Part shown: positions 1 through 64,000 of the stretch, in pieces
Position numbering within the stretch: position 1 is the first letter of the stretch
Layout: every line of letters begins with the position of its first letter
Assembly (NCBI GenBank): GCA_030584085.1
Contig: CP129490.1
Location: forward strand, 1,583,511-1,647,510
From: Melioribacteraceae bacterium
Lineage (GTDB): Bacteria > Bacteroidota > Ignavibacteria > Ignavibacteriales > Melioribacteraceae
DNA length: 64,000 bases
Reading direction: 5' to 3'
The notes under the pieces: model-generated
Database searches by the model: none
The model's input: the letters and a program-made list of their open reading frames with translations, nothing else
What the model was told of the DNA's origin: nothing
Made by a program: the position numbers and the translations under genes

Positions 1-1
1 T

Positions 2-1918
2 CCTTTATTCTTATTAGATACTTATGTTGACGAAAACAGCGAAGAAGATAAGAACATTACAAGATCACTATACGGCGGAAATGTTGAGACAAGAATTCAG
101 CAGGAAATTGTACTTGGTATCGGCGGTATTCGTGCTCTTCATGCAATGGAACTGATTCCTGTTGTTTGCCACATGAATGAAGGACATTCGGCATTCCTCG
201 CTCTTGAACGTATAAGAACATTGATTAATAAAAATAATCTTACCTTCGATCAAGCACGTGATATAAATTTGTACTCGAACGTATTTACAACCCACACTCC
301 GGTCCCTGCCGGAATCGATGTCTTCCCGAATGAACTTATTGAAAAATATTTCGGAGACTATTATAGAAAAGAACTTGGAATCGGCGATAAACAGTTCTAT
401 AAACTCGGTACAATTATTAAACATAAAGAACCATCTAACTTCAATATGGCTCATCTTGCGATGAACATGGCTTCTTTTGTAAATGGTGTTAGTAAATTGC
501 ACGGACATGTATCTAAAAAAATGTGGGTTGCCGGTTATCCCGATATCCCATTCGATGAAATACCAATTGATTATGTTACAAACGGTATTCATACAATGTC
601 ACATCTATCGTATGATATGAATGAACTGTTCTATCGTTATCTGGGTGATAAATTTATTTACGATCCGGCAGATAAAAGTGCATGGGAATCAATAAATGAA
701 ATTCCGGATGAAGAACTTTGGCGTACTCATGAAAGAAGAAGAGAAAGATTAATTGCATTTGCGAGAAAGAGATTAAAACAACAGATCATTAATAGGGGAG
801 GATCCGATTCCGAAATTAGATCAGCTTCCGAAGTGCTTAACGCATCCGCTCTCACAATAGGATTTGCAAGAAGATTTGCTACTTATAAAAGAGCGACACT
901 AATATTTAAAGATATCGAACGACTAACAAGTATTCTCTATAACGCAAAACGCCCCGTGCAATTGATCATTGCCGGTAAAGCTCACCCAAGAGATGAAGAG
1001 GGTAAAGCGTTAATCCAAGAAATTATTGATCTTGCAAAGGATGATATGCTCCGTAAGCGCGTTGTCTTTCTTGAAAATTATGATATGAACGTAGCTCGCT
1101 ATATGGTTGAAGGTTGTGATATTTGGCTAAATAACCCACGCCGGCCTTTAGAGGCTAGCGGAACATCCGGTATGAAAGTGATAGCAAATGGTGGCCTCAA
1201 TTTTAGTGTGCTGGATGGCTGGTGGGATGAAGGTTATACTCATGAAGTCGGTTGGAAAATTGGCAACGGTGAAGAATATGATGATCTCGATTATCAAGAT
1301 GAACTTGAATCAAGAATGATATATGATACTCTAGAAAACGAAATTGTACCGAAGTTTTATGAGAGAGGAGATGACAAGCTCCCGCGTGATTGGATTAAAA
1401 TGATGAAAGCTTCTATGAAAAATCTTGGTCCGGTCTATAATACCAATCGAATGGTTGAAGAATATACAAGCAAGTTCTATGTAAATTCTCTTGAAAAAAG
1501 AACACAACTCCTAAAAGATAATTGTAAAACAGCAAAAGAGTTTTCCGCTTGGAAATCTCATGTATTGCAAGGTTGGAGTAAATTAAATTTTGTGAAAGTT
1601 GAACATGTAAAAGATTCTTCTGATATAAAAGTCGGTTCAAAGTTTACAGTAACTGCCGAAGTCGATCTTGGTGACCTTTCGCCTGATGATGTTGAAGTTC
1701 AAATATACTTCGGTAAATTAGTAGCCAACGGAGATACTCAAAATAATTCTTATTCAATAATGAGCCATGTTGCAAAAGGGAAAACAAAAGTGCATAATTA
1801 CAAAGGTGAAATTACTTGTAAGGATACAGGCCAGTTTGGTTACACCTTAAGAATATTGCCGAAACATAAATTGCTCGTGAATCCGTTTGAACTTGGCGTA
1901 ATTAAGTGGGTTAAATAA
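2..1918 (+). CDS. glgP: Alpha-glucan (glycogen) phosphorylase, 5'-truncated by window edge
   Basis: The frame is open from base 2, so the N-terminal part of the gene lies outside the window; about 638 codons remain. The enzyme releases glucose-1-phosphate from glycogen or maltodextrin in the cytoplasm (GT35 family). Visible hallmarks are the GGxxxxRIQQEIVLGIGG segment near the start and EASGTSGMK (nt 1151-1177), whose lysine codon at 1175-1177 is the expected pyridoxal-phosphate attachment site. The last roughly 120 residues form a separate beta-rich tail, typical of the long bacterial alpha-glucan phosphorylases (about 850 residues). An ATG at 146 is internal and is not the start. The next gene begins 4 bp after the stop, so the two are probably co-transcribed. 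Confidence 0.93.
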   Translation, partial: PLFLLDTYVDENSEEDKNITRSLYGGNVETRIQQEIVLGIGGIRALHAMELIPVVCHMNEGHSAFLALERIRTLINKNNLTFDQARDINLYSNVFTTHTPVPAGIDVFPNELIEKYFGDYYRKELGIGDKQFYKLGTIIKHKEPSNFNMAHLAMNMASFVNGVSKLHGHVSKKMWVAGYPDIPFDEIPIDYVTNGIHTMSHLSYDMNELFYRYLGDKFIYDPADKSAWESINEIPDEELWRTHERRRERLIAFARKRLKQQIINRGGSDSEIRSASEVLNASALTIGFARRFATYKRATLIFKDIERLTSILYNAKRPVQLIIAGKAHPRDEEGKALIQEIIDLAKDDMLRKRVVFLENYDMNVARYMVEGCDIWLNNPRRPLEASGTSGMKVIANGGLNFSVLDGWWDEGYTHEVGWKIGNGEEYDDLDYQDELESRMIYDTLENEIVPKFYERGDDKLPRDWIKMMKASMKNLGPVYNTNRMVEEYTSKFYVNSLEKRTQLLKDNCKTAKEFSAWKSHVLQGWSKLNFVKVEHVKDSSDIKVGSKFTVTAEVDLGDLSPDDVEVQIYFGKLVANGDTQNNSYSIMSHVAKGKTKVHNYKGEITCKDTGQFGYTLRILPKHKLLVNPFELGVIKWVK

Positions 1919-1922
1919 TTTT

Positions 1923-2819
1923 ATGCTTCTTGAAACACTCGACATACGAAAAAAAGATGTAATGATTTTCTCCCAAAATCGTTTTGATTTTAATGACAAT
2001 TTTAGAATAATTAATAAATCACATAAAATAAAACGTCCTAGAAAAATCAGCTACTTCGATGTATGCGAAATTGTGAAAGATCCTATCCCAAAAAATTTAA
2101 TTGTGTATCGACTTCTTACAAATGTATCCGAACTTGACGGCTATTCAACTAAGTATGGTTACTTTATAAAAATTAACGGCAAACCGGAATTGATTTACTT
2201 CGATCCGGTTTTTGCTATTAAAGATATTAGACATTTAAGGTTTGACTTCGATCCCGATTTATTCCGATTCAAAATTCAACAGCTTGGACTTTCTTCTAAT
2301 CGTGTTCAAGGCAATGAAGCCGATTATGATGAAGTATTTTCCTTTGACTTAAAAGCTCACGAAGCACAAAACCAAAACGATAAAATTTTCGCCGATGCGA
2401 TTTTTGCATTCGATGATTCTTATATTGATGAAGATGAAGATATTGATGATGATTTTTTAATTGAACAAAAATTACATGTCGATTTAGCGAAAGATTTTAA
2501 GAGTGAAGGTATTACCAGACTCGAAAATATTTCCGAAGAGAATTCTATTATTAAAGAAAAACTTTCCAAAGCCAAATTTGCAAACGCGGATCATAGTAAT
2601 TTGAAACGCGATGAGAAAATTGATAAACTCAAGCAAGCGCTCGGCATAAACCAAGCAAAGAATTCGCAAGTCCTTGACGATGAAGTTGAGGAACAAAAAA
2701 AATCTTCATCAACTCCAAACGAATCACTCTTCGATCTATTTAAAAGTACTGCTAAATTCTCCGATCTAGAATCACGTAAAAATCAATCCTTCATACTAAA
2801 ACTCGAAAAAAACAAGTGA
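1923..2819 (+). CDS. Hypothetical acidic protein next to glgP
   Basis: A 298-residue protein that I do not recognise. It starts with ATG 4 bp after the phosphorylase stop, which suggests translational coupling and a shared operon. The N-terminal half (to about residue 150) looks globular. Around residues 165-180 there is a strongly acidic stretch rich in Asp and Glu, and the C-terminal third is charged, helical-looking and rich in Lys, Ser and Asn, probably disordered. No signal peptide, membrane segment or catalytic motif is apparent. Its position suggests a role linked to glycogen metabolism, but that is only inference from adjacency. Confidence 0.7.
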   Translation: MLLETLDIRKKDVMIFSQNRFDFNDNFRIINKSHKIKRPRKISYFDVCEIVKDPIPKNLIVYRLLTNVSELDGYSTKYGYFIKINGKPELIYFDPVFAIKDIRHLRFDFDPDLFRFKIQQLGLSSNRVQGNEADYDEVFSFDLKAHEAQNQNDKIFADAIFAFDDSYIDEDEDIDDDFLIEQKLHVDLAKDFKSEGITRLENISEENSIIKEKLSKAKFANADHSNLKRDEKIDKLKQALGINQAKNSQVLDDEVEEQKKSSSTPNESLFDLFKSTAKFSDLESRKNQSFILKLEKNK

Positions 2820-3559
2820 GTCGCCCTTAATCATTAATAGCATGAATTAGCGAATTCTCGGATTTACGAATTCACGAATTTCATATTTGTTTTTTCCTTT
2901 GAACTTTGTCTTTTATTCTAACTCCTTACTTCTGTCTTCTGAATTCTGCTTTAATAACTTTGTCCTTTATCCCTTGTCCTTTGAACTTGACTCCACTGCC
3001 TTTGCTTTTTCTGACTTCTGACTTCTGAATTCTGAGTTCTGACTTCTGAATCCTGACTTCTGCTTTCTCACATTTGACGTTTTCCTTTTGCCCTTTGCCT
3101 TTGCTTTATCTGACTTCTGTCTTCTGTTTTAAAAACTTTGTCCCTCGTCCCTTGTCCTTTATCCCTTGTCCTTTGAACTTGACTCCACTGCCTTTGCTTT
3201 TATTTATTCTGACTCCTGACTTCTGAATTCTGACTTCTGCTTTTACTCTGTGTCTTCTCCGTGAAACTCTGTGTAATGCTTTTGACTTTGCCTTTCACTT
3301 TTTCCTTTACAATTTGGGTTTTCCACTTTGAGTTTTATTTCTGCCTTTAACGTCTCACGTTTCACATTTGCCTGTCTCGTCGTAGCCGTTTTTTGGCGAA
3401 GACGGAACTTTATCCTTTGTCCATTATCCTTTGAACTTGACTTTCCTGAATTCTTCCTCTTCTACTTAAAAAAAATTCTTAAAATGAAATTAGAATATTT
3501 CTCTCCAAACCTGTAACTTAAAGCTTATAATTTATCATTTTTCGTTTACGGAGAATTTT
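2820..3559. repeat. 740-bp low-complexity T/C-rich spacer built of short degenerate words
   Basis: This gap has no credible gene. It is built from recurring words such as ctttgtcctttatcc, tttgaacttgactccactg and gacttctgaattctg. Between about 3007 and 3070 the words fall into a heptamer ladder (ANTTCTG repeated about eight times with single-base variation). Similar T/C words recur at 10455-10515, 12785-12865, 14228-14375, 15060-15310, 16440-16545 and 17390-17480. The plus-strand frame at 3328-3516 is a by-product of the skewed composition. The segment 3540-3559 carries a purine-rich ribosome-binding stretch for the next gene. Confidence 0.8.
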
Positions 3560-4729
3560 ATGAAAGTCCCTTTACTTGACCTCAAACCTCAATACAATTC
3601 ACTTAAAAAAGAACTAGACGAAGCACTAATAAGAGTTGCCGAATCACAGTACTTTATACTCGGACCCGAAGTAGAAAAAATGGAAAAAGAATTCTGCGAA
3701 TTCCTTGGAGCAAAACATTCATATGGAGTTTCCTCCGGTACAGACGCACTCTTACTTGCATTGATGGCAATTGGAATTGAACCCGGTGATGAAGTAATTC
3801 TTCCGACATATTCGTTCTTCGCGACTGCAGGTGTTGTCGCTAGATTAAACGCGGTTCCGGTTCTAGCCGAATGTGATCCGGTTACTTTCAATATTGATCC
3901 AAACGATATAGAAAAAAGAATTACGGATAAAACTAAAGCTATCGTTCCTGTTCATCTGTATGGACAAAGTGCCGACATGAATCCTATTATGGCAATCGCT
4001 GAAAAATATAATTTATTCGTAATCGAGGATGCCGCACAAGCTATTAGTACACAATATAAAGATGGCAGATCTGTCGGAACTATAGGACATATTGGCTGCT
4101 ACTCATTTTTCCCGAGTAAAAATTTAGGATGTTTTGGTGACGGTGGACTCGTTACAACCAACGATGATGATCTTGCATATAAATTAAAAATTATGCGTGT
4201 GCATGGCGGCGATCCGAAATATTATCATAAAGTAATCGGTGGTAATTTTAGAATTGATGCTCTTCAAGCTGCTGTGCTTAGTGTAAAACATCCTCATCTT
4301 AATTCTTGGTCGGAGGGAAGAAGAAATAATGCAAAACTTTATACAAAACTTTTTATTGAGAAAGGTTTAGCGCAACAAGAGGGAATGATAAATTTTGATG
4401 CCGACAATAAAATTCTTCTACCAGCTGCGGTTTATAAATCTGATATGTTGCAAAATTACCACATCTATAACCAGTATGTTGTAAGAGTTCAACAAAGAGA
4501 TGAATTAAGAGCCTTTTTAACCGAGAATTCAATCGGCACGGAAATTTATTATCCTATTCCTTTCCATTTACAGGAATGTTTTTCTTATCTCAATTATGCA
4601 AAAGGTGATTTCCCGGTTTCCGAATTCTGTGCTGATTCATCCTTGGCTCTTCCGATTTATCCGGAACTTTCTTATGAACAAATTGAATTTGTCGTTCAAA
4701 AAATTCATGAGTTTTTGTCAAAGAAATGA
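3560..4729 (+). CDS. wbpE: DegT/DnrJ/EryC1 aminotransferase, probably UDP-3-oxo-GlcNAcA transaminase
   Basis: A 389-residue PLP-dependent sugar aminotransferase. The PLP lysine is K187 in FFPSKNLGCFGDGG, and VIEDAAQA supplies the aspartate that contacts the cofactor nitrogen. In the WbpABED pathway this enzyme transfers an amino group from glutamate to C3 of UDP-2-acetamido-3-oxo-glucuronate. The assignment to WbpE/WlbC, rather than another family member, rests on the nearby wbpA, wlbA and wlbB homologues. The ATG start has GGAG about 9 bases upstream. Length is slightly above the usual 350-370; residues 270-300 contain a loop longer than in typical relatives. Confidence 0.82.
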   Translation: MKVPLLDLKPQYNSLKKELDEALIRVAESQYFILGPEVEKMEKEFCEFLGAKHSYGVSSGTDALLLALMAIGIEPGDEVILPTYSFFATAGVVARLNAVPVLAECDPVTFNIDPNDIEKRITDKTKAIVPVHLYGQSADMNPIMAIAEKYNLFVIEDAAQAISTQYKDGRSVGTIGHIGCYSFFPSKNLGCFGDGGLVTTNDDDLAYKLKIMRVHGGDPKYYHKVIGGNFRIDALQAAVLSVKHPHLNSWSEGRRNNAKLYTKLFIEKGLAQQEGMINFDADNKILLPAAVYKSDMLQNYHIYNQYVVRVQQRDELRAFLTENSIGTEIYYPIPFHLQECFSYLNYAKGDFPVSEFCADSSLALPIYPELSYEQIEFVVQKIHEFLSKK

Positions 4730-5091
4730 GGAGTTGGACATTCAATTGCAAATGCTTTCTTTGCGCATTGAGATAGGTCATACCAATAACATTAAACTTT
4801 TTTTAGAATCGAAGATGTGTTATCTTAAATCTTGATTTTTTTTGAGATACACAATTCTAATTGTACTTATTTTCTAGGGCAATAATCTCACTGACTGAGA
4901 TTATAAATAAACATATACACTAATTACTTCCGACCATGATTGAGTCCAAATTGTGACTTACTTGGCGAAGCTGTATCTAAAGGCAATTTATAATTGAGAA
5001 TTTATAATTAATAATTAATCTTGGTGCTACTTTGTGTTTCCTTTGTGATACCTTGTGGCCATTTCTAAATCAAATAACTCAATGATAAAAA
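4730..5091. other. Intergenic gap between wbpE and wbpA
   Basis: No gene is supported here. The gap contains an imperfect hairpin near 4885-4905 (aatctca/tgagatt arms), a segment shared with the region upstream of legB (4953-5004, listed separately), and a short run of the gtg-type repeat at about 5028-5060. The open frame that continues across 4596-4835 is an out-of-frame shadow of the aminotransferase 3' end. Confidence 0.6.
4953..5004 (+). promoter_or_regulatory. Shared upstream element, copy 1 (also upstream of legB)
   Basis: This roughly 52-bp segment resembles 20748-20800: both contain gtgact, then ggcgaagctgta, then ataattga followed by an AT-rich stretch, in the same order and near-identical spacing. 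Each copy ends 88-103 bp before the first gene of a sugar-biosynthesis set (wbpA here). The ggcgaagctgt core loosely resembles the ops element GGCGGTAG of RfaH-controlled operons, but the match is weak. It may be a leader or promoter element, or another repeat family. Confidence 0.35.
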
Positions 5092-6474
5092 ATGGAAAAC
5101 AAAAAATTACTTCTACAAAAAATTAACAACAAATCAGCCGTCGTGGGCATTGTTGGACTCGGTTATGTCGGGCTTCCGCTCGGACTCGAATTCATTGAAA
5201 GTGGTTTCAAAATTGTCGGCTTTGATGTTGATGAAAGAAAAATTCCCATTCTCTTAAAAGGGGAAAGCTACATCAAACATATCAAACACGAAAGAATCAA
5301 AAAAGCGGTCGATACCGGAAGATTCGATGCGACTACCGATTTCTCACGTTTACCCGAAGTTGATGCTATAATTATCTGTGTGCCGACTCCGCTTGACGAA
5401 CATCGCGAACCGGATATGTCATACGTCGTAAATACTGCGGAAACAATTCAACGGTATTTGAGACCAGGACAAATTGTAACTCTCGAATCAACAACTTATC
5501 CCGGTACAACCGAAGAAATTTTACTCCCACTATTCCAAAACGCTCCACAAGTTCAGAAAGAATCAGAAATCTCCCCCCTTACCAAGGGGGGAGACACAGA
5601 GGGGGGTTTTAAGGTGGGCCAAGATTTCTTCCTCGCATTCTCACCCGAACGCGAAGACCCGAACAACCCCAGTTACACGACTAAAACCATCCCGAAAGTA
5701 ATTGGTGGTGTTACACCCGACTGCCTCGAAGTCTCTAAAGCTTTATACGACGCTGTTCTCGATCAAACTGTCGCTGTAAGTTCACCCCGCGCAGCAGAAG
5801 CAACTAAACTTTTAGAAAATATTTATCGATCGGTTAATATTGCATTGGTTAACGAACTTAAAATGGTTTTCCATCGTATGGATATTGATATATGGGAAGT
5901 CATCAATGCGGCATCCACAAAACCATTTGGTTATCACCCGTTTTATCCCGGACCGGGTCTGGGCGGACATTGTATCCCGATCGACCCTTTCTATCTTACT
6001 TGGAAAGCTCGCGAATATGAAGTCAATACTAAATTTATCGAACTGGCAGGGGAGATTAATACCTTTCAACCTTACTATGTTGTTAACCGTACTATGGACA
6101 TTCTTAATGACCACGGTAAGTCTCTAAAAAATTCGAAAGTTTTAATTCTCGGAGCGGCTTATAAAAAGAATATCGATGATATGCGTGAATCACCGTCACT
6201 GAAATTAATCGAAATCCTTCGCTCTAAAGGTGCCGAAGTTGATTACAACGATCCCTACGTTCCTAAACTTCCTGCGACTCGTAAATATAATTATGATATG
6301 AACTCGGTCGAATTAACTAAACCGAATCTCGGTAGATATGATTTAGTATTATTATCCACAGATCACGATGATTATGATTATGAATTCATTATCCAAAATT
6401 CAAAATTAGTAATCGATACAAGAAACGCATTCACCAAACACAGCATCAAAAGCGAAAAACTCTTCGATGCTTAA
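5092..6474 (+). CDS. wbpA: UDP-GlcNAc/ManNAc 6-dehydrogenase with in-frame repeat insertion
   Basis: A 460-residue nucleotide-sugar dehydrogenase that oxidises C6 of the sugar to a carboxylate with two NAD+. It has the N-terminal Rossmann motif GIVGLGYVGLPLG, the FSPERxDP motif, the catalytic cysteine C294 in GLGGHCIPIDP, and the C-terminal UDP-binding domain (VLILGAAYK onward). With wlbA, wbpE and wlbB it would give UDP-diacetamido-glucuronate, so UDP-GlcNAc is the likely substrate. A stretch of about 20 residues at roughly 155-178 (ESEIS..KGGD.EGG) is absent from usual members. It is encoded by a palindromic intergenic-type repeat inserted in frame, which explains the length above the usual 430-440. 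Confidence 0.9.
   Translation: MENKKLLLQKINNKSAVVGIVGLGYVGLPLGLEFIESGFKIVGFDVDERKIPILLKGESYIKHIKHERIKKAVDTGRFDATTDFSRLPEVDAIIICVPTPLDEHREPDMSYVVNTAETIQRYLRPGQIVTLESTTYPGTTEEILLPLFQNAPQVQKESEISPLTKGGDTEGGFKVGQDFFLAFSPEREDPNNPSYTTKTIPKVIGGVTPDCLEVSKALYDAVLDQTVAVSSPRAAEATKLLENIYRSVNIALVNELKMVFHRMDIDIWEVINAASTKPFGYHPFYPGPGLGGHCIPIDPFYLTWKAREYEVNTKFIELAGEINTFQPYYVVNRTMDILNDHGKSLKNSKVLILGAAYKKNIDDMRESPSLKLIEILRSKGAEVDYNDPYVPKLPATRKYNYDMNSVELTKPNLGRYDLVLLSTDHDDYDYEFIIQNSKLVIDTRNAFTKHSIKSEKLFDA
5556..5620. repeat. Palindromic repeat inside wbpA coding sequence
   Basis: Within the gene, ctcccccctt (5571-5580), a 3-base loop and aaggggggag (5584-5593) form a perfect 10-bp hairpin, followed by a second G-rich run at about 5600-5606. 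The same order of words (aatcagaaatctc, G-run, agag, G-run) occurs in rfbA at about 13661-13705, in the same reading frame. A related non-coding form (cctctctt, loop, aagagagg) occurs at about 51879-51897 and in the composite repeats at 17.5-20 kb. Confidence 0.85.
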
Positions 6475-6641
6475 CCTTTATTAATAATATAGTTTTGTAA
6501 CTTGATTCAGATTCAGTACCACTAAGTAACTTAAAGTTATTCACCAAGTTTCACATTGTAAAAAATCTTTGCGAAACTTTGTGTGTACTTAGTGCGACTT
6601 TGTGAACCAAAATTTTATATAACCAAATTATAAATTCTAAA
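6475..6641. repeat. gtg-type dispersed repeat (R1) upstream of wlbA
   Basis: Contains the phrase gaaactttgtgtgtacttag followed by cgactttgtgaacc, preceded by an inverted form (caccaagtttcac). This is one of about twenty occurrences of the R1 word family in the window, always between genes. Confidence 0.75.
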
Positions 6642-7592
6642 TTGACTAAAAACTTCGCACTCACCGGCATTGCCGGCTATATCGCACCACGACATCTTAA
6701 AGCAATCAAGGAAACCGGCAACAACTTAATCGCTGCCATGGATCCACATGATTCCGTTGGCATTCTCGATCAATATTTCCCTGAGACGAGCTTCTTCACC
6801 GAATTCGAACGCTTCGATCGTCACCTTGAAAAATTACGTCGTGAGGAGCCTGAAAATAAACTAGATTATCTTTCTATCTGTTCTCCCAATCATCTTCACG
6901 ATGCACATATTCGTCTTGGACTCCGCTTAGGTGCCGATGTAATCTGTGAGAAACCCCTAGTTCTTAATCCGTGGAATCTCGATATTCTTGAAAATCTTCA
7001 AAATGAATTCAAACAAAAAATTTATACTGTTCTGCAGTTACGTGTGCATCCTGCTTTAATTGAATTGAAAAATAAAATTGATGCAGATAACAGTGATAAG
7101 AAAAAAGAAGTTGTCTTGACTTACATAACTTCAAGAGGTAACTGGTACAACTTTTCGTGGAAAGGTGATGTGAGAAAATCGGGTGGGGTGGCGACTAACA
7201 TCGGTATCCATTTCTTCGATCTTCTTATGTGGTTCTTCGGTAAACCGGTTCATTCAGAAGTGCATATTAATCAAGATGATAAAATGGGGGGATTCATAGA
7301 ACTCCCTAATGCAAATGTAAAATGGTTCCTCTCAATCGATGGGAATGATTTACCAAAGTCAGCTATTGATGCAAAACAAAGAACTTATCGATCGATTCTA
7401 ATTGATGATAATGAAGTCGAATTCACACAAGGCTTCACGGATTTACATACACTAATCTATCAAAATGTTTTAAACGGCAGCGGCTTCGGAATCGAACACG
7501 CCCGCCCCTCAATAGAACTTGTACACAATATTAGAAACGCCAAAGTTCTAGTAAAGTCAGAAAAAGAAAATCTGCATCCAAACCTTAAATAA
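6642..7592 (+). CDS. wlbA: UDP-N-acetyl-2-amino-2-deoxyglucuronate 3-dehydrogenase (Gfo/Idh/MocA family)
   Basis: A 316-residue oxidoreductase that oxidises C3 of UDP-GlcNAcA, the step before WbpE transamination. The sequence closely follows the WlbA/WbpB family: FALTGIAGYIAPRHLKAIK at the N-terminus for NAD binding, DYLSICSPNHLH, the catalytic-lysine motif CEKPL at about residue 105, and the family-typical TYITSRGNWY and WKGD.RKSGGVATNIGIHF segments. It starts with TTG at 6642; no in-frame ATG exists before the Rossmann motif. The neighbours wbpA upstream and the acetyltransferase downstream complete the same pathway. Confidence 0.92.
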   Translation: MTKNFALTGIAGYIAPRHLKAIKETGNNLIAAMDPHDSVGILDQYFPETSFFTEFERFDRHLEKLRREEPENKLDYLSICSPNHLHDAHIRLGLRLGADVICEKPLVLNPWNLDILENLQNEFKQKIYTVLQLRVHPALIELKNKIDADNSDKKKEVVLTYITSRGNWYNFSWKGDVRKSGGVATNIGIHFFDLLMWFFGKPVHSEVHINQDDKMGGFIELPNANVKWFLSIDGNDLPKSAIDAKQRTYRSILIDDNEVEFTQGFTDLHTLIYQNVLNGSGFGIEHARPSIELVHNIRNAKVLVKSEKENLHPNLK

Positions 7593-7766
7593 TTTTCGTA
7601 TTGTTTGAGATTTTGTATCACAACGTTTCACAAAGTAATCTCAAAGTCTCACAATGTAAACCATAATTATTATCTTTGTGAAACTCTGTGCCTGCCCGCC
7701 TCTGGCGTGGTGTACTTCGTGTAACCTTGTGACCTAAAAACTTTCAATTAATGGATTGAGAAAATA
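7593..7766. repeat. R1 repeat carrying a nested 20-bp element
   Basis: The spacer contains inverted and direct R1 words. At 7691-7710 a GC-rich 20-mer (cctgcccgcctctggcgtgg) interrupts an R1 unit between aaactctgtg and tgtacttcgtg. Removing the 20-mer restores the usual R1 phrase. Confidence 0.75.
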
Positions 7767-8357
7767 ATGGATCAACCCCAAAATTACTACATCGATAAAC
7801 ACGCCGTAGTCGACGAAAACGTCTCCATCGGCGAAGGAACTAAAATCTGGCACTTCAGCCACGTACAATCCGGTACAATAATAGGTAAAAAATGTGTACT
7901 CGGACAAAATGTAAACGTCGGCAACAATGTCTCCATCGGCAATTATTGCAAAATCCAAAACAACGTTTCCGTTTATGAAGGAGTAACTTTAGAGGACTAT
8001 GTATTCTGCGGACCCTCAATGGTATTCACCAACATACTCGATCCGAAATGCAAATACCCCCAAGTCGGTGCGCAGTTCTATGTTAAGACATTGGTTAAAG
8101 AAGGAGCATCAATAGGTGCCAATGCCACAATAGTTTGCGGTAATACACTAGGTAAACATTGCATGATCGGAGCGGGGAGTGTCGTGACAAAAGATGTACC
8201 AGATTACGCTTTAATGGTCGGCATACCTGCCAAACAAATCGGCTGGGTCTCCGAAGCCGGAAAAAGATTATCATTCGATAAAGATGGAATCGCCCATTGT
8301 TCTAAATCCAACAAAACCTACAAACTGGAAAATAATAAAGTAACTGAACTGGAATGA
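7767..8357 (+). CDS. wlbB: UDP-2-acetamido-3-amino-glucuronate N-acetyltransferase, left-handed beta-helix
   Basis: A 196-residue hexapeptide-repeat acetyltransferase that acetylates the 3-amino group made by WbpE to yield UDP-2,3-diacetamido-glucuronate. The beta-helix runs from about residue 10 to 150 with recurring I-G-x-x motifs (VSIGEGTKIWHFSHV, CVLGQNVNVGNNVSIGNYC, SIGANATIVCG, IGAGSVVTKDVPDYALMVG). GIPAKQIGWV marks the end of the coil and is typical of WbpD/WlbB. The protein then has a short C-terminal extension with a possible metal-binding or rubredoxin-like piece (AHCSKSNKTYKL). The start ATG follows immediately after an R1 spacer. Confidence 0.88.
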   Translation: MDQPQNYYIDKHAVVDENVSIGEGTKIWHFSHVQSGTIIGKKCVLGQNVNVGNNVSIGNYCKIQNNVSVYEGVTLEDYVFCGPSMVFTNILDPKCKYPQVGAQFYVKTLVKEGASIGANATIVCGNTLGKHCMIGAGSVVTKDVPDYALMVGIPAKQIGWVSEAGKRLSFDKDGIAHCSKSNKTYKLENNKVTELE

Positions 8358-8512
8358 AAGTTAATTTTACGAATTGTTTGAGTTTGCGTATCACCAAGTA
8401 TCACAAAGGAAACACAAAGTACCACAGAGTAAATACCTATATAGCCAATTAAATTTTGTTGTGTAACTTTGTGTGTACTTAGTGAAACTTTGTGACCCAA
8501 GTTCTTAAACCA
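8358..8512. repeat. R1 repeats upstream of GxxExxY gene
   Basis: Inverted and direct R1 words fill the spacer (accaagtatcacaaagg, then gtgtgtacttagtgaaactt). The last word ends in gtgaccc, whose GTG at 8492 could be mistaken for a start codon. Confidence 0.7.
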
Positions 8513-8884
8513 ATGACTGAAAACCAAATCAGCAAAATAATTCTCGATTGTGCGTTTAAAGTCCACACAAATCTTGGTCCTGGTTTACTGGAAAATACCT
8601 ACAAAGAATGCCTGCTTTACGAACTTCTTAAAACTGGATTGCGAGTTGAAAAAGAAAAACCAATGCCACTTATCTACGAAGAAATTAAACTTGAATGCGG
8701 ATATAGAATTGATTTATTAGTAGATAAAAAAGTAGTAGTAGAACTAAAGTCAGTTGATGCATTCAATGAAGTTCATATCGCTCAAACGTTGACCTACATG
8801 AAGCTTTCCGACTGTAAGCTTGGCTTGTTACTAAATTTTAATGTAAAATCTCTTAAGAATGGAATCAAACGCTTAATACTTTGA
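8513..8884 (+). CDS. GxxExxY family protein (PD-(D/E)xK-like)
   Basis: A 123-residue protein with the defining motif GLLENTY after a GPG turn. The segment RIDLLVDKKVVVELKS carries the Asp and ExK pattern of the PD-(D/E)xK nuclease-like superfamily to which the family is assigned. Its function is unknown; such genes are common accessory cassettes in Bacteroidota-type genomes. I chose ATG 8513 because the upstream in-frame GTG at 8492 lies inside an R1 repeat. R1 repeats flank the gene on both sides. A paralogue lies at 50721-51104, on the far side of the polysaccharide block. Confidence 0.88.
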   Translation: MTENQISKIILDCAFKVHTNLGPGLLENTYKECLLYELLKTGLRVEKEKPMPLIYEEIKLECGYRIDLLVDKKVVVELKSVDAFNEVHIAQTLTYMKLSDCKLGLLLNFNVKSLKNGIKRLIL

Positions 8885-9080
8885 GCAACTTTGTGTGTAC
8901 TTTGTGTAACTCTGTGACCTATTTTCTTGTAATCAAAGTCCCACAACGTAAAATAAATAGCTTAGTAACCCAGCATTTGTAAATTGTTTGATTTTTCGTT
9001 TTGCAATGTATATTAATGAAATAAATAACTTCGTGAAACTTTGTGATGTACTTTGTGTAACGTTGTGACCTACTTTTCTC
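8885..9080. repeat. R1 repeats between GxxExxY gene and rfbC
   Basis: Contains two direct R1 phrases (about 8885-8925 and 9028-9072) and an inverted one near 8935-8950. No gene is seen. Confidence 0.7.
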
Positions 9081-9629
9081 ATGCTTATTAAATCAACCAA
9101 CATACCTGATGTAAAACTAATAACTCCCAAAGTCCATTCCGACGATCGCGGCTACTTCTTCGAATCGTTCCGCCAAGATCTGTTCGAAAGAGAAATCGGA
9201 AAAATAAACTTCGTTCAAGATAACGAATCAAAATCTTCATTTGGAGTTTTACGCGGACTCCATTACCAGCTGCCCCCATTCGCACAATCAAAACTGGTTC
9301 GTGTAATCAAGGGTAAGGTACTCGACATAGCAGTCGATATTCGTAAATCATCAGAATATTTCGGTAAATATGTTGCGGTTGAATTATCCGAAGAAAATAA
9401 ATTGCAAATGTTCATCCCGCAAGGATTCGCTCACGCATACCTTGTATTAAGCGACGAAGCAATATTCCAATACAAAGTAGATAACTACTATTCACCTCAA
9501 CATGATAGAGGAATAATTTACAACGATCCGGCACTAAACATAAATTTACCCATAGATGATTCTAAACTAATCATCTCAAACAAAGACAAAAATTTACCAA
9601 AGTTGCAAAATGCAGAACTGTTTGAATAA
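9081..9629 (+). CDS. rfbC: dTDP-4-dehydrorhamnose 3,5-epimerase
   Basis: A 182-residue cupin-fold epimerase that converts dTDP-4-keto-6-deoxyglucose to dTDP-4-keto-rhamnose. It shows the SFRQDLFE N-terminal motif, GVLRGLHYQ with the catalytic histidine, GKVLDIAVDIRKSSEYFGK, the substrate-loop FIPQGFAHAYLVLS, and YNDPALNI near the C-terminus. Length is normal for RmlC. It starts at ATG 9081 just after an R1 repeat. rfbB and rfbA lie 0.9 and 3.6 kb downstream, separated by accessory genes; no rfbD is found in the window. Confidence 0.95.
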   Translation: MLIKSTNIPDVKLITPKVHSDDRGYFFESFRQDLFEREIGKINFVQDNESKSSFGVLRGLHYQLPPFAQSKLVRVIKGKVLDIAVDIRKSSEYFGKYVAVELSEENKLQMFIPQGFAHAYLVLSDEAIFQYKVDNYYSPQHDRGIIYNDPALNINLPIDDSKLIISNKDKNLPKLQNAELFE

Positions 9630-9677
9630 AGAATAGGAATACTGGAAAGTTGGAAGAGTGGAAATATGGTGTTAATC

Positions 9678-9722
9678 TTGAGCGTTTTAGAGCGAAATCC
9701 CGATGTATTTTATCGGGGTAAT
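9678..9722. repeat. cccgat/atcggg palindromic element
   Basis: The phrase ttgagcgttttagagcgaaa followed by tcccgatg, a short AT loop and atcgggg forms a hairpin. A close copy lies inside the O-antigen ligase gene at about 54042-54083. The rest of the 9630-9784 spacer holds no gene. Confidence 0.7.
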
Positions 9723-9784
9723 AATCCAACACTCCACAAATCCATTATTCCACATAAAATTTTCTATATGATTAATATGCATCG

Positions 9785-10192
9785 ATGGATTTAAAAAGAA
9801 AAAATATAAATCGTGGTTATACAAGACTTAGAGTTTGGAAAAATTCAATAACCTTATTCAAATTAGTTTACGAGTTATTAAAAGAATTACCTTATGAACT
9901 ATCAAAAACAAAAAGTAATTTAATTGATGCTGCTCATTCAATACATAGAAATATATCAGAAGGGTATTGTAGAAGAAATCTCAAAGAATATTTGAATTTT
10001 CTTAACATAGCTTTAGGCTCGATTGGTGAATTATTTTCTGGAATATATTGTTTGAAAGAAATTGAAAAAATATCTGAAAACGATTTTGAAAAATTCGATG
10101 AGTTACACTATCAAGTTGAAAATGAATTATTACAATTGATTAAATCACTACAGCGGAAACAAAAAACCAAGGAATGGGAAACAGAATTCTAA
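9785..10192 (+). CDS. Four-helix bundle protein (S23 / rRNA intervening-sequence protein family)
   Basis: A 135-residue all-helical protein with the features of the four-helix-bundle family first found inside 23S rRNA intervening sequences: RLRVWKNSITLFKLVYEL in helix 1, the ISEGYCRRNLKEYLNFLNIA segment in the middle (typical of the family), and a long final helix. It is not inside an rRNA here. Such genes are frequent stand-alone cassettes in this type of genome and their function is unknown. The ATG start follows an AT-rich spacer, and the stop is followed immediately by a simple-sequence tract. Confidence 0.85.
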   Translation: MDLKRKNINRGYTRLRVWKNSITLFKLVYELLKELPYELSKTKSNLIDAAHSIHRNISEGYCRRNLKEYLNFLNIALGSIGELFSGIYCLKEIEKISENDFEKFDELHYQVENELLQLIKSLQRKQKTKEWETEF

Positions 10193-10553
10193 TTTGCTTT
10201 TCCAATATTCCATTATTCCATTTTTCCTTAATTCCAATATTCCTTTTTCCCATTTTCCCAATATTCCAGTTTCCCTTTTTTCCAATATTCCATTTTTCCA
10301 TTTTTCCATTATTCCATTATTCCTTTCTTCCAATATTCCAATATTCCATTGTTCCTTTTTCCCATTATTCCATTGTTCCTTTTTCCCATTATTCCATTGT
10401 TCCTTTTTCCCATTATTCCATTGTTCCTTTTTCCCATTATTCCTCTGTGTAACTCTGTGACCTTTCCTTTGAACTTTGTCCTTTGTCCTTTATCCTTTGA
10501 ACTTTGTGCAACGCTTTTACTTTTTATGATCTATAAACAAACAAGAATATAAA
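10193..10553. repeat. attcc-type simple-sequence tract with 24-bp tandem array upstream of rfbB
   Basis: The first 250 bp consist of variations on the word ttccaatattccattattcc. From 10351 to about 10445 a 24-bp unit (gttcctttttcccattattc plus catt) is repeated just under four times with no visible change. It is followed by an R1 word and T/C words up to the rfbB start. Long frames through this tract have repetitive translations and are not genes. Confidence 0.85.
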
Positions 10554-11606
10554 ATGACTATATTACTAACAGGCGGAGCCGGCTTCATCGGCAGCAACCT
10601 CATTCACTACCTAATCGAAAATACCAACCACGAGATTGTTAATGTCGACAAACTAACCTACGCCGGCAACTTAGTTTCACTAAAAGATATCGAAGACAAC
10701 GACCGCTACACATTCGAACAAGTTGATATTTGCGATTATGACAATGTCCGAGAACTATTCACCAGACATTCACCCGATGCAGTAATGCACCTCGCAGCAG
10801 AATCGCATGTAGATCGATCAATTGATGGACCCGGAGAATTTATTCAAACAAATATTGTCGGGACGTATAACCTATTACAGATTTCCTTCAACTATTGGAA
10901 ATCAATGGAAGGAGATAGAAAAAATAATTTCCGCTTCCTTCACGTCTCAACCGACGAAGTCTTCGGCTCACTCGGAGAAACCGGATTCTTTACCGAAACT
11001 ACTCCTTACGATCCAAAGTCACCATACTCTGCTAGCAAAGCATCTTCCGATCACTTAGTTAGAGCATGGCAGCACACATTCGGTCTGCCTGCAATGATTA
11101 CAAACTGTTCAAACAATTACGGACCGTATCAATTTCCCGAAAAACTTATTCCCGTTGTTATCCTCAATGCAATCAACGGAAAAGATATCCCAATCTACGG
11201 TAAAGGTGATAACGTACGCGACTGGCTCTACGTGGAAGACCACGCCGCAGCTCTTTACTTAGTTCTGAGCGAAGGCGAAGTGGGGGAGACCTACAACATC
11301 GGCGGTAAAAACGAAATTAAAAATATCGACATAGTAAACATTATCTGTGATATTCTGGATGAACTAAAACCTAAAGGTTCCGACTCATATAAAGATCAAA
11401 TTAAATTTGTAACGGATAGACCCGGACATGATAAACGCTATGCAATAGACCCGACAAAAATTGAAAATAAACTGAACTTCAAACCGGCTCATAACTTCCA
11501 AGAAGGCATCCGCAAAACAGTCCAATGGTACCTCGAAAATCTCGACTGGTGCGAAGCAGTTATGCAAAACAAATACAAACTAGAACGCCTTGGAAAACTG
11601 AGCTAA
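10554..11606 (+). CDS. rfbB: dTDP-glucose 4,6-dehydratase
   Basis: A 350-residue extended SDR enzyme that forms dTDP-4-keto-6-deoxyglucose from dTDP-glucose. It has the NAD-binding motif GGAGFIGSN at the N-terminus, [15 protein letters not shown], the STDEVFGSL active-site Thr-Asp-Glu segment, the catalytic YxxxK ([14 protein letters not shown]), [17 protein letters not shown] and [10 protein letters not shown]. All are standard for RmlB, and the length is normal. It begins at ATG 10554 behind the 24-bp tandem array. Confidence 0.97.
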
Positions 11607-11971
11607 AAAAGGCAATTATGAATTTTGATTGCCCATTTTTTAATTATCGTCGTGCAACTTAGTGAGTCCTTTGTGAGACTTTGTGACCAAAAGCTTTCAT
11701 AAGTAGTAAGAAATAATTTCGCAAAGTTACTCCAAGCACACACAAAGTAATTCTTAGCTTTCGTTGTGAAACTTTGTGGAAAACTTTGTGAAACATTGTG
11801 ACCAAAAGCTTTCATAAGTAGTAAGAAATAATTTCGCAAAGTTACTCCAAGCACACACAAAGTAATTCTTAGCTTTCGTTGTGAAACTTTGTGGAAAACT
11901 TTGTGAAACATTGTGACCAAAAGCTTTTTAAACCTCTAATTAAAAATTCATCATTAAAGATTACTCTTAAA
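11607..11971. repeat. 115-bp tandem R1-derived repeat
   Basis: A 115-bp unit starting at ttgtgaccaaaagctttcat (11681) recurs almost exactly from 11796 and begins again at 11911. Each unit contains one inverted R1 half (cgcaaagttactccaagcac) and one direct half (gaaactttgtggaaaacttt). Divergent copies occur at 12940-13140. No gene is present. Confidence 0.88.
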
Positions 11972-12145
11972 ATGATTTCTCGTTACAAAAACATAACACC
12001 TTCGGAAAAATTGCATCAGTCGATTAAACTCTACTTCTTGGCTAAAGAATTAAAAAAATCGTCTCTAAAAAAGTTTTATCCTCAATTAAGCTCGGAAGAA
12101 ATAGAAATTAAACTAAAAGCAGTCTTTGGCAATGCACGAAATTAA
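11972..12145 (+). CDS. Small protein paired with a nucleotidyltransferase
   Basis: A 57-residue basic helical protein (MISRYKNITPSEKLHQSIKL...). It ends inside the next gene with a 14-bp overlap, an arrangement typical of two-gene toxin-antitoxin or accessory modules with a polymerase-beta-fold nucleotidyltransferase. I chose ATG 11972; the open frame extends further upstream to 11891, but only through R1 repeat sequence. I do not recognise a specific family. Confidence 0.6.
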   Translation: MISRYKNITPSEKLHQSIKLYFLAKELKKSSLKKFYPQLSSEEIEIKLKAVFGNARN

Positions 12146-12704
12146 TCTCTTTTCCATTTTCGTCGATAGACTTAATAATGCAGAAATTAAATTCTTCATC
12201 GGTGGTTCAGTCGCTTCCATCGTTTATGGTGAACCCAGATTAACGCATGATATTGATCTCGTTTTATTTCTCAATAAAGATGAAGTCAAATCATTAATAG
12301 AAAATTTTCCTATTGACGAATTTTACTCTCCGCCTGAAGATGTTATTCATACTGAATTAAAAAGAGGGGCTGAAGGACATTTTAATATTATTCATCATTC
12401 AACCGGATTCAAAGCTGATATTTATTTTGTCGGTAACGATAATCTCCAGACATGGGCTTTTGATAATAAAAAAGAAATTGAGTTTGACAACCTGATTTTA
12501 CCTGTTGCGCCTCCCGAATATATAATCGTAAAGAAATTACTTTTTTACAAAGAGGGAAGATCCGAAAAACATTTAACAGATATAAAAGGGATACTCAACG
12601 AATCTTTTGACTTAATTGATCACGCAATCCTGAAAGATTTTTTAATTGAATATAACGTCGAAGATATTTACAATAACATTAATATCGACCCGCAAGCAAA
12701 TTGA
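12132..12704 (+). CDS. Nucleotidyltransferase-fold protein (MNT/AbiEii-like)
   Basis: A 190-residue protein with the polymerase-beta superfamily signature FIGGSVASIVYGEPRLTHDIDLVL: the GGS strand-turn and the DID metal-binding aspartates at about residues 23-45. The C-terminal half (PPEYIIVKKLLFYKEGRSEKHLTDI) is the typical helical region of the AbiEii-like and DUF6036-like group. It probably transfers a nucleotide to an unknown target, as toxins or antitoxins of this fold do. ATG 12132 is preferred over an in-frame TTG at 12126. It overlaps the small upstream gene. Confidence 0.78.
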   Translation: MHEINLFSIFVDRLNNAEIKFFIGGSVASIVYGEPRLTHDIDLVLFLNKDEVKSLIENFPIDEFYSPPEDVIHTELKRGAEGHFNIIHHSTGFKADIYFVGNDNLQTWAFDNKKEIEFDNLILPVAPPEYIIVKKLLFYKEGRSEKHLTDIKGILNESFDLIDHAILKDFLIEYNVEDIYNNINIDPQAN

Positions 12705-13208
12705 AAAGTAAAAGGCAGAATTAACGAGACAGTAGTTAGTAAGTTCTAAATTGAACATTCATCATTGAGCATCTAACATTAAAAAACACTTTGTCCTTTG
12801 AATTTACCCTCCGTAGCTGCTTTGTAGCGAAGGAGGGCTTTATCCTTTGTCCTTGGTTCACTTGCCAGCCTTTTCGTTGGAGGGGAGTCGAAGTGCTGAT
12901 CCGGAATCCAAAGAATTAATTAACATTGTGCGACTTTGTGAATCCTTTGTGAGACTTTGTGACCAAAAGCTTTCATAGTAATATGAAATAGTTTCACAAA
13001 GTTACTCCAAGCACACACAAAGTAATTCTTGACTTTCGTTGTGAAACTTCGTGGAAAACTTTGTGAAACATTGTGACCAAAAGCTTTCATAGTAGTAAGA
13101 AATCGTTTCACAAAGTTACTCTAAGTACACACAAAGTATCGCTAAGTTCTTTAGCTTAATGAAAAATATAGTCTCAAATCTCATGTCTCATATCTCAGGT
13201 CTAAAAAT
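12705..13208. repeat. Mixed repeat spacer upstream of rfbA
   Basis: No gene is seen in these 504 bp. Contents in order are: T/C words; a palindrome ccctccgtagctgc...cgaaggaggg at 12808-12838; a piece related to the ggagcgcttctcc family near 12865-12915; R1 words and two divergent copies of the 115-bp unit (12940-13140); and a run of ctcaaatctcatgtctcata words at 13168-13202. The last of these has a counterpart inside wecB. Confidence 0.75.
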
Positions 13209-14183
13209 ATGAAAGGTATAATATTAGCAGGAGGATCGGGAACTAGATTGTACCCGGTTACCAGAACTATCTGTAAACAGCTCCTGCCCATTTACGACAA
13301 ACCCATGATCTTCTACCCGCTGTCAACCCTTATGTTGGCGGGGATAAAAGAAATACTAATCATCTCCACTCCCGAAGACACAAGCAGATTTGAACAGCTC
13401 CTCGGCGACGGTTCGGAATTAGGTCTAAAATTATCATACAAAATTCAACCCTCACCCGACGGACTCGCACAAGCTTTCATCCTCGGTGAAGAATTTATCG
13501 GCAACGACAACGTATGCCTCGTTCTCGGCGACAACATATTCTACGGCCACGGACTCACTGAATTATTGGAAAGTGCAAGGTTAAAAGTTGAGAACAATCC
13601 AATACTCCAACTTGCCCGCCGCAGCGACAGCGAAGGAGGGAAATCCAATTTGCAGCCGGAATCAGAAATCTCTTTCCGTGAGAAGGGGGGAGATTTAGAG
13701 GGGGCCCAAGCAGTAGTCTTCGGCTATTACGTCAACGACCCCGAACGATACGGTGTCGTAGAATTCGACTCCACCGGTAAAGTTATCTCGGTAGAAGAAA
13801 AACCTAAAGTACCCAAAAGTAATTACGCTGTAGTCGGACTCTATTTCTACCCGAACGACGTCGTAAATATCGCAAAAAATATTAAACCCTCAGCAAGAGG
13901 AGAATTAGAAATCACATCAGTCAATAATGAATATCTTAAACGAGATAAATTAACCGTACAATTAATGGGTCGCGGTTACGCCTGGCTCGATACCGGTACT
14001 CACGAATCATTACTCGAAGCCTCCAGCTTCATTGAAACTATCGAACGCCGGCAGGGACTCAAAGTCGCATGCCTCGAAGAAATTGCTTACTACAAAAAAT
14101 TCATCGACAAAGAACAGCTTACTAAGCTGGCTAACGAATACAAGAATAATTATAGAGACTATTTACTGAAATTAATTAAATAA
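13209..14183 (+). CDS. rfbA: Glucose-1-phosphate thymidylyltransferase with in-frame repeat insertion
   Basis: A 324-residue RmlA that makes dTDP-glucose. It contains [16 protein letters not shown], the nucleotide-binding [70 protein letters not shown] and [10 protein letters not shown], all standard. Usual length is about 290. Roughly 33 extra residues at about 135-167, between LARR and AQAVVFGYY, come from repeat DNA at 13611-13710. They sit in the loop before the GYYV strand, so activity may be retained. The start ATG lies 6 bp after repeat words. The homologous 3' end of a second copy persists at 16340-16393. Confidence 0.95.
13611..13710. repeat. Two repeat families inside rfbA coding sequence
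   Basis: The first part (cgacagcgaaggagggaaat) resembles the right arm of the ccctccg/cgaaggaggg palindromes found in three nearby spacers. The second part (aatcagaaatctc, then aggggggagatttagagg) resembles the element inside wbpA and encodes the same ESEIS..KGGD.EG peptide in the same frame. Confidence 0.82.
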
Positions 14184-14444
14184 TTTTCGAATTGACGAAT
14201 TCTCGGATTGACGGATTACCGAATTAAGATATACATTATTTTTGAACTTTGTCCTTTATCCTTTGAATTTACCCTCCGTAGCTGCTTTGTAGCGAAGGAG
14301 GGCTTTGTCCTTGCTTTTATTCTATCTTCTGACTACTGTATTCTGAATTCTGTTTTCTGTTTTTATCCTTTATCCATGATTTAGTCTCGATATCAACTGA
14401 TTGCGGACAAGCTCATATCTCATAACTTGATACTAAAAAAAACA
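14184..14444. repeat. Repeat spacer downstream of rfbA
   Basis: Begins with attcgaattgacgaattctc words, then T/C words, a ccctccgtagctgc...cgaaggaggg palindrome (about 14271-14301) and further T/C words. The first 70 bp are homologous to the sequence after the rfbA relic at 16394-16465. Confidence 0.7.
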
Positions 14445-14648
14445 ATGCAAAAAACAGTAAAAATAATAAATCAACGCGAAGAGACAGAGAATAATCTAAA
14501 ATATTGGAACTCCAAAACTAGTGACGAAAAACTCGATGCAATGCAGAGAATAAGAGAGCAATACATTACTTTATTTAATAAACAAAAAGAATACAATGAA
14601 AGTCGAAAAAGACTTCGCAGATTTTATAAAGTTATTAAACAATCATAA
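14445..14648 (+). CDS. Small protein paired with nucleotidyltransferase
   Basis: A 67-residue, highly charged helical protein (MQKTVKIINQREETENNLKY..., ending in RRFYKVIKQS). Proteins with this ending commonly precede a nucleotidyltransferase of the kind that follows here. The last 53 bp overlap the next gene in another frame, an unusually long overlap. ATG 14445 is chosen; an in-frame TTG 18 bp upstream is less likely. Its function is unknown, and a toxin-antitoxin-like role is inferred only from the arrangement. Confidence 0.7.
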   Translation: MQKTVKIINQREETENNLKYWNSKTSDEKLDAMQRIREQYITLFNKQKEYNESRKRLRRFYKVIKQS

Positions 14649-15042
14649 AGTAGAATACTTGATAGTTGGTGCCTATGCATTGGCTCTTTATGCTGAACCA
14701 AGAAATACGGGCGACATTGATATATTTATTAATAGAACCGATGAAAATGTTAATAGCATACTAAAAGTATTAGCCGATTTCGGTTTTGAAGGATTGGGTT
14801 TAACAAAATCAGATTTTAAAACCGAAAATAACGTTATTCAACTCGGAGTTCCGCCTGTAAGAATTGATATATTAACTTCCATTTCTGGTGTCGATTTTAA
14901 TGATGCCTATAAAGATAAATACTCCAATAAATTTGGCAATACAACAGCTGATTTTATTTCAAAAGATCATCTGATAAAAAACAAAAAAGCATCATCCCGT
15001 AAAAAGGACATCGCCGATCTAGAATCATTGCTAAATTCTTGA
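14596..15042 (+). CDS. Nucleotidyltransferase-fold protein (DUF6036-like)
   Basis: A 148-residue protein with the polymerase-beta signature LIVGAYALALYAEPRNTGDIDIFI at about residues 22-45. GA replaces the usual GG, and the DID aspartates are present. It continues with VPPVRIDILTSISGVDF and ends with a charged helical segment (KKDIADLESLL), all typical of the small stand-alone nucleotidyltransferases accompanied by a short helical partner. It probably forms a two-gene module with the preceding gene. The substrate is unknown. Confidence 0.78.
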   Translation: MKVEKDFADFIKLLNNHKVEYLIVGAYALALYAEPRNTGDIDIFINRTDENVNSILKVLADFGFEGLGLTKSDFKTENNVIQLGVPPVRIDILTSISGVDFNDAYKDKYSNKFGNTTADFISKDHLIKNKKASSRKKDIADLESLLNS

Positions 15043-15353
15043 TTCACGAACTAAAGTAGCCTGCTACATACTTTATACTTTGTACTTTTTCCTTTGAATT
15101 TACCCTCCGTAGCTGCTTTGTAGCGAAGGAGGGCTTTGTCCTTTATCCTTTGCCCTTGTACTGTATTCTGAATTCTGTATTCTGCTTTTACTCTGTGAAA
15201 CTCTGTGTTATTGCTTTTGTTTTTATTCTGACTCCTAACTTCTGAATTCTGTATTCTGTATTCTGTATTCTGTATTCTGCTTTTGTTTTTTATCCTTTAT
15301 CCTTGATTTTAACTTTGTAAATCAACATACTAGTAAGAAAAAACGAGGTAGCT
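15043..15353. repeat. Repeat spacer of T/C words and palindromes
   Basis: Contains the ccctccgtagctgc...cgaaggaggg palindrome at about 15104-15134, T/C words, R1 fragments and a run of attctgt heptamers (about 15250-15280). A GAGG ribosome-binding site precedes the next gene at about 15345. Confidence 0.7.
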
Positions 15354-15569
15354 ATGCACGTTAATTTACCTTTAACTGATATGACTCTCGAAGATAAACT
15401 GAAAATTATGGAAGATATATGGGCAGATTTAACAAGTGATGAAAATTCTTACCCTTCACCCGATTGGCATAAAGATGTATTGGAACTGCGAGCAACTAGA
15501 ATTAAAGAAGGTAAAGAAAATTACAAGGATTGGGAATCTGCTAAAAAGGAACTAAGAGATAACTTTTAA
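15354..15569 (+). CDS. Addiction-module antitoxin component (PF09720-like)
   Basis: A 71-residue acidic protein with the family pattern of addiction-module components: LTLEDKLKIMEDIWADL near the N-terminus, a PSPDWHKDVLE segment, then a helical C-terminus with RIKEGKENYKDWESAKKELR. It would neutralise the RelE/ParE-type toxin encoded next; the stop and start codons overlap as TAATG. GAGG lies 9 bases before the ATG. Modules of this kind commonly repress their own promoter, but no operator is evident here. Confidence 0.88.
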   Translation: MHVNLPLTDMTLEDKLKIMEDIWADLTSDENSYPSPDWHKDVLELRATRIKEGKENYKDWESAKKELRDNF

Positions 15570-15862
15570 TGAATATTAAAATTCTTCCCTCGGCGATCGA
15601 TGATCTGTCTGCCGGTTTTGAATTTTATGAAAGTCAATTACAAGGATTAGGCAGTTTCTTTCTGGATTCTCTCTTTTCAGATATTGATTCATTGAAGCTT
15701 TACGCCGGAATGCATTACAAAGTATTTGGTCATTATAGATTACTTTCAAAAAGATTTCCCTTTGCAATTTACTATCTTGTCAATGAAAATGATATACTAG
15801 TCAATGCAGTATTAGATTGCCGAAGAAACCCGAGTTGGATTAAAAAGCGACTTGATTATTGA
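15569..15862 (+). CDS. RelE/ParE-family toxin
   Basis: A 97-residue basic protein with the ParE/RelE fold pattern: an N-terminal beta strand (MNIKILPSAIDDLSAGFEFY), two helices, then strands HYRLLSKRFPFAIYYLVNEN and ILVNAVLDCRRNPSWIKKRL, where the RRNP segment is typical of this addiction-module toxin branch. It likely acts on translation or DNA gyrase; which one cannot be decided from sequence alone. It is coupled to the antitoxin by a 1-bp overlap. Confidence 0.88.
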   Translation: MNIKILPSAIDDLSAGFEFYESQLQGLGSFFLDSLFSDIDSLKLYAGMHYKVFGHYRLLSKRFPFAIYYLVNENDILVNAVLDCRRNPSWIKKRLDY

Positions 15863-16593
15863 TTTCCATTTGAACTCTTGCCCGCCACTGGCGCGGTTGA
15901 GCACTCGTTATATTATTAATTCTTACAACTTACTTCTTAATTCCGATTGTTTACTCATTACTGATCACAGTTCACTGTTTTTTATAATTATTCGTGAATT
16001 CGTGGCTAAAGTTTTTCGCCACCAATGCACAAATTAAAAGTCGAATAAAAAATATTAATTAACAATTCAAATCCTGCCCGCCAGTTATTAAAGAGGGCTC
16101 AAAATTCATAATTTCGTAGCGAAGTGCGACTTTTGCATACCGCGATCCACAGCGGGGCGAAAATCCCGCCCTGGCGGGGAAAAATTCATCATTGAGTATT
16201 TGTTCTTAATTCTTGCTCCTTGCTTCTTAATTCTGTTTCCGAAACTGTTAATTGGATTAATTAAATCAATTTAATACTGTTAACTCATGACAGATTACTG
16301 ATCACAGCTCACTGATCACAGATTACTCATTACTGTTTTGCTAATGAATACAAAAATAATTACAAAGATTACTGGTTGAAACCAATTAAATAATTTGCGA
16401 ATTCTCGAATTAACGGATTAGCGAATTTTCAGTTAAAGCTATACATAAATTTTGAACTTTGTCCTTTGTCTTGTCCTTTGCTCCTATTCTTAATTCTTAC
16501 TACTTAATTCTGGCTTCTTATTCCTACTTTGTCCTTTGTACTTTTTTCTTAATAACTAAATTTTTATTTTGAACCAAATAGAAATAATATAGC
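15863..16593. repeat. 731-bp repeat spacer with gene relic
   Basis: Contains the 20-mer type element (cttgcccgccactggcgcgg) at about 15879-15898 and a GC-rich palindrome tcccgccctggcgggga at about 16164-16180. Further on are simple words (actgatcacagattactc), a relic of an rfbA 3' end at 16340-16393 and T/C words. No intact gene is seen. Confidence 0.75.
16340..16393 (+). pseudogene. Relic of a second rfbA 3' end
   Basis: Seventeen codons plus stop read [17 protein letters not shown], matching the last residues of rfbA at 14130-14183 ([17 protein letters not shown]). The similarity continues for another 70 bp past the stop through attcgaattaacgg-type words, so a whole gene end was duplicated or exchanged and the rest lost. 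Confidence 0.82.
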
Positions 16594-16887
16594 GTGAGAC
16601 TAAAAAAAACACATATCGACTTTATAAAAAGAACAGCTAAAGAGTTATTTGGAGAAAATTCACAAGTTTATCTTTTCGGATCAAGGGTTGATGATAACAA
16701 AAGGGGTGGGGATATTGATATCTATATCGAAACAAACCAAAAGACAAATATTTTTGAAAAGAAAATTGAAATGTTAAAACTGCTACATGATTATCTTGGT
16801 GAACAGAAAATAGATATTGTTATTAATAATTATTCAAACCAAAAATATATTTATGAAATTGCTAAGCAAGATGGAATTATGCTTTGA
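16594..16887 (+). CDS. MNT-type nucleotidyltransferase antitoxin
   Basis: A 97-residue minimal nucleotidyltransferase. The signature VYLFGSRVDDNKRGGDIDIYI holds the GS motif and the DID metal-binding aspartates at about residues 27-48. In MNT/HEPN modules this protein adds AMP to the HEPN toxin and silences it. The start is GTG at 16594. It overlaps the HEPN gene by 4 bp, which supports the pairing. Confidence 0.88.
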   Translation: MRLKKTHIDFIKRTAKELFGENSQVYLFGSRVDDNKRGGDIDIYIETNQKTNIFEKKIEMLKLLHDYLGEQKIDIVINNYSNQKYIYEIAKQDGIML

Positions 16888-17357
16888 AAAAGAATGAATA
16901 TATATTAAAAGCTATTGTTGATGAATGTGCAAAACACTTAAGCCGGATGAATTATGCTTATAATAAGATAAGTTTACTCGCTCCGATCACAAAAGATAGG
17001 ATTGAAAGACTTAATAATGAAAATATTGCTCATGTCGACCAGTTAATTTACCGATTTACAAAATTACAAGATGCAATTGCACAGAAGCTATTTAAATCAG
17101 TTTTATTTTCTTTAGGTGAACAAGTTACCGATAAGCCGGCAATTGATATATTTAATAGATTAGAACAACTTGGTATAATCGAAGATTTTGAAAAATGGAA
17201 AGAATTACGTGAACTTAGAAACCAATTGGCACATGAGTATGAAGAGGATCTTAGTGAGACTGCAGAGAAATTAAATTCTTTAATGAAAAGAAAATCAGAT
17301 TTAGAAGACTACTTCAATAACATTTTAAAATATCTAACGGCTAGGGAATTAATCTAG
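16884..17357 (+). CDS. HEPN-domain toxin of MNT/HEPN module
   Basis: A 157-residue helical protein. The segment RELRNQLAHEYEED near residue 115 contains the RxxxxH motif (RNQLAH) followed by tyrosine, which is the RNase active site and AMPylation target in MNT/HEPN systems. The start is TTG at 16884, overlapping the TGA of the partner; no in-frame ATG occurs before residue 22. Together the two genes form a type VII-like toxin-antitoxin pair. Confidence 0.85.
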   Translation: MKKNEYILKAIVDECAKHLSRMNYAYNKISLLAPITKDRIERLNNENIAHVDQLIYRFTKLQDAIAQKLFKSVLFSLGEQVTDKPAIDIFNRLEQLGIIEDFEKWKELRELRNQLAHEYEEDLSETAEKLNSLMKRKSDLEDYFNNILKYLTARELI

Positions 17358-17536
17358 AAATTGGACAATAAAAAAAATACTTTTTACTGCGTCTTTCACT
17401 TTTGACGTTTTCCTTTTACCCTTTGACTTTATCCTTTGTTTTTATTCTGTCTTCTGACTACTGATTTCTGAATTCTGTGTTCATTGAGCTTGTAGATAAT
17501 CACTGAAGCATTAATCTTTTTGAAGAATACTAAAAA

Positions 17537-17900
17537 CCAACTCACCTAAATCCTCCCCGCCATACCAAAGCGAAGCGGCGGGCAGGTCTTAAAAAGAGAG
17601 GAAGTATTTTTTAAAAAAACATAAAAACAAACGACCTTAAAAGAATCGATCTTAAGAATTTGATTAGCAATAATTAGTTAGCACAAAGGAATTAAATATT
17701 CGGCCTCAAAAAAATCGGCGTAAAAAAAATGTTCTAAGCTTTCGAGAAAGTGAAAATTACTGTTTGACGAATCCCGCCATATATTATTTAAAAGCTTTTC
17801 GGGATGAGGAGTTTAATTTTCACCGAAAGTGTGAACAGTTTTAGACGATTTTTTTGCAGCCTTGATTTTTTGTTACTTTTTGATCAAGCAAAAAGTAAAG
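17537..17900 (+). repeat. Composite repeat R4, copy A
   Basis: Starts with ccaactcacctaaatcct. A GC-rich insertion (around ccgccataccaaagcgaagc) separates the two arms of the cctctctt/aagagagg palindrome present in copies B and E. It continues through caaacgaccttaaaagaatc and ends in a hairpin around ttactttttgatcaagcaaa. Confidence 0.8.
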
Positions 17901-17962
17901 GGAACAGATTTAACATGGATTTAATGTCCGAAGTGAGGATTCTTTTTTAAGAAAAATATAAA

Positions 17963-18218
17963 CCAACTCACCTAAATCCTCTCTTAGAAAGAGAGGAAGT
18001 ATTTTTTAAAAAAACATAAAAACAAATAAATACATACGACCTCAAAAAAATTGCGTCAAGAAAATTATCAAAGTGAAGTGTTAAACGGAAAATGCTGTCT
18101 GAGTGACGATGTATTATATCGGAACGAATTCATTTTCCGTAACGAAACGGAGATAATTTTTAGCTATTTTTTTTGCAGTCTTGATCTTTTGGTACTTTTC
18201 TATCAAGAGAAAAGTACA
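17963..18218 (+). repeat. Composite repeat R4, copy B
   Basis: Begins with ccaactcacctaaatcct and has the intact palindrome cctctcttagaaagagagg. The middle differs from copies D and F. It ends with the hairpin ggtacttttctatcaagaga followed by aaagtac. Confidence 0.8.
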
Positions 18219-18285
18219 TAAATATTGAATAAAATTACTTTACTCACATTATTTGAAAAAATAATTTGAATTACTATAACGACAT

Positions 18286-18587
18286 ACGGCCTTAAAAGAA
18301 TCGACGTATAAAAATTCAATGGAGCGAAACGCCTGCCCGGCTCTGACGGGTTAAAAAGTAAATTCTGCCTGCCCGTCCGTAATCCGCTAGGATGAAGGCG
18401 GGTCTGAGACCCGTTGTTTTCACGGGTCGAGTTTATTTTCTTTAGTGAAGCGTAGTTGAATTTTAGACGATTCTTTTCCAGCCTTGATTTTTTGCTTACT
18501 GGAGCCTGTCCCGCAAACTTTTTGCGGGATGTCAAGTCGAAACGAAGTGAAGACCCCGCTTCCATTTAGCGGGGACAAAAGTAAGAG
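18286..18587 (+). repeat. Composite repeat R4, copy C, with nested insertions
   Basis: Lacks the left third and begins at acggccttaaaagaatcg. Compared with copy F it carries additional GC-rich palindromic blocks, including one of about 70 bp (cccgcaaactttttgcggga and accccgcttcca...gcgggg) that splits the terminal hairpin word between ttgcttact and caaaagtaag. Confidence 0.78.
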
Positions 18588-18740
18588 TAACTTGTTCATT
18601 TTCCGTAACGAACTTGCCCGACCTCTGGCGAGGTTGTTTTTAATCTCGATACTCGATACTTGATACTAAATAAGAATAACCCAATAACTAAATAACCAAA
18701 TAACAAAACACGACTTTGAGCTTAATACTTAAAGTTTCTT

Positions 18741-18968
18741 ATGATAAAATACACTCGTCACGCTAAACGCAGAATGAAGTTATATAAAATTACCGACGCT
18801 GAAACTAAGGCAGCTATTGAACTTGGTAAAAAGACTAAAGCCAGCGAAGGGAAATTAGAATTTGTGCATAATGTTAATGATAGGAAACTCCCCCTCAAAG
18901 TTGTTTGTAAAATAGTAGATAATGATTATCTTATTATTACATGTTACCCGCTAAAGAAAGGAATCTGA
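18741..18968 (+). CDS. DUF4258-like protein (putative toxin)
   Basis: A 75-residue basic protein. It shows the DUF4258 pattern: IKYTRHAKRRMKLYKIT at the N-terminus (H-A-K-R-R-M), a central helix TKAAIELGKK, and C-terminal strands PLKVVCKIVDNDYLIITCYP. The fold resembles RelE-like toxins. The following gene, 2 bp downstream, encodes a DUF2283 protein, and this combination is a recurrent two-gene module, inferred to be toxin-antitoxin. Repeat copies of R4 lie on both sides. Confidence 0.82.
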   Translation: MIKYTRHAKRRMKLYKITDAETKAAIELGKKTKASEGKLEFVHNVNDRKLPLKVVCKIVDNDYLIITCYPLKKGI

Positions 18969-18970
18969 AA

Positions 18971-19189
18971 ATGAAAGTATCATACGATCAAGAAGCAGAT
19001 GCGGTCTATATAGAACTCTCGGATAAGAAGCCGGAAGGTGTTATAGAAGTTAAAGAGGGTGTTAACCTCGATGTAACAGAAGATGGTATAATTGTTGGCA
19101 TTGAACTACTAAATGCCGGAAAGAAAATCCCGCTTAAATCTTTTCTTTCTTACGAATTTACACCGGATTTTCTAAATAAGGCAATCTAG
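18971..19189 (+). CDS. DUF2283 protein
   Basis: A 72-residue acidic beta-rich protein with the family hallmark MKVSYDQEADAVYIELSDK, followed by VNLDVTEDGIIVGIELLNAG. It follows the DUF4258 gene after 2 bp, and ATG 18971 is the natural start; an in-frame ATG at 18941 would overlap the preceding gene. It is probably the partner or antitoxin of the upstream protein; its biochemical function is not known. Confidence 0.87.
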   Translation: MKVSYDQEADAVYIELSDKKPEGVIEVKEGVNLDVTEDGIIVGIELLNAGKKIPLKSFLSYEFTPDFLNKAI

Positions 19190-19475
19190 TTTTCAAATTA
19201 GCTTTCTGTTATAAATTAATAACTCAATAACTAAATAACCAAATAACAAAACACGACTTTGAACTCTTGCCCGCCTCTGGCGTGGTTGCCCTCTATCATT
19301 TGAAATTTATTCTTTGTCCTTGTTTTTAATCTCGATACTTGTGTCTCGATACTTTATACTAAAAAGATGGCTACATTGCTCAATTACCAAATTGCTAATT
19401 TATAAATTCGGTAATACGGCAATTCGCAAATTCGCTAAATTTATTTCGATACTTACATCTCGATACTAAATAAAG

Positions 19476-19836
19476 CCAACTCACCTCAATCCTCTCCCCG
19501 CAAGCGGGTTTTTCAACTTGTAAAGAGAGGAAGTATTTTTTAAAAAAAAACATAAAAACAAACGGCCTAAAAAGAATCGGCGTTAAGAAATTCAATGGAG
19601 CGAAACGTTAAAAAGAAAATTCTGCTTGCCCGCCGTAGTCGTTTCAAAGACGAAGGTGGGTTTGACCCCGATTTATCGGGGGAGTTTATTTTCTTTAGTG
19701 AAGCGTAATTGAATTTTAGACGATTCTTTTCCAGCCTTGCCTGTCCCGGCTGCTTTTAAGCGGGAATTTTTTGTTACTTTGCGTTTTCTGCATCCCGGTG
19801 ATTTATATCGGGATTCTATCAAGAGAAAAGTACAAG
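19476..19836 (+). repeat. Composite repeat R4, copy D, with nested insertions
   Basis: Starts with ccaactcacctcaatcctct. Its palindrome is interrupted by a ccccgcaagcggg insertion. It shares with F the block gtagtcgtttcaaagacgaa and a ccccgatttatcgggg hairpin. The terminal hairpin word is split by two GC palindromes (around cccggctgcttttaagcggg and cccggtgatttatatcggga) that are absent in F. Confidence 0.8.
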
Positions 19837-19897
19837 GAACTCATTTAGCTTGGATATAATAACCAAAGCAAGAAATCTTTTTGAAGAAAAATATAAA

Positions 19898-20194
19898 CCA
19901 ACTCACCTAAATCCTCTCTTAAAAAGAGAGGAAGTATTTTTTTAAAAAACATAAAAACAAACGGCCTAAAAAGAATTTTCCTTAAGAAATTGTTTGGAAT
20001 TATTTAGTTAACTTAAAGGAATTAAATAAACGACCTCAAAAAAAATCCGTTTAGAAATTATTCGAAATGAAGCGTTAAACAGAAAAATCTGTTTGAACGA
20101 AGAGAGTTATTTTTCTGTAGCGAAATGTAGAATAATTTTAGGATTTTTTTTGGAGTCTTGAACTTTTGGTTCTTTTCTTTCAAGAGAAAAGAAC
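19898..20194 (+). repeat. Composite repeat R4, copy E
   Basis: Intact left palindrome (cctctcttaaaaagagagg). The middle resembles copy A rather than D, and no GC-rich insertion is seen. It ends with ttcttttctttcaagagaaa followed by agaac. Confidence 0.8.
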
Positions 20195-20210
20195 AGGTAA
20201 GCAAACTATT

Positions 20211-20234
20211 ATGAAAATTTTAGTAACTGGCGGA
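20211..20234 (+). pseudogene. Possible 5' fragment of an SDR sugar-reductase gene
   Basis: Eight codons read MKILVTGG, the usual start of extended SDR enzymes such as RfbB, RfbD or LegB. They are followed at once by sequence that is not SDR-like and leads to repeat copy F. The match is short and could be chance. Confidence 0.3.
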
Positions 20235-20276
20235 ATCGTTTTTAGCTATAAAGTTTTTTAAATCTTTTAAAAAAAT

Positions 20277-20489
20277 ACGGCCTAAAAAGAATCGGCGTTA
20301 AGAAATTCAATGGAGCGAAACGTTAAAAAGAAAATTCTGCCTGCCCGCCGTAGTCGTTTCAAAGACGAAGGTGGGTTTGACCCCGATTTATCGGGGGAGT
20401 TTATTTTCTTTAGTGAAGCGGAATTGAATTTTAGACGATTCTTTTCAAGCCTTGATTTTTTGTTACTTTTGTATCAAGACAAAAGTAAA
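20277..20489 (+). repeat. Composite repeat R4, copy F
   Basis: A right-hand copy starting at acggcctaaaaagaatcgg. It is almost identical to the corresponding part of copy D through gtagtcgtttcaaagacgaa and the ccccgatttatcgggg hairpin, and ends in the uninterrupted terminal hairpin (ttacttttgtatcaagacaa then aagtaa). Confidence 0.8.
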
Positions 20490-20747
20490 GAGAAGTAGAT
20501 TTATTTATGTATCAAGATAGCTGCGAGAAACCTTTTACAAGAAAAAAAAACAACTCCCTCAATTCTTTATTCCTTTCAGATATTAACATATTATTAAAAA
20601 TAATAAGTTACAATAATCACAAAATATATTTTTGATCTTAATGGACTTTGATTAAATTTATGACTTCGTTTTTTTACAACCAAATTAGAACATTATTAAA
20701 AATCCGACTCAATTTTGTCACCAAAAATGACAATTGTTCTCAGCAAT

Positions 20748-20800
20748 GTGACTGACCGGGCGAAGCTGTAACTTAATCTGTAATTCATAATTGATATTTA
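20748..20800 (+). promoter_or_regulatory. Shared upstream element, copy 2 (upstream of legB)
   Basis: Matches 4953-5004 upstream of wbpA: gtgactgacc, gggcgaagctgta, and taattcataattgatattta in the same order. It ends 103 bp before the legB start. Possible promoter or leader element; the function is unproven. Confidence 0.35.
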
Positions 20801-20902
20801 CAAGTAAGTATTTACTATTGAGAGTTGAGCAACTTTTCTCATCCTTTGAAATTTCTATTCGATACCAAATAAATACCTATTAACAAAAAACTAAGTAATA
20901 AC

Positions 20903-21874
20903 ATGCGAATATTAATAACGGGCGCTGCCGGCTTCATCGGCTCACATTTAACCGAATACCTTGTCTCGCAAGGCTTCGAGGCAAAAGCATTTATACATTA
21001 CAACTCCCAAAATAACTGGGGTTGGCTTGAAGGATCCGATGTAAAAAAGAGCATTGAAGTTATAACCGGTGATATCCGTGATTATGATTCAGTCTACAAT
21101 GCTGTTAAAGGAACCGATGCAGTTTTTCATTTAGCAGCATTAATTGGCATACCTTATTCTTATGTTTCACCAAAAGCATATATCGAGACGAATATAACCG
21201 GTACCTACAATATATTACAGTCGTGTCGAGAACTTAATGTTCAGCAGTTGTTAACTACTTCTACCAGTGAGACTTACGGTACCGCACAATATGTACCAAT
21301 AGATGAGGTCCATCCAATGGTTGGACAGTCACCTTATTCTGCATCAAAAATTGCTGCTGATCAAATTGCAATAAGTTATTATCGTTCTTTTGAATTGCCT
21401 GTTAAAATTGTTCGCCCTTTTAATACATACGGTCCACGACAATCCGCTAGAGCAATAATACCGACTGTAATAACACAACTGCTAAACGGCAAAGACCAAA
21501 TTAAACTTGGTAATCTTTCACCAACGCGCGATCTAACTTTTGTTAAAGATACATGCAAAGGATTTTATGAAATATTTAAATCTGATAAATTATTTGGAGA
21601 AATTACAAATATTGGTATGAGCAGTGAAATATCTATCGGAGATTTAGTAAATAAAATTGCATCCTTAGTCGGAAAACAAGTTGAGATCATCACCGAAGAA
21701 GAAAGAGTGAGACCTGATAAAAGTGAAGTAGAAAGATTATATTGCAACAACAAAAAACTAATCGAAAATACCAATTGGAAACCTGATTACGACTTGGATA
21801 AAGGTTTATCCGAGACAATTGAATGGCTAAAGAATAATTTGACAAGTTATAAACACGATATCTACAATGTATAA
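20903..21874 (+). CDS. legB: Nucleotide-sugar GlcNAc 4,6-dehydratase of legionaminic acid synthesis
   Basis: A 323-residue extended SDR: TGAAGFIGSHLTEYL NAD motif, HLAALIGIPYSYVSP, TSTSETYGTA active-site segment, catalytic YxxxK in YSASKIAADQ, and FNTYGPRQSARAIIP. This pattern is that of LegB, which forms the 4-keto-6-deoxy-GlcNAc intermediate; with PtmE in the same cluster, GDP-GlcNAc is the probable substrate. It heads the set legB-legC-legH-legI and overlaps legC by 8 bp. The start is ATG 20903. Confidence 0.88.
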   Translation: MRILITGAAGFIGSHLTEYLVSQGFEAKAFIHYNSQNNWGWLEGSDVKKSIEVITGDIRDYDSVYNAVKGTDAVFHLAALIGIPYSYVSPKAYIETNITGTYNILQSCRELNVQQLLTTSTSETYGTAQYVPIDEVHPMVGQSPYSASKIAADQIAISYYRSFELPVKIVRPFNTYGPRQSARAIIPTVITQLLNGKDQIKLGNLSPTRDLTFVKDTCKGFYEIFKSDKLFGEITNIGMSSEISIGDLVNKIASLVGKQVEIITEEERVRPDKSEVERLYCNNKKLIENTNWKPDYDLDKGLSETIEWLKNNLTSYKHDIYNV

Positions 21875-23045
21875 CGAAGTAATAGATTTTATTAAATCTT
21901 TATATCCTCATAAGAATCCCGTTCCACTGCATGAACCTGTTTTCTTTGGTAATGAGAAAAAATTTCTCAATGACTGCATCGATTCCACTTTTGTATCTTA
22001 CGTTGGAAAATATGTAACACAGTTTGAAGAAATGACAGCGAAATATACCGGTTCTAAATACGCTGTTGCAGTTGTAAATGGAACGGCAGCTCTTCAAATT
22101 ACTTTACAAGTTGCTGGAGTTAAACCTGGAGATGAAGTAATAACGCAACCATTAACATTCGTTGCAACCGCAAACGCAATTTCACACTGCGGTGCAAAAC
22201 CGGTTTTCATTGATGTTGATAAAGACACAATGGGAATGTCCCCAGAAAAATTAGAAGACTGGCTTTCCAAAAATATTGTATTTAAACAAGTCTCTGGTTT
22301 TTCAACCATGCAGCCATGCAACAATGCAACAATGCAGCGCGTTAGCGCCATCGTCCCCATGCACACTTTCGGTTACCCTTGCAGAATTGACGAAATAGTT
22401 GAAATAGCAAATAAATACAATATACCAGTTATCGAAGATTCAGCAGAATCGTTAGGTAGCTATTATAAGAATAAGCATACCGGAACTTTTGGTTTAGCCG
22501 GAGTCCTAAGCTATAACGGAAATAAAACCATAACCACCGGCGGCGGGGGAATGATTATTACTGACAATGAAGAATTCGCTAAGAAAGCAAAACATATTAC
22601 AACAACCGCCAAAGTACCGCATAAATGGGAATACATCCACGATGAAGTCGGCTACAATTATCGTATGACAAATGTAACAGCAGCAATAGGCGTAGCACAA
22701 ATGGAAATCCTAGATAAAATATTAGAAAATAAACGCCAAACAGCAGAGCACTATAAAAAGTTTTTTTCGACAATTCGACAATTCGACAATTCGACAATTA
22801 AATTCATCTCCGAGCCTGCAAACTCTCTCTCCAATTATTGGCTAAACTGTGTTCAATTAGAAAATAGAGAGCTACGCGATAAATTCCTCGAAGAAACAAA
22901 CTCAAACGGAGTAATGACACGACCTATTTGGCGATTGATGAATAAGTTGGATATGTACAAAGATTGTCAAAAAGGAAATATTAATAATTCAGAATGGCTT
23001 GAAGATAGGATTGTTAATATACCGAGTGGATACAGAAATCAATGA
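21867..23045 (+). CDS. legC: 4-keto-sugar aminotransferase of legionaminic acid synthesis, with repeat-derived inserts
   Basis: A 392-residue DegT/DnrJ/EryC1 aminotransferase with the LegC-type N-terminus (PLHEPVFFGNEKKFLNDCID). The PLP lysine is K220 in SYNGNKTITTGGGG, and VIEDSAESLGS carries the conserved aspartate. It installs the 4-amino group. Two unusual parts: residues about 140-158 (GFSTMQPCNNATMQ) come from low-complexity DNA (caatgcaacaatgcag) in the loop before VPMHTFG, and residues 301-311 are encoded by four exact copies of the octamer cgacaatt (22768-22799). The frame is intact. The 3' end overlaps legH by ATGA. Confidence 0.9.
   Translation: MYNEVIDFIKSLYPHKNPVPLHEPVFFGNEKKFLNDCIDSTFVSYVGKYVTQFEEMTAKYTGSKYAVAVVNGTAALQITLQVAGVKPGDEVITQPLTFVATANAISHCGAKPVFIDVDKDTMGMSPEKLEDWLSKNIVFKQVSGFSTMQPCNNATMQRVSAIVPMHTFGYPCRIDEIVEIANKYNIPVIEDSAESLGSYYKNKHTGTFGLAGVLSYNGNKTITTGGGGMIITDNEEFAKKAKHITTTAKVPHKWEYIHDEVGYNYRMTNVTAAIGVAQMEILDKILENKRQTAEHYKKFFSTIRQFDNSTIKFISEPANSLSNYWLNCVQLENRELRDKFLEETNSNGVMTRPIWRLMNKLDMYKDCQKGNINNSEWLEDRIVNIPSGYRNQ
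22768..22799. repeat. Octamer microsatellite (cgacaatt)x4 within legC
   Basis: Four perfect head-to-tail copies of cgacaatt preceded by seven T residues. Because the unit is 8 bp, gain or loss of one copy would shift the reading frame of legC. Confidence 0.93.
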
Positions 23046-23680
23046 AAGATAAAATTGTTGTTATTGGTGGCGGTGGACACGCGAAAGTTATTATTTCAAT
23101 TCTCAAGAAATTATATAAATATGATATCGTGGGCTATACTGATCTGGAAAACAAAGGTGAAATTCTAGGTATTCCATATTTAGGAAATGATGATAGACTA
23201 AACTCTCTTTATAGTGATGGAGTGATAAATGCAGTAATTGGTTTAGGTCAAATTAAATCTGCTGCTCTTCGAAGAAAATTAGTAGATAGGTGTAAAAGAA
23301 TTGGTTTTAACTTACCGGCGATTGTATCACCAAATGCCATAATAAATGAAGATGTTAGTATAGGAATTGGGACTGTAGTTATGGATGGTGTAACAATAAA
23401 TAGCGGTTCGACAATAGGTGAATACTCAATAGTTAATACCAATGCTTCAATTGATCACGATTGTTCGATTGGTGATTTCACACATATTGCACCTGGAGTA
23501 ACTTTATCGGGTGAAGTAAATGTTGGTAACGATGTTTTAATTGGAACGGGTTCAAACATAATTCAACAAATAAGTATTCCGGATAATACAATAATTTCTG
23601 CGGGTAGTACTGTATTAAAATCTATTATTAAAAATGGAATTTACAGGGGCAACCCTGCTAGTTTAATAAAAGAGATTTAA
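23042..23680 (+). CDS. legH: Sugar O/N-acyltransferase, NeuD/PglD/LegH type
   Basis: A 212-residue protein: an N-terminal Rossmann-like nucleotide-sugar binding domain (KIVVIGGGGHAKVIISIL), then a left-handed beta-helix from about residue 95 with hexapeptide repeats (DVSIGIGTVVMDG, GEYSIVNTNASIDHDCSIGDF). The histidine in ASIDHDC is the catalytic base of PglD-type acetyltransferases. It should acetylate the 4-amino group made by LegC. It overlaps legC by 4 bp and lies 2 bp before legI. Confidence 0.87.
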   Translation: MKDKIVVIGGGGHAKVIISILKKLYKYDIVGYTDLENKGEILGIPYLGNDDRLNSLYSDGVINAVIGLGQIKSAALRRKLVDRCKRIGFNLPAIVSPNAIINEDVSIGIGTVVMDGVTINSGSTIGEYSIVNTNASIDHDCSIGDFTHIAPGVTLSGEVNVGNDVLIGTGSNIIQQISIPDNTIISAGSTVLKSIIKNGIYRGNPASLIKEI

Positions 23681-23682
23681 TT

Positions 23683-24687
23683 ATGAACAAAACATTTATT
23701 ATAGCGGAAGCCGGTGTAAATCATAATGGTTCTATCGAATTGGCTTTTAAGTTAATTGATGCCGCTAAAGAAGCAGGTGCTGATGCTGTAAAGTTTCAGT
23801 CATTTAAAGCTGATAAGTTAGTATCCACAAAAGCTGATAAAGCTGAATATCAAAAACAGACCACTGACGCATCTGAATCACAATATGAGATGATCAAAAA
23901 GTTGGAATTATCGGTTGATGATCATAAAAAGCTACTTGAATATTGCAATAAAATAGGTATTCAATTTCTATCTTCTCCTTTCGATCTTGAAAGCATCGAT
24001 TTATTAATTGAACTTGGTTTAGGTATTTTTAAGATTCCGTCCGGTGAGATTACAAACTTACCTTATTTGAAAAAAATTGGAAAACTTGATAAAAATATTA
24101 TTCTATCAACCGGTATGGCAGATCTGGGTGAAATTGAAGATGCAATTGATGTTCTTACCGAAAGCGGAACAAATCTAAAAAATATTACCGTTCTTCATTG
24201 TAATACTGAATATCCCACACCGTTTGAAGATGTAAACCTCAAAGCAATGTTGACAATAAAGAACGCCTTTAAAGTAAAAGTAGGTTATTCAGACCACACG
24301 AATGGAATAGAGATACCATTAGTAGCTGCTGCTCTTGGTGCCGAAGTAATTGAAAAACATTTTACTTTAGATAGAAGTATGAAAGGACCGGATCACAAGG
24401 CATCACTGGAACCTAATGAGTTAAAACAGATGGTTTCGGCTATTGGAAACATCGAAAATGCTTTAGGTAGCGGTATCAAAAAACCTTCTAATTCCGAATT
24501 AAAAAATAAGCCAATTGCCAGAAAAAGTCTGGTTGCTATTAAAGATATTAAAAATGGTGAAAAATTTACTGAAGAGAATGTCGGTATAAAAAGACCCGGT
24601 AATGGAATATCACCGATGAGATGGGAAGAGGTAATAGGAAAAACTGCCCGAAGAGATTTTGAACTAGATGATTTGATTGAATTATAA
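23683..24687 (+). CDS. legI: N,N'-diacetyllegionaminate synthase (NeuB family)
   Basis: A 334-residue PEP-condensing synthase that forms the nine-carbon sugar acid from the six-carbon product of LegG and phosphoenolpyruvate. The TIM-barrel part shows FIIAEAGVNHNGSIELA, ADAVKFQSF, FKIPSGEITNLPYL, HCNTEYPTP and VGYSDHTNG. The C-terminal antifreeze-like SAF domain starts around residue 277 (RKSLVAIKDIKNGEKF). All expected metal and substrate residues appear present. Its product needs a CMP transferase; the candidate is at 32925. Confidence 0.93.
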   Translation: MNKTFIIAEAGVNHNGSIELAFKLIDAAKEAGADAVKFQSFKADKLVSTKADKAEYQKQTTDASESQYEMIKKLELSVDDHKKLLEYCNKIGIQFLSSPFDLESIDLLIELGLGIFKIPSGEITNLPYLKKIGKLDKNIILSTGMADLGEIEDAIDVLTESGTNLKNITVLHCNTEYPTPFEDVNLKAMLTIKNAFKVKVGYSDHTNGIEIPLVAAALGAEVIEKHFTLDRSMKGPDHKASLEPNELKQMVSAIGNIENALGSGIKKPSNSELKNKPIARKSLVAIKDIKNGEKFTEENVGIKRPGNGISPMRWEEVIGKTARRDFELDDLIEL

Positions 24688-24840
24688 ACTTCGCGAAACT
24701 TTGTGAAAAACTTAGTGTAACTTTGTGACGCTTCTTTTTTGTTTCACCAAGTATCACAGAGGAAACACAAAGTCACACAATGAATACAATGGTTATTTCA
24801 TTGATTCTTAAAATTTCTTCCTAAAATAAGATTAACTAAA
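24688..24840. repeat. Last R1 repeat before the repeat-poor block
   Basis: Direct (gaaactttgtgaaaaactta) and inverted (caccaagtatcacagaggaa) R1 words. After this point no R1, T/C or GC-palindrome repeat is visible until about 50640. Confidence 0.75.
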
Positions 24841-25974
24841 TTGGAACGACAAATAAAAATCGCATTATTAACTGCGGGTAGATCAGATTACAGTATTTAT
24901 CTACCCCTTATGAAAAAGTTAGTTTCTGAAAAGCATTTAAACCTTAATATTATTGCCTTTGGCTCCCATCCTTATAAAGAATTTGGCAGAACAGTAGATT
25001 TTATTGAAAAAGATGGTTTTAAAGCTAAATACATTGTAAGCGCTCTTGAATCCGATTTTTCACCGGAATCAATAGCAATAAGTATGGCTAATACAATAAA
25101 AGAATTTGCTCATATTTATGAAAAAGAAAATTATGATTTGATTTTCGCTTTAGGAGATAGATTTGAAATGTTTGCAGCAGTATCTGCATCAGTTCCATTT
25201 AACATTCCTGTAGCTCATATTCACGGCGGTGAAAGTACGTTAGGTGCAATTGATGATAAATTTAGGCATTCTATTACATTGATGTCAAAGTATCATTTTA
25301 CTTCAACTGAAAATCATGCTAAGAAAGTAGCTATATTAATTGATTCTGATGAGTTTGTTTATAATGTGGGTGCACTTGCGTTAGATAATATTACGGAAAT
25401 GCAGTTATTATCAATAGATGAATTGAAAAAAGAACTTGAGATAGATTTTACAAAACCAACACTGCTAGCAACGATTCATCCTGAAACCATTAATTTAAAT
25501 GTAAACTCAAAGTTGGTAGAAGAATTTATTAAAGCAATTGAGCTATCTGGCTACCAAATCTTGATTACGCTTCCAAACAATGATACTTCTAATCAATATA
25601 TTCGTAAAGAATTGCTGAAATTTAGTGAAACTAATAAAAATGTTTTCGCCTTTGATGCACTTGGACCTTTAAAATATTACTCTTGTATGAAGCATTGTTA
25701 TGCAGTGATTGGTAATTCATCAAGTGGTATTATTGAAGCAGCATCTTTTGGAAAATACGTAATAAATATCGGTGATCGTCAGAAAGGTCGTGACCGAGGG
25801 GAAAACATAATTGATACTCCAATTGACGCAAATCAAATAAAAAAGAAAATTGAAGAAATAAAAAAAATGCCGGATTTAGATAAAAAAAATATCTACGGTG
25901 AGGGTAATACAGCTGATAAAATTATTTCAATAGTAAAAAGATTTTATTTCTCACCTGGAAACCAATTGGTATGA
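24841..25974 (+). CDS. legG: Hydrolysing UDP/GDP-diacetylbacillosamine 2-epimerase (NeuC/LegG family)
   Basis: A 377-residue GT-B-fold epimerase-hydrolase that releases 2,4-diacetamido-2,4,6-trideoxymannose for LegI. Motifs: LLTAGRSDYSIYLPLMKKL at the N-terminus, LGDRFEMFAAVSA, VAHIHGGESTLGAIDDKFRH, LATIHPET, and GNSSSGIIEAASFGK followed by the GDRQKGRDRGENI nucleotide-binding loop. The start is TTG at 24841, with no ATG nearby. It overlaps ptmE by 4 bp. The gene marks the left end of the repeat-poor, AT-rich run of overlapping genes. Confidence 0.9.
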   Translation: MERQIKIALLTAGRSDYSIYLPLMKKLVSEKHLNLNIIAFGSHPYKEFGRTVDFIEKDGFKAKYIVSALESDFSPESIAISMANTIKEFAHIYEKENYDLIFALGDRFEMFAAVSASVPFNIPVAHIHGGESTLGAIDDKFRHSITLMSKYHFTSTENHAKKVAILIDSDEFVYNVGALALDNITEMQLLSIDELKKELEIDFTKPTLLATIHPETINLNVNSKLVEEFIKAIELSGYQILITLPNNDTSNQYIRKELLKFSETNKNVFAFDALGPLKYYSCMKHCYAVIGNSSSGIIEAASFGKYVINIGDRQKGRDRGENIIDTPIDANQIKKKIEEIKKMPDLDKKNIYGEGNTADKIISIVKRFYFSPGNQLV

Positions 25975-27032
25975 AAAAGCAATTCAAAAATATTTTAATT
26001 GACAAAACAGCGACTGCAAAAGATGCTATTAAGCAGCTTGATAGAAATTTAGAAAAAATTCTTTTTGTCGTTGATGAGAGCAATAAACTTATCGGTTCTG
26101 TTACAGATGGTGATATAAGACGCTGGATTCTTAAAGATGGTGATTTATCAATTGAAGTGGACAAGGTTTGTTTCAAAGGTACATTCTTTGTCCAGCATGA
26201 TTATAACATAGATAACATTAAGAGAGAAATACGCAAGAGAGAAATTTCTTATGTACCGGTAGTTAATGATGATCACATAATAGTCGAATTTCTAACGTGG
26301 GATAATTTGTTTGACAAGAAAATTATTCGTAAAATAAAAAATAAAATTGATGCCGCAGTTGTTATCATGGCTGGTGGTAAGGGGACAAGATTGGATCCAT
26401 TCACTAAAATTCTTCCTAAACCACTTATTCCCATTGGCGATAAAACAATACTTGAAGTAATAATTGAAAAGTTCACAGCTTATCAACAAGATGAATTCTA
26501 TATATCAGTTAACCACAAAGCCAAAATAATAAAATCCTATTTTGAAGAAATACAACCAAGCTATAAAATCAAATATATTGATGAGGAAAAACCTTTAGGA
26601 ACAATCGGTGCTCTTAAAAAAATTGATGGCGAAATCAAAAAGAATATGATTCTAACTAATTGTGACATAATTATAGAAGCAGATTATACGGATATTTTAG
26701 AGCATCATATTAAAGAAAAAAATGATATAACAATTGTTGCTTCATTAAAACATTATAATATTCCTTACGGTATATGTGAAATTGAGAACGGTGGAATACT
26801 TATTGACATTAAAGAAAAACCGGAATATGACCTTCTGGTTAATACAGGTATGTACGTTCTCAAACCTGAAGTTCTAAAACATATTCCAAAAGATGAGTTC
26901 TTTCACATAACACATTTGATAGAAAAAATAAAATCGACTCACAAGATTGGTATTTATCCAATAAGTGAAAACTCCTGGATTGATATTGGTGAGATGACCG
27001 AATATAAAAAGGCTCTAAACAAATTATTGTAG
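25971..27032 (+). CDS. ptmE: CBS-domain nucleotidyltransferase, probably glucosamine-1-P guanylyltransferase
   Basis: A 353-residue fusion: two N-terminal CBS motifs (about residues 1-120; LFVVDESNKLIGSVTDGDIR, VPVVNDD) and a sugar-phosphate nucleotidyltransferase domain from about 127 with AGGKGTRLDPFTKILPKPLI, LTNCDIIIEADY and DIGEMTEYKKAL. This architecture is that of PtmE/LegX, which makes GDP-glucosamine for legionaminic acid synthesis. It implies a GDP-linked rather than a UDP-linked pathway. It is followed 22 bp later by the hisF homologue. Confidence 0.85.
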   Translation: MKKQFKNILIDKTATAKDAIKQLDRNLEKILFVVDESNKLIGSVTDGDIRRWILKDGDLSIEVDKVCFKGTFFVQHDYNIDNIKREIRKREISYVPVVNDDHIIVEFLTWDNLFDKKIIRKIKNKIDAAVVIMAGGKGTRLDPFTKILPKPLIPIGDKTILEVIIEKFTAYQQDEFYISVNHKAKIIKSYFEEIQPSYKIKYIDEEKPLGTIGALKKIDGEIKKNMILTNCDIIIEADYTDILEHHIKEKNDITIVASLKHYNIPYGICEIENGGILIDIKEKPEYDLLVNTGMYVLKPEVLKHIPKDEFFHITHLIEKIKSTHKIGIYPISENSWIDIGEMTEYKKALNKLL

Positions 27033-27054
27033 TTAAAGAAGCAGTAGACTAAAT

Positions 27055-27909
27055 ATGTCAAAAAATATTAGAATTATTCCTAGATTAGATATAAAAGGAC
27101 CTAATGTGGTCAAGGGAGTGCATCTAGAAGGTCTTCGGGTATTAGGTAAACCTGATGAAATGGGGAGATTTTATTATGAAAATGGAGCTGACGAATTATT
27201 TTATCAAGATACAGTAGCAAGTCTCTATGGGAGAAATCATCTTGATGATCTAATAAGAAAGATAGCTAAAGAAATCTTTATTCCACTCACGGTTGGAGGT
27301 GGGTTACGCACTATCGATGATATGCAAAAAGTCCTACTTGCTGGAGCAGATAAAATAGCAATAAATACTACGGCAATAAAAAATCCCGAAATTATTCAAT
27401 CTGCCTCTAAATATTTTGGCTCTTCAACAATAGTTATTTCCATCGAAGCTATCAAACAACCCGATGGCAACTATTTAGCTTTTACTGACAATGGAAGAGA
27501 TTATACTGGAATTGAGGTAGTTCATTGGGCAAAAAGAGTTGAAGAGTTAGGAGCTGGGGAGATAGTAATCACTTCTGTAGATAGAGAGGGGACGGGGCAA
27601 GGGTTTGATTTGGAATTGGTAAAGAGAGTTTCTGAAGCCGTGGGTATTCCAGTTATCGCACATGGTGGAGCTGGAAATATTCACCATATTTACCAGGTTA
27701 TTATAGCTGGAAAAGCTGATGCAGTAGCCATTTCTTCAATTCTACATTATAATTTTATTAAAGATTATAATATAGAGATGGATAGATTTAATGAAGAAGG
27801 AAATATAGATTTTTTAAAAAGCGGTAAAGAAAATCAACGAATTGACTCAACTAATTTATTAGAGATTAAAAACTACTTGTTCAACAAAGGTATTAATTGT
27901 AGATCATGA
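27055..27909 (+). CDS. HisF-like subunit of a sugar amidotransferase
   Basis: A 284-residue (beta-alpha)8 protein homologous to imidazole glycerol phosphate synthase subunit HisF, with IIPRLDIKGPNVVKGVHLEG at the N-terminus, LTVGGGLRTIDDMQKVL and VIAHGGAGNIHH. The first catalytic aspartate is present (D12); the second (Asp130 in HisF) corresponds to E131 in VISIEAIKQ. It is about 30 residues longer than HisF at the C-terminus. With the HisH-like glutaminase and WbpG-like proteins it should deliver ammonia for converting an N-acetyl group to acetamidino, as HisF2/HisH2/WbpG do in Pseudomonas; a histidine role is unlikely. Confidence 0.85.
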   Translation: MSKNIRIIPRLDIKGPNVVKGVHLEGLRVLGKPDEMGRFYYENGADELFYQDTVASLYGRNHLDDLIRKIAKEIFIPLTVGGGLRTIDDMQKVLLAGADKIAINTTAIKNPEIIQSASKYFGSSTIVISIEAIKQPDGNYLAFTDNGRDYTGIEVVHWAKRVEELGAGEIVITSVDREGTGQGFDLELVKRVSEAVGIPVIAHGGAGNIHHIYQVIIAGKADAVAISSILHYNFIKDYNIEMDRFNEEGNIDFLKSGKENQRIDSTNLLEIKNYLFNKGINCRS

Positions 27910-28571
27910 TAAGGAATAGCAAAAAGAAAAAAATAGTTATAATTGATTATAAGATGAGTAATCTTTATAGTGTTCAAAATGCTCTTAAATTATTCCCACT
28001 TGAAGTCATTATTTCAAGTGATTTTCATGATTTGGCAAGTGCTGATGCAGCAATTTTGCCTGGTGTAGGCGCTTTTAAAGAGGCAATGAACAGTCTAAAT
28101 CGACTTGATTTTATTTCTCCGATTCATGATTTTATCGATAGCCGGAAGCCTTTTTTAGGCATTTGTCTTGGTTTTCAACTTTTGTTTTCTGAAAGTTTTG
28201 AGTTTGGTTTCTATAAAGGATTAGGTGTCTTCGAAGGTGAAGTATTGTCACTGAAAAAAAATATAATAACGGAAAAAATACCTCATATTGGTTGGAATAA
28301 AGTTTATTTTGAAAATAATAGTGATTCAAAATCTTCATTTTTGCGTAGACTTGCATCAGAAGATTTTTTTTATTTTGTACATTCATTTTTTGTTAAACCA
28401 CAATTAGAATCTATCTCTCTTGGAAAAACTTTCTACGATGATTTTAAATTTTGTTCTGCCGTAATGCATGAGAATGTCATAGCGACTCAATTTCATCCAG
28501 AAAAAAGTGGATCAGTTGGGCTAAGTTTCTTAAATAATTTTTTAGAAATGAATAATCTAATAGGAGATTAA
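27906..28571 (+). CDS. HisH-like class I glutamine amidotransferase subunit
   Basis: A 221-residue glutaminase homologous to HisH. It contains IIDYKMSNLYSVQNAL and ILPGVGAFKEAMNSL, the nucleophile C87 in LGICLGFQLLF, and the His-Glu pair in TQFHPEKSG. It should release ammonia from glutamine for its HisF-like partner, whose gene it overlaps by 4 bp. The amidotransferase gene follows after 3 bp. Together they form a sugar-modification trio, not part of a his operon. Confidence 0.88.
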   Translation: MIRNSKKKKIVIIDYKMSNLYSVQNALKLFPLEVIISSDFHDLASADAAILPGVGAFKEAMNSLNRLDFISPIHDFIDSRKPFLGICLGFQLLFSESFEFGFYKGLGVFEGEVLSLKKNIITEKIPHIGWNKVYFENNSDSKSSFLRRLASEDFFYFVHSFFVKPQLESISLGKTFYDDFKFCSAVMHENVIATQFHPEKSGSVGLSFLNNFLEMNNLIGD

Positions 28572-28574
28572 TAA

Positions 28575-29765
28575 ATGTTTGAACGTGGTAATCTTGAAAG
28601 GCAATTACTAAAATTACCGGAAGTCGTCAAATTATGCAAATTATGTGGCTATAGTAATCAAAGGCCACGAATACTTTTTGACGAGGACGGTGTTTGTAGT
28701 GGTTGTAAAAACAATCAGTATAAAAATACAATTGACTGGGATAAAAGAGAGAATGAGTTAATCAAACTTCTAGACAAACATAGAAAAAACGATGGATCAT
28801 TTGATGTCATAGTTCCAAGTAGCGGAGGTAAAGATTCAGGATATGTTGCACATCAGTTAAAATATAAATATGGTATGCATCCCCTTACTGTTACATGGAG
28901 TCCACTTGAATATACTGAAATTGGATTCCAAAACCTTCAATCTTTTATTAAAGCAGGATTTCAGAATATTCTGTGCACTCCAAATGGTAGATTTCAACGC
29001 AAACTCGCAAGATTATGTTTTGAAGAGTTAGGTGATGCTTTCCATGTTTTTGTACTTGGTCAAATCTCATATCCTTTTCATATGGCTGTTAAGCATGGAG
29101 TAAATCTAATATTTTATGGAGAGAATGGTGAGGCTGAATATGGTGGAGATCCAAAATATTTTGATAAACCATATAAACCTGTTGAAGAATTCGTTGATCA
29201 TTTTTTTAAGGGAGTAACTTTCAGGGAATTATTGGAATACGGAGTTAAAAACAAAGACTATTTGACGAAGGATGACTTTGATGAATCCGACCTGACTTTT
29301 TATGAACCTCCCAAAATTGAAGATATGAAAAAGATTGGGATTGTTGGTAAACACTTTTTTTCATATTACAAGAAATGGATCCCTCAAGAAAACTATTATT
29401 ACGTTACTGAAAATATGGGTTTTAAAGCAAATCCTGTGCGTACCGAAGGAACTTACTCAAAATATGCTAGCCTTGATGACAAGATGGATGGAATGCATTA
29501 TTATTTAAGATATATAAAATTTGGGTTAGGAAGAGCTATGGAAGATGCGGCTCACGAAATTAGAGATGGGCATCTAACCCGTGAAGAGGGTATCGCTTTG
29601 ATAAAAAAGTATGAAGGTGAATTTCCCAAAAAATATTTTAATGATTTTTTAGAATATTTAGAGATAACCGAAGAACATTTTTGGGAAGTAATTGATTGCT
29701 GGAGACTTCCTCATATATGGAAAAAAGAAAATGGGGAATGGAAATTGAGATTTGAGTACGAATAA
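28575..29765 (+). CDS. N-acetyl sugar amidotransferase 1 (WbpG/PseA family)
   Basis: A 396-residue PP-loop ATP pyrophosphatase that activates an N-acetyl group for conversion to acetamidino. The N-terminal zinc ribbon is CKLCGYSNQRP...CSGC, the PP-loop SGGKDS lies at about residues 83-88, and the family-typical YGENGEAEYGGDP and HEIRDGHLTREE motifs follow. It should receive ammonia from the adjacent HisH/HisF pair. A second copy is 59 bp downstream and a third, fused to its own glutaminase, is at 48601. Confidence 0.9.
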   Translation: MFERGNLERQLLKLPEVVKLCKLCGYSNQRPRILFDEDGVCSGCKNNQYKNTIDWDKRENELIKLLDKHRKNDGSFDVIVPSSGGKDSGYVAHQLKYKYGMHPLTVTWSPLEYTEIGFQNLQSFIKAGFQNILCTPNGRFQRKLARLCFEELGDAFHVFVLGQISYPFHMAVKHGVNLIFYGENGEAEYGGDPKYFDKPYKPVEEFVDHFFKGVTFRELLEYGVKNKDYLTKDDFDESDLTFYEPPKIEDMKKIGIVGKHFFSYYKKWIPQENYYYVTENMGFKANPVRTEGTYSKYASLDDKMDGMHYYLRYIKFGLGRAMEDAAHEIRDGHLTREEGIALIKKYEGEFPKKYFNDFLEYLEITEEHFWEVIDCWRLPHIWKKENGEWKLRFEYE

Positions 29766-29823
29766 TATGGATGCTCAAATACTGAGTAATATAAATTTTA
29801 TAATAATAACTTAGGTGATTCAT

Positions 29824-30936
29824 ATGAAATATTGCAAAAACTGTATCATGCCCGATACAAGACCAAATATTTTCTTTCATGAAGATGGAATTTGTGCCCC
29901 ATGTAAAAACCATCAGAGAAAACAGACTATAGATTGGGATAAGAGGTGGTTTGAACTTAAGGAACTTGCTAATACTTATAGAGGTAGTAATGGAAATTAT
30001 TATGATTGTATTATAACAGCAAGTGGTGGAAAAGATAGTCATTATCAAACATATATTTTCAAAGAAAAACTCAAAATGAACCCATTAATAGTGTCAATTG
30101 ATAATTTTTCATGGACAGAAACAGGAAGGAAAAATTGGTCTAATTTGTTGACAACTTTCGGAGTGGATGCTCATGTTATGTCACTCAATCCTCAGGTTTG
30201 TAAAAAAATGTTTCGTAAAGCATTCTTCAAACTTGGTTCACCCACATGGTACTTTGATCTTGCTATATACGCTTATCCTTTACAAATTGCAATCAAATTA
30301 GGGATACCTTTAATAATCTATGGTGAAAATACTAATTATGAGAGGGGCGGAGCTGTCAACACCGATTCACCGAGCGCATTAGAGCAGATTAATAACGACG
30401 TGGTAAAACCTGTACCTTGGGAAGAATGGCTAGATAACGAAATTCAACTGAAGGACGTGCAACCAGCAATCTATCCATCGAAAGAACTGATCGCAAATGC
30501 AAAACTTAACCCAGTGTTTTTAAGTTATTACGTACCTTGGAGTAGTCACGGCAATTATGAATTCGCTAAATCTAGGGGTTTTAAATCTTTAGAAGATACT
30601 GGCGAGTGGATACGCGATGGCTTTATAAATCAATATGATCAAATTGATACAATCGGATATTTAGTTCACACTTGGATGAAGTTTGTGAAGTTTGGACATT
30701 GGATTTCCACTGATTATGCCTCGCTCTATATAAGAGAAGGCAAAATGACTCGTGACGAAGCACTTAAATATGTCAATGCAGAAGAATATAAACTGGACAA
30801 AAAAATGCTTAATGATTTTCTTTCTTTTACAGGTATTACTGAAAAGGAGTTTTGGGATACAGTTGATAAATTTGCAAATAAGGAAATAGTGGAGAAGAAG
30901 GATGGTGTTTGGAGATTAAAAGTGCCTGCACATTAA
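29824..30936 (+). CDS. N-acetyl sugar amidotransferase 2 (WbpG/PseA family)
   Basis: A 370-residue paralogue of the preceding protein: zinc-ribbon cysteines in YCKNCIMPDTRP and CAPCKNH, PP-loop SGGKDS at about residues 67-72, IIYGENTNYERGG, and YIREGKMTRDEAL. The two copies differ widely, so they probably act on different positions or sugars rather than being a recent duplication. ATG 29824 is preferred over GTG 29815. No glutaminase is adjacent apart from the HisH-like gene two genes upstream. Confidence 0.9.
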   Translation: MKYCKNCIMPDTRPNIFFHEDGICAPCKNHQRKQTIDWDKRWFELKELANTYRGSNGNYYDCIITASGGKDSHYQTYIFKEKLKMNPLIVSIDNFSWTETGRKNWSNLLTTFGVDAHVMSLNPQVCKKMFRKAFFKLGSPTWYFDLAIYAYPLQIAIKLGIPLIIYGENTNYERGGAVNTDSPSALEQINNDVVKPVPWEEWLDNEIQLKDVQPAIYPSKELIANAKLNPVFLSYYVPWSSHGNYEFAKSRGFKSLEDTGEWIRDGFINQYDQIDTIGYLVHTWMKFVKFGHWISTDYASLYIREGKMTRDEALKYVNAEEYKLDKKMLNDFLSFTGITEKEFWDTVDKFANKEIVEKKDGVWRLKVPAH

Positions 30937-30978
30937 ACTAAATATCTTTTTCCTTTAAAAATAAAAAAGAAAAGTAAT

Positions 30979-31443
30979 ATGAAAATATTCAGAGACAAAG
31001 TGTATTTAGAGAAGAAAAAGAATTTGCTTTCTACTTTAAGTTTTCTTAAAGCAATAGACTCAAACTTGCCATTACAAAAAGCTATTGAAATCGCCGATTA
31101 TGCTGCTGCTAACTATTTAATTACTTATTACGAAGAAGTTTTTGATGGTACTGAGCCGGCTTCACAACAACGTTTTGACAGGTTTAGAGAGCATTATCTT
31201 CAACACTCTTTAAAAAGTTCGTATTGTGAAGTGATAGAGTCCACTGAAACATATTTAAAGGTTCAATTCCTGAGATGTCCATTTGTTGAAATTCTCGATG
31301 ATGAAAAACTACTTCATTTTGCTGAATCATCGTGTAAATCTGATCAGGCTTTTACAGAAAAATTATTACCTGGAGTAAAATTTAATCGATTAAGTTCAAT
31401 TGTTGCAGGTGAGCAAAAGTGTATCATGGAATGGTCCAAATAA
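30979..31443 (+). CDS. ATC-hydrolase-like protein (PF14196-type) in amidotransferase operon
   Basis: A 154-residue protein whose C-terminal half fits the L-2-amino-thiazoline-4-carboxylic acid hydrolase family pattern: LRCPFVEIL, SSCKSDQAF, LPGVKFNRLSSIVAGEQKC and a terminal MEW. These provide three spaced cysteines and an F-x-R element. The founding enzyme opens a cyclic isothiourea; a role on an amidine or amide of the sugar is speculative. The N-terminal half is helical and unrecognised. It follows the second amidotransferase by 42 bp in the same direction and precedes a decayed gene. Confidence 0.55.
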   Translation: MKIFRDKVYLEKKKNLLSTLSFLKAIDSNLPLQKAIEIADYAAANYLITYYEEVFDGTEPASQQRFDRFREHYLQHSLKSSYCEVIESTETYLKVQFLRCPFVEILDDEKLLHFAESSCKSDQAFTEKLLPGVKFNRLSSIVAGEQKCIMEWSK

Positions 31444-31462
31444 ATTTTAACAATGTACTTTT

Positions 31463-31890
31463 ATGATTTTTGATAGTCTTAAAAACATTTCTCTTTATAA
31501 TTACTTTTTAAAAGAAATGTCCGATTTTATCAAAGAAGTAGATTCCCCTTCCATATCAAGTGATAGTATATTTTATAAAAAAATATTAAAACAATAATTA
31601 ATAAATTTTATACTGAGAAAAATATTGATAGTATTCTTGAAAACCATAGCGAATGTATTGATTCTTACTTTGTTATTTTTTGAGCAGAGAGGATTTTCCT
31701 TGTGCAAGTTAATACATCATAAAATATAAAGAATATGATGCGGACAAAAACTACGAATTACACAATAAAACTGGAAATGAAAACTCAACAGTTCTATTAA
31801 AAAAAGATTTTTGTATTTTCTTTCAAATTGCGGTAAATAAACCAGGCTGAGAATAAATGACGAGGCGTGTTTTGTTAAAAAATAGTTTTT
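31463..31890 (+). pseudogene. Decayed YhcH/YjgK/YiaL family gene
   Basis: The reading begins MIFDSLKNISLYNYFLKEMSDF, the usual start of YhcH-type proteins, and stops at 31595. Further downstream, in other frames, pieces match the same family: HSECIDSYFVIF then a stop then AERI (expected gHrxyiDixyvixGxErI), and EYDADKNYELHN with LLKKDFCIFF and NKPG near the end. Internal stops and frameshifts make it non-functional. YhcH-like proteins accompany sialic-acid-type sugar genes, so this was likely once part of the locus. Confidence 0.8.
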
Positions 31891-31909
31891 ATAATTTAAG
31901 TAAAAGGTC

Positions 31910-32923
31910 ATGAAAAATAAAATAAAACTTATTGCAGAAACAGCTTGGCATCACGAAGGAGATTTTGAGTTTATAAAGGTTTTATCAGAAAAAATTCTGA
32001 GTGATTCCAAAGCAGACATTATTAAATTTCATCTCTTGTTGGACATTGATGAATATATTGATAGAAATTATTCTTTATTCAATACTTTAAATAAATGGAT
32101 GCTGAAAAAGGAGCAGTTGGAATTTTTATTAGAATTAACAATCAATAATGAAAAAGAATTGATGCTATTGTTCAATGATAAAAAGTCAGTAGATTTTGGA
32201 ATGAAATTTAATCCATATCTCATAGAAGTTCACTCTACTTGTCTCAATGACATACATTTACTTGAACATATTAGGAATAATATAAGTAAAACTCAAAAAA
32301 TAGTCTTGGGAGTCGGTGGATCTACCCTATATGAGATTGAAAATGCGATTGAAATATTGCAATCCAAGAATATAATTTTAATGTTCGGATTCCAGAATTA
32401 TCCTACAGAATATGCAAATATCAATCTCAGAAAAGTTAAAAAAATTATGCAAATGTTTCCTGATTTTGAATATGGTTTTGCCGATCATACTGCTTGGAAT
32501 GAAAAAAACAATGTTTTGATTACACTTCTTGAAGCCACTTTAGGAATGAATTATATAGAGAAGCACGTAACACATCGATTTGGAGTAGAAAGGTGTGATT
32601 GGCAGGCTGCTATTACAATTGAAATGTTTAACGAAATTGCTGATAAGTTGCGGATTTTAGAACAATTGAATGGAGATGGGCTTCTAGGTCTAAACGCTGG
32701 AGAGAAGAAGTATTCCACTTTTGGCCCAATGAAAAAAGCACCATTTATTTCTAAAGATGTTACTGAAAATGACTTCCTTACACTTGATAATTTAATATTT
32801 AAGAGAAGTAATCAAGAATCCGATTTATCTCAACTAGACGTGTTAGAAAAAATAGGTTCTAAATTTAGGAGAAATTTAAAAGCCAATTCTATTTTGAACA
32901 GCAGTCATTTTACTAGAGAATAA
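31910..32923 (+). CDS. Second NeuB-family sugar-acid synthase, divergent
   Basis: A 337-residue protein with NeuB-type TIM-barrel and SAF domains. Recognisable segments are IIKFHLLL, LGVGGSTLYEIENAIEIL, GFQNYPTEYANINL, YGFADHTAWNE, NYIEKHVTHRF and, in the C-terminal SAF domain, KKAPFISKDVTENDFL. It departs from LegI at the first motif, with AETAWHHEGD in place of AEAGVNHNG, and the middle is shorter. It should condense PEP with an amino-hexose, but the substrate is likely different. It is followed 1 bp later by a cytidylyltransferase-like gene, so the two form a cassette. Confidence 0.82.
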   Translation: MKNKIKLIAETAWHHEGDFEFIKVLSEKILSDSKADIIKFHLLLDIDEYIDRNYSLFNTLNKWMLKKEQLEFLLELTINNEKELMLLFNDKKSVDFGMKFNPYLIEVHSTCLNDIHLLEHIRNNISKTQKIVLGVGGSTLYEIENAIEILQSKNIILMFGFQNYPTEYANINLRKVKKIMQMFPDFEYGFADHTAWNEKNNVLITLLEATLGMNYIEKHVTHRFGVERCDWQAAITIEMFNEIADKLRILEQLNGDGLLGLNAGEKKYSTFGPMKKAPFISKDVTENDFLTLDNLIFKRSNQESDLSQLDVLEKIGSKFRRNLKANSILNSSHFTRE

Positions 32924-32924
32924 A

Positions 32925-33683
32925 ATGAAAATTGGATTTTTAATTACAGCAAGGTTAAAATCAACACGTCTTCCAAACAAATTAATTTTGAAGATATTTG
33001 ACAGAGAAATAATTCGATGGATGATAGATAGATTGAAGCTATCAGATCAGTTACATAACATAATCATTTGTACTTCTCTTAACAGTCAAGATGATCCTTT
33101 AGAAAAGATAGCTTTGGAAGAAGGCATAAATTGTTTTCGAGGAAGCGAAGAAGACGTACTTAAAAGGTTGTTGGATGCGGCACTTCTCTTTAATTTAGAC
33201 TATATCGTTAATGTTACTGCGGATTGCCCGTTGGTTTCATTCGAATACATTAGTGAGATTATTAAAGAGTTTAAAAAATCAGAGGCTGATTTAATACGTT
33301 GTTTGGATTTACCTCACGGACTTTTTTCATATGGCATAAAAATTAACGCTCTCAGTAAAGTTTGTGAAATAAAATCAAGTAACTCAACAGAAGTATGGGG
33401 AAAATACTTTACCGATACTGGATTATTTAATGTAGTTGATTTAGTAATTCCAGAAACCCTAAAAAGATCGAATTATAGATTAACTCTTGATTATCAAGAA
33501 GATTATGATTTTTTTATGGCAATATTTAATTATTTCGGACTTGACACATATAAAAAAGGCATTAGCGAAATAATCTCTTTTTTGGATGAACATCAGGAAG
33601 TTGTAGAAATAAATAAAAATTGTCGCGATGCATTTAAAGTAAACTGGGAATCACAAAATAATTATAGTGTCAAAAGTGAATAG
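32925..33683 (+). CDS. Cytidylyltransferase-domain protein (SpsF/PseF-like)
   Basis: A 252-residue nucleotidyltransferase of the acylneuraminate cytidylyltransferase group: LITARLKSTRLPNKLI at the N-terminus with the nucleotide-binding Arg/Lys, FRGSEEDVLKRLL, and VNVTADCPLVS with the metal-binding aspartate. It should activate a nonulosonic acid with CTP. It is the only such gene in the window, so it may serve both LegI and the second NeuB product. It overlaps the next gene by 17 bp. Confidence 0.8.
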   Translation: MKIGFLITARLKSTRLPNKLILKIFDREIIRWMIDRLKLSDQLHNIIICTSLNSQDDPLEKIALEEGINCFRGSEEDVLKRLLDAALLFNLDYIVNVTADCPLVSFEYISEIIKEFKKSEADLIRCLDLPHGLFSYGIKINALSKVCEIKSSNSTEVWGKYFTDTGLFNVVDLVIPETLKRSNYRLTLDYQEDYDFFMAIFNYFGLDTYKKGISEIISFLDEHQEVVEINKNCRDAFKVNWESQNNYSVKSE

Positions 33684-34665
33684 AATTTTGATAGTTGGCT
33701 TAGGCTCAATTGGATTGAGACATCTAAATTGTCTTTTAGAAATTGGTGAATACAATATTGGAGCACTTAGGACTAACCGTGGAACTTTAACTCCAGATTT
33801 ATCGCTGTTGGAAAAAATAAAAATTTTCACAGATTTAAATGAAGCAATAGGTTGGAACCCCACTCATGTAATTATAAGCAATCCAACAAGTCTTCACTCA
33901 CACTACTTCAAGATCTTCAGTAAATTGAATTTACAAGTCTTTGTTGAAAAACCTTTTTTGGGTGATATTGACTTGACTTTATTAAGTGATGACTTTCTTA
34001 ATATAATCAAAAATACACCTGGGATGGTAGGATTTAATTTGAGATTTCATGGATTATTTAGAGAGATCAAAAAAATAATTCAAAGTTCAGTTTACGGAAA
34101 ACCTCTGTCCGCATGTTTAATGGTAGGGTACTATTTGCCATTCTGGCATCCCTATGAAGATTACCGCAAGAGTTATGTAGCAAATAAAAATTTAGGTGGG
34201 GGAGCAATTCGAACGTTATCACACGAAATTGATTTGTCGCAGTATTTATTTGGTAAATTTAAGAAAGTATTTACAAAACTTGGTAAAGTGAGTGAATTAG
34301 AAATTGATGTCGACGACACTGCAGATATATTGCTAGAGACAGAATTATGTACCAGAATTAGTATCCATAATGATTTATTAAGTCCTCAAATTAAGCGAAA
34401 AGGATACATATATTTTGAAAAAGGATACCTTGAATATGATTTCATTAATGCAGAAATTAATTATACATCTTACGAAATGCGACAGCCTCAAGTAATATAT
34501 AATCAGAAAGAGGATTATGATTTGCAATATAAATCACAAATGACTGACTTTCTTAGAAATTGTAATGATACCGGTTGTACTTTTTCTGAAGGCTTAGAAG
34601 TCGACAAGTTAATTGCGTACAGCATGATAAGTAATAATAATGGAGTGGAAATATGTTTGATTTAA
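33667..34665 (+). CDS. Gfo/Idh/MocA family oxidoreductase
   Basis: A 332-residue NAD(P)-dependent sugar oxidoreductase: ILIVGLGSIGLRHLNCLLE Rossmann motif, VEKPF catalytic-lysine motif around residue 98, and the GGGAIRTLSHEIDLSQYLFG helix with the active-site histidine. The start is GTG 33667 inside the previous gene. It is distinct from WlbA. It probably oxidises or reduces a nonulosonic acid or its precursor, given its place between the CMP-transferase and the SDR; the substrate is unknown. Confidence 0.82.
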   Translation: MSKVNRILIVGLGSIGLRHLNCLLEIGEYNIGALRTNRGTLTPDLSLLEKIKIFTDLNEAIGWNPTHVIISNPTSLHSHYFKIFSKLNLQVFVEKPFLGDIDLTLLSDDFLNIIKNTPGMVGFNLRFHGLFREIKKIIQSSVYGKPLSACLMVGYYLPFWHPYEDYRKSYVANKNLGGGAIRTLSHEIDLSQYLFGKFKKVFTKLGKVSELEIDVDDTADILLETELCTRISIHNDLLSPQIKRKGYIYFEKGYLEYDFINAEINYTSYEMRQPQVIYNQKEDYDLQYKSQMTDFLRNCNDTGCTFSEGLEVDKLIAYSMISNNNGVEICLI

Positions 34666-35471
34666 CTGGTAAAGTTGCAGTTGTTTTTGGGGGTAGCGGT
34701 TATCTTGGTCTTGAATTCTGCAAATCATTACTAGAATTTGGTTCCATTGTCTATAGTGTGGATGTTAATATAAAGGACAATTCTGAGATATACGCTTTAA
34801 AAGAACAATATCCCGAAACTTTTTTTCTCGAGAAAGTTGATGCATCAAATAAAAACGATTTAATTGTGTTGCGAGATTCTATTATAGAAAAAGAAAAAAA
34901 AGTTGATGTGCTTGTCAATTCCACTACGTCGAAAGGTAATGACTTTTATCTCCCATTTGAGGAAGTTTCTTTGGAAGGTTGGGAAATAGGATTATTAGGT
35001 AATCTTACAATCCCTTTTCTGGCGACACAAGCTTTCATCCCAATCATGAAAGAACGCAAATCGGGTTCTATCATTAATATCTCTTCTATATATAGCATTG
35101 TTGGCAATGATCAAAGAATTTACGAAGGTTCCAATCTTCATGAAATTTATACTAAAGACTCACCTAATATTAAAAGAATTTATTCGCATGGAGTTTATAA
35201 TGCAGCAAAGGGAGGACTAAATGCATTTACAAGATATTTGGCTGCATACTATGGTAAAGATAATATCAGGGTAAATACTATAACACCGGGAGGCATATAT
35301 TATCCTTCGGAAAATGCGGAATTTAATAAAAAGTATAGTGACAAAGTGCCGTTAGGAAGAAAAGCAAATAGAAATGAAATTAATGGTGCGGTAGTTTTCT
35401 TGGCTTCAGATGCTTCTAGCTATGTTACTGGCCATAATCTTGTAGTTGATGGAGGGTATACAATATGGTGA
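34653..35471 (+). CDS. Short-chain dehydrogenase/reductase (PtmA-like)
   Basis: A 272-residue classical SDR: GKVAVVFGGSGYLG cofactor loop, VDVLVNSTTSKG, the catalytic serine in INISSIYSIVGND, the YxxxK pair in YNAAKGG, and VTGHNLVVDGGYTIW at the C-terminus. PtmA-type SDRs sit in Campylobacter legionaminic-acid loci, so a similar sugar-modifying role is likely. It overlaps its neighbours by 13 and 7 bp, showing tight coupling in the cassette. Confidence 0.85.
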   Translation: MFDLTGKVAVVFGGSGYLGLEFCKSLLEFGSIVYSVDVNIKDNSEIYALKEQYPETFFLEKVDASNKNDLIVLRDSIIEKEKKVDVLVNSTTSKGNDFYLPFEEVSLEGWEIGLLGNLTIPFLATQAFIPIMKERKSGSIINISSIYSIVGNDQRIYEGSNLHEIYTKDSPNIKRIYSHGVYNAAKGGLNAFTRYLAAYYGKDNIRVNTITPGGIYYPSENAEFNKKYSDKVPLGRKANRNEINGAVVFLASDASSYVTGHNLVVDGGYTIW

Positions 35472-36007
35472 TTTTTGAACGTATTAAATTTTGGCAAAAT
35501 GCTGATAGAATTGGTCCCGATATTCCAATTAATCATTATAAATTGTACTTTAAAACTCTGGGTCGAAAATTATGTCAAAAGAAGTTTAAATATTTTGGAG
35601 AGGGTGCTGAATTCAGACCGGGTGCTTATGCGATTGCATGTTCAAAAATTTCAATTGGCAAAAGGGTAGTAATTAGACCATCTACGATGTTATTTGCTGA
35701 AACTCTTGATGCTGGAGGGGAGATTACAATTGAAGATGAGGTCCTAATTGGATCGGGAGTCCATATATATACGACTAACCATAGATTCAATGATCCTAAT
35801 CAATTAATTATCAATCAGGGTTCAAATGTTGCAGATGTTATCCTTGAGAAGGGGTGTTGGTTGGGTGCAAATGTTATCGTGTTGCCTGGGGTTGTTATTG
35901 GGGAAGGTAGCGTTGTTGGTGCAGGAAGTGTGGTCACAAAAAGTATACCCAAAAAAGTTTTAGCAGCAGGAAATCCAGTAAGAATAATTAGAAATATAGG
36001 CCCATAA
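35465..36007 (+). CDS. Hexapeptide-repeat acyltransferase
   Basis: A 180-residue protein of the maltose/galactoside O-acetyltransferase-like left-handed beta-helix type. Hexapeptide turns begin around residue 58 (ISIGKRVVIRPS), IGSGVHIYTTNHRF holds the catalytic histidine, and VIGEGSVVGAGSVVTK ends with KVLAAGNPVRIIRNIG. It probably acetylates a sugar of the same cassette. It overlaps the SDR gene by 7 bp. A 178-bp AT-rich gap follows, in which I see nothing. Confidence 0.85.
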   Translation: MVIFERIKFWQNADRIGPDIPINHYKLYFKTLGRKLCQKKFKYFGEGAEFRPGAYAIACSKISIGKRVVIRPSTMLFAETLDAGGEITIEDEVLIGSGVHIYTTNHRFNDPNQLIINQGSNVADVILEKGCWLGANVIVLPGVVIGEGSVVGAGSVVTKSIPKKVLAAGNPVRIIRNIGP

Positions 36008-36185
36008 TAAAAATCATGCATCAATTATCGAATATGAAATCTAATTACTTATTTATTTCATTTCGCATAAAAAATACTTTTTAAAAATCTGTAAATAAAA
36101 ACGATAATAGGAATAATTTCATTCAAAATATAAGAAGATAATTAATTAATATGACTTCAAAGACTAATAATACAATAGTTTAAAC

Positions 36186-36725
36186 ATGCTTGTTGGCGAG
36201 TTAGTATGTTTAGGTCCAGTTGAAACATTCCATTTGAAAAAAATTCTAGAATGGCGAAACAATGAATTTTTCAGAAAACATTTTAGAGAACATAAAGAAA
36301 TATCATATAGCCAGCAATTGAAATGGTTTCAACAAATCGATAATAAAAATAACCTTAATGAATATATGTTTGCTATTTATTTAACAAAGTCAAATGAGTT
36401 TATTGGTGTTTGTGGAATCAATCATATAGACTGGATTAATAGAAATTGTCAATTATCACTCTTTATCGGTAAAAATCTACTTTATATTGATAATAATGGT
36501 TGGGCTAATGAATCTGTGAAATTATTAGAAAAATATACATTTTTTTCGTTAAATTTAATAAAGATATATGTCGAAGTATATGAGTTTGATTCTCAAAGAT
36601 ATGGTTTATTAGAGAGTCTAGGTTATGAGAAAGAAGCGCGATTGCAAAAGCAAATATACAAGGACGGAAAATTCTACGATTCTTTTATTTACTCAAAATT
36701 TAAAAAGGATACAAATGACAATTAA
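36186..36725 (+). CDS. GNAT-family N-acetyltransferase (PseH-like)
   Basis: A 179-residue acetyltransferase. LEWRNNEFFRKHF at the N-terminus, FIGVCGINHIDWINRNCQLSL in the core and LIKIYVEVYEFDSQRYGLLESLGY near the C-terminus are typical of the RimJ/RimL-like GNATs that include PseH. It may acetylate the 4-amino sugar made by the PseB-like and aminotransferase enzymes encoded next. It overlaps the PseB-like gene by 11 bp. Confidence 0.8.
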   Translation: MLVGELVCLGPVETFHLKKILEWRNNEFFRKHFREHKEISYSQQLKWFQQIDNKNNLNEYMFAIYLTKSNEFIGVCGINHIDWINRNCQLSLFIGKNLLYIDNNGWANESVKLLEKYTFFSLNLIKIYVEVYEFDSQRYGLLESLGYEKEARLQKQIYKDGKFYDSFIYSKFKKDTNDN

Positions 36726-37725
36726 AAATAGTACAATTTTAGTCACAGGAGGAACCGGTTCTTTTGGAAATTTTATTACTAACCGATTATTAAATAGTGA
36801 TGTTAAAGAAGTAAGAATTCTGAGTAGGGATGAAAAAAAGCAATATGATATGAGGATTCACTATGAAGACCATCCAAAATTGAAATTTTTTATTGGCGAT
36901 ATTCGAGATCATGTGCGTGTTGAAGAGGCGATGGAGGGTGTAGATATTGTCTACCAGGCTGCTGCATTAAAACAAGTTCCAACATGTGAATTCTCACCAA
37001 TGGAGGCAGTTAAGACTAACATTAGTGGTGTCAGTAATATTATTAACTCAGCTTTGAGACATAAAGTTAAAAAAGTTATAACCGTTAGTACAGATAAAGC
37101 TGTAAAACCTGTTAATGTAATGGGAATGACAAAAGCAATACAAGAGAGATTAATTATTAGTGCCAACCATTCTCCGATGAATAAAGGTACCAAACTTTGT
37201 TGTGTAAGATACGGAAATGTGATGAGATCCAGAGGTTCGGTTATCCCATTTTTCAGAAGACAATTATCAATGAATCAGACCTTATCCATCACTGACGTGG
37301 GAATGACCAGATTTCTATTAACCTTGGGCGATGCAATTGATTTGGTTATTTTTGCTACCGAAAATACCGAAGGGGGTGAAACATTTGTAAAAAAAGCACC
37401 TTCTGCGAAGATATTGGATCTCGCAAAAATCTTATCTGAAGATGAGGGAAAACCGTTCAATTACAAAGTAATCGGCAAATATCCTGGCGAGAAATTACAT
37501 GAGATCCTGATTACTGAAGAGGAATTACAAAGAACAATTGATATGGGAAATTATTTTAAAGTCAACCCTTGGTGGATTAAAGAAGTATTCGAGGATCTTA
37601 AAAAGGAATATTCTTCGGATGATGCTGTTGTTGAAGACGACAGATTAGTAAGAGAATTAATTCAAAGATCAGATGAAGAAATGAGTAAGGTTAGTGTTGA
37701 AGAAGGAGAATTTTCTAAAATATGA
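36715..37725 (+). CDS. UDP-GlcNAc 4,6-dehydratase, PseB/CapE/FlaA1 type
   Basis: A 336-residue SDR of the polysaccharide biosynthesis (CapD-like) family: ILVTGGTGSFGNFIT, FIGDIRDHVRV, VYQAAALKQVPTCEFSPMEA, VSTDKAVKPVNVMGMTKA (active site within STDKA, MxxxK catalytic pair) and VRYGNVMRSRGSVIPFF. It makes a 4-keto-6-deoxy hexosamine, with or without C5 epimerisation. An upstream in-frame ATG at 36625 is inside the GNAT gene; ATG 36715 directly precedes the Rossmann motif and is chosen. Two aminotransferase genes follow. Confidence 0.88.
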   Translation: MTIKNSTILVTGGTGSFGNFITNRLLNSDVKEVRILSRDEKKQYDMRIHYEDHPKLKFFIGDIRDHVRVEEAMEGVDIVYQAAALKQVPTCEFSPMEAVKTNISGVSNIINSALRHKVKKVITVSTDKAVKPVNVMGMTKAIQERLIISANHSPMNKGTKLCCVRYGNVMRSRGSVIPFFRRQLSMNQTLSITDVGMTRFLLTLGDAIDLVIFATENTEGGETFVKKAPSAKILDLAKILSEDEGKPFNYKVIGKYPGEKLHEILITEEELQRTIDMGNYFKVNPWWIKEVFEDLKKEYSSDDAVVEDDRLVRELIQRSDEEMSKVSVEEGEFSKI

Positions 37726-38816
37726 CAACTATTCCACTAGTTAGGTCATTTCTTCCCCCAAGGGAAGAATTACTTGCATCACTAGAAAATGTTCTGTATT
37801 CAGGATATATCGCACAAGGTAAGTTTGTTGATGATTTTGAATCAGAGTTCGGAAAATACATTGAAAATAATTTAGTAGTATCATTAAACTCTGGAACAGC
37901 TGCACTACATATAGCATTAGTGCTTGCTGGAGTGGGGAAAGGGGATGAAGTAATTAGTACCGCTCTGACTGCAGAACCTACAAATCTTGCAATAAAAATG
38001 ACTGGTGCAAAAATAGTTTGGGCCGATATTGATCCGAATAATGGAACTATGAATCCCTTCGATGCCGAATCAAAAATTACGGAAAAAACTAAGGCAATAT
38101 TACCAGTTGATTATGCAGGTATTCCAGTAAATATTAATGAATTTATAAGAATTAGCAAGCAATACAATATATCGATTATTGAAGATTCAGCTCACGCGCT
38201 TGGGGCAAAGTACAACGGTGAAAAATTAGGGAATCATTTCCCTTTTGTTTGTTTTTCTTTCCAGGCAATAAAACATTTGACAACTGTTGACGGAGGAATG
38301 ATTGCTTTTAATAATCAAGAAAATTATGAAAAAGCTAAATTAATTAGATGGTTTGGAATAGACAAAAAACTATCTCGAATAGAAAATGATATAAAGTTGC
38401 AAGGCTATAAATATCATATGAATAATGTAACTGCGGCAATTGGTCTTTGTCAAATGAATTATATCGATTCTGTTATTAGCAAATATATTAGTAACGGAAT
38501 ATATTATGACAGTTCACTTAAAAATGTTCCGGGGGTGGAATTATTAAAATACTACCCTGAGTCGGAACCTTCTTACTGGATTTATACCCTAAAAGTGGAA
38601 AAAAGAGAAGATTTAATAAAAAAGCTTGCGGAAAACGGCATTATGGCATCGGAGTTGCATAAAAGAAATGATAGTCATTCTTTTTTTTCCAAGTCAAAAT
38701 GTGAATTGCCAAATCTAGATAAGTTTTATAGTAAAATGTTGCATATTCCTTGCGGTTGGTGGGTTACTGATGAAGATAGAGAGAAAATAGTTGACATTAT
38801 TAAAAGCGGTTGGTAA
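37722..38816 (+). CDS. DegT/DnrJ/EryC1 sugar aminotransferase
   Basis: A 364-residue PLP enzyme with lysine K184 in FSFQAIKHLTTVDGGM and IIEDSAHALGAKY with the cofactor aspartate. It should aminate the 4-keto sugar from the PseB-like dehydratase, whose gene it overlaps by 4 bp. Its C-terminus (HIPCGWWVTDEDREK) is shared with the next gene product, so the two are paralogues from an old duplication. They are placed 3 bp apart. Confidence 0.88.
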   Translation: MTTIPLVRSFLPPREELLASLENVLYSGYIAQGKFVDDFESEFGKYIENNLVVSLNSGTAALHIALVLAGVGKGDEVISTALTAEPTNLAIKMTGAKIVWADIDPNNGTMNPFDAESKITEKTKAILPVDYAGIPVNINEFIRISKQYNISIIEDSAHALGAKYNGEKLGNHFPFVCFSFQAIKHLTTVDGGMIAFNNQENYEKAKLIRWFGIDKKLSRIENDIKLQGYKYHMNNVTAAIGLCQMNYIDSVISKYISNGIYYDSSLKNVPGVELLKYYPESEPSYWIYTLKVEKREDLIKKLAENGIMASELHKRNDSHSFFSKSKCELPNLDKFYSKMLHIPCGWWVTDEDREKIVDIIKSGW

Positions 38817-38819
38817 AAC

Positions 38820-39881
38820 GTGATACCTTTATATAAAGTATATATGCCTGATAAATTGCCGGAGTTAAATAATATCCTTTATTCTGGTAAATTATCTTAT
38901 GGTTACTGGGGGGAAGAATTCGAAAAAGCTATTTCCTCATATATTGGGAATGAGTATTTTCTCTCTGTTAATTCTTTTAATTCAGCTTTGCTAGTTGCAA
39001 TAGCAGTGCTTGAATTAAAACCAGGTGATGAAGTAATTGCATCACCTATGAGTTGTCTTGCGTCTAATCAACCTTTTGCAACACAAAATTTAAAAGTTGT
39101 ATGGGCAGATATTGATCCCAAAACTGGAACATTGGATCCGAGTGATGTAAAGAGGAAAATAACAAAACAAACTAAAGCAATTTTTCATAATCATCATTGC
39201 GGTTACGTTGGGTATGTTGAAGAAATAAACCAAATTGCTCGACAATACGGTTTATATGTAGTTGATGATGCTATTGAAGCATTTGGCTCGGAATATTCTA
39301 ATAAGAAAATGGGAAATCTCGGAGCTGATATCACAGCGTTTTCATTTCAGACTGTGAGATTACCTAATACTATTGATGGTGGGGGATTGTCTTTTTGTAG
39401 GAAAGAACTTTATGAAAGAGCATTGTTAATAAGAGATCTAGGGGTTAACCGCAAAAAATTTAGAGATGAAAACGGAGAAATATCAAAAAAATGTGATATT
39501 GCGCTGCCCGGATTTGGAGCTACATTAAATGAAACAAGTGCATATATTGGATTACAGCAAGTGCATTATATAGATTCTCTTTTGGGGAAGCAGAATGAAA
39601 ACGCAACGGTTTGGAACGTAAAATTAAAAGAAATTAAAAATATTTCGCTATTAAATTCAATTAATGGGTCAAAACCAAATTATTGGGTATATGGTTGCTT
39701 TGCGGAGAATAAATTAGAAGCCATTTCATTTTTTAGAGAAAGAAACTACTATGCTTCTGGTATCCATTTACCAAACAATAATTATTCTATTTTCAATTCA
39801 AAAATAGAATTGAAAGGAGTTAATGAATTTTACACCAATTTTATTGCTTTGCCATCTGGTTGGTGGGTAAATTCCATTTAG
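38820..39881 (+). CDS. DegT/DnrJ-family paralogue lacking the PLP lysine
   Basis: A 353-residue protein homologous along its whole length to the preceding aminotransferase (VWADIDPKTGTLDP, YVVDDAIEAFGSEY, LPSGWWV). The position of the PLP lysine is arginine R180 (AGA at 39357-39359) in FSFQTVRLPNTIDGGG, where the paralogue has FSFQAIKHLTTVDGG. Without the Schiff-base lysine normal transamination is not expected. It may be a regulatory or substrate-binding partner of the upstream enzyme or catalyse a different PLP/PMP reaction, as ColD does with a histidine there. The start is GTG 38820. Confidence 0.82.
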   Translation: MIPLYKVYMPDKLPELNNILYSGKLSYGYWGEEFEKAISSYIGNEYFLSVNSFNSALLVAIAVLELKPGDEVIASPMSCLASNQPFATQNLKVVWADIDPKTGTLDPSDVKRKITKQTKAIFHNHHCGYVGYVEEINQIARQYGLYVVDDAIEAFGSEYSNKKMGNLGADITAFSFQTVRLPNTIDGGGLSFCRKELYERALLIRDLGVNRKKFRDENGEISKKCDIALPGFGATLNETSAYIGLQQVHYIDSLLGKQNENATVWNVKLKEIKNISLLNSINGSKPNYWVYGCFAENKLEAISFFRERNYYASGIHLPNNNYSIFNSKIELKGVNEFYTNFIALPSGWWVNSI

Positions 39882-39901
39882 CAGATTTACTGTGTTTATA
39901 A

Positions 39902-40825
39902 ATGAAGATTAGAAATATAACATTATCTGAATTGACTAACCTTGTTGATAAAATCAATTATGAATTTATTAGCTCAAAAGGGAAGAAACTTCATATAACT
40001 AAAAGATTTCCAAATTTATATGATACAAATAATTTGGAAAATCTTTATGTATTAGAAATTGATAATAAAATTAAAGCCTTCACAGCAGTTAAAACTGTAC
40101 TTTTCAAAAAGAAAAGTACAGTTTATCATTTATTCTTTGTTGGTTCAGTTTATACGGACCCAATGGCTAGAGGTCAGGGGTTGAGTAGCAGTTTATTGAA
40201 TTATGTGCAAGAAAAATATTTTAACGATGGTTATGATGCGGGTTTCTTGTGGACAAATTTACATGGTTTTTATACGAAATTAGGTTGGATATTAAACGAA
40301 AAAGGTTTATTAGCCCACACAAAAATAGATGCTTTGAGAAAATCTAATACATACTTTATTCCTTCGGGGGGCGTTCAAAAAGCAGACCATTCCGACCTTG
40401 CAATGATTGATGAATTTAGAGTGAAACTTAGTAATGAATATGTAATTAGAAAAGATGGTAAAATAATTTCTGGTTATGGTACAGTTTACTCACCTGGTGA
40501 AGAAAATCTTCTTTATTACTACCGGCATGAAAAAAATATTTATGCTTACGTTAATGGTGTCATAAATAAAGATACTTTAATAATATACGAATTTTTCGGG
40601 TACGAGGAATTTGTAATAAAAATTCTCGATGTAGTTTGTAAAATAGCCAATATTATTTTTATCAAGATAAATTTGCCAAGCTCGGATGAAGAACAAAATT
40701 TGTTAAATAATTTGTTCACGAATTATTCCATTGAAAGACCACAAATATCTATGTTTATTACAAGAGATTCAAGAATATTTGATGAACTAAAAAACGCATA
40801 TATTTTTTTCACTGACAGAATATAA
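39902..40825 (+). CDS. GNAT-family acetyltransferase, two-domain
   Basis: A 307-residue protein. The N-terminal half is a GNAT domain with VGSVYTDPMARGQGLSSSLL as acetyl-CoA binding motif A, then GFYTKLGW. The C-terminal half (about residues 160-307) looks like a second, degenerate GNAT-like domain without the RGQG loop. The substrate is unknown; an amino sugar of the cluster is likely from context. It directly abuts the glycosyltransferase gene. Confidence 0.75.
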   Translation: MKIRNITLSELTNLVDKINYEFISSKGKKLHITKRFPNLYDTNNLENLYVLEIDNKIKAFTAVKTVLFKKKSTVYHLFFVGSVYTDPMARGQGLSSSLLNYVQEKYFNDGYDAGFLWTNLHGFYTKLGWILNEKGLLAHTKIDALRKSNTYFIPSGGVQKADHSDLAMIDEFRVKLSNEYVIRKDGKIISGYGTVYSPGEENLLYYYRHEKNIYAYVNGVINKDTLIIYEFFGYEEFVIKILDVVCKIANIIFIKINLPSSDEEQNLLNNLFTNYSIERPQISMFITRDSRIFDELKNAYIFFTDRI

Positions 40826-41827
40826 ATGGATAATCCAAAAATAACAATTGTATTTGGAACTTTTAAAGAACCAAAATTAATAATCCCATCTATTCAATCA
40901 TTACTGAAATCATCCTACAAAGCATTCAAAACGATAATTGTTGATGACAATTCTCCAGAGGATGAAGCAATTTCACTTGAGGTTAGAAAGATCGTAGAAT
41001 CTTACAATGATGAAAGAATTAGTTTAATTAAAAATGATATTAATATAGGTGTTCCATTTGTTTTCAAAAAGTGGATTGATTTAGTAAAAACTGAATATTT
41101 TCTCATTACTGGTGCTGGTGACATTTTTGATATGGGGGCTTTAGAAGAATACATTAAGTTTTTAGATAAATATCCTGCCGCTTCATTTGTATTCGCAAAA
41201 GAAAGATTTCAAGGGATTGACGGAAATTTTTCTGAATTAAAAAGAGAGGAAATAGAAACCGGGGTGTACGACCCATATAAGTATCTGGAATTTCACCTAA
41301 TAGGTGGAAAAGGAAATTATGGGTGGTCACAAGCATCGGCAATGTATAGGACAGAGTTCTTTAAAGTAAAGAATATTCCTGTTACACCATATCATTATTG
41401 GGATCACTATTTCCACATGAAATATTTATTGTTTTCAAATAAAGTTGGTTATATAAATAAATATTTGGCCATTAGACATGTTGAACCCTCCTTGAAAGAA
41501 TGGGCTAACCAAAATATCTTTGTAAACAAAGTTGAGACGATATACCAGTCATATAAATTCATTAATGAATTTGAAACAATATTAGTTTCAAAAAGATACC
41601 CAATAACAAAGTATAGAATTGTTATCATTAAAAATTTACTTAAACAATTCTTAAAATTGAAATATATAGAAGAACTTTTCTTATGTTCCAATATTTTCCT
41701 GAGCTTATTTAGTAAAGTGTTTTTGAGTAGTCTTATTATTCTTATCCTATCTCCAATAAAGCTAGTTGGTTATTTGTATCTTATTGTTAGGAATACATAT
41801 GCCCAAAAATATAGTGATTCTGCTTAA
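40826..41827 (+). CDS. Family 2 glycosyltransferase
   Basis: A 333-residue GT-A enzyme: ITIVFGTFKEPKLIIPSIQSLL, IIVDDNSPEDE, LIKNDINIGVPF, then LITGAGDIFDMG in place of the usual DxD region. The last 50 residues are hydrophobic, suggesting membrane association. It adds a sugar to the lipid-linked repeat unit on the cytoplasmic side. Start and stop are directly contiguous with both neighbours. Confidence 0.85.
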   Translation: MDNPKITIVFGTFKEPKLIIPSIQSLLKSSYKAFKTIIVDDNSPEDEAISLEVRKIVESYNDERISLIKNDINIGVPFVFKKWIDLVKTEYFLITGAGDIFDMGALEEYIKFLDKYPAASFVFAKERFQGIDGNFSELKREEIETGVYDPYKYLEFHLIGGKGNYGWSQASAMYRTEFFKVKNIPVTPYHYWDHYFHMKYLLFSNKVGYINKYLAIRHVEPSLKEWANQNIFVNKVETIYQSYKFINEFETILVSKRYPITKYRIVIIKNLLKQFLKLKYIEELFLCSNIFLSLFSKVFLSSLIILILSPIKLVGYLYLIVRNTYAQKYSDSA

Positions 41828-43261
41828 TTGAGTAAAATTATTAAAAATACTCTTTTATACTCAATTGGTAATCTACTTCCACAATTAGTTGCATTTATAT
41901 TGCTTCCTATTTACACCAAGTATTTATTACCTGAAGATTATGGGGTCGTCAATGCAATGGTTACTGTGCAGGCTCTTTTTGCTGTTTTTTTTTCACTTGC
42001 ACTTGATAGGTCCATCATTAGATTGTACTGGGACTATAATGAAAAAGAGAAAGGTGAGTTTTTAGGTACTTTATTTATTGCAATGAGTGCTATATCCATC
42101 ATTATGCTAGGTTTAGTATTTTTATTTAAAAATTATATCCATCTTCTTTTTGGAGAAATTGCTTTTTATCCTTTCTTCATTTTTACTATTTTTATGACTT
42201 TTTCTCTGAATTTCTTTTTAATTCCTAAAAATTATTATAGATTAAAAAGCGAAGCACTGAAGTTTTTACTCTTATCCATTTGCGAAGTTGTTATAACTAC
42301 TTCACTGATTTTTTATTTTTTAGTAGTAAAAGAAGAAGGCGCATATGGTGTTATTAAAGGTAAATTTTATTCTTCAGTACTGCTTCTTCCTTTTTTTTTA
42401 TATATCACAATAATGCATGTCAAGCTAAAGTTTAACTACAAAATATTGAGTGAATCATTAAAGTTCAGTTTGCCAATTTTACCCACATTATTTGCTGCAT
42501 GGGTTCTGGGGCAAGCCGATCGAGTTTTTATTGCCGGGAATCTTTCATATCACGACTTAGGGATTTATTCATTAAGTAAACGACTAGGTGGGTTAGTGGC
42601 AGTAATTGCCGGAGCATTTACTATGGCTTATCATCCTATTTTTTTTGAATTAGTTAACGATACAGCTTTTGAAGAAAAAACAAAGAGTGTACTTTATCGT
42701 TATAATAATTCATTCATACTATTATTACTGTATATAGGTTTTATGTTAGCTCTCTTTTCAAAAGAATTTATTTACTATTTTCTAAATTATAAATATTTTG
42801 TTGCTTATTATTATATACCTCCCATTATTCTTGGTGTAATTATAGCGAGTATTTCAAGTTCAATCCTGGGTGCGTTTATTCAACAAAGTAAAAAAATGAA
42901 ACAAGACATGATTTTCGGTCTAGTAGTAGCCGGAATTACATTACTTTCATACTCTTTATTAATAAAATCGTTTGGATTGGCGGGAGCTGTATTTGCCTCC
43001 ATTATTTCGTCACTCTCTTTATTCATTTTATTATACTTTTATACAAAAAAAAGATGTTTTTTTATTCCGTTTAACTGGCTTGGGATAATACCTATAAGTT
43101 TCATAATGTTTTTCACCATAATTTTATTCAATTATTTATTTAGTATGGATCCGCTGGTTGGTCTATTCGTTAAAACATTGGTTGCTGTCTGTTTTATAAG
43201 TTATTATTTTTATCTGTACCGAGACTTTATCTTTCAAATTTTAAATCGAAATAGACTTTAA
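41828..43261 (+). CDS. wzx: O-antigen/capsule unit flippase (Wzx-like)
   Basis: A 477-residue integral membrane protein with about twelve to fourteen hydrophobic segments over its whole length. The N-terminus (NTLLYSIGNLLPQLVAFILL) and LPEDYGVVNAMVTVQ are typical of polysaccharide flippases of the MOP superfamily. It should move the undecaprenyl-linked repeat unit across the inner membrane. It starts at TTG 41828, immediately after the preceding stop codon. Confidence 0.88.
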   Translation: MSKIIKNTLLYSIGNLLPQLVAFILLPIYTKYLLPEDYGVVNAMVTVQALFAVFFSLALDRSIIRLYWDYNEKEKGEFLGTLFIAMSAISIIMLGLVFLFKNYIHLLFGEIAFYPFFIFTIFMTFSLNFFLIPKNYYRLKSEALKFLLLSICEVVITTSLIFYFLVVKEEGAYGVIKGKFYSSVLLLPFFLYITIMHVKLKFNYKILSESLKFSLPILPTLFAAWVLGQADRVFIAGNLSYHDLGIYSLSKRLGGLVAVIAGAFTMAYHPIFFELVNDTAFEEKTKSVLYRYNNSFILLLLYIGFMLALFSKEFIYYFLNYKYFVAYYYIPPIILGVIIASISSSILGAFIQQSKKMKQDMIFGLVVAGITLLSYSLLIKSFGLAGAVFASIISSLSLFILLYFYTKKRCFFIPFNWLGIIPISFIMFFTIILFNYLFSMDPLVGLFVKTLVAVCFISYYFYLYRDFIFQILNRNRL

Positions 43262-44521
43262 ATGACCCGTAATCTCAAACCTAACACAATACTTTTTATT
43301 CCGGATGCCCACTATTTATCTGATCCAATTTATACTAGACTTGCAGCTAATAAAATAGAAAAATTTAACTATTTCTATTTTTTAACTAATTTTCCTATGA
43401 ATTTTGTTCAGAGATATGAAAGTAGCAAAATTGATCAAAAACTATTTGATAAGATCTACATACAGAATAATCCTAATAAGGAATTTTTATTTAGTATTAT
43501 TTACAAGGCAAACTTAAAATATAAAATTAAAAATTTAATTAAATTTATTAAATTATATAAATTTTATAGGAAAGAAGTTTATAATACACTTAATGAACTC
43601 TCACCATCAATAATCGTAGCAACAACAGACATGTTACTGATAAATCGAGATATATATAAGTGGGCTTTATCAAAGAAAATTCCTTTTGTAGTTTATCAAT
43701 CAGCCTTTCTTGAGTCTCCTCATTATAATTTTACGACGAATGTAAAAAATTATTTATATAGAATTTGTTTTAACAGACTATTGAACATACCTCTTGGTAG
43801 GTACAATAATCTCTATGGCAATGAATTCAAAGATAGTTATTTATTTTTATGGGGAGAGTACTTTAAAAAAGACTATAATAGCAAAAAAGCTGATGATAAA
43901 ATTAAATATGTTGGAAATCCATATTATGAGGAAATTATCGCAAGAAGTAAGTTTAATATAAATCGAATTATGAGCGATTTACCTAAAGAGAATCTTAATA
44001 TACTTATCTGCACTAATGATCTAACAGGTTTTCTTACGAAAGAAGAAATTGAAAAGATATTTACAATTTATCAAAAAGCGATTATTGAAAATCCAAATCA
44101 TCACTTTATATTTAAAATACATCCGGGTGAATCAGAACAAAAGTATGAAAGTCTATTTAATAAAGAAAAAGTAAAGAATTATTCCGTTGAAACAAAACAA
44201 ACTATGACGCAACTATTAGGCTATGCTCACATTCAGGTCTCTATAGGTTCTTTAACTTCTTTCGAAGCTATCCTCTCTGGAATACCTATAATAATTATAA
44301 ATTCAAAATTACTAAAGATTGCCGATCATTTTAATGATAAATTAGATGAAAAAGTTTATAACTATGATGAATTTAATAAAAAAATTAGCTTTATGAATTC
44401 AGCCTCAGTCTATGAGTCCTTTTTATTAAAAAGAGAAGATTATATTAATAAATTAATGCAATTAGATAGTGTCACAAGATTTAATAATACAATAAAGCAA
44501 ATACTTAATAATGAATTATAA
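43262..44521 (+). CDS. GT-B-fold glycosyltransferase-like protein
   Basis: A 419-residue protein without a transmembrane segment. The C-terminal half resembles the CDP-glycerol or capsule-type GT-B transferases: NLNILICTNDLTGF, HFIFKIHPGESEQKYE and VSIGSLTSFEAILSGIPIIII. The HPGE and S-x-FEA elements fit nucleotide-sugar binding. Nonulosonic-acid transferases with this fold are known, so it may add the sialic-acid-like residue; this is inference. It overlaps the next gene by 11 bp and is notably AT-rich. Confidence 0.65.
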   Translation: MTRNLKPNTILFIPDAHYLSDPIYTRLAANKIEKFNYFYFLTNFPMNFVQRYESSKIDQKLFDKIYIQNNPNKEFLFSIIYKANLKYKIKNLIKFIKLYKFYRKEVYNTLNELSPSIIVATTDMLLINRDIYKWALSKKIPFVVYQSAFLESPHYNFTTNVKNYLYRICFNRLLNIPLGRYNNLYGNEFKDSYLFLWGEYFKKDYNSKKADDKIKYVGNPYYEEIIARSKFNINRIMSDLPKENLNILICTNDLTGFLTKEEIEKIFTIYQKAIIENPNHHFIFKIHPGESEQKYESLFNKEKVKNYSVETKQTMTQLLGYAHIQVSIGSLTSFEAILSGIPIIIINSKLLKIADHFNDKLDEKVYNYDEFNKKISFMNSASVYESFLLKREDYINKLMQLDSVTRFNNTIKQILNNEL

Positions 44522-46046
44522 AGAATATTTGGAATTTCAAAATCAACTATCCCAAGTTGAAAAATTTACTGAATTAATAAACATAAAGTATGAAGGATTC
44601 CCGCTCTGGTATTTACTTAAAGATTCTTTATACTTTTTTCTATTTTATAATTTTAAAACTAATACAGTTTCGGTTATAAAAAAATCTAATAAATTATTAT
44701 TATTTGTTTTAAACAGTTATTGTAATGAAATAAAATTTAATATAAAATTTATTGTTTATAAGAATAATAAAAATAAATTATTGTTTATTTCAAATAGAAA
44801 TTTTAAAATAAATAAAAATGGTTACTGGATCGACCCATTTTGGAATGATATATTAATTAATTTATCGGATAAGTATGATTCGGTAATCATTAACTATAAT
44901 CATGGTGAAAAAAATTATAAAAAGCATTTGGCTTACTCTGAATTTGGAGAGTATTTTATTAAAAATCCTATTTATAATTTAAGTTACTATTGGAAATTTA
45001 AAAATAGAAATGATATTAAAGATAAATTGAATGATTTAATTCAATTCTTCGAAAAATTAAATAAAGATGGAATTATAGATGATAATCTCATAGTCTTATT
45101 AAAAAAATTCCTTAAATCAAAATATTCATCTCTAAAAATATATTCCATTCTTAATGAATACCGTAAGTCAAAGAAAACACTTTTATTATTACAACCCAAA
45201 CTCATTTTTATAACAAGCGTGCAAGGACACCTTGGTATAATTGCTGCAGCCAAAGAGATGCATATACCTATTATCGAATATCAACATGGTATAATCGATC
45301 ATAATCATCCTGCATATATTTATAATGAAAACTTAAAACATGATAATAGGATTCTTGTTCCAAATTATTTATTCTTATTTGGTGAATATTGGAGAAAAAT
45401 ACTGATAAAAAATAATTTCTGGAATGATGAGCAACTTCATGAAGTAGGGTATTTACAAGCAAGTTATATTGAAAAGAAAAAGTTTGCTCCTGAAAATAAA
45501 AAAAATGAATTTAATGTACTGTTTACCGCTCAAGACGTATTTCATGACGAGGCATTTAATTATCTTAAAGATTTTTTGAGTTATATTTCAATAAAACCAA
45601 ATAATATAATATTAATAATAAAATTGCATCCAAGAGATCCTGAAGCATTGAATATTTATCAAAAATTATATGATCAATTCCCACTAAAGTGTAAAATTAT
45701 ATCAGATAATAAAACTACAATTTATGATTGTTTTAAAGAGACTAAGTATCACTTAACAGCATATTCCAATTCTCTTTTCGAGGCACTTTCAATAGGTATT
45801 CCCTGTGCAACAATTCATCCGCTCGGATATTATTATTTTGATGAGTTAATTGCGGAAAAAGGAATAGGTCATTTTATGAGTCCGATTGATCTATCCAATT
45901 ACCTGGAAGAAATTAGTGAAAACGAAGAATTATATTCGCAATTAAAACAAAATACATCTAAATATGAAGACTATTTCTACAAAAAATATAATTTGGATAA
46001 TAGTCTAAAGATAATTGACGATATAATCTCCAAAACAGAAAAATAG
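44511..46046 (+). CDS. Second GT-B-fold glycosyltransferase-like protein
   Basis: A 511-residue soluble protein. Its C-terminal half contains IIEYQHGIIDHNHPAY, LIIKLHPRDPEALNIY and AYSNSLFEALSIGIPCATI, matching the pattern in the preceding protein and in surface-polysaccharide GT-B transferases. The N-terminal half is very rich in Lys, Asn and Ile and is not recognisable. It likely acts in repeat-unit assembly. Codon use is strongly AT-biased. Confidence 0.62.
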   Translation: MNYKEYLEFQNQLSQVEKFTELINIKYEGFPLWYLLKDSLYFFLFYNFKTNTVSVIKKSNKLLLFVLNSYCNEIKFNIKFIVYKNNKNKLLFISNRNFKINKNGYWIDPFWNDILINLSDKYDSVIINYNHGEKNYKKHLAYSEFGEYFIKNPIYNLSYYWKFKNRNDIKDKLNDLIQFFEKLNKDGIIDDNLIVLLKKFLKSKYSSLKIYSILNEYRKSKKTLLLLQPKLIFITSVQGHLGIIAAAKEMHIPIIEYQHGIIDHNHPAYIYNENLKHDNRILVPNYLFLFGEYWRKILIKNNFWNDEQLHEVGYLQASYIEKKKFAPENKKNEFNVLFTAQDVFHDEAFNYLKDFLSYISIKPNNIILIIKLHPRDPEALNIYQKLYDQFPLKCKIISDNKTTIYDCFKETKYHLTAYSNSLFEALSIGIPCATIHPLGYYYFDELIAEKGIGHFMSPIDLSNYLEEISENEELYSQLKQNTSKYEDYFYKKYNLDNSLKIIDDIISKTEK

Positions 46047-46081
46047 TAAAAAAGTAATTAACCGGATTTTTCGGTATAAAA

Positions 46082-47440
46082 ATGAATGAAATAAAGAAAC
46101 CAACATATAGTCTTATAACTCATATTATATTCATTGTATTTAGCTTCGTATATGTATTTACTTCACAAGATCCAAATCTTGGCGATCAGCATCCGATGAC
46201 TCAAAGATTTTATGAGTTATTTTTGCAAGGATTTGGGCACAAACACTTTTCATTTATGCAGTTTCTTATCTTTTTGCTCTCAATTATAGCCTTCCACTAT
46301 CATTGGAGTCGTAAAAAGATTTCGAGAAATTTCCTTGAGAAAAGAATAATTTTTATAACAGTAATCTATATTATAATGTTGCTCTTGAATCCAAACAGCA
46401 GAGTACTGACTCCAATTTTAGGATTACCTTTGTTGTCTGATCCAGATTTATATATTTATTTGCTTTTTATGGTAGCTATTTTTTTAATGAGGAGTAATGA
46501 AGATTTTATATTTTATTTTCGAACATTGATGAAATATTTACTCATATTTTTTGTTATACGGGTATTCTACTTATTATTATTAAGAGCTTTTGGACAGGGC
46601 GTTAATTATTTTGGATACCAATCTGTAACGATGGAAGAAGATACCCTCATTTTAGCAGTTTTGGTTCAAGTAATTTTTTTGGCATTATATTATATAAAAA
46701 ACAAGAATAAATACATTTATTTAGTGATAATATTTCAAATATTTCAAATATTATCATTTCGTCGAAGTGGTTTACTATTATCTTTACTTGTTATGGGCAC
46801 ATTTTTATTGCTTTTTTATGCAAAACGAAGTGTATTAAAAAGATTTACAAGTGCTTTGATTCTAATAATAGGAATAATTATTTTCTTTCTTAATCTTGAC
46901 GTCATGCCGAGAAGTACACTATTGCTAGTACATAGGTACGTAGGGGCTTATATAACCCTGCCAGCGGCGGTCTCTTTTGCGGATGTTGCAAAAAACGAAC
47001 ACTTTGCTCAATCAAATCAATCAATAATTGAACAAGCTGGACATTTAAGCTTTTGGGGTTTTGGATATGGTAGTTCATTGACACGATTTAATTTTAATTA
47101 TAAAGGAAATACAGGAATACACAATGTTTACTTTAATTTGTGGGAATGGCAAGGATTATTCGCCCTAATTTATTATTTAATATTGATATATATTATTTTA
47201 ATAAAAAGTATTTATATCATAAAAAAGTATAAATATTTAGATGATACATATAAGTATTTAAAAATGAGTATAATAATATTTTTCTTTTTTTATTTGATAA
47301 ATGCTTATGTATTAATGATGGTTAATTTTACCGGAATCAAAATGAAATTATTATGGGTACTAGTTCTGGCGTTTATGTTAAAAATAAATCAAAATAATTA
47401 TAAATTATTATTTAATAGTAATAATATTAGTAAAAAATAA
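46082..47440 (+). CDS. wzy: O-antigen polymerase (Wzy-like)
   Basis: A 452-residue membrane protein with around ten to twelve hydrophobic helices. There is one long periplasmic loop (about residues 285-350) containing SFWGFGYGSSLTRF and GIHNVYFNLWEWQGLF; this HNVY-x3-W-E-x-G-L pattern resembles the Wzy/WaaL loop. It should polymerise repeat units in the periplasm. Wzy proteins are weakly conserved, so the call rests on topology, the loop motif and neighbouring wzx. Confidence 0.8.
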   Translation: MNEIKKPTYSLITHIIFIVFSFVYVFTSQDPNLGDQHPMTQRFYELFLQGFGHKHFSFMQFLIFLLSIIAFHYHWSRKKISRNFLEKRIIFITVIYIIMLLLNPNSRVLTPILGLPLLSDPDLYIYLLFMVAIFLMRSNEDFIFYFRTLMKYLLIFFVIRVFYLLLLRAFGQGVNYFGYQSVTMEEDTLILAVLVQVIFLALYYIKNKNKYIYLVIIFQIFQILSFRRSGLLLSLLVMGTFLLLFYAKRSVLKRFTSALILIIGIIIFFLNLDVMPRSTLLLVHRYVGAYITLPAAVSFADVAKNEHFAQSNQSIIEQAGHLSFWGFGYGSSLTRFNFNYKGNTGIHNVYFNLWEWQGLFALIYYLILIYIILIKSIYIIKKYKYLDDTYKYLKMSIIIFFFFYLINAYVLMMVNFTGIKMKLLWVLVLAFMLKINQNNYKLLFNSNNISKK

Positions 47441-47456
47441 TTTTCGTATAAACAAA

Positions 47457-48524
47457 ATGAAATATTTATTTTATTTAGTTCATCCATCAAAATATTATCT
47501 TTTTCGTAAAACGATAAACGAATTAATATATGATGGTCATAAAGTTAAGATACTGATATCTTCGAAAGATGTTTTAAATGATCTAATAAAAACTGAAGAC
47601 TGGGATTATGTAAATATTTTCCCAGAGGGAAGAAACTCAAAAAAGAAATTATATTACATAAATAAAATTGCATTACTTTTTAAAACAATAATTAGACTAA
47701 AACCATATGCAAAAAAAGACTATGATTTTTTCATTACTGATGATTTATTAGGTTTTTGGGGTAAACTAATTAATGTTAAAACGTATTTTTTTACAGATGA
47801 TGATATAGGCGCAATAAAATATTTATTTTTCTTTATGATTTTTTGTGATTATATTATCTGCCCCAAAGGGACAAACTTGGGTATATTAAATTCAAGACGA
47901 ATCCAATTTAATGCTTTCAAACAATCAGCATATTTGCATCCTAATGTTTTTATACCTAATCAATCTATAATAAGAAAATATAAATTAAGAGAATATAATT
48001 ATGTAATTATCAGAAAAGTAAGCCTTCATGCTATACATGATAAAGGAAAAGAAGGTCTTAATTTAAAAACAATAGATATTATTAAAAATATTTTTAAAGA
48101 ATATACTATTATTACAATTCAAGAAGATGTTAATGGTTTAATGAATCAAATGACATTAGAAAGAATACAAATTAATCCATCAGATATTTTAGATATAATT
48201 TATTATGCAAGATGTTTAGTGGGTGATAGTCAAACCATGTGTGCTGAAGCTGCTTTTCTTGGAACTCCTTTTATTTGGAGCAGTCATTTTCTTCATAAAG
48301 TTCCATATTTGGAATTATTAATAAATAAGTATAAGCTTGGTTATGCAGTTGAATTATCCGATTATACTAAAATAAGAGAATGTTCTTTAGATATTTTGAA
48401 TTCTCCTTTTAAAAATGATACTATACAATTATTCGAAGACACAATTGATTTAAGTGAAGAGTTAGTTAAGCTGTTTAATTTTGACCCCCGTAATGGCCAC
48501 AATAGTAAACAACGATTTTTGTAA
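47457..48524 (+). CDS. DUF354-like GT-B-fold protein
   Basis: A 355-residue protein resembling the DUF354 family: MKYLFYLVHPSKYYLFRKTI at the N-terminus, FFITDDLLGFWGKL in the middle, and LVGDSQTMCAEAAFLGTPFI at about residues 257-276, which is the family signature. DUF354 proteins are common in archaeal and bacterial surface-sugar loci and look like glycosyltransferases or epimerases without assigned reaction. It is strongly AT-rich. A 76-bp gap separates it from the next gene. Confidence 0.75.
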   Translation: MKYLFYLVHPSKYYLFRKTINELIYDGHKVKILISSKDVLNDLIKTEDWDYVNIFPEGRNSKKKLYYINKIALLFKTIIRLKPYAKKDYDFFITDDLLGFWGKLINVKTYFFTDDDIGAIKYLFFFMIFCDYIICPKGTNLGILNSRRIQFNAFKQSAYLHPNVFIPNQSIIRKYKLREYNYVIIRKVSLHAIHDKGKEGLNLKTIDIIKNIFKEYTIITIQEDVNGLMNQMTLERIQINPSDILDIIYYARCLVGDSQTMCAEAAFLGTPFIWSSHFLHKVPYLELLINKYKLGYAVELSDYTKIRECSLDILNSPFKNDTIQLFEDTIDLSEELVKLFNFDPRNGHNSKQRFL

Positions 48525-48600
48525 ATGTAAGTTTCCAACATGATACGTGTTGAAAGAAAACTCCACAATAGTATTTTCAATAATTAATAATTGGAATTAA

Positions 48601-50637
48601 ATGTGCGGTATATTTGGTGTAATTGCTAAAGAAGAAAATTATAATCGAAGAGAGCTATTTAGGGTACTTGAAGATGTTGCAAAACTATCTCAAGATAGAG
48701 GACAAGATTCATCTGGCTTTTCTTTTAGATTTGAATCAAAGAAAAGAATTAAAGTTCTCAAGGCACCCATCTCGATTGATGATGTATTGAATTCTATTGA
48801 ATTTAAAAATCTTAATAATGAAATTATTAGAGAAACTAAACTAAATAATAGTGGAATATTCATTGCTTTTGGTCATGCGCGACTTGTCACCAATGGTTCG
48901 CAGGTAAAAAATGTTAATAACCAACCTGTCCTCAAAGATGGTCTTATTGGAGTACATAATGGAATAATTGTGAATGTTGATGAAATTTGGAAGCAGCATA
49001 AAGATATCCGGAGAGAATATGACATAGATACGGAAGTAATGCTCGCATTGTTGCGTAAATACTTATCAGAAGGAAAAAGCACAATTGAAGCTTATAACTT
49101 AACCCTTGATGAGATATACGGGACTGTTGCAACAGCTATCGCTTTCAATGATAGAGAAGAGTTTTTATTAGGTACAAATAATGGTTCCCTTTATATCCTA
49201 TCGGATTATGAAAACATATTAATCTTTGCCTCAGAGAAATACTTCCTCTCAAATCTGCTAAAAAAATATGATCTTTACAGTAAGTTCCCGAAGATTTTAC
49301 TAAAGCAGGTAGAACCTAATTCGGGAATATTGATTGATACAAAAAATATGAAATATTATGATTTCAGTAACGAGATAAACGAATATAAAAATTATTCGGC
49401 TTCTGTTTTAGAGCAACATTATTCAATTGATTTAGAAACAATTTCGAACACTGCAGATACCAAATCAGTTGTAATTGATGTTGAGAAGTTTGCATCAGAC
49501 CCAACCAATCGTTATAAAAAAGAATTACTTGAGTTTAATATTGATCGTATAAAAGAACTGAAAAGATGTACAAGATGCGTGCTACCGGAGACATTTCCGT
49601 TTATTGAGTTTAATCAAGATGGGGTTTGTAATTATTGTTCAAATTATGTGCAGCGTAATCAGCCTAAATCAATCGAGGAACTGAAAGAATTGGTTAAACC
49701 TTATCGAAGCAAAGGTGGAGAACATGATTGCCTCGTTCCTTTTAGCGGGGGCAGAGATAGTACTTATGTCTTACACTTTGTAAAAAATGTATTGGAACTA
49801 AACCCTATTGCTTTTACGTACGATTGGGGGATGGTAACAGATTTAGCAAGGAGAAATATTGCGCGAGTTTGCGGTAAACTTGGTATTGAAAATATTATTG
49901 TAGCGGCTGACATTAGGAAGAAAAGAGAATATATAAAGAAAAATATTCAGGCTTGGTTGAAAAGACCGGAACTGGGTATGATACCATTATTTATGGCGGG
50001 TGATAAGTACTTTTTCAAGTATGCAAACCAAGTAAGAAAACAAAATAATATTAAGTTACAAATATGGGGTATAAATTTTCTTGAGAATACAGATTTTAAA
50101 GTTGGTTTCGCAGGAGTACCGCCACAATGGAAAAAAGAAATGATCTATTCAATGAATATAAAGAGGCAATTTTCCTTATTTAGGTTTATTTCACAAAGTA
50201 TACTTTCCAATCCATCCTATATTAACTCTTCTATTTTTGATACTCTTGGTTCTTTTTTTTCAAGATATTTTAATCCTCGTGAAGACTATTTTCATTTCTT
50301 CGATTTTTATCAATGGAATGAAAAAGAAATTGAAGATATTCTTATTCATGAATATGATTGGGAAATAGCTAATGACTTAACTTCAACCTGGCGCATAGGG
50401 GATGGGACAGCAAGTTTTTATAACTATATATACTATACGGTAGCCGGCTTCTCAGAATTTGATACATTTAGAAGTAATCAGATTAGAGAGGGAATGATTT
50501 CGAGAGAAGAAGCTCTTGAATTAGTTTCAGAAGAAAACCGTCCTCGCTATGAATCGCTAAGATGGTACCTAGAAATCATCGGACTCGATTTCAAAACAGT
50601 AATAAACCGAATCAACCAAATCCCAAAACTGTATTAG
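48601..50637 (+). CDS. Fusion of class II glutaminase and N-acetyl sugar amidotransferase
   Basis: A 678-residue protein. It starts MCGIFGVIAK, so after methionine removal Cys2 is the N-terminal nucleophile of a class II glutamine amidotransferase domain (to about residue 240, with GHARLVTNG and VHNGIIVN). From about residue 320 the sequence is a WbpG/PseA-like amidotransferase: zinc ribbon CTRCVLPETFPF and CNYC, PP-loop SGGRDS (about 382-387), and REGMISREEALELV near the C-terminus. A single chain could thus make its own ammonia and amidate a sugar, without HisH/HisF. It closes the repeat-poor block. Confidence 0.88.
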   Translation: MCGIFGVIAKEENYNRRELFRVLEDVAKLSQDRGQDSSGFSFRFESKKRIKVLKAPISIDDVLNSIEFKNLNNEIIRETKLNNSGIFIAFGHARLVTNGSQVKNVNNQPVLKDGLIGVHNGIIVNVDEIWKQHKDIRREYDIDTEVMLALLRKYLSEGKSTIEAYNLTLDEIYGTVATAIAFNDREEFLLGTNNGSLYILSDYENILIFASEKYFLSNLLKKYDLYSKFPKILLKQVEPNSGILIDTKNMKYYDFSNEINEYKNYSASVLEQHYSIDLETISNTADTKSVVIDVEKFASDPTNRYKKELLEFNIDRIKELKRCTRCVLPETFPFIEFNQDGVCNYCSNYVQRNQPKSIEELKELVKPYRSKGGEHDCLVPFSGGRDSTYVLHFVKNVLELNPIAFTYDWGMVTDLARRNIARVCGKLGIENIIVAADIRKKREYIKKNIQAWLKRPELGMIPLFMAGDKYFFKYANQVRKQNNIKLQIWGINFLENTDFKVGFAGVPPQWKKEMIYSMNIKRQFSLFRFISQSILSNPSYINSSIFDTLGSFFSRYFNPREDYFHFFDFYQWNEKEIEDILIHEYDWEIANDLTSTWRIGDGTASFYNYIYYTVAGFSEFDTFRSNQIREGMISREEALELVSEENRPRYESLRWYLEIIGLDFKTVINRINQIPKLY

Positions 50638-50720
50638 TATCTAATCTGCGCAATTCAGCGAGATCTGCGAGAAATAAAAACGGGTTCACGCAGAATGCGG
50701 AGAAGATCGCAGAATTAAGT
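50638..50720. repeat. tctgcgag-type dispersed repeat (R9)
   Basis: Words such as gcaattcagcgagatctgcg and cacgcagaatgcggagaaga. Similar text lies at 51107-51200 and, interrupted by two GC-rich inserts, at 52066-52135. The open frame running through it (from 50562) is not the start of the following gene. Confidence 0.75.
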
Positions 50721-51104
50721 ATGGAAAAATTAGAAAACAAAATATCCTACGACATCCGCGGAGCAATATTCAATGTTTACAAAAATCTTGGTCCCGGTTT
50801 ACTCGAATCAGTCTATGAATCCGCTCTCGCATACGAACTACTAAAGACCGGCAGAAAAGTAAAAACTCAAGTGGGGCTACCCGTAAAATACGAAGACCAA
50901 ACAATGGAACTCGGCTTTAGATTAGATTTATTGGTTGATGATTTGGTAATCGTAGAAATAAAATCTGTAGAAGCACTAGCACCTGTCCATCACAAACAGC
51001 TACTTACATATCTCAAGCTCACCGACTTAAAGTTAGGTTTATTAGTCAACTTCAACACAGACGACATCAAAAAAGAAATAATAAGAATCGTAAATAATTT
51101 ATAA
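50721..51104 (+). CDS. GxxExxY family protein (PD-(D/E)xK-like), second copy
   Basis: A 127-residue paralogue of the protein at 8513: GPGLLESVYESALAYELLKTG holds the GxxExxY motif, and FRLDLLVDDLVIVEIKS carries the Asp and ExK residues. The start is ATG 50721; the frame remains open further upstream, but only through the end of the previous gene and an R9 repeat. It lies between two R9 repeats, just as the first copy lies between R1 repeats. Confidence 0.88.
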   Translation: MEKLENKISYDIRGAIFNVYKNLGPGLLESVYESALAYELLKTGRKVKTQVGLPVKYEDQTMELGFRLDLLVDDLVIVEIKSVEALAPVHHKQLLTYLKLTDLKLGLLVNFNTDDIKKEIIRIVNNL

Positions 51105-51252
51105 AGTTTGATCTGCGCCAATCCGCGAAGTCTGCGAGAAAAAAGTTCACACAGAAACCGCAGAAAAGTTCAGCGTAATTCCGCGAAATCTACGTCAAAT
51201 AAATAAGTGTCAACTCGCAACAACTCAAAATAATTTTTCAATAACAAAATTT
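51105..51252. repeat. R9 repeat downstream of GxxExxY gene
   Basis: Holds the uninterrupted R9 phrase aatccgcgaagtctgcgaga (51120-51139), a useful empty-site comparison for 52076-52135. Confidence 0.75.
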
Positions 51253-51834
51253 ATGTCTATCAAATATTTTTTGATTTTTCTCTTCCTAACATTTCTTGTT
51301 ACAACAAATTCAAATGCACAAAATTTGTCTACGATCGACGCGCACGCCCCGACCTACTTCATTTCCCTCAACTACGGCATTCAAATGTCCGGCATTAAAG
51401 ATGAAGATTTTATCAGTTCAAACTATTCTCCATTATTCAATATTACCACCGGCAAATGGTTCACTCAACAGTTTGCACTCCAAATAGGGTACAAAGGTTT
51501 TTATTTTAATGCCATCGCAGATGAAGTTAAGCATCATTACAATTACTTCTACGCTGAAGCAGTAATCAATTTTAATAATTTTATTGACCCAGATCGAGAA
51601 AATAGAATTTGGAATTTACTTTTACACACCGGTCCTGGTTACTTCTATAATCACGTTTACCGCAGAGCAAGTCTCCACTTTAACCTTGGTATCCAAAACA
51701 CATTTCAGTTATCAGATCATTTTCACGCTTCACTTGACATTGCTTCAATAGTCGGCTGGGACATTTACCAAGGTGATGAAGACATACTACCCGGAATAAC
51801 AATCGGATTAATATACTTATTTGATATTAATTGA
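51253..51834 (+). CDS. Outer-membrane beta-barrel-like protein with signal peptide
   Basis: A 193-residue protein with an N-terminal signal peptide (hydrophobic FLIFLFLTFLVTT followed by NSNAQ, a probable cleavage site). It then shows alternating beta-strand patterns (YFISLNYGIQMSG, QFALQIGYKGFYF, YNYFYAEAVINF, LHFNLGIQNTFQL) and a final strand with aromatic residue near the C-terminus (GLIYLFDIN). Probably a small outer-membrane beta barrel; its function is unknown. A relic of the 3' end of a paralogue follows at 51970. Confidence 0.75.
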   Translation: MSIKYFLIFLFLTFLVTTNSNAQNLSTIDAHAPTYFISLNYGIQMSGIKDEDFISSNYSPLFNITTGKWFTQQFALQIGYKGFYFNAIADEVKHHYNYFYAEAVINFNNFIDPDRENRIWNLLLHTGPGYFYNHVYRRASLHFNLGIQNTFQLSDHFHASLDIASIVGWDIYQGDEDILPGITIGLIYLFDIN

Positions 51835-51878
51835 TAGCGAGAGAATATAGAAGGTTTTCGGATTTCAACAATTTTTTC

Positions 51879-51911
51879 CTCTCTTACCAAGAGAGGACTA
51901 AGGTGAGTTTA
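51879..51911. repeat. cctctctt/aagagagg palindrome
   Basis: cctctcttaccaagagagg followed by actaaggtgagttt. It is the reverse-oriented form of the start of composite repeat R4 and the non-coding relative of the element in wbpA. Confidence 0.75.
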
Positions 51912-51969
51912 TAAAAAATGAAAGCCGAAAACCGTAAATCTATCGGGTTATCGATCTGTTCGTTTGTAC

Positions 51970-52035
51970 CTTTACCAAGGTGATGAAGATATCTTACCCG
52001 GAATAATAATCGGTTTATCATACTGCTTTCAATAA
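51970..52035 (+). pseudogene. 3' relic of a paralogue of the outer-membrane protein gene
   Basis: Twenty-one codons and a stop read LYQGDEDILPGIIIGLSYCFQ, matching the last residues of the intact gene (IYQGDEDILPGITIGLIYLF). The rest of the second copy is absent; upstream lies the palindromic repeat at 51879. Confidence 0.82.
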
Positions 52036-52141
52036 AATAAGCTGTTCATAAAATATTTCATAATTCAGCGCCATTCCGCGATACTTGCCCGCCTCAGGCG
52101 TGGTCTGCGAGCTTGCCCGGCTTTGGAGGGAAACAGTTTTT

Positions 52142-52167
52142 AAGCGCTTCGGCGCTTTTTGTTTTTT
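52142..52167 (+). terminator. Intrinsic terminator
   Basis: aagcgc, loop ttcg, gcgctt forms a 6-bp GC-rich hairpin with a UUCG tetraloop, followed by tttgtttttt. It probably ends plus-strand transcription from the polysaccharide block and outer-membrane gene. Confidence 0.8.
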
Positions 52168-52294
52168 AAACTCTAAAGGAGAATTAGGAAAAATATAAGT
52201 CTCATAATTTTACAAACCTTTTTGCCTAGAATAGTATTCCACAAATTATTTGTTATTCAGATTTTCAAATCATTTTTATCTGTGATCTCTCCAC

Positions 52295-52717
52295 TTATTT
52301 TGGTTCCCCTTTTTTATCACCAAGCGTCCCATAGTCAATCGTAACTTTCCATTCTTTATCATCATCTGCAGGATCATCAATTTTAGAAAGCTCAGTGAAT
52401 TTACTCTCCAATTTATCAATTAAGTGAATTATTTCTTTTTTGCTCAATTTATCATAGTTCGTTTTTTCCAAAGCTTCATAAGCTTTCTCAAGCTCATTTC
52501 TTAAATATTTTGCACGTATTTTTCTTTTTAATTTTTCTTCTTCAATAAACTTCTCGTCCATTATTTTATGTAGTTCTATAATCTCTTCATGAAACTCCTT
52601 ATTCCATTTTATTAGAGTCGGTTTGCTGATATTTATTTTCTTAGCAATTTCATCAAAAGAATTGCCTTCTGCTCTTAATGAAATAAATTTCTGCTTTTGC
52701 GCCTTTGTAGCTGCCAT
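52295..52717 (-). CDS. Helix-turn-helix protein, terminase-small-subunit or transposase-like
   Basis: A 140-residue protein with an N-terminal HTH (FISLRAEGNSFDEIAKKINISKPTLIKWNKEF, about residues 10-42 across two segments), a long charged helical region and an acidic tail. The HTH resembles those of phage small terminase subunits and transposase N-termini. No partner gene is adjacent. It is one of the few minus-strand genes, placed between a terminator and a tandem-repeat array. Its function is unknown. Confidence 0.72.
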   Translation of the reverse strand: MAATKAQKQKFISLRAEGNSFDEIAKKINISKPTLIKWNKEFHEEIIELHKIMDEKFIEEEKLKRKIRAKYLRNELEKAYEALEKTNYDKLSKKEIIHLIDKLESKFTELSKIDDPADDDKEWKVTIDYGTLGDKKGEPK

Positions 52718-53861
52718 TTTAACCTCTAATCTGTTAAATAACTATAAATATAAATAAATGATATCTAAAAATCAAAATATTGTACTAATGATAAATTTAT
52801 CATAAGTAGAAGTGTAAAAGTGAAAATCTATTTTATTCTGGTGGTTAACTTTTGGTAAACTTTTAGTAAACACCACCGTATGTCCAATAATCTCCAACCC
52901 CATCATCCCGATTAATCCTTTGTAACCGCAGACTTTACCTCTGCGCTGTAATATAACTTCTCAACATTGTGATACTTTCTGACCGCTTATAACTTTCTTC
53001 TTTGAATTTTGAGCTTTGTACTTTTTCCTTGTACCACAGTCATTCCGGCATGTGCAGCGCTTCTCAACCCACACTAATCCATCAGTGACATCCCGCCCTG
53101 GCGGGACCTCTAGCCGTAATCCATACCCACACAAATAATCAACCCATAATTCAACCCCTCTGGGGTTGTAGGTCGTTTTGTTTATCATTTTTCTATTAAT
53201 ATTAAACCCCTAACGGGGTTTAAACTTTGTGAAACTCTGTGTGTACTTTGTGATACTCTGTGTCTCGCCTCTTCGCTTTTCAATTTACACTTTGGATTTT
53301 GATTTTGCCTTCCCATAATTCCATCTTTCCAGTCTTCCAACTTTCCATCATTCCAATATTCCAAAATCAATATCACCCCTTCGGGGTTCGTGCGATTTTT
53401 TTTCATTTGTATTTTATAAATGTTTCACCCCTTCGGGGTTTCTCACACAGTGAAATGCTGTTGTTAAAACTTTGTGAAACTCTGTGTGTACTCTGTGCTA
53501 CTCTGTGTCCCGCCTCTTCGCTTTTCAATTTACACTTTGGATTTTGATTTTGCCTTCCCATAATTCCATCTTTCCAGTCTTCCAACTTTCCATCATTCCA
53601 ATATTCCAAAATCAATATCACCCCTTCGGGGTTCGTGCGATTTTTTTTCATTTGTATTTTATAAATGTTTCACCCCTTCGGGGTTTCTCACGCTGTAAAA
53701 CGCTGTTGTTAAAACTTTGTGAAACTCTGTGTGTACTCTGTGCTACTCTGTGACCCGCCTCTTCGCTTTTCAATTTACACTTTGGATTTTGATTTTGCCT
53801 TCCCATAATTCCATCTTTCCAGTTTTCCATCATTCCTTCACTCCATCTTTCCAGCACTCCA
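52718..53861. repeat. Repeat spacer with 245-bp tandem array
   Basis: 1144 bp without a supported gene. The first part (52718-52915) is AT-rich and unremarkable; 53037-53160 holds the ggagcgcttctcc-related family and the tcccgccctggcggga palindrome. From about 53221 to 53835 a 245-bp unit recurs: the word cgcctcttcgcttttcaatt is at 53266, 53511 and 53756. Each unit includes an R1 stretch, attcc words and two ccccttcgggg hairpins. Minus-strand frames of 69-82 codons in the array are repeat translations. Confidence 0.85.
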
Positions 53862-55205
53862 TCAATCCATCATCATCGCATTTGACTTCCAACTAAGAAC
53901 AACCAAACTCACCCACAACAAACTCTGCGAACTTATATCCTTCGAAAACATCCCCAACCAAAGTGAGAAAATAACTAGAAAATAAGCCGATATGAGTATT
54001 GAGAAGTGAGACCTGATGCCAAAATTTATATCTCTCCCTTTTTGAGCGTTTTTTGCGAAATCCCGATGTTTCCCAATCGGGACGTCAATTCGGCAATTCG
54101 CTAAATATTTCCACAGCATTGACAAAACGATCGCTATAAGAAATGTTGATAAAACCCAACCAACCAACCCCAACTCCACCACCAATTCAATAAATAAATT
54201 ATGCGGATACTTAATCAATTTCTGTATCTCATAATCTTTAAAATCAGAATTGTACCCTCCGATGCCTCTGCCCAAAATAGGGGAGTCGACGATCATTTCC
54301 CATCCAACAATCCAACCATCCAACCTTGCATTCACCGCTCCGTCATCAGTCTCTCCGGTAGTGACTATACTGCTTATTTTTCCCAGTCGTTCGGATGATT
54401 CATTTGTATTATTTAATAGCAAACCTAATACTAGAACCACTACCAGCACTGCTGCGAGTTTCACAATTCTTATAAATTCTCTTTTGAAATAAAAGGTTGC
54501 TATCAATATCGACGGAATGATTATGATTAATCCGACAATTGCGGCACGTAAACCCGTTAAATAAATCGAGTAACCACTCACCGCAATTATTAATAAATTA
54601 TAAATCGTAACCTTTTCTTTCAGCAATAGTAAATGAAGAAGATAGAATAGAAATAAGAATCCGCTGACCCTTCCAAATACAACGTGACTCCATCTTTCCA
54701 AACTTAACTTGTATTCCATTCCCAAATAATCGAATGGCTCTATCAAAAATACCAGTAAGCTGCCTGTGACTAAAAATATTTCCGTTACCTTTACAAACAT
54801 CTCATATAACTTGGCGGATTTGTGGTTCATGTTTATCAGTACCAAAAATAGAAAAGGGAACATGACTAAAACTAAATTCAAGAGCTTCCAAATTCCGTAT
54901 GACGCATTGTATGAATAGGTTAATGTTGCTGATAAGATTAAAAATGTTATCGCAAAAACCGCTGTTAATTTCTTGAAAAATGGAATTTTTAGGTCGGTGA
55001 CAAATATTTGCAATACATTCTTGACCTTAATATCATAGATAAATTTTAATCTTAGGACGGTCATCACACTAAAAAATATGACACTTACTAATTTTAATGT
55101 TAAATTAAGAAGTGTGTTATTCGAGATACTCGTTACACCAAGAGTAAAAATAAAAATTACCGCTAGAATAAAATCTAGATAATATTGTTTGTTAAATTTT
55201 TTCAT
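53862..55205 (-). CDS. O-antigen ligase (WaaL/Wzy_C family) with repeat-derived insert
   Basis: A 447-residue membrane protein with ten or more hydrophobic segments. The periplasmic loop has DGWIVGWEMIVDSPILGRGIGG followed by YPHNLFIELVVELGLVGW, containing the histidine typical of the family. It would transfer the polymerised chain to its acceptor. Residues about 367-400 (HRDFAKNAQKGRDINFGIRS region) fall between the last helices and are encoded by repeat-type DNA at 54000-54105, including a cccgatgtttcccaatcggg palindrome. ATG at 55205 is chosen; GTG 55214 is an alternative. It diverges from the next gene across 17 bp. Confidence 0.82.
   Translation of the reverse strand: MKKFNKQYYLDFILAVIFIFTLGVTSISNNTLLNLTLKLVSVIFFSVMTVLRLKFIYDIKVKNVLQIFVTDLKIPFFKKLTAVFAITFLILSATLTYSYNASYGIWKLLNLVLVMFPFLFLVLINMNHKSAKLYEMFVKVTEIFLVTGSLLVFLIEPFDYLGMEYKLSLERWSHVVFGRVSGFLFLFYLLHLLLLKEKVTIYNLLIIAVSGYSIYLTGLRAAIVGLIIIIPSILIATFYFKREFIRIVKLAAVLVVVLVLGLLLNNTNESSERLGKISSIVTTGETDDGAVNARLDGWIVGWEMIVDSPILGRGIGGYNSDFKDYEIQKLIKYPHNLFIELVVELGLVGWVLSTFLIAIVLSMLWKYLANCRIDVPIGKHRDFAKNAQKGRDINFGIRSHFSILISAYFLVIFSLWLGMFSKDISSQSLLWVSLVVLSWKSNAMMMD
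54042..54105. repeat. cccgat/atcggg element within the ligase gene
   Basis: The plus-strand phrase ttgagcgttttttgcgaaat and then cccgatgtttcccaatcggg parallels the intergenic element at 9678-9722, followed by caattcggcaattcgctaaa words also seen at about 19420. Confidence 0.8.
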
Positions 55206-55222
55206 AGAGGGCACTGATAAAA

Positions 55223-57163
55223 TTGAGAACCTTCCTAAATATTTTTGTTAACCTCAATATATATACTTTTTCGTATTATTTTATTTATTACATACGTAGA
55301 GATCAGCTTCTGCCTGAACAGGTTTATCTCGAGTACTTCGGTGTCTATATTTCAAGCTGGTTTATAGGATCTATTCTTTCCGGGAAATTTACTCATAGAG
55401 ATCAATCATTCGCCAAAGTTTCGCATACCCATATTACATCTATCTTTATTATGGTTGCGCTGATATCAATCGCAGCTAATGTCATCGACCTTCAAGAAAT
55501 TTCACGGATCATTGTTCTCGGCTCTTTAATTTTAGCCGTGCTAATTGAGTTTGCCGTACTCAGATTCCAAACCTCTTCTATTACACGCAAAGAAAATTTA
55601 ATCCACTTTGATTTTAATATTACTTCCTTTCTTAGAGAATTAATTCTTCTGGTACTTTCTTTTACTCTTTGTACTTTCATTTTATATGATGCTAAATTTT
55701 TCAGTGAATCAAATATTCTAATTCTTGCCGGGATTTTTATTAGTTGGATGATCGGTGCCGTGTTTTCTCTTCAGTTCGTTTCTATTAACCGTTCTATAAG
55801 TTATATCCGTCTTTTCTGGAAATATTTTAAGTCCTATTTCATACTCAACGTTCTATCAGCATTTATTGTCTTCTCGCTGCGTATCGAATTGGAAACTCAA
55901 TTCTTTTATATGTTGGCGGTTTTAAGTTATTCAATTTCATCATGGCTGGTTCTTACGCTAATCTATCTTTATCGTAAACCTCAATCTTCCGATGAAATTA
56001 AATATAAAATCTTAAAAGCAACAGATGCGACTGAAATTCAAAAATTAGAAAACAGCTTTAAGGAAAAGTCTCTTTATTCGCTGAATGATAGCCAAAGTAA
56101 TTCTTCTTTGTTTAGAAATAAATTACAGTCAATTTACTTGAAGAAATTCCCGGAAATATTTGACTTCATCGCTAGGACTATCAACTTAAATAGTATCGAT
56201 GAATTGAAATCAACGGTAATTAGATCAAGCGACCCGTATAATGTGGAGATTCTTCCTGATAAAGAAATGCATCTCTATATTAATTTGCACGAAGTAAACG
56301 ATATGCGCAGACTTAATCAGTACTTCATTGAAGTTAATAAACGTCTGGTTGATGGGGGATTATATATTAGCAAAATTGAACCGATTAGAAAAAGACACCA
56401 ACGCTTCAAGGAAAGTTATCCGCATTATCTCGCTCAAATATTTTATTTTTTTGATTTTATCTGGCGTCGCGTTTTCCCAAAACTTCCCGTTCTGCAAAAA
56501 ATTTATTTCAGCATAACAAAAGGAAGAAATAGGGCTATCTCTCTTGCCGAAGGTTTAGGTCGTCTCTATTATTGCGGTTTCGAAATTATAAATCTTTGGG
56601 AATCCGGTTACTATGTTTACTTCATAGCGAAGAAAATTAAAGAACCTTCTACCGATGCAAGTCCTTCATACGGTCCATTTTTTAAAATGAAAAGAGTCGG
56701 TAGACATTCTCAGCTCATATATGTTTATAAATTGCGCACAATGCATCCTTATGCAGAGTATATTCAACAATTTGTTTTTGATACTTTCGGTTCATCTACT
56801 GGTGACAAAGTTAATAATGATTTTAGAATTTCTTATTGGGGTAAAATATTCCGTAAATTTTGGATTGATGAATTTCCAATGCTGATTAATCTGATAAAAG
56901 GGGATATAAAAATTGTTGGTGTTCGTCCACTGAGTGAGCACAAATTCTCAATATACCCTGAAGATCTTCAAGAATTAAGAACTAAATTCAAACCGGGCCT
57001 AATCCCACCATTCTATGCCGATCTGCCCGAAAGTTTAGAGGAGTTATTAAATTCTGAAAAAAATTATCTTGAAAGTTATTTTAAGAATCCGCTCAAAACA
57101 GACATTAAATATTTTTTCAAAGCTTTCAACAATATTATTTTCAAAAATGCCCGTAGTGCTTAG
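55223..57163 (+). CDS. Initiating sugar-phosphate transferase (WbaP/PglC domain) with extra central domain
   Basis: A 646-residue protein. Residues 1-255 contain about eight hydrophobic helices. Residues about 480-646 are a bacterial sugar transferase domain: FFKMKRVGRHSQ, KLRTMHPYAEY, and WIDEFPMLINLIKGDIKIVG followed by VRPL, with the catalytic Asp-Glu. It should transfer a sugar phosphate to undecaprenyl phosphate and so start repeat-unit synthesis. Residues about 256-475 form an extra soluble region with LHEVNDMRRLNQYFIEVNKR and RLVDGGLYISKIEP, resembling the late strands of a methyltransferase-like fold. The start is TTG 55223; no ATG occurs before residue 77. Confidence 0.85.
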   Translation: MRTFLNIFVNLNIYTFSYYFIYYIRRDQLLPEQVYLEYFGVYISSWFIGSILSGKFTHRDQSFAKVSHTHITSIFIMVALISIAANVIDLQEISRIIVLGSLILAVLIEFAVLRFQTSSITRKENLIHFDFNITSFLRELILLVLSFTLCTFILYDAKFFSESNILILAGIFISWMIGAVFSLQFVSINRSISYIRLFWKYFKSYFILNVLSAFIVFSLRIELETQFFYMLAVLSYSISSWLVLTLIYLYRKPQSSDEIKYKILKATDATEIQKLENSFKEKSLYSLNDSQSNSSLFRNKLQSIYLKKFPEIFDFIARTINLNSIDELKSTVIRSSDPYNVEILPDKEMHLYINLHEVNDMRRLNQYFIEVNKRLVDGGLYISKIEPIRKRHQRFKESYPHYLAQIFYFFDFIWRRVFPKLPVLQKIYFSITKGRNRAISLAEGLGRLYYCGFEIINLWESGYYVYFIAKKIKEPSTDASPSYGPFFKMKRVGRHSQLIYVYKLRTMHPYAEYIQQFVFDTFGSSTGDKVNNDFRISYWGKIFRKFWIDEFPMLINLIKGDIKIVGVRPLSEHKFSIYPEDLQELRTKFKPGLIPPFYADLPESLEELLNSEKNYLESYFKNPLKTDIKYFFKAFNNIIFKNARSA

Positions 57164-57252
57164 ACTTTGTGTAACTCTGTGTGTCCTTTGTGTGACTCTG
57201 TGTCCATGCCTTGATTTTTTATTAAAGTTAAATCGCTAACAAAGAGAAAAAC
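57164..57252. repeat. R1 repeat upstream of Wzi-like gene
   Basis: R1 words (gactttgtgtaactctgtgt, ctttgtgtgactctgtgtcc) directly after the stop of the sugar transferase. Confidence 0.7.
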
Positions 57253-58929
57253 ATGAATAATATCAAAACCTTAATACATGTGATACTTTTCAACATACTT
57301 ATTTTAACAACATACTCCCAAACAATCTACGAACCAATCGAAGCCGATATCCATGAATATTTGGATCGAATGAACATAAAAGGTATCGTGCACATTGATA
57401 CCGAAGTCAAACCATTCACTAGAATTTATATCGCGGAGAAATTGTTCGAACTATCTAACAATCGCTCCACACTAAATAAAGTCGAAATAGAGGAGTTGAA
57501 TTGGTTCATATCGGAATATTTTTACGAATTCCAAAAAGTTTCCACCACTTCTCCCACTCTCCCCCTCTCCCTCTCTCCCGTTCCACCTCTCTCCCATTCT
57601 CAAACCCCTCGCTGGCGTGTATTCTCCTACACTGACTCACTTTTCCAATTACAGATTTCACCCATTCTTGGTGTGGGATATAAAACTGTAGGTAACGAAA
57701 ACGGACGTTTCCAGTTTTGGGGTATTCGCACATTCGGTACCTATGGCGATAATTTTGGCGCTTATATTCATTTTACGGATAATGGGGAGTATAACGGCAT
57801 TCATAAAGTAGATAATTTTCTTAGTCCCGATAAAGGAAGAAAAACTATTGGCGCCCAAGTAACTAATGGAATCGAATTCAGCGATGTGCGAGGAAGCATT
57901 TCATATGATTGGGGATGGGGAAATATTTCACTCAATAAAGACTATTTCTCTTGGGGTAACGGCTACTATGGTAACACAATTCTTTCCGCTAAAGCGCCGT
58001 CATATACGCATCTTAGATTTACGCTCAAGCCTGTCGATTGGTTCAGGTTTTATTATACTCATGGCTGGCTTACTTCAAATGTAATAGATTCACTTAGATC
58101 ACAATTTAATTACGGAATCTATGAAAGTGATGCGGAATTTTTTATTCCAAAATATTATGCAGCAAATCTTTTTGTTTTTGAACCCGTCGAATCTCTTGAA
58201 CTAATGATCGGTAATTCTGCAGTTTACAGCGGTGATAATATTCGCCCGGAATTCTTGCTTCCTTTTATGTTCTTTAAATATCTGGATAGGGATTTGGGTA
58301 AGGGGAGTGTTGAGGATGCTAACGGACAGCTGCATTTTGGAGTGAATTATAAACCGGTTGACCAACTTTTTCTTTACGGCAATATTCTATTTGATGTTAT
58401 TGAGATTAATAAAACTCTAGAAGCGGAAAATCCTAATAACTGGTTTGGTTTTACTCTTGGTACAAAAGGAGTTAATCTAATCGCAGATAACCTTGATATT
58501 ACATTAGAATATACTAGAATAAATCCTTGGGTATATGAACATAAGAAATCAACTACTACTTATAAACATCTTGATTATTCGCTCGGTCATTGGATAGGAC
58601 AAAACGCCGATCTTCTTCGAGTACAACTAGACTATAAATTTATGCGTCCGTTAAAATTCTCGGTTTACTATCAACGCTTCAGAAAGGGCGGACTTAAAGA
58701 TATTTCTGAAGGCTACGGTGGTGGAGAGGCTGAGGAATTTTTATATGGTCCGCTCAGGAAAGAAAATACAGTTGGACTAGATATTAAATATTATCCGTTT
58801 CATGAAGTGTATCTAAATGCCAACTATAAATACACAAATATCAGTGATGAAGATCCTCTGAGAACCCCTGATTTCCAACTTGGCTCTAATCATAATTTCT
58901 CAATTTCATTGTCATATGGTTTTAGATAA
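57253..58929 (+). CDS. Capsule assembly Wzi-like outer-membrane protein
   Basis: A 558-residue protein with a signal peptide (LIHVILFNILILTTYSQ). It then has an N-terminal alpha-beta region with LDRMNIKGIVHI, followed by a long series of amphipathic beta strands (SYDWGWGNISLNKDYFSWG, YYGNTILSAKAPSYTHLRF) and a terminal strand ending SLSYGFR. This matches the capsule assembly Wzi family, an 18-strand barrel that anchors capsule at the cell surface. Residues about 96-120 are Ser/Pro/Leu-rich, from a cactctccccctctccctct tract between the N-terminal part and the barrel. It follows the initiating transferase by 89 bp. Confidence 0.8.
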   Translation: MNNIKTLIHVILFNILILTTYSQTIYEPIEADIHEYLDRMNIKGIVHIDTEVKPFTRIYIAEKLFELSNNRSTLNKVEIEELNWFISEYFYEFQKVSTTSPTLPLSLSPVPPLSHSQTPRWRVFSYTDSLFQLQISPILGVGYKTVGNENGRFQFWGIRTFGTYGDNFGAYIHFTDNGEYNGIHKVDNFLSPDKGRKTIGAQVTNGIEFSDVRGSISYDWGWGNISLNKDYFSWGNGYYGNTILSAKAPSYTHLRFTLKPVDWFRFYYTHGWLTSNVIDSLRSQFNYGIYESDAEFFIPKYYAANLFVFEPVESLELMIGNSAVYSGDNIRPEFLLPFMFFKYLDRDLGKGSVEDANGQLHFGVNYKPVDQLFLYGNILFDVIEINKTLEAENPNNWFGFTLGTKGVNLIADNLDITLEYTRINPWVYEHKKSTTTYKHLDYSLGHWIGQNADLLRVQLDYKFMRPLKFSVYYQRFRKGGLKDISEGYGGGEAEEFLYGPLRKENTVGLDIKYYPFHEVYLNANYKYTNISDEDPLRTPDFQLGSNHNFSISLSYGFR

Positions 58930-59746
58930 CATATAGATTCTTGTTATACTTTGTTACGGAATTGAAACACACGGTTATTTGGAGCGCTTCTCCACTCACA
59001 CTAATCCAACAGCGACATCCCGACTTTGTCGGGACCTCTAACCGGAATCTATACCCACCACTTTGTCATTCCGAATGAGTGTATTCTACGAATGAGGAAT
59101 CTCAATCCCGTAATCACTGTCATTCCGGCAAGTTTCTAGCCGGAATCTATACCCACATAATTCAACCCCTCTGGGGTTATCGGATATTTTGTATATCATT
59201 TTTTTTCATACAGTACATCTTTCGGACAACTTTGTACCTGCCTCTGGCGCGGAAACTCTTTGTCCCTGCCTTTGAATTTGCCTCCCAACTTTCCAGTTTC
59301 CCATCTTTCCAATATTCCCAAACCAATATCACCCCTTCGGGGTTCGTGCGAGTTTTTTCATTTGCATGTTATAATAGCTTCATCCCTTCGGGGTTTCCAA
59401 CTCTGTGTCCCGCCTTTGATTTTCCTTTTGCCCTTTGCCGTTTGACTTTATACATTGTGCACTATTCCAATCATCAATTTATCTTTGTGGCACTCTGTGT
59501 GTACTCTGTGCTACTCTGTGTCCCGCTTTTTACTTTTCCAATTTTCACTTTACACTTTGCCTTTAGCTTTCCCATCTTTCCATTAATCCATCATTCCAAT
59601 ATTCCTGATGAGTGGAATGCCTTATCATTTATTCCACGTATTCACCGGGTCCAATCCGCCGTTATATTGATCTTTCGGAATGGCTTGTTTGTTTATTCTT
59701 TTACGCGATTTTTTTTATATTAGTACAATAATTATTGAGAAAGCAA
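58930..59746. repeat. Repeat spacer between Wzi-like gene and RelE module
   Basis: No gene is supported in these 817 bp. It holds the ggagcgcttctccactcaca family with a tcccgactttgtcggga palindrome (58979-59060) and an acccctctggggtt hairpin (about 59164). Further on lie a truncated 20-mer type insert (cctgcctctggcgcgg, about 59229-59246) in R1 context, two ccccttcgggg or ccttcgggg hairpins and attcc words. The 214-codon frame from 59079 is repeat translation. Confidence 0.8.
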
Positions 59747-59968
59747 ATGAACACCATTACAATAAACAGAAAAGAATTAAAGAAAATAATCCGTGAAACT
59801 ATGGAAGATGTATTTAACGAAAAAAAAGAGTTCATTGGTGACGCAGTTGTTGAAGCAATGGAAGATGTTGCTCTTGGTAGGGCAATAGAAGTTGGTCGCT
59901 CTGGTCAATATGTTGATACTGATGAGTTTAAGAAAAAACTCACATCTAAAATAGCTCGTTTAAAATGA
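59747..59968 (+). CDS. Antitoxin-like small protein
   Basis: A 73-residue acidic helical protein (MNTITINRKELKKIIRETME...) with a C-terminal EFKKKLTSKIARLK tail. Its end overlaps the RelE-like gene by 4 bp (ATGA), the standard arrangement of antitoxin and toxin. The N-terminal strand-helix could bind DNA in an AbrB- or Phd-like manner, but I cannot assign the family. ATG 59747 is chosen over TTG 59735. Confidence 0.8.
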   Translation: MNTITINRKELKKIIRETMEDVFNEKKEFIGDAVVEAMEDVALGRAIEVGRSGQYVDTDEFKKKLTSKIARLK

Positions 59969-60240
59969 ATATTTTAATTGATAAAACTTTTGCAAAAGAT
60001 ATAAGCCGGATAAAAGATAAAAAAGTTCTACAAAATATTAAGCATCTCATTTCCATTTTAGAATCTTCTGAATCACTTTCAGAAATCCCTAATACAAAAA
60101 AGATCAAAGGTTATAAAGAATTTTTCAGGATAAGAGTTGGTGAGTATAGACTTGGTATTGAAAAATATGGCGACGAAACATTATGCTTAATCCGCCTTTT
60201 ACACCGAAAAGATATTTATAAATATTTTCCGCAAAAATAA
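59965..60240 (+). CDS. RelE-family mRNA interferase toxin
   Basis: A 91-residue protein with the RelE fold: MNILIDKTFAKDISRIKDKK at the N-terminus, IKGYKEFFRIRVGEYRLGIE in the middle with the conserved R-I-R-V-G-x-Y-R pattern, and LLHRKDIYKYFP at the end. It would cleave mRNA on the ribosome and be neutralised by the preceding small protein. Repeats flank the pair on both sides. Confidence 0.9.
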   Translation: MNILIDKTFAKDISRIKDKKVLQNIKHLISILESSESLSEIPNTKKIKGYKEFFRIRVGEYRLGIEKYGDETLCLIRLLHRKDIYKYFPQK

Positions 60241-61807
60241 TTATACATTAACTTTGTTCACTTCTTTGAAATCTATTTTACTCAACGGTCTAAAACCAAC
60301 CTTCGACAGCACATCTGCATTGTATCTGCAGACCTTACCTCTACGCTGTACTATAACCTCTCGACTTTGTGACCGCTTATAACTTTCTCCTTTCAATTTT
60401 GAGCTTTGGATTTTTCCCTGTACCACAGTCATTCCGGCCTCAGAGCCGGAATCTAGACAAAACATCCTGTCCTTTACCCAACGCTTCATTCCAACTTTCC
60501 AGTTTTCCATCTTTCCAATATTTCAAAACCAATATCACCCCTTCGGGGTTCATTATCATTTGTATTCGTCTGTTTTTTTATAAATCTTTCACCCCTTTGG
60601 GGTTTCTCACACAGTACATCTTTCGCCATTCTTTGTGGCACTCTGTGTGTACTTTGTGCCTGCCCGCCTTTGGCGCGGATACTCTGTGTCTTGCTTTTGA
60701 CTTTCCTTTTTCTCTTTGTCTTGTGCCACTGTCATTCCGGCATGTGGAGCGCTTCTCCACCCACACTAATCCAACAGCAGCATCCCGACTCGTCGGGACC
60801 TCTAGCCGGAATCTCTACCCAACGCTTCATTCCAACTTTCCAGTTTTCCATCTTTCCAATATTCCAAAATCAATTTCACCTCTTCGGGGTTTATTATCAT
60901 TTGTATTCGTCTGTTTTTTTTATAACTGTTTCACCCCTTCGGGGTTTCTCACACAGTAAATCTTTCGAACTTCTTTGTGGCACTCTGTGTGTACTCCGTG
61001 CTACTCCGTGTCCCGCTTTTGACTTTCCTTTTTCTCTTTGTCTTGTGCCACTGTCATTCCGGCATGTGGAGCGCTTCTCCACCCACACTAATCCACCAGC
61101 GACATTCCAACTCGTCGGGACCTCTAGCCGGAATCTCTACCCAACGCTTCATTCCAACTTTCCAGTTTTCCATCTTTCCAATATTCCAAAATCAATTTCA
61201 CCTCTTCGGGGTTTATTATCATTTGTATTCGTCTGTTTTTTTTATAAATGTTTCACCCCTTCGGGGTTTCTCACACAGTAAATCTTTCGAACTTCTTTGT
61301 GGCACTCTGTGTGTACTCCGTGCTACTCCGTGTCCCGCTTTTGACTTTCCTTTTTCTCTTTGTCTTGTGCCACTGTCATTCCGGCATGTGGAGCGCTTCT
61401 CCACCCACACTAATCCACCAGCGACATTCCAACTCGTCGGGACCTCTTAGCCCGAATCTATACCCAACGCTTCATTCCAACTTTCCAGTTTTCCATCTTT
61501 CCAATATTCCCAAACCAATATCACCCCTTCGGGGTTCGTTCTCGTTTTTCCATTTGCATGTTATAAATCTTTCACCCCTTTGGGGTTTCTCACACAGTAA
61601 ATCTTTCGAACTTCTTTGTGGCACTCTGTGTGTACTCTGTGATACTCTGTGTCCCGGTTATGCTTTTGATTTTTGTTTTTCTTCTGTCTCCTTACTCCTG
61701 AATTCTGAATTCTGTGTTCTTAATTCTGCTTCCCAAAATTCGCAAAATCATCCATTTTCCTTTATCTTTACTTCTTTAATACTAAACCATTAACAAGGAT
61801 TCTAATT
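60241..61807. repeat. Tandem ~322-bp repeat array upstream of wecB
   Basis: 1567 bp without a supported gene. The phrase acccaacgcttcattccaac recurs at 60476, 60817, 61139 and 61462 (spacing 341, 322, 323). Each unit carries attcc words, two hairpins of the ccccttcgggg or cctcttcgggg type, an R1 stretch, a T/C stretch, and the ggagcgcttctccacccaca family with a variable tcccgactcgtcggga palindrome. A 20-mer insert interrupts R1 at 60659-60678. The plus-strand frames of about 150-200 codons are repeat translations. Confidence 0.87.
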
Positions 61808-62932
61808 TTGAAAATAATTTCAGTAGTTGGTGCTCGCCCAAATTTTATGAAAGTAGCACCACTTCACCGCGCATTCAAAAACATCTCAAATCTCACGTCT
61901 CATATCTCAAATCTCAAGACTGACATCTCGCATCTCATCTGCCATACCGGTCAACATTATGATGAAAAAATGTCTAAAGTATTTTTTGATGATCTCGAGT
62001 TACCGCAACCCGACTTTTACCTCGGAGTTGGAAGCGGCTCTCATGCCGAACAAACCGCTAAGATAATGATAGAGTTTGAGAAAATTTTACTAAAAGAAAA
62101 ACCTGATTTAGTTATTGTAGTTGGTGACGTTAATTCAACAATTGCTTGTTCACTTACTGCGGTAAAACTTCATATTAAAGTTGCCCATGTGGAAGCCGGA
62201 TTAAGAAGCTTCGATAGATTAATGCCCGAAGAAATAAATCGATTGTTAACCGATTCTATTTCAGATTATTTGTTCGTTACAGAGAAAAATGGACTCGAAA
62301 ATTTGAAAAGGGAAGGGGTAGATGATTCAAAAGTTTTCTTTGTCGGTAATACGATGATCGACAGTCTCGCTTATTATCAATCTAAAGCGGATCACTCTGA
62401 TGTATTACTTAATTATAATTTAGAATCGCATAATCATGTTTTATTAACTCTTCACCGCCCAAGTAATGTTGATACTAAAGAGAATTTAATAGAATTAATA
62501 AATTTCATAAATCAAATCGCGGATAAGAGAAAAATAATATTTCCGATACATCCACGTACTTTAAATAGTATCAATAAACATTCACTCAATCATTCAATCA
62601 ACCAATCCGTGGTATTATGTGATCCTATCGGTTATATAGACTTTATAGCATTAATAAAAAATGCCGAGTTGATTGTAACTGATTCCGGTGGAATTCAAGA
62701 GGAATCAACTTATCTCGGTGTACAATGTATAACACTACGTAATTCTACGGAGCGACCAATCACTTGCGAAGTCGGGACCAACCAACTATTAGGAAATGAT
62801 CTGCCAAATGCCCTGCAAGCTTCATTAGATGTATTGGACGGTAAAATCAAAAAAGGAACCATTCCGGAATTGTGGGATGGTCACGCAGCTGAGAGAATCG
62901 TCAAGATAATAGTAGAAAAATTATCCCAATAG
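61808..62932 (+). CDS. wecB: Non-hydrolysing UDP-GlcNAc 2-epimerase with repeat-derived insert
   Basis: A 374-residue GT-B-fold epimerase: ISVVGARPNFMKVAPLHRA, HTGQHYDEKMSKVFFDDL, VVGDVNSTIACSLTA, VAHVEAGLRSFDRLMPEEIN, TLHRPSNVD, HPRTLNSI, and TDSGGIQEESTYLGVQCITL with NSTERPIT. It makes UDP-ManNAc or, with the Wbp/Wlb enzymes, might act like WbpI on the diacetamido-glucuronate; the TERPIT motif favours WecB. Residues about 26-42 (NISNLTSHISNLKTDIS) are encoded by the ctcaaatctcacgtctcata words also found upstream of rfbA. The start is TTG 61808; no ATG precedes the first motif. Confidence 0.9.
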   Translation: MKIISVVGARPNFMKVAPLHRAFKNISNLTSHISNLKTDISHLICHTGQHYDEKMSKVFFDDLELPQPDFYLGVGSGSHAEQTAKIMIEFEKILLKEKPDLVIVVGDVNSTIACSLTAVKLHIKVAHVEAGLRSFDRLMPEEINRLLTDSISDYLFVTEKNGLENLKREGVDDSKVFFVGNTMIDSLAYYQSKADHSDVLLNYNLESHNHVLLTLHRPSNVDTKENLIELINFINQIADKRKIIFPIHPRTLNSINKHSLNHSINQSVVLCDPIGYIDFIALIKNAELIVTDSGGIQEESTYLGVQCITLRNSTERPITCEVGTNQLLGNDLPNALQASLDVLDGKIKKGTIPELWDGHAAERIVKIIVEKLSQ

Positions 62933-63041
62933 TTGTCACACTATTATTAGAATCTTTGAGAAACTTTGTGTCTTCTTTGTGCAACTTAGTGTTACGCGTT
63001 TGCCTTAGAATCAGGATTCTGTATTTTTTAACTAAACTATA
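62933..63041. repeat. R1 repeat downstream of wecB
   Basis: Contains gaaactttgtgtcttctttg and a following gtgcaacttagtg, a last R1 copy before the tRNA fragment. Confidence 0.65.
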
Positions 63042-63082
63042 TTAAAAACAAAAACCTCGATCACAAAATGTAACCGAGGTTT
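63042..63082 (-). terminator. Intrinsic terminator behind the tRNA end
   Basis: On the minus strand aaacctcg (63082-63075) and cgaggttt (63059-63052) form an 8-bp stem, followed by a T-rich run. It lies just after the tRNA 3' end and would terminate tRNA transcription. Confidence 0.75.
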
Positions 63083-63086
63083 AATG

Positions 63087-63133
63087 TGGGCCCAGATGGA
63101 CTCGAACCAACGACCCTCTGATTATGAGTCAGA
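63087..63133 (-). tRNA. 3' half of a tRNA with anticodon CAT (att site)
   Basis: Read on the minus strand: anticodon stem tctga/tcaga with loop ctcataa (anticodon CAT), variable region, T arm with ttcgagt loop, and acceptor strand tgggccc plus A. No CCA is encoded. The 5' half (acceptor 5' strand and D arm) is missing; the integrase stop codon ends 2 bases upstream. This is therefore the duplicated 3' end expected at one attachment site of an integrative element that targets a tRNA-Met-type (CAT) gene. Confidence 0.82.
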
Positions 63134-63135
63134 AA

Positions 63136-64000
63136 TTACTTGCGTTTTTTAACTAATTTCAAACGATTTCTCTTAGTTGTGTCTTTTTCTGTGCCCTTTA
63201 TGACACGACTTATCTCTTCTCCCATTCTTTTTAAGTCGACATTTAGATAGTATCTTTCTGTAGTTTTTATGTCCTTATGCCTCGCAATCTTCTGCACATA
63301 ATAGATATCAACACCATCATTCGCTAACCGAGTTAAAAAGGTTTTTCTTAACTCATGAATTGAATAATGGGGATATCCTTCTCTCTCCAAAAATCTTCTA
63401 AAGAATTTCAACGAATCAATTCTCTGATATGGTACAACCTTTCCAGATCTTTCCGCTTTACTATAATTAATTTCATAAAACAATTCTAGCTCCGGATGCA
63501 AAGGGATCTTATCAACTCTCCGTCCTTTTGTGTTTGTGACATAGAGTATCTTTCTTTTTAAATCAAAATCTTCATGCTTCAATCTGATTAATTCTCCGGC
63601 TCTTAATCCGGTCATGACTAATAACTTGATCGCTTTATATTGATCTCTGTCATGCACTCGAAGTTTGGTTAAGATTTCATCTAGCTCATAATCCGGTATT
63701 ACATTTATTCTTTTGGGTGTTTTATCTTTTATTGGGAATGGATTTGTAGTTACATATCGCTGCTTTTTATAATACTCGAAGATGATCCGCAGATGTCGAA
63801 AGATTATTTCAATTGTGTTCTTTGATTTCTCTCTTACTTCTTCTACAACTTTTCCTTCTTCATTTTTCTTCTTTACCTTTTTGAACTTGATGAACTTTTC
63901 AAATTCATCAACTAAATCTTCATCTACTTTGTGCAACTCAATATCGCCGGCAAAATTCAAAAATTTATCATGAACATAATTATACATCTCAATAGTTCTT
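63136..64000 (-). CDS. Tyrosine recombinase/integrase, 5'-truncated by window edge
   Basis: About 288 codons are visible and the frame is open to the window end, so the N-terminus is outside; the ATG at 63987 is probably internal. It shows a SAM-like core-binding domain (to about residue 105 of the visible part). The catalytic domain has all main tyrosine-recombinase residues: Arg in TGLRAGELIRL, His-x-x-Arg in SIHELRKTFLTRL, His in IARHKDIKTT, and the nucleophile Tyr in ERYYLNV. It should integrate a mobile element into the adjoining tRNA 3' end. The element extends to the right, beyond the window. Confidence 0.92.
   Translation of the reverse strand, partial: RTIEMYNYVHDKFLNFAGDIELHKVDEDLVDEFEKFIKFKKVKKKNEEGKVVEEVREKSKNTIEIIFRHLRIIFEYYKKQRYVTTNPFPIKDKTPKRINVIPDYELDEILTKLRVHDRDQYKAIKLLVMTGLRAGELIRLKHEDFDLKRKILYVTNTKGRRVDKIPLHPELELFYEINYSKAERSGKVVPYQRIDSLKFFRRFLEREGYPHYSIHELRKTFLTRLANDGVDIYYVQKIARHKDIKTTERYYLNVDLKRMGEEISRVIKGTEKDTTKRNRLKLVKKRK

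Follow-up and report, generated by a model that had tools for sequence, protein, structure and literature searches.

REPs associated with RAYT or TnpA-REP enzymes (the bulged-stem group) are short intergenic bulged hairpins that follow a conserved unpaired tetranucleotide (PMC8266576, PMC6006769, PMC3733652). The same sources state that REP families may have under 20 units (PMC3733652), that E. coli TnpA-REP depends on both tetranucleotide and bulge and cleaves single strands next to the REP, and that the spread of REP-type hairpins is poorly understood (PMC8266576). The REPINs of Pseudomonas are non-autonomous hairpin DNA thought to be moved by RAYT, and excision of single REPs was searched for in P. 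fluorescens but none was found (PMC3116915). The ends of IS200/IS605 elements (IS608 type) have a guide tetranucleotide 5' of a hairpin and cause no target duplication (PMC6006769, PMC2817692). GC clusters of yeast mitochondrial DNA are described as short GC-rich palindromic mobile inserts of AT-rich intergenic DNA that vary between strains (PMC4464245).

Here we analyse a stretch of 64,000 nucleotides (the window; positions without a contig name are counted within it) that sits in one 3.74-Mb contig of a Melioribacteraceae bacterium (genome G000). As judged from sequence alone, a 20-bp hairpin is cleanly spliced into several unrelated repeats of Melioribacter-like bacteria and relatives, with matching empty sites alongside, and behaves like an extremely small mobile element; the enzyme that moves it is unidentified. 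No description of such a 20-bp unit was found in the literature searched, and most of the subscription literature lay outside that search.

The REP criterion of a 20-40 bp, mostly intergenic palindrome is met by hairpins of 20-21 bp in repeat arrays (intergenic by context, without an ORF count), and that of a stem with a bulge (group 2 REPs) is met by a bulged T or C. Unlike REPs, the element has a CYTG tag and not GTAG or CGTC, it is carried by no RAYT, its copies appear few by a pattern that undercounts and are singlets, and its precise filled and empty sites are visible. None of 50 Y1_Tnp loci in 11 genomes gave a convincing case of a cognate RAYT flanked by copies. In contrast to the REPIN, whose unit is a doublet, the unit here is a single hairpin, and among 51 relaxed-motif copies in the sequence searched there was only one neighbour pair within 300 bp, in the same and not in inverted orientation. 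The element works like a REP but fails two REP features (tag and cognate gene), and it is no REPIN doublet. The hairpin of IS608 has an extrahelical base. Compared with IS200/IS605, our element lacks a transposase gene, has one hairpin instead of two ends and totals 20 bp, while the absence of a target duplication is shared. Classification as a MITE was rejected, as there is no target duplication and the two ends, tag and stem foot, do not form an inverted-repeat pair. GC clusters differ from it in being 30-80 bp long, often in tandem arrays and in another genome compartment (PMC4464245; no sequence relation was tested).

Filled and empty sites in the window

The intact element CCTGCCCGCCTTTGGCGCGG occupies positions 60659-60678 (forward strand), after CTTTGTG, in the first unit of a tandem array with a 322-bp period (60680-61656). 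The repeat that it interrupts, R1, is itself an array of 10-11 bp units, ACTYTGTGNN(N). R1 of the first unit, at 60632, is filled, whereas the R1 copies of units 2-4 (starts 60974, 61296 and 61615; 60974-61656, forward strand) are all empty, and the alignment of the filled unit against the empty ones differs by exactly 20 columns. This array is the cleanest and simplest local proof of filled and empty sites. An earlier note on this DNA had described the flanks of the element, gtgtactttgtg on the left and atactctgtg on the right, and their junction elsewhere without the 20-mer. Both were confirmed, the joined flanks matching at 53241-53262 (forward strand).

The note had also reported a second filled site at 7691-7710 (forward strand; CCTGCCCGCCTCTGGCGTGG, after ACTCTGTG in an R1 array). 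That site is real, but its 20-mer differs at 2 of 20 bases and it sits one repeat unit earlier (actctgtg^tgtacttcgtg, ^ marking the insertion point), and therefore its insertion point differs from that of 60659. The orthologue of this site is likewise filled in G002, so that the site is filled in two congeneric species. Further 20-bp copies, all on the forward strand and missing from the note, are found at 15877-15896 (CTTGCCCGCCACTGGCGCGG, after TTTGAACT), at 19266-19285 (CTTGCCCGCCTCTGGCGTGG, after CTTTGAACT) and at 52084-52103 (CTTGCCCGCCTCAGGCGTGG, with other GC-rich DNA downstream), together with a decayed copy at 59237-59252 (forward strand) that lies in an R1-like context and has lost four bases of its 5' stem arm. 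The joined flanks of the 19266 copy match 19 of 22 bases of a heptamer-type array; the joined-flank search recovered no matching empty site for the 15877 and 52084 copies. With up to 3 mismatches to the 20-mer, four copies were found in the window and none in 100 shuffles; the fifth (52084) and the decayed sixth came from other scans.

Length and boundaries of the insert

The joined-flank test was applied to 40 distinct motif copies: 11 bases from each side were joined, the excised length was varied from 15 to 25, and the best ungapped match was taken. Length 20 alone gave the best match, at 19 or more of the 22 bases, in 17 of the 40 copies compared to 3 of 318 control positions nearby (Fisher p 1.7e-15, although copies of one word are not independent). 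These 17 copies are spread over eight words and nine insertion positions. Another length was the sole best at the same threshold in five copies (16, 19, 21, 21 and 25; the 19 belongs to a G114 copy in a run of G), and no clear empty site was present for 23 of the 40 in the sequence searched.

A motif-free scan gave a similar preference. Within a 2.3 Mb pool, GC-rich hairpin inserts of 13-32 bp whose 9+9 flanking bases are found joined elsewhere amounted, once strands and overlaps were collapsed, to eight loci at length 20 (one with a deviating tag, CGCG) and to between zero and three at each other length. The exact 10+10 version, run on a smaller pool with both strands and overlaps counted, yielded 12 entries for length 20, yet length 12 had 10 as well. 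The searched sequence was chosen around elements, and these numbers are not genome rates.

The boundaries are fixed, at the C of CYTG on the 5' side and at the stem foot on the 3' side. The earlier note, which had argued that a 20-bp unit was precisely inserted or excised, had named a lack of fixed boundaries as one outcome that would refute it; the other, that R1 with the 20-mer is merely a longer inherited repeat, is ruled out by the interruption of eight unrelated words and by one orthologous filled/empty pair (see below). Both tests were run and neither refuted the proposal, and precise insertion of a 20-bp unit is well supported on the available sequences. No target duplication, for which the note had left room, was found, the difference between filled and empty sites being exactly 20 bp. 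A 1-bp duplication at first looked likely, as a G on the left went with a final G and an A on the left with a final A, and was discarded: the last inserted base pairs with stem position 1, and in the G320 word it can be G, A or T although the G in front of the insert does not change.

Anatomy of the element and its target

The element consists of the CYTG tag and, immediately after it, a hairpin whose 6-bp stem has one bulged pyrimidine on the 3' arm and closes a loop of 3-4 nt. The insert runs from the tag (5') to the stem foot (3'). Of four forward-strand elements that were folded, three gave the structure ....((((((...)))).)) and one lacked the two outer pairs. Stability of the window 20-mer is modest, as 27 of 200 shuffles fold equally well. 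Covariation was analysed in twelve inserts defined by their flanks and not by the motif (six from G320, four from G000, one from G151 and one from G032). Two stem pairs covary, pair 1 being T-A in six inserts, C-G in four, A-T in one and unpaired in one, and pair 3 being C-G in seven, T-A in four and unpaired in one; 97.2% of the cells are paired. The covariation score was 0.313 compared to 0.137 in shuffled data and was reached by 0 of 500 shuffles, which for related sequences is not a probability. Neither the pairs changed on both sides nor the number of pair types exceeded the shuffles in these twelve inserts. To the extent that such alignments can tell, covariation is stronger evidence for the hairpin than stability. 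The CYTG tag was present and the bulged base was T or C in all twelve inserts. With CGTC/GACG and a loop of 4 nt, a 21-bp variant in G002 (L262) still preserves the stem and the bulge. This conservation may merely reflect that the hairpin is a transposase substrate; its function for the host is unknown.

Target preference is loose. Of 28 contexts typed by hand, not all of which have a known empty site, 19 have a G just before the insert, and the contexts suggest, without proving, a preference near TGYG^T (loosely TGYG^TY, not universal).

Interrupted repeat words

Eight unrelated repeat "words" contain relatives of the 20-mer as inserts of exactly 20 bp. Among the contexts of the pattern matches, the unit interrupts repeat words at GTAGAGACTTGATTAA^TCAAGTCTCTAC, GTAGAGACGCCATTTA^TGGCGTCTCTAC, CATCTGCG^TTATCAGCG, CCGTG^TCGTCCGTGTG, GGGGCAGGG^GTGAGGTC, AATTG^CTAAATTGC, TTTCACG^TTTCACG, CTTAGTG^GTGATTC, GCGAGCGAAGCG^AAGCAATCTC and GCATTGACTGTG^TCAATGC.

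A pattern search of 164 genomes of the order gave 20 places in 9 genomes, and 1 with the reversed-pattern control; across 379 genomes of the class it gave 35 places in 15 genomes, and 7 places in 4 genomes with the control. Six matches (L089, L095, L099, L100, L103 and L104) look like chance, as they lie in GC-rich, probably coding DNA (by eye, without an ORF check), and those of them given the joined-flank test had no outstanding empty site at length 20. An array-anchored pattern run over a wider contig set returned nine stretches. Two Melioribacteraceae records (three copies) continue as an array, a record from Margulisiibacteriota without the bulge (L120) may also lie in one, and the remaining stretches were dismissed as chance by their appearance. 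The pattern undercounts; in G000 it had 11 matches, one of them a contig-end duplicate. Orientation relative to replication was considered in G000 only through sampled GC skew, which was too weak, and the copies were too clustered.

A second family of micro-inserts was seen in G032. It is 21 bp long (CCCGCCTTACGGACGGGTRAA), folds into a hairpin that has an A bulge and a tail at its 3' end, and is inserted at GTAGAGACGYTG^CATG(C/T)A(A/G)CGTCTCTAC (C15:98029-98077 and C24:43302-43350).

Word lengths and orthologous sites

Word lengths fall into two classes. In G000, the GTAGAGAYTTGATTAA word measures 28 bp at five sites and 48 bp at four others, not counting the contig-end duplicate, and its arm variants C/G and T/A were each found both empty and filled. 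In G320, the word GCGAGCG...AAGCAATC measures 20 bp in seven copies and 40-41 bp in six; the six filled copies have a single common insertion point, and one of them is adjoined by a filled copy of a variant word (GCGAGCTAAGCG). A further 43-bp match to the G320 word is something else and not a filled copy. In the seven congeners of G320 (genus g132), 0 of 30 word copies are filled with the element, 28 of them being 20 bp long, one 21 bp, and one 32 bp with a different 12-bp stretch. Separately, a 24-bp GC-rich hairpin insert, ATGTGCCCGCCTTTGGCTGGGACG, was observed at GCGAGCGAAGCG^AAGCAATCT, the position within the GCGAGCG word at which G320 has its 20-mers.

The same genus provided one orthologous pair, filled in G320 (C10:121375) and empty in G321 (C12:6745). 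The surrounding DNA is collinear at 74-83% identity, and the nearest 19 and 17 bases are identical but for the 20 bp. The sites tried in the genus of the window yielded no clean orthologous filled/empty pair: the one at 3510738 is filled in both strains, a deletion between two copies confounds the one at 296458, and at the G151 C29 site a different hairpin has been replaced. In this last comparison (G151 C29:21881, L130, versus G000 C1:3544683-3545416, L162) the whole intergenic hairpin is swapped, the filled GTAGAGAC word of G151 lying where G000, G001 and G002 have another hairpin in common.

These data bear on two explanations other than repeated insertion. It could be that all words were filled ancestrally and that the hairpin was deleted exactly, and IS200-type excision is indeed seamless. 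The sequence of a single site has no polarity, and the 7691 site is filled in two congeneric species, both of which would fit such a loss. In g132, however, only G320 has filled copies (0 of 30 elsewhere), so gain is simpler than loss; moreover, no direct repeats flank the insert, and the insert breaks up what is, in the empty 28-bp GTAGAGAC word, a perfect palindrome. We regard exact loss as very improbable.

Alternatively, the element was inserted rarely, and words with or without it spread by recombination or gene conversion. Copies of a word do have one insertion point in common (six in the G320 word), the hairpin common to three genomes is replaced by a filled word in G151, and the 174-bp intergenic region around the 7691 copy (7593-7766) is 98.3% identical to G002, compared to 85-86% for three neighbouring ORFs. 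Two other intergenic stretches nearby are 89% and 96% identical to G002, and the region 7593-7766 may consist of conserved or exchanged non-coding repeats. As the sole account, spread with the words nevertheless leaves the same 20-mer in eight unrelated words unexplained, and it needs extra changes since both arm variants of the GTAGAGAC word occur empty and filled; we consider it improbable. Within one word family the matter is different: given the identities around 7691, copying of the word is probably a second spreading route, and copies inside such a family may have spread together with it.

Y1 transposases and a possible mechanism

The earlier note had called the mechanism unknown. It can be narrowed, as the unit is of a recognisable kind, a bulged hairpin like the substrates of REP and IS200-IS605 systems. 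A tetranucleotide, a bulged hairpin and no duplication are together the anatomy of Y1 HuH enzyme substrates, a comparison of structure only. By this analogy, Y1-type transposition is our best guess for the mover, and a guess that could as easily prove wrong as right; it is inferred, without cleavage data and without observed movement. Y1_Tnp genes were present in all 11 carrier genomes tested, with ten matches to PF01797 in G320 and five in G000. No convincing element copy was found near any of 50 Y1_Tnp loci (5 in G000 and 45 in ten other genomes), one weak structural match near a Y1 locus (L358) being taken as chance, and no cognate RAYT among them was convincing. Therefore, either a Y1 enzyme acts in trans, or the cognate copy has been lost or lies outside the sequence searched, or the mover is a different one. 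Counting further against Y1, G323 has nine Y1 matches, yet 12 of its 12 word copies are empty.

Many Y1 loci have other hairpins of their own. The five Y1_Tnp genes of G000 (C1:864195, 348612, 1267365, 3728963 and 3127486) are surrounded by different REP-like hairpin families, and hairpins of the CACCCC..GGGGT type near them resemble pieces of the window's tandem repeats.

The lack of a convincing cognate copy at all 50 loci leaves room for another precise process without Y1, be it template switching at replication hairpins, integration by reverse transcription of a small RNA, or an unrelated recombinase. Several inserts are located within the loop of a host stem-loop or next to it (GATTAA^TCAAG, GCCATTTA^TGGC and GCATTGACTGTG^TCAATGC), which suits hairpin copying. 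Template switching would not be expected to produce the same 20 bases each time, though, and the constant ends, tag and bulge in unrelated contexts point to specific recognition; we think such a process unlikely, without dismissing it. What probability remains beyond Y1 and another precise process falls to the spread of words with their passengers, to precise loss or to something unforeseen.

The 20-mer belongs to a family of micro-elements, each a single hairpin of 20 bp (rarely 21 bp). Under the proposed Y1 mechanism, the unit is inferred to move as single-stranded DNA, with hairpin and bulge recognised and the tag serving as a guide, and the mover would be a Y1 HuH transposase, of the TnpA-REP / IS200 type, that works in trans. 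An element already in a repeat word would also be carried along by copying or recombination of that word. The strongest form of this proposal, which we advance as tentative and somewhat short of an expectation, is that a lone 20-nt hairpin is a complete transposing unit that brings its own guide tag and hops as a single strand into stem-loops and repeat arrays, precisely and without duplication. If this is true, the unit is smaller than the REPIN and GC-cluster units in the literature compared, and a lone REP-like hairpin, not only the REPIN doublet, is able to move. Both kinds of site, filled and empty, are resolved to single bases here, in unrelated contexts, in a tandem array, within one genome and between species. 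This provides a direct biochemical test with known ends, a set of targets and candidate substrates, and illustrates how nested insertions build up in the intergenic word arrays of these bacteria.

Surroundings of the element

The genes of the window are of polysaccharide/capsule type, and a tyrosine recombinase lies at 63136-63987. Matches to the R1 27-mer (up to 3 mismatches) are concentrated there, 9 of the 11 in the G000 genome lying inside the window (1583511-1647510 of the contig), as do all five copies of YTGCCCGCCNNNGGCGYGG in G000. The contig ends of G000 overlap (C1:8418-10960 corresponds to 3739834-3742376, with 2543 of 2543 compared bases identical), and therefore the genome is circular and was left untrimmed.
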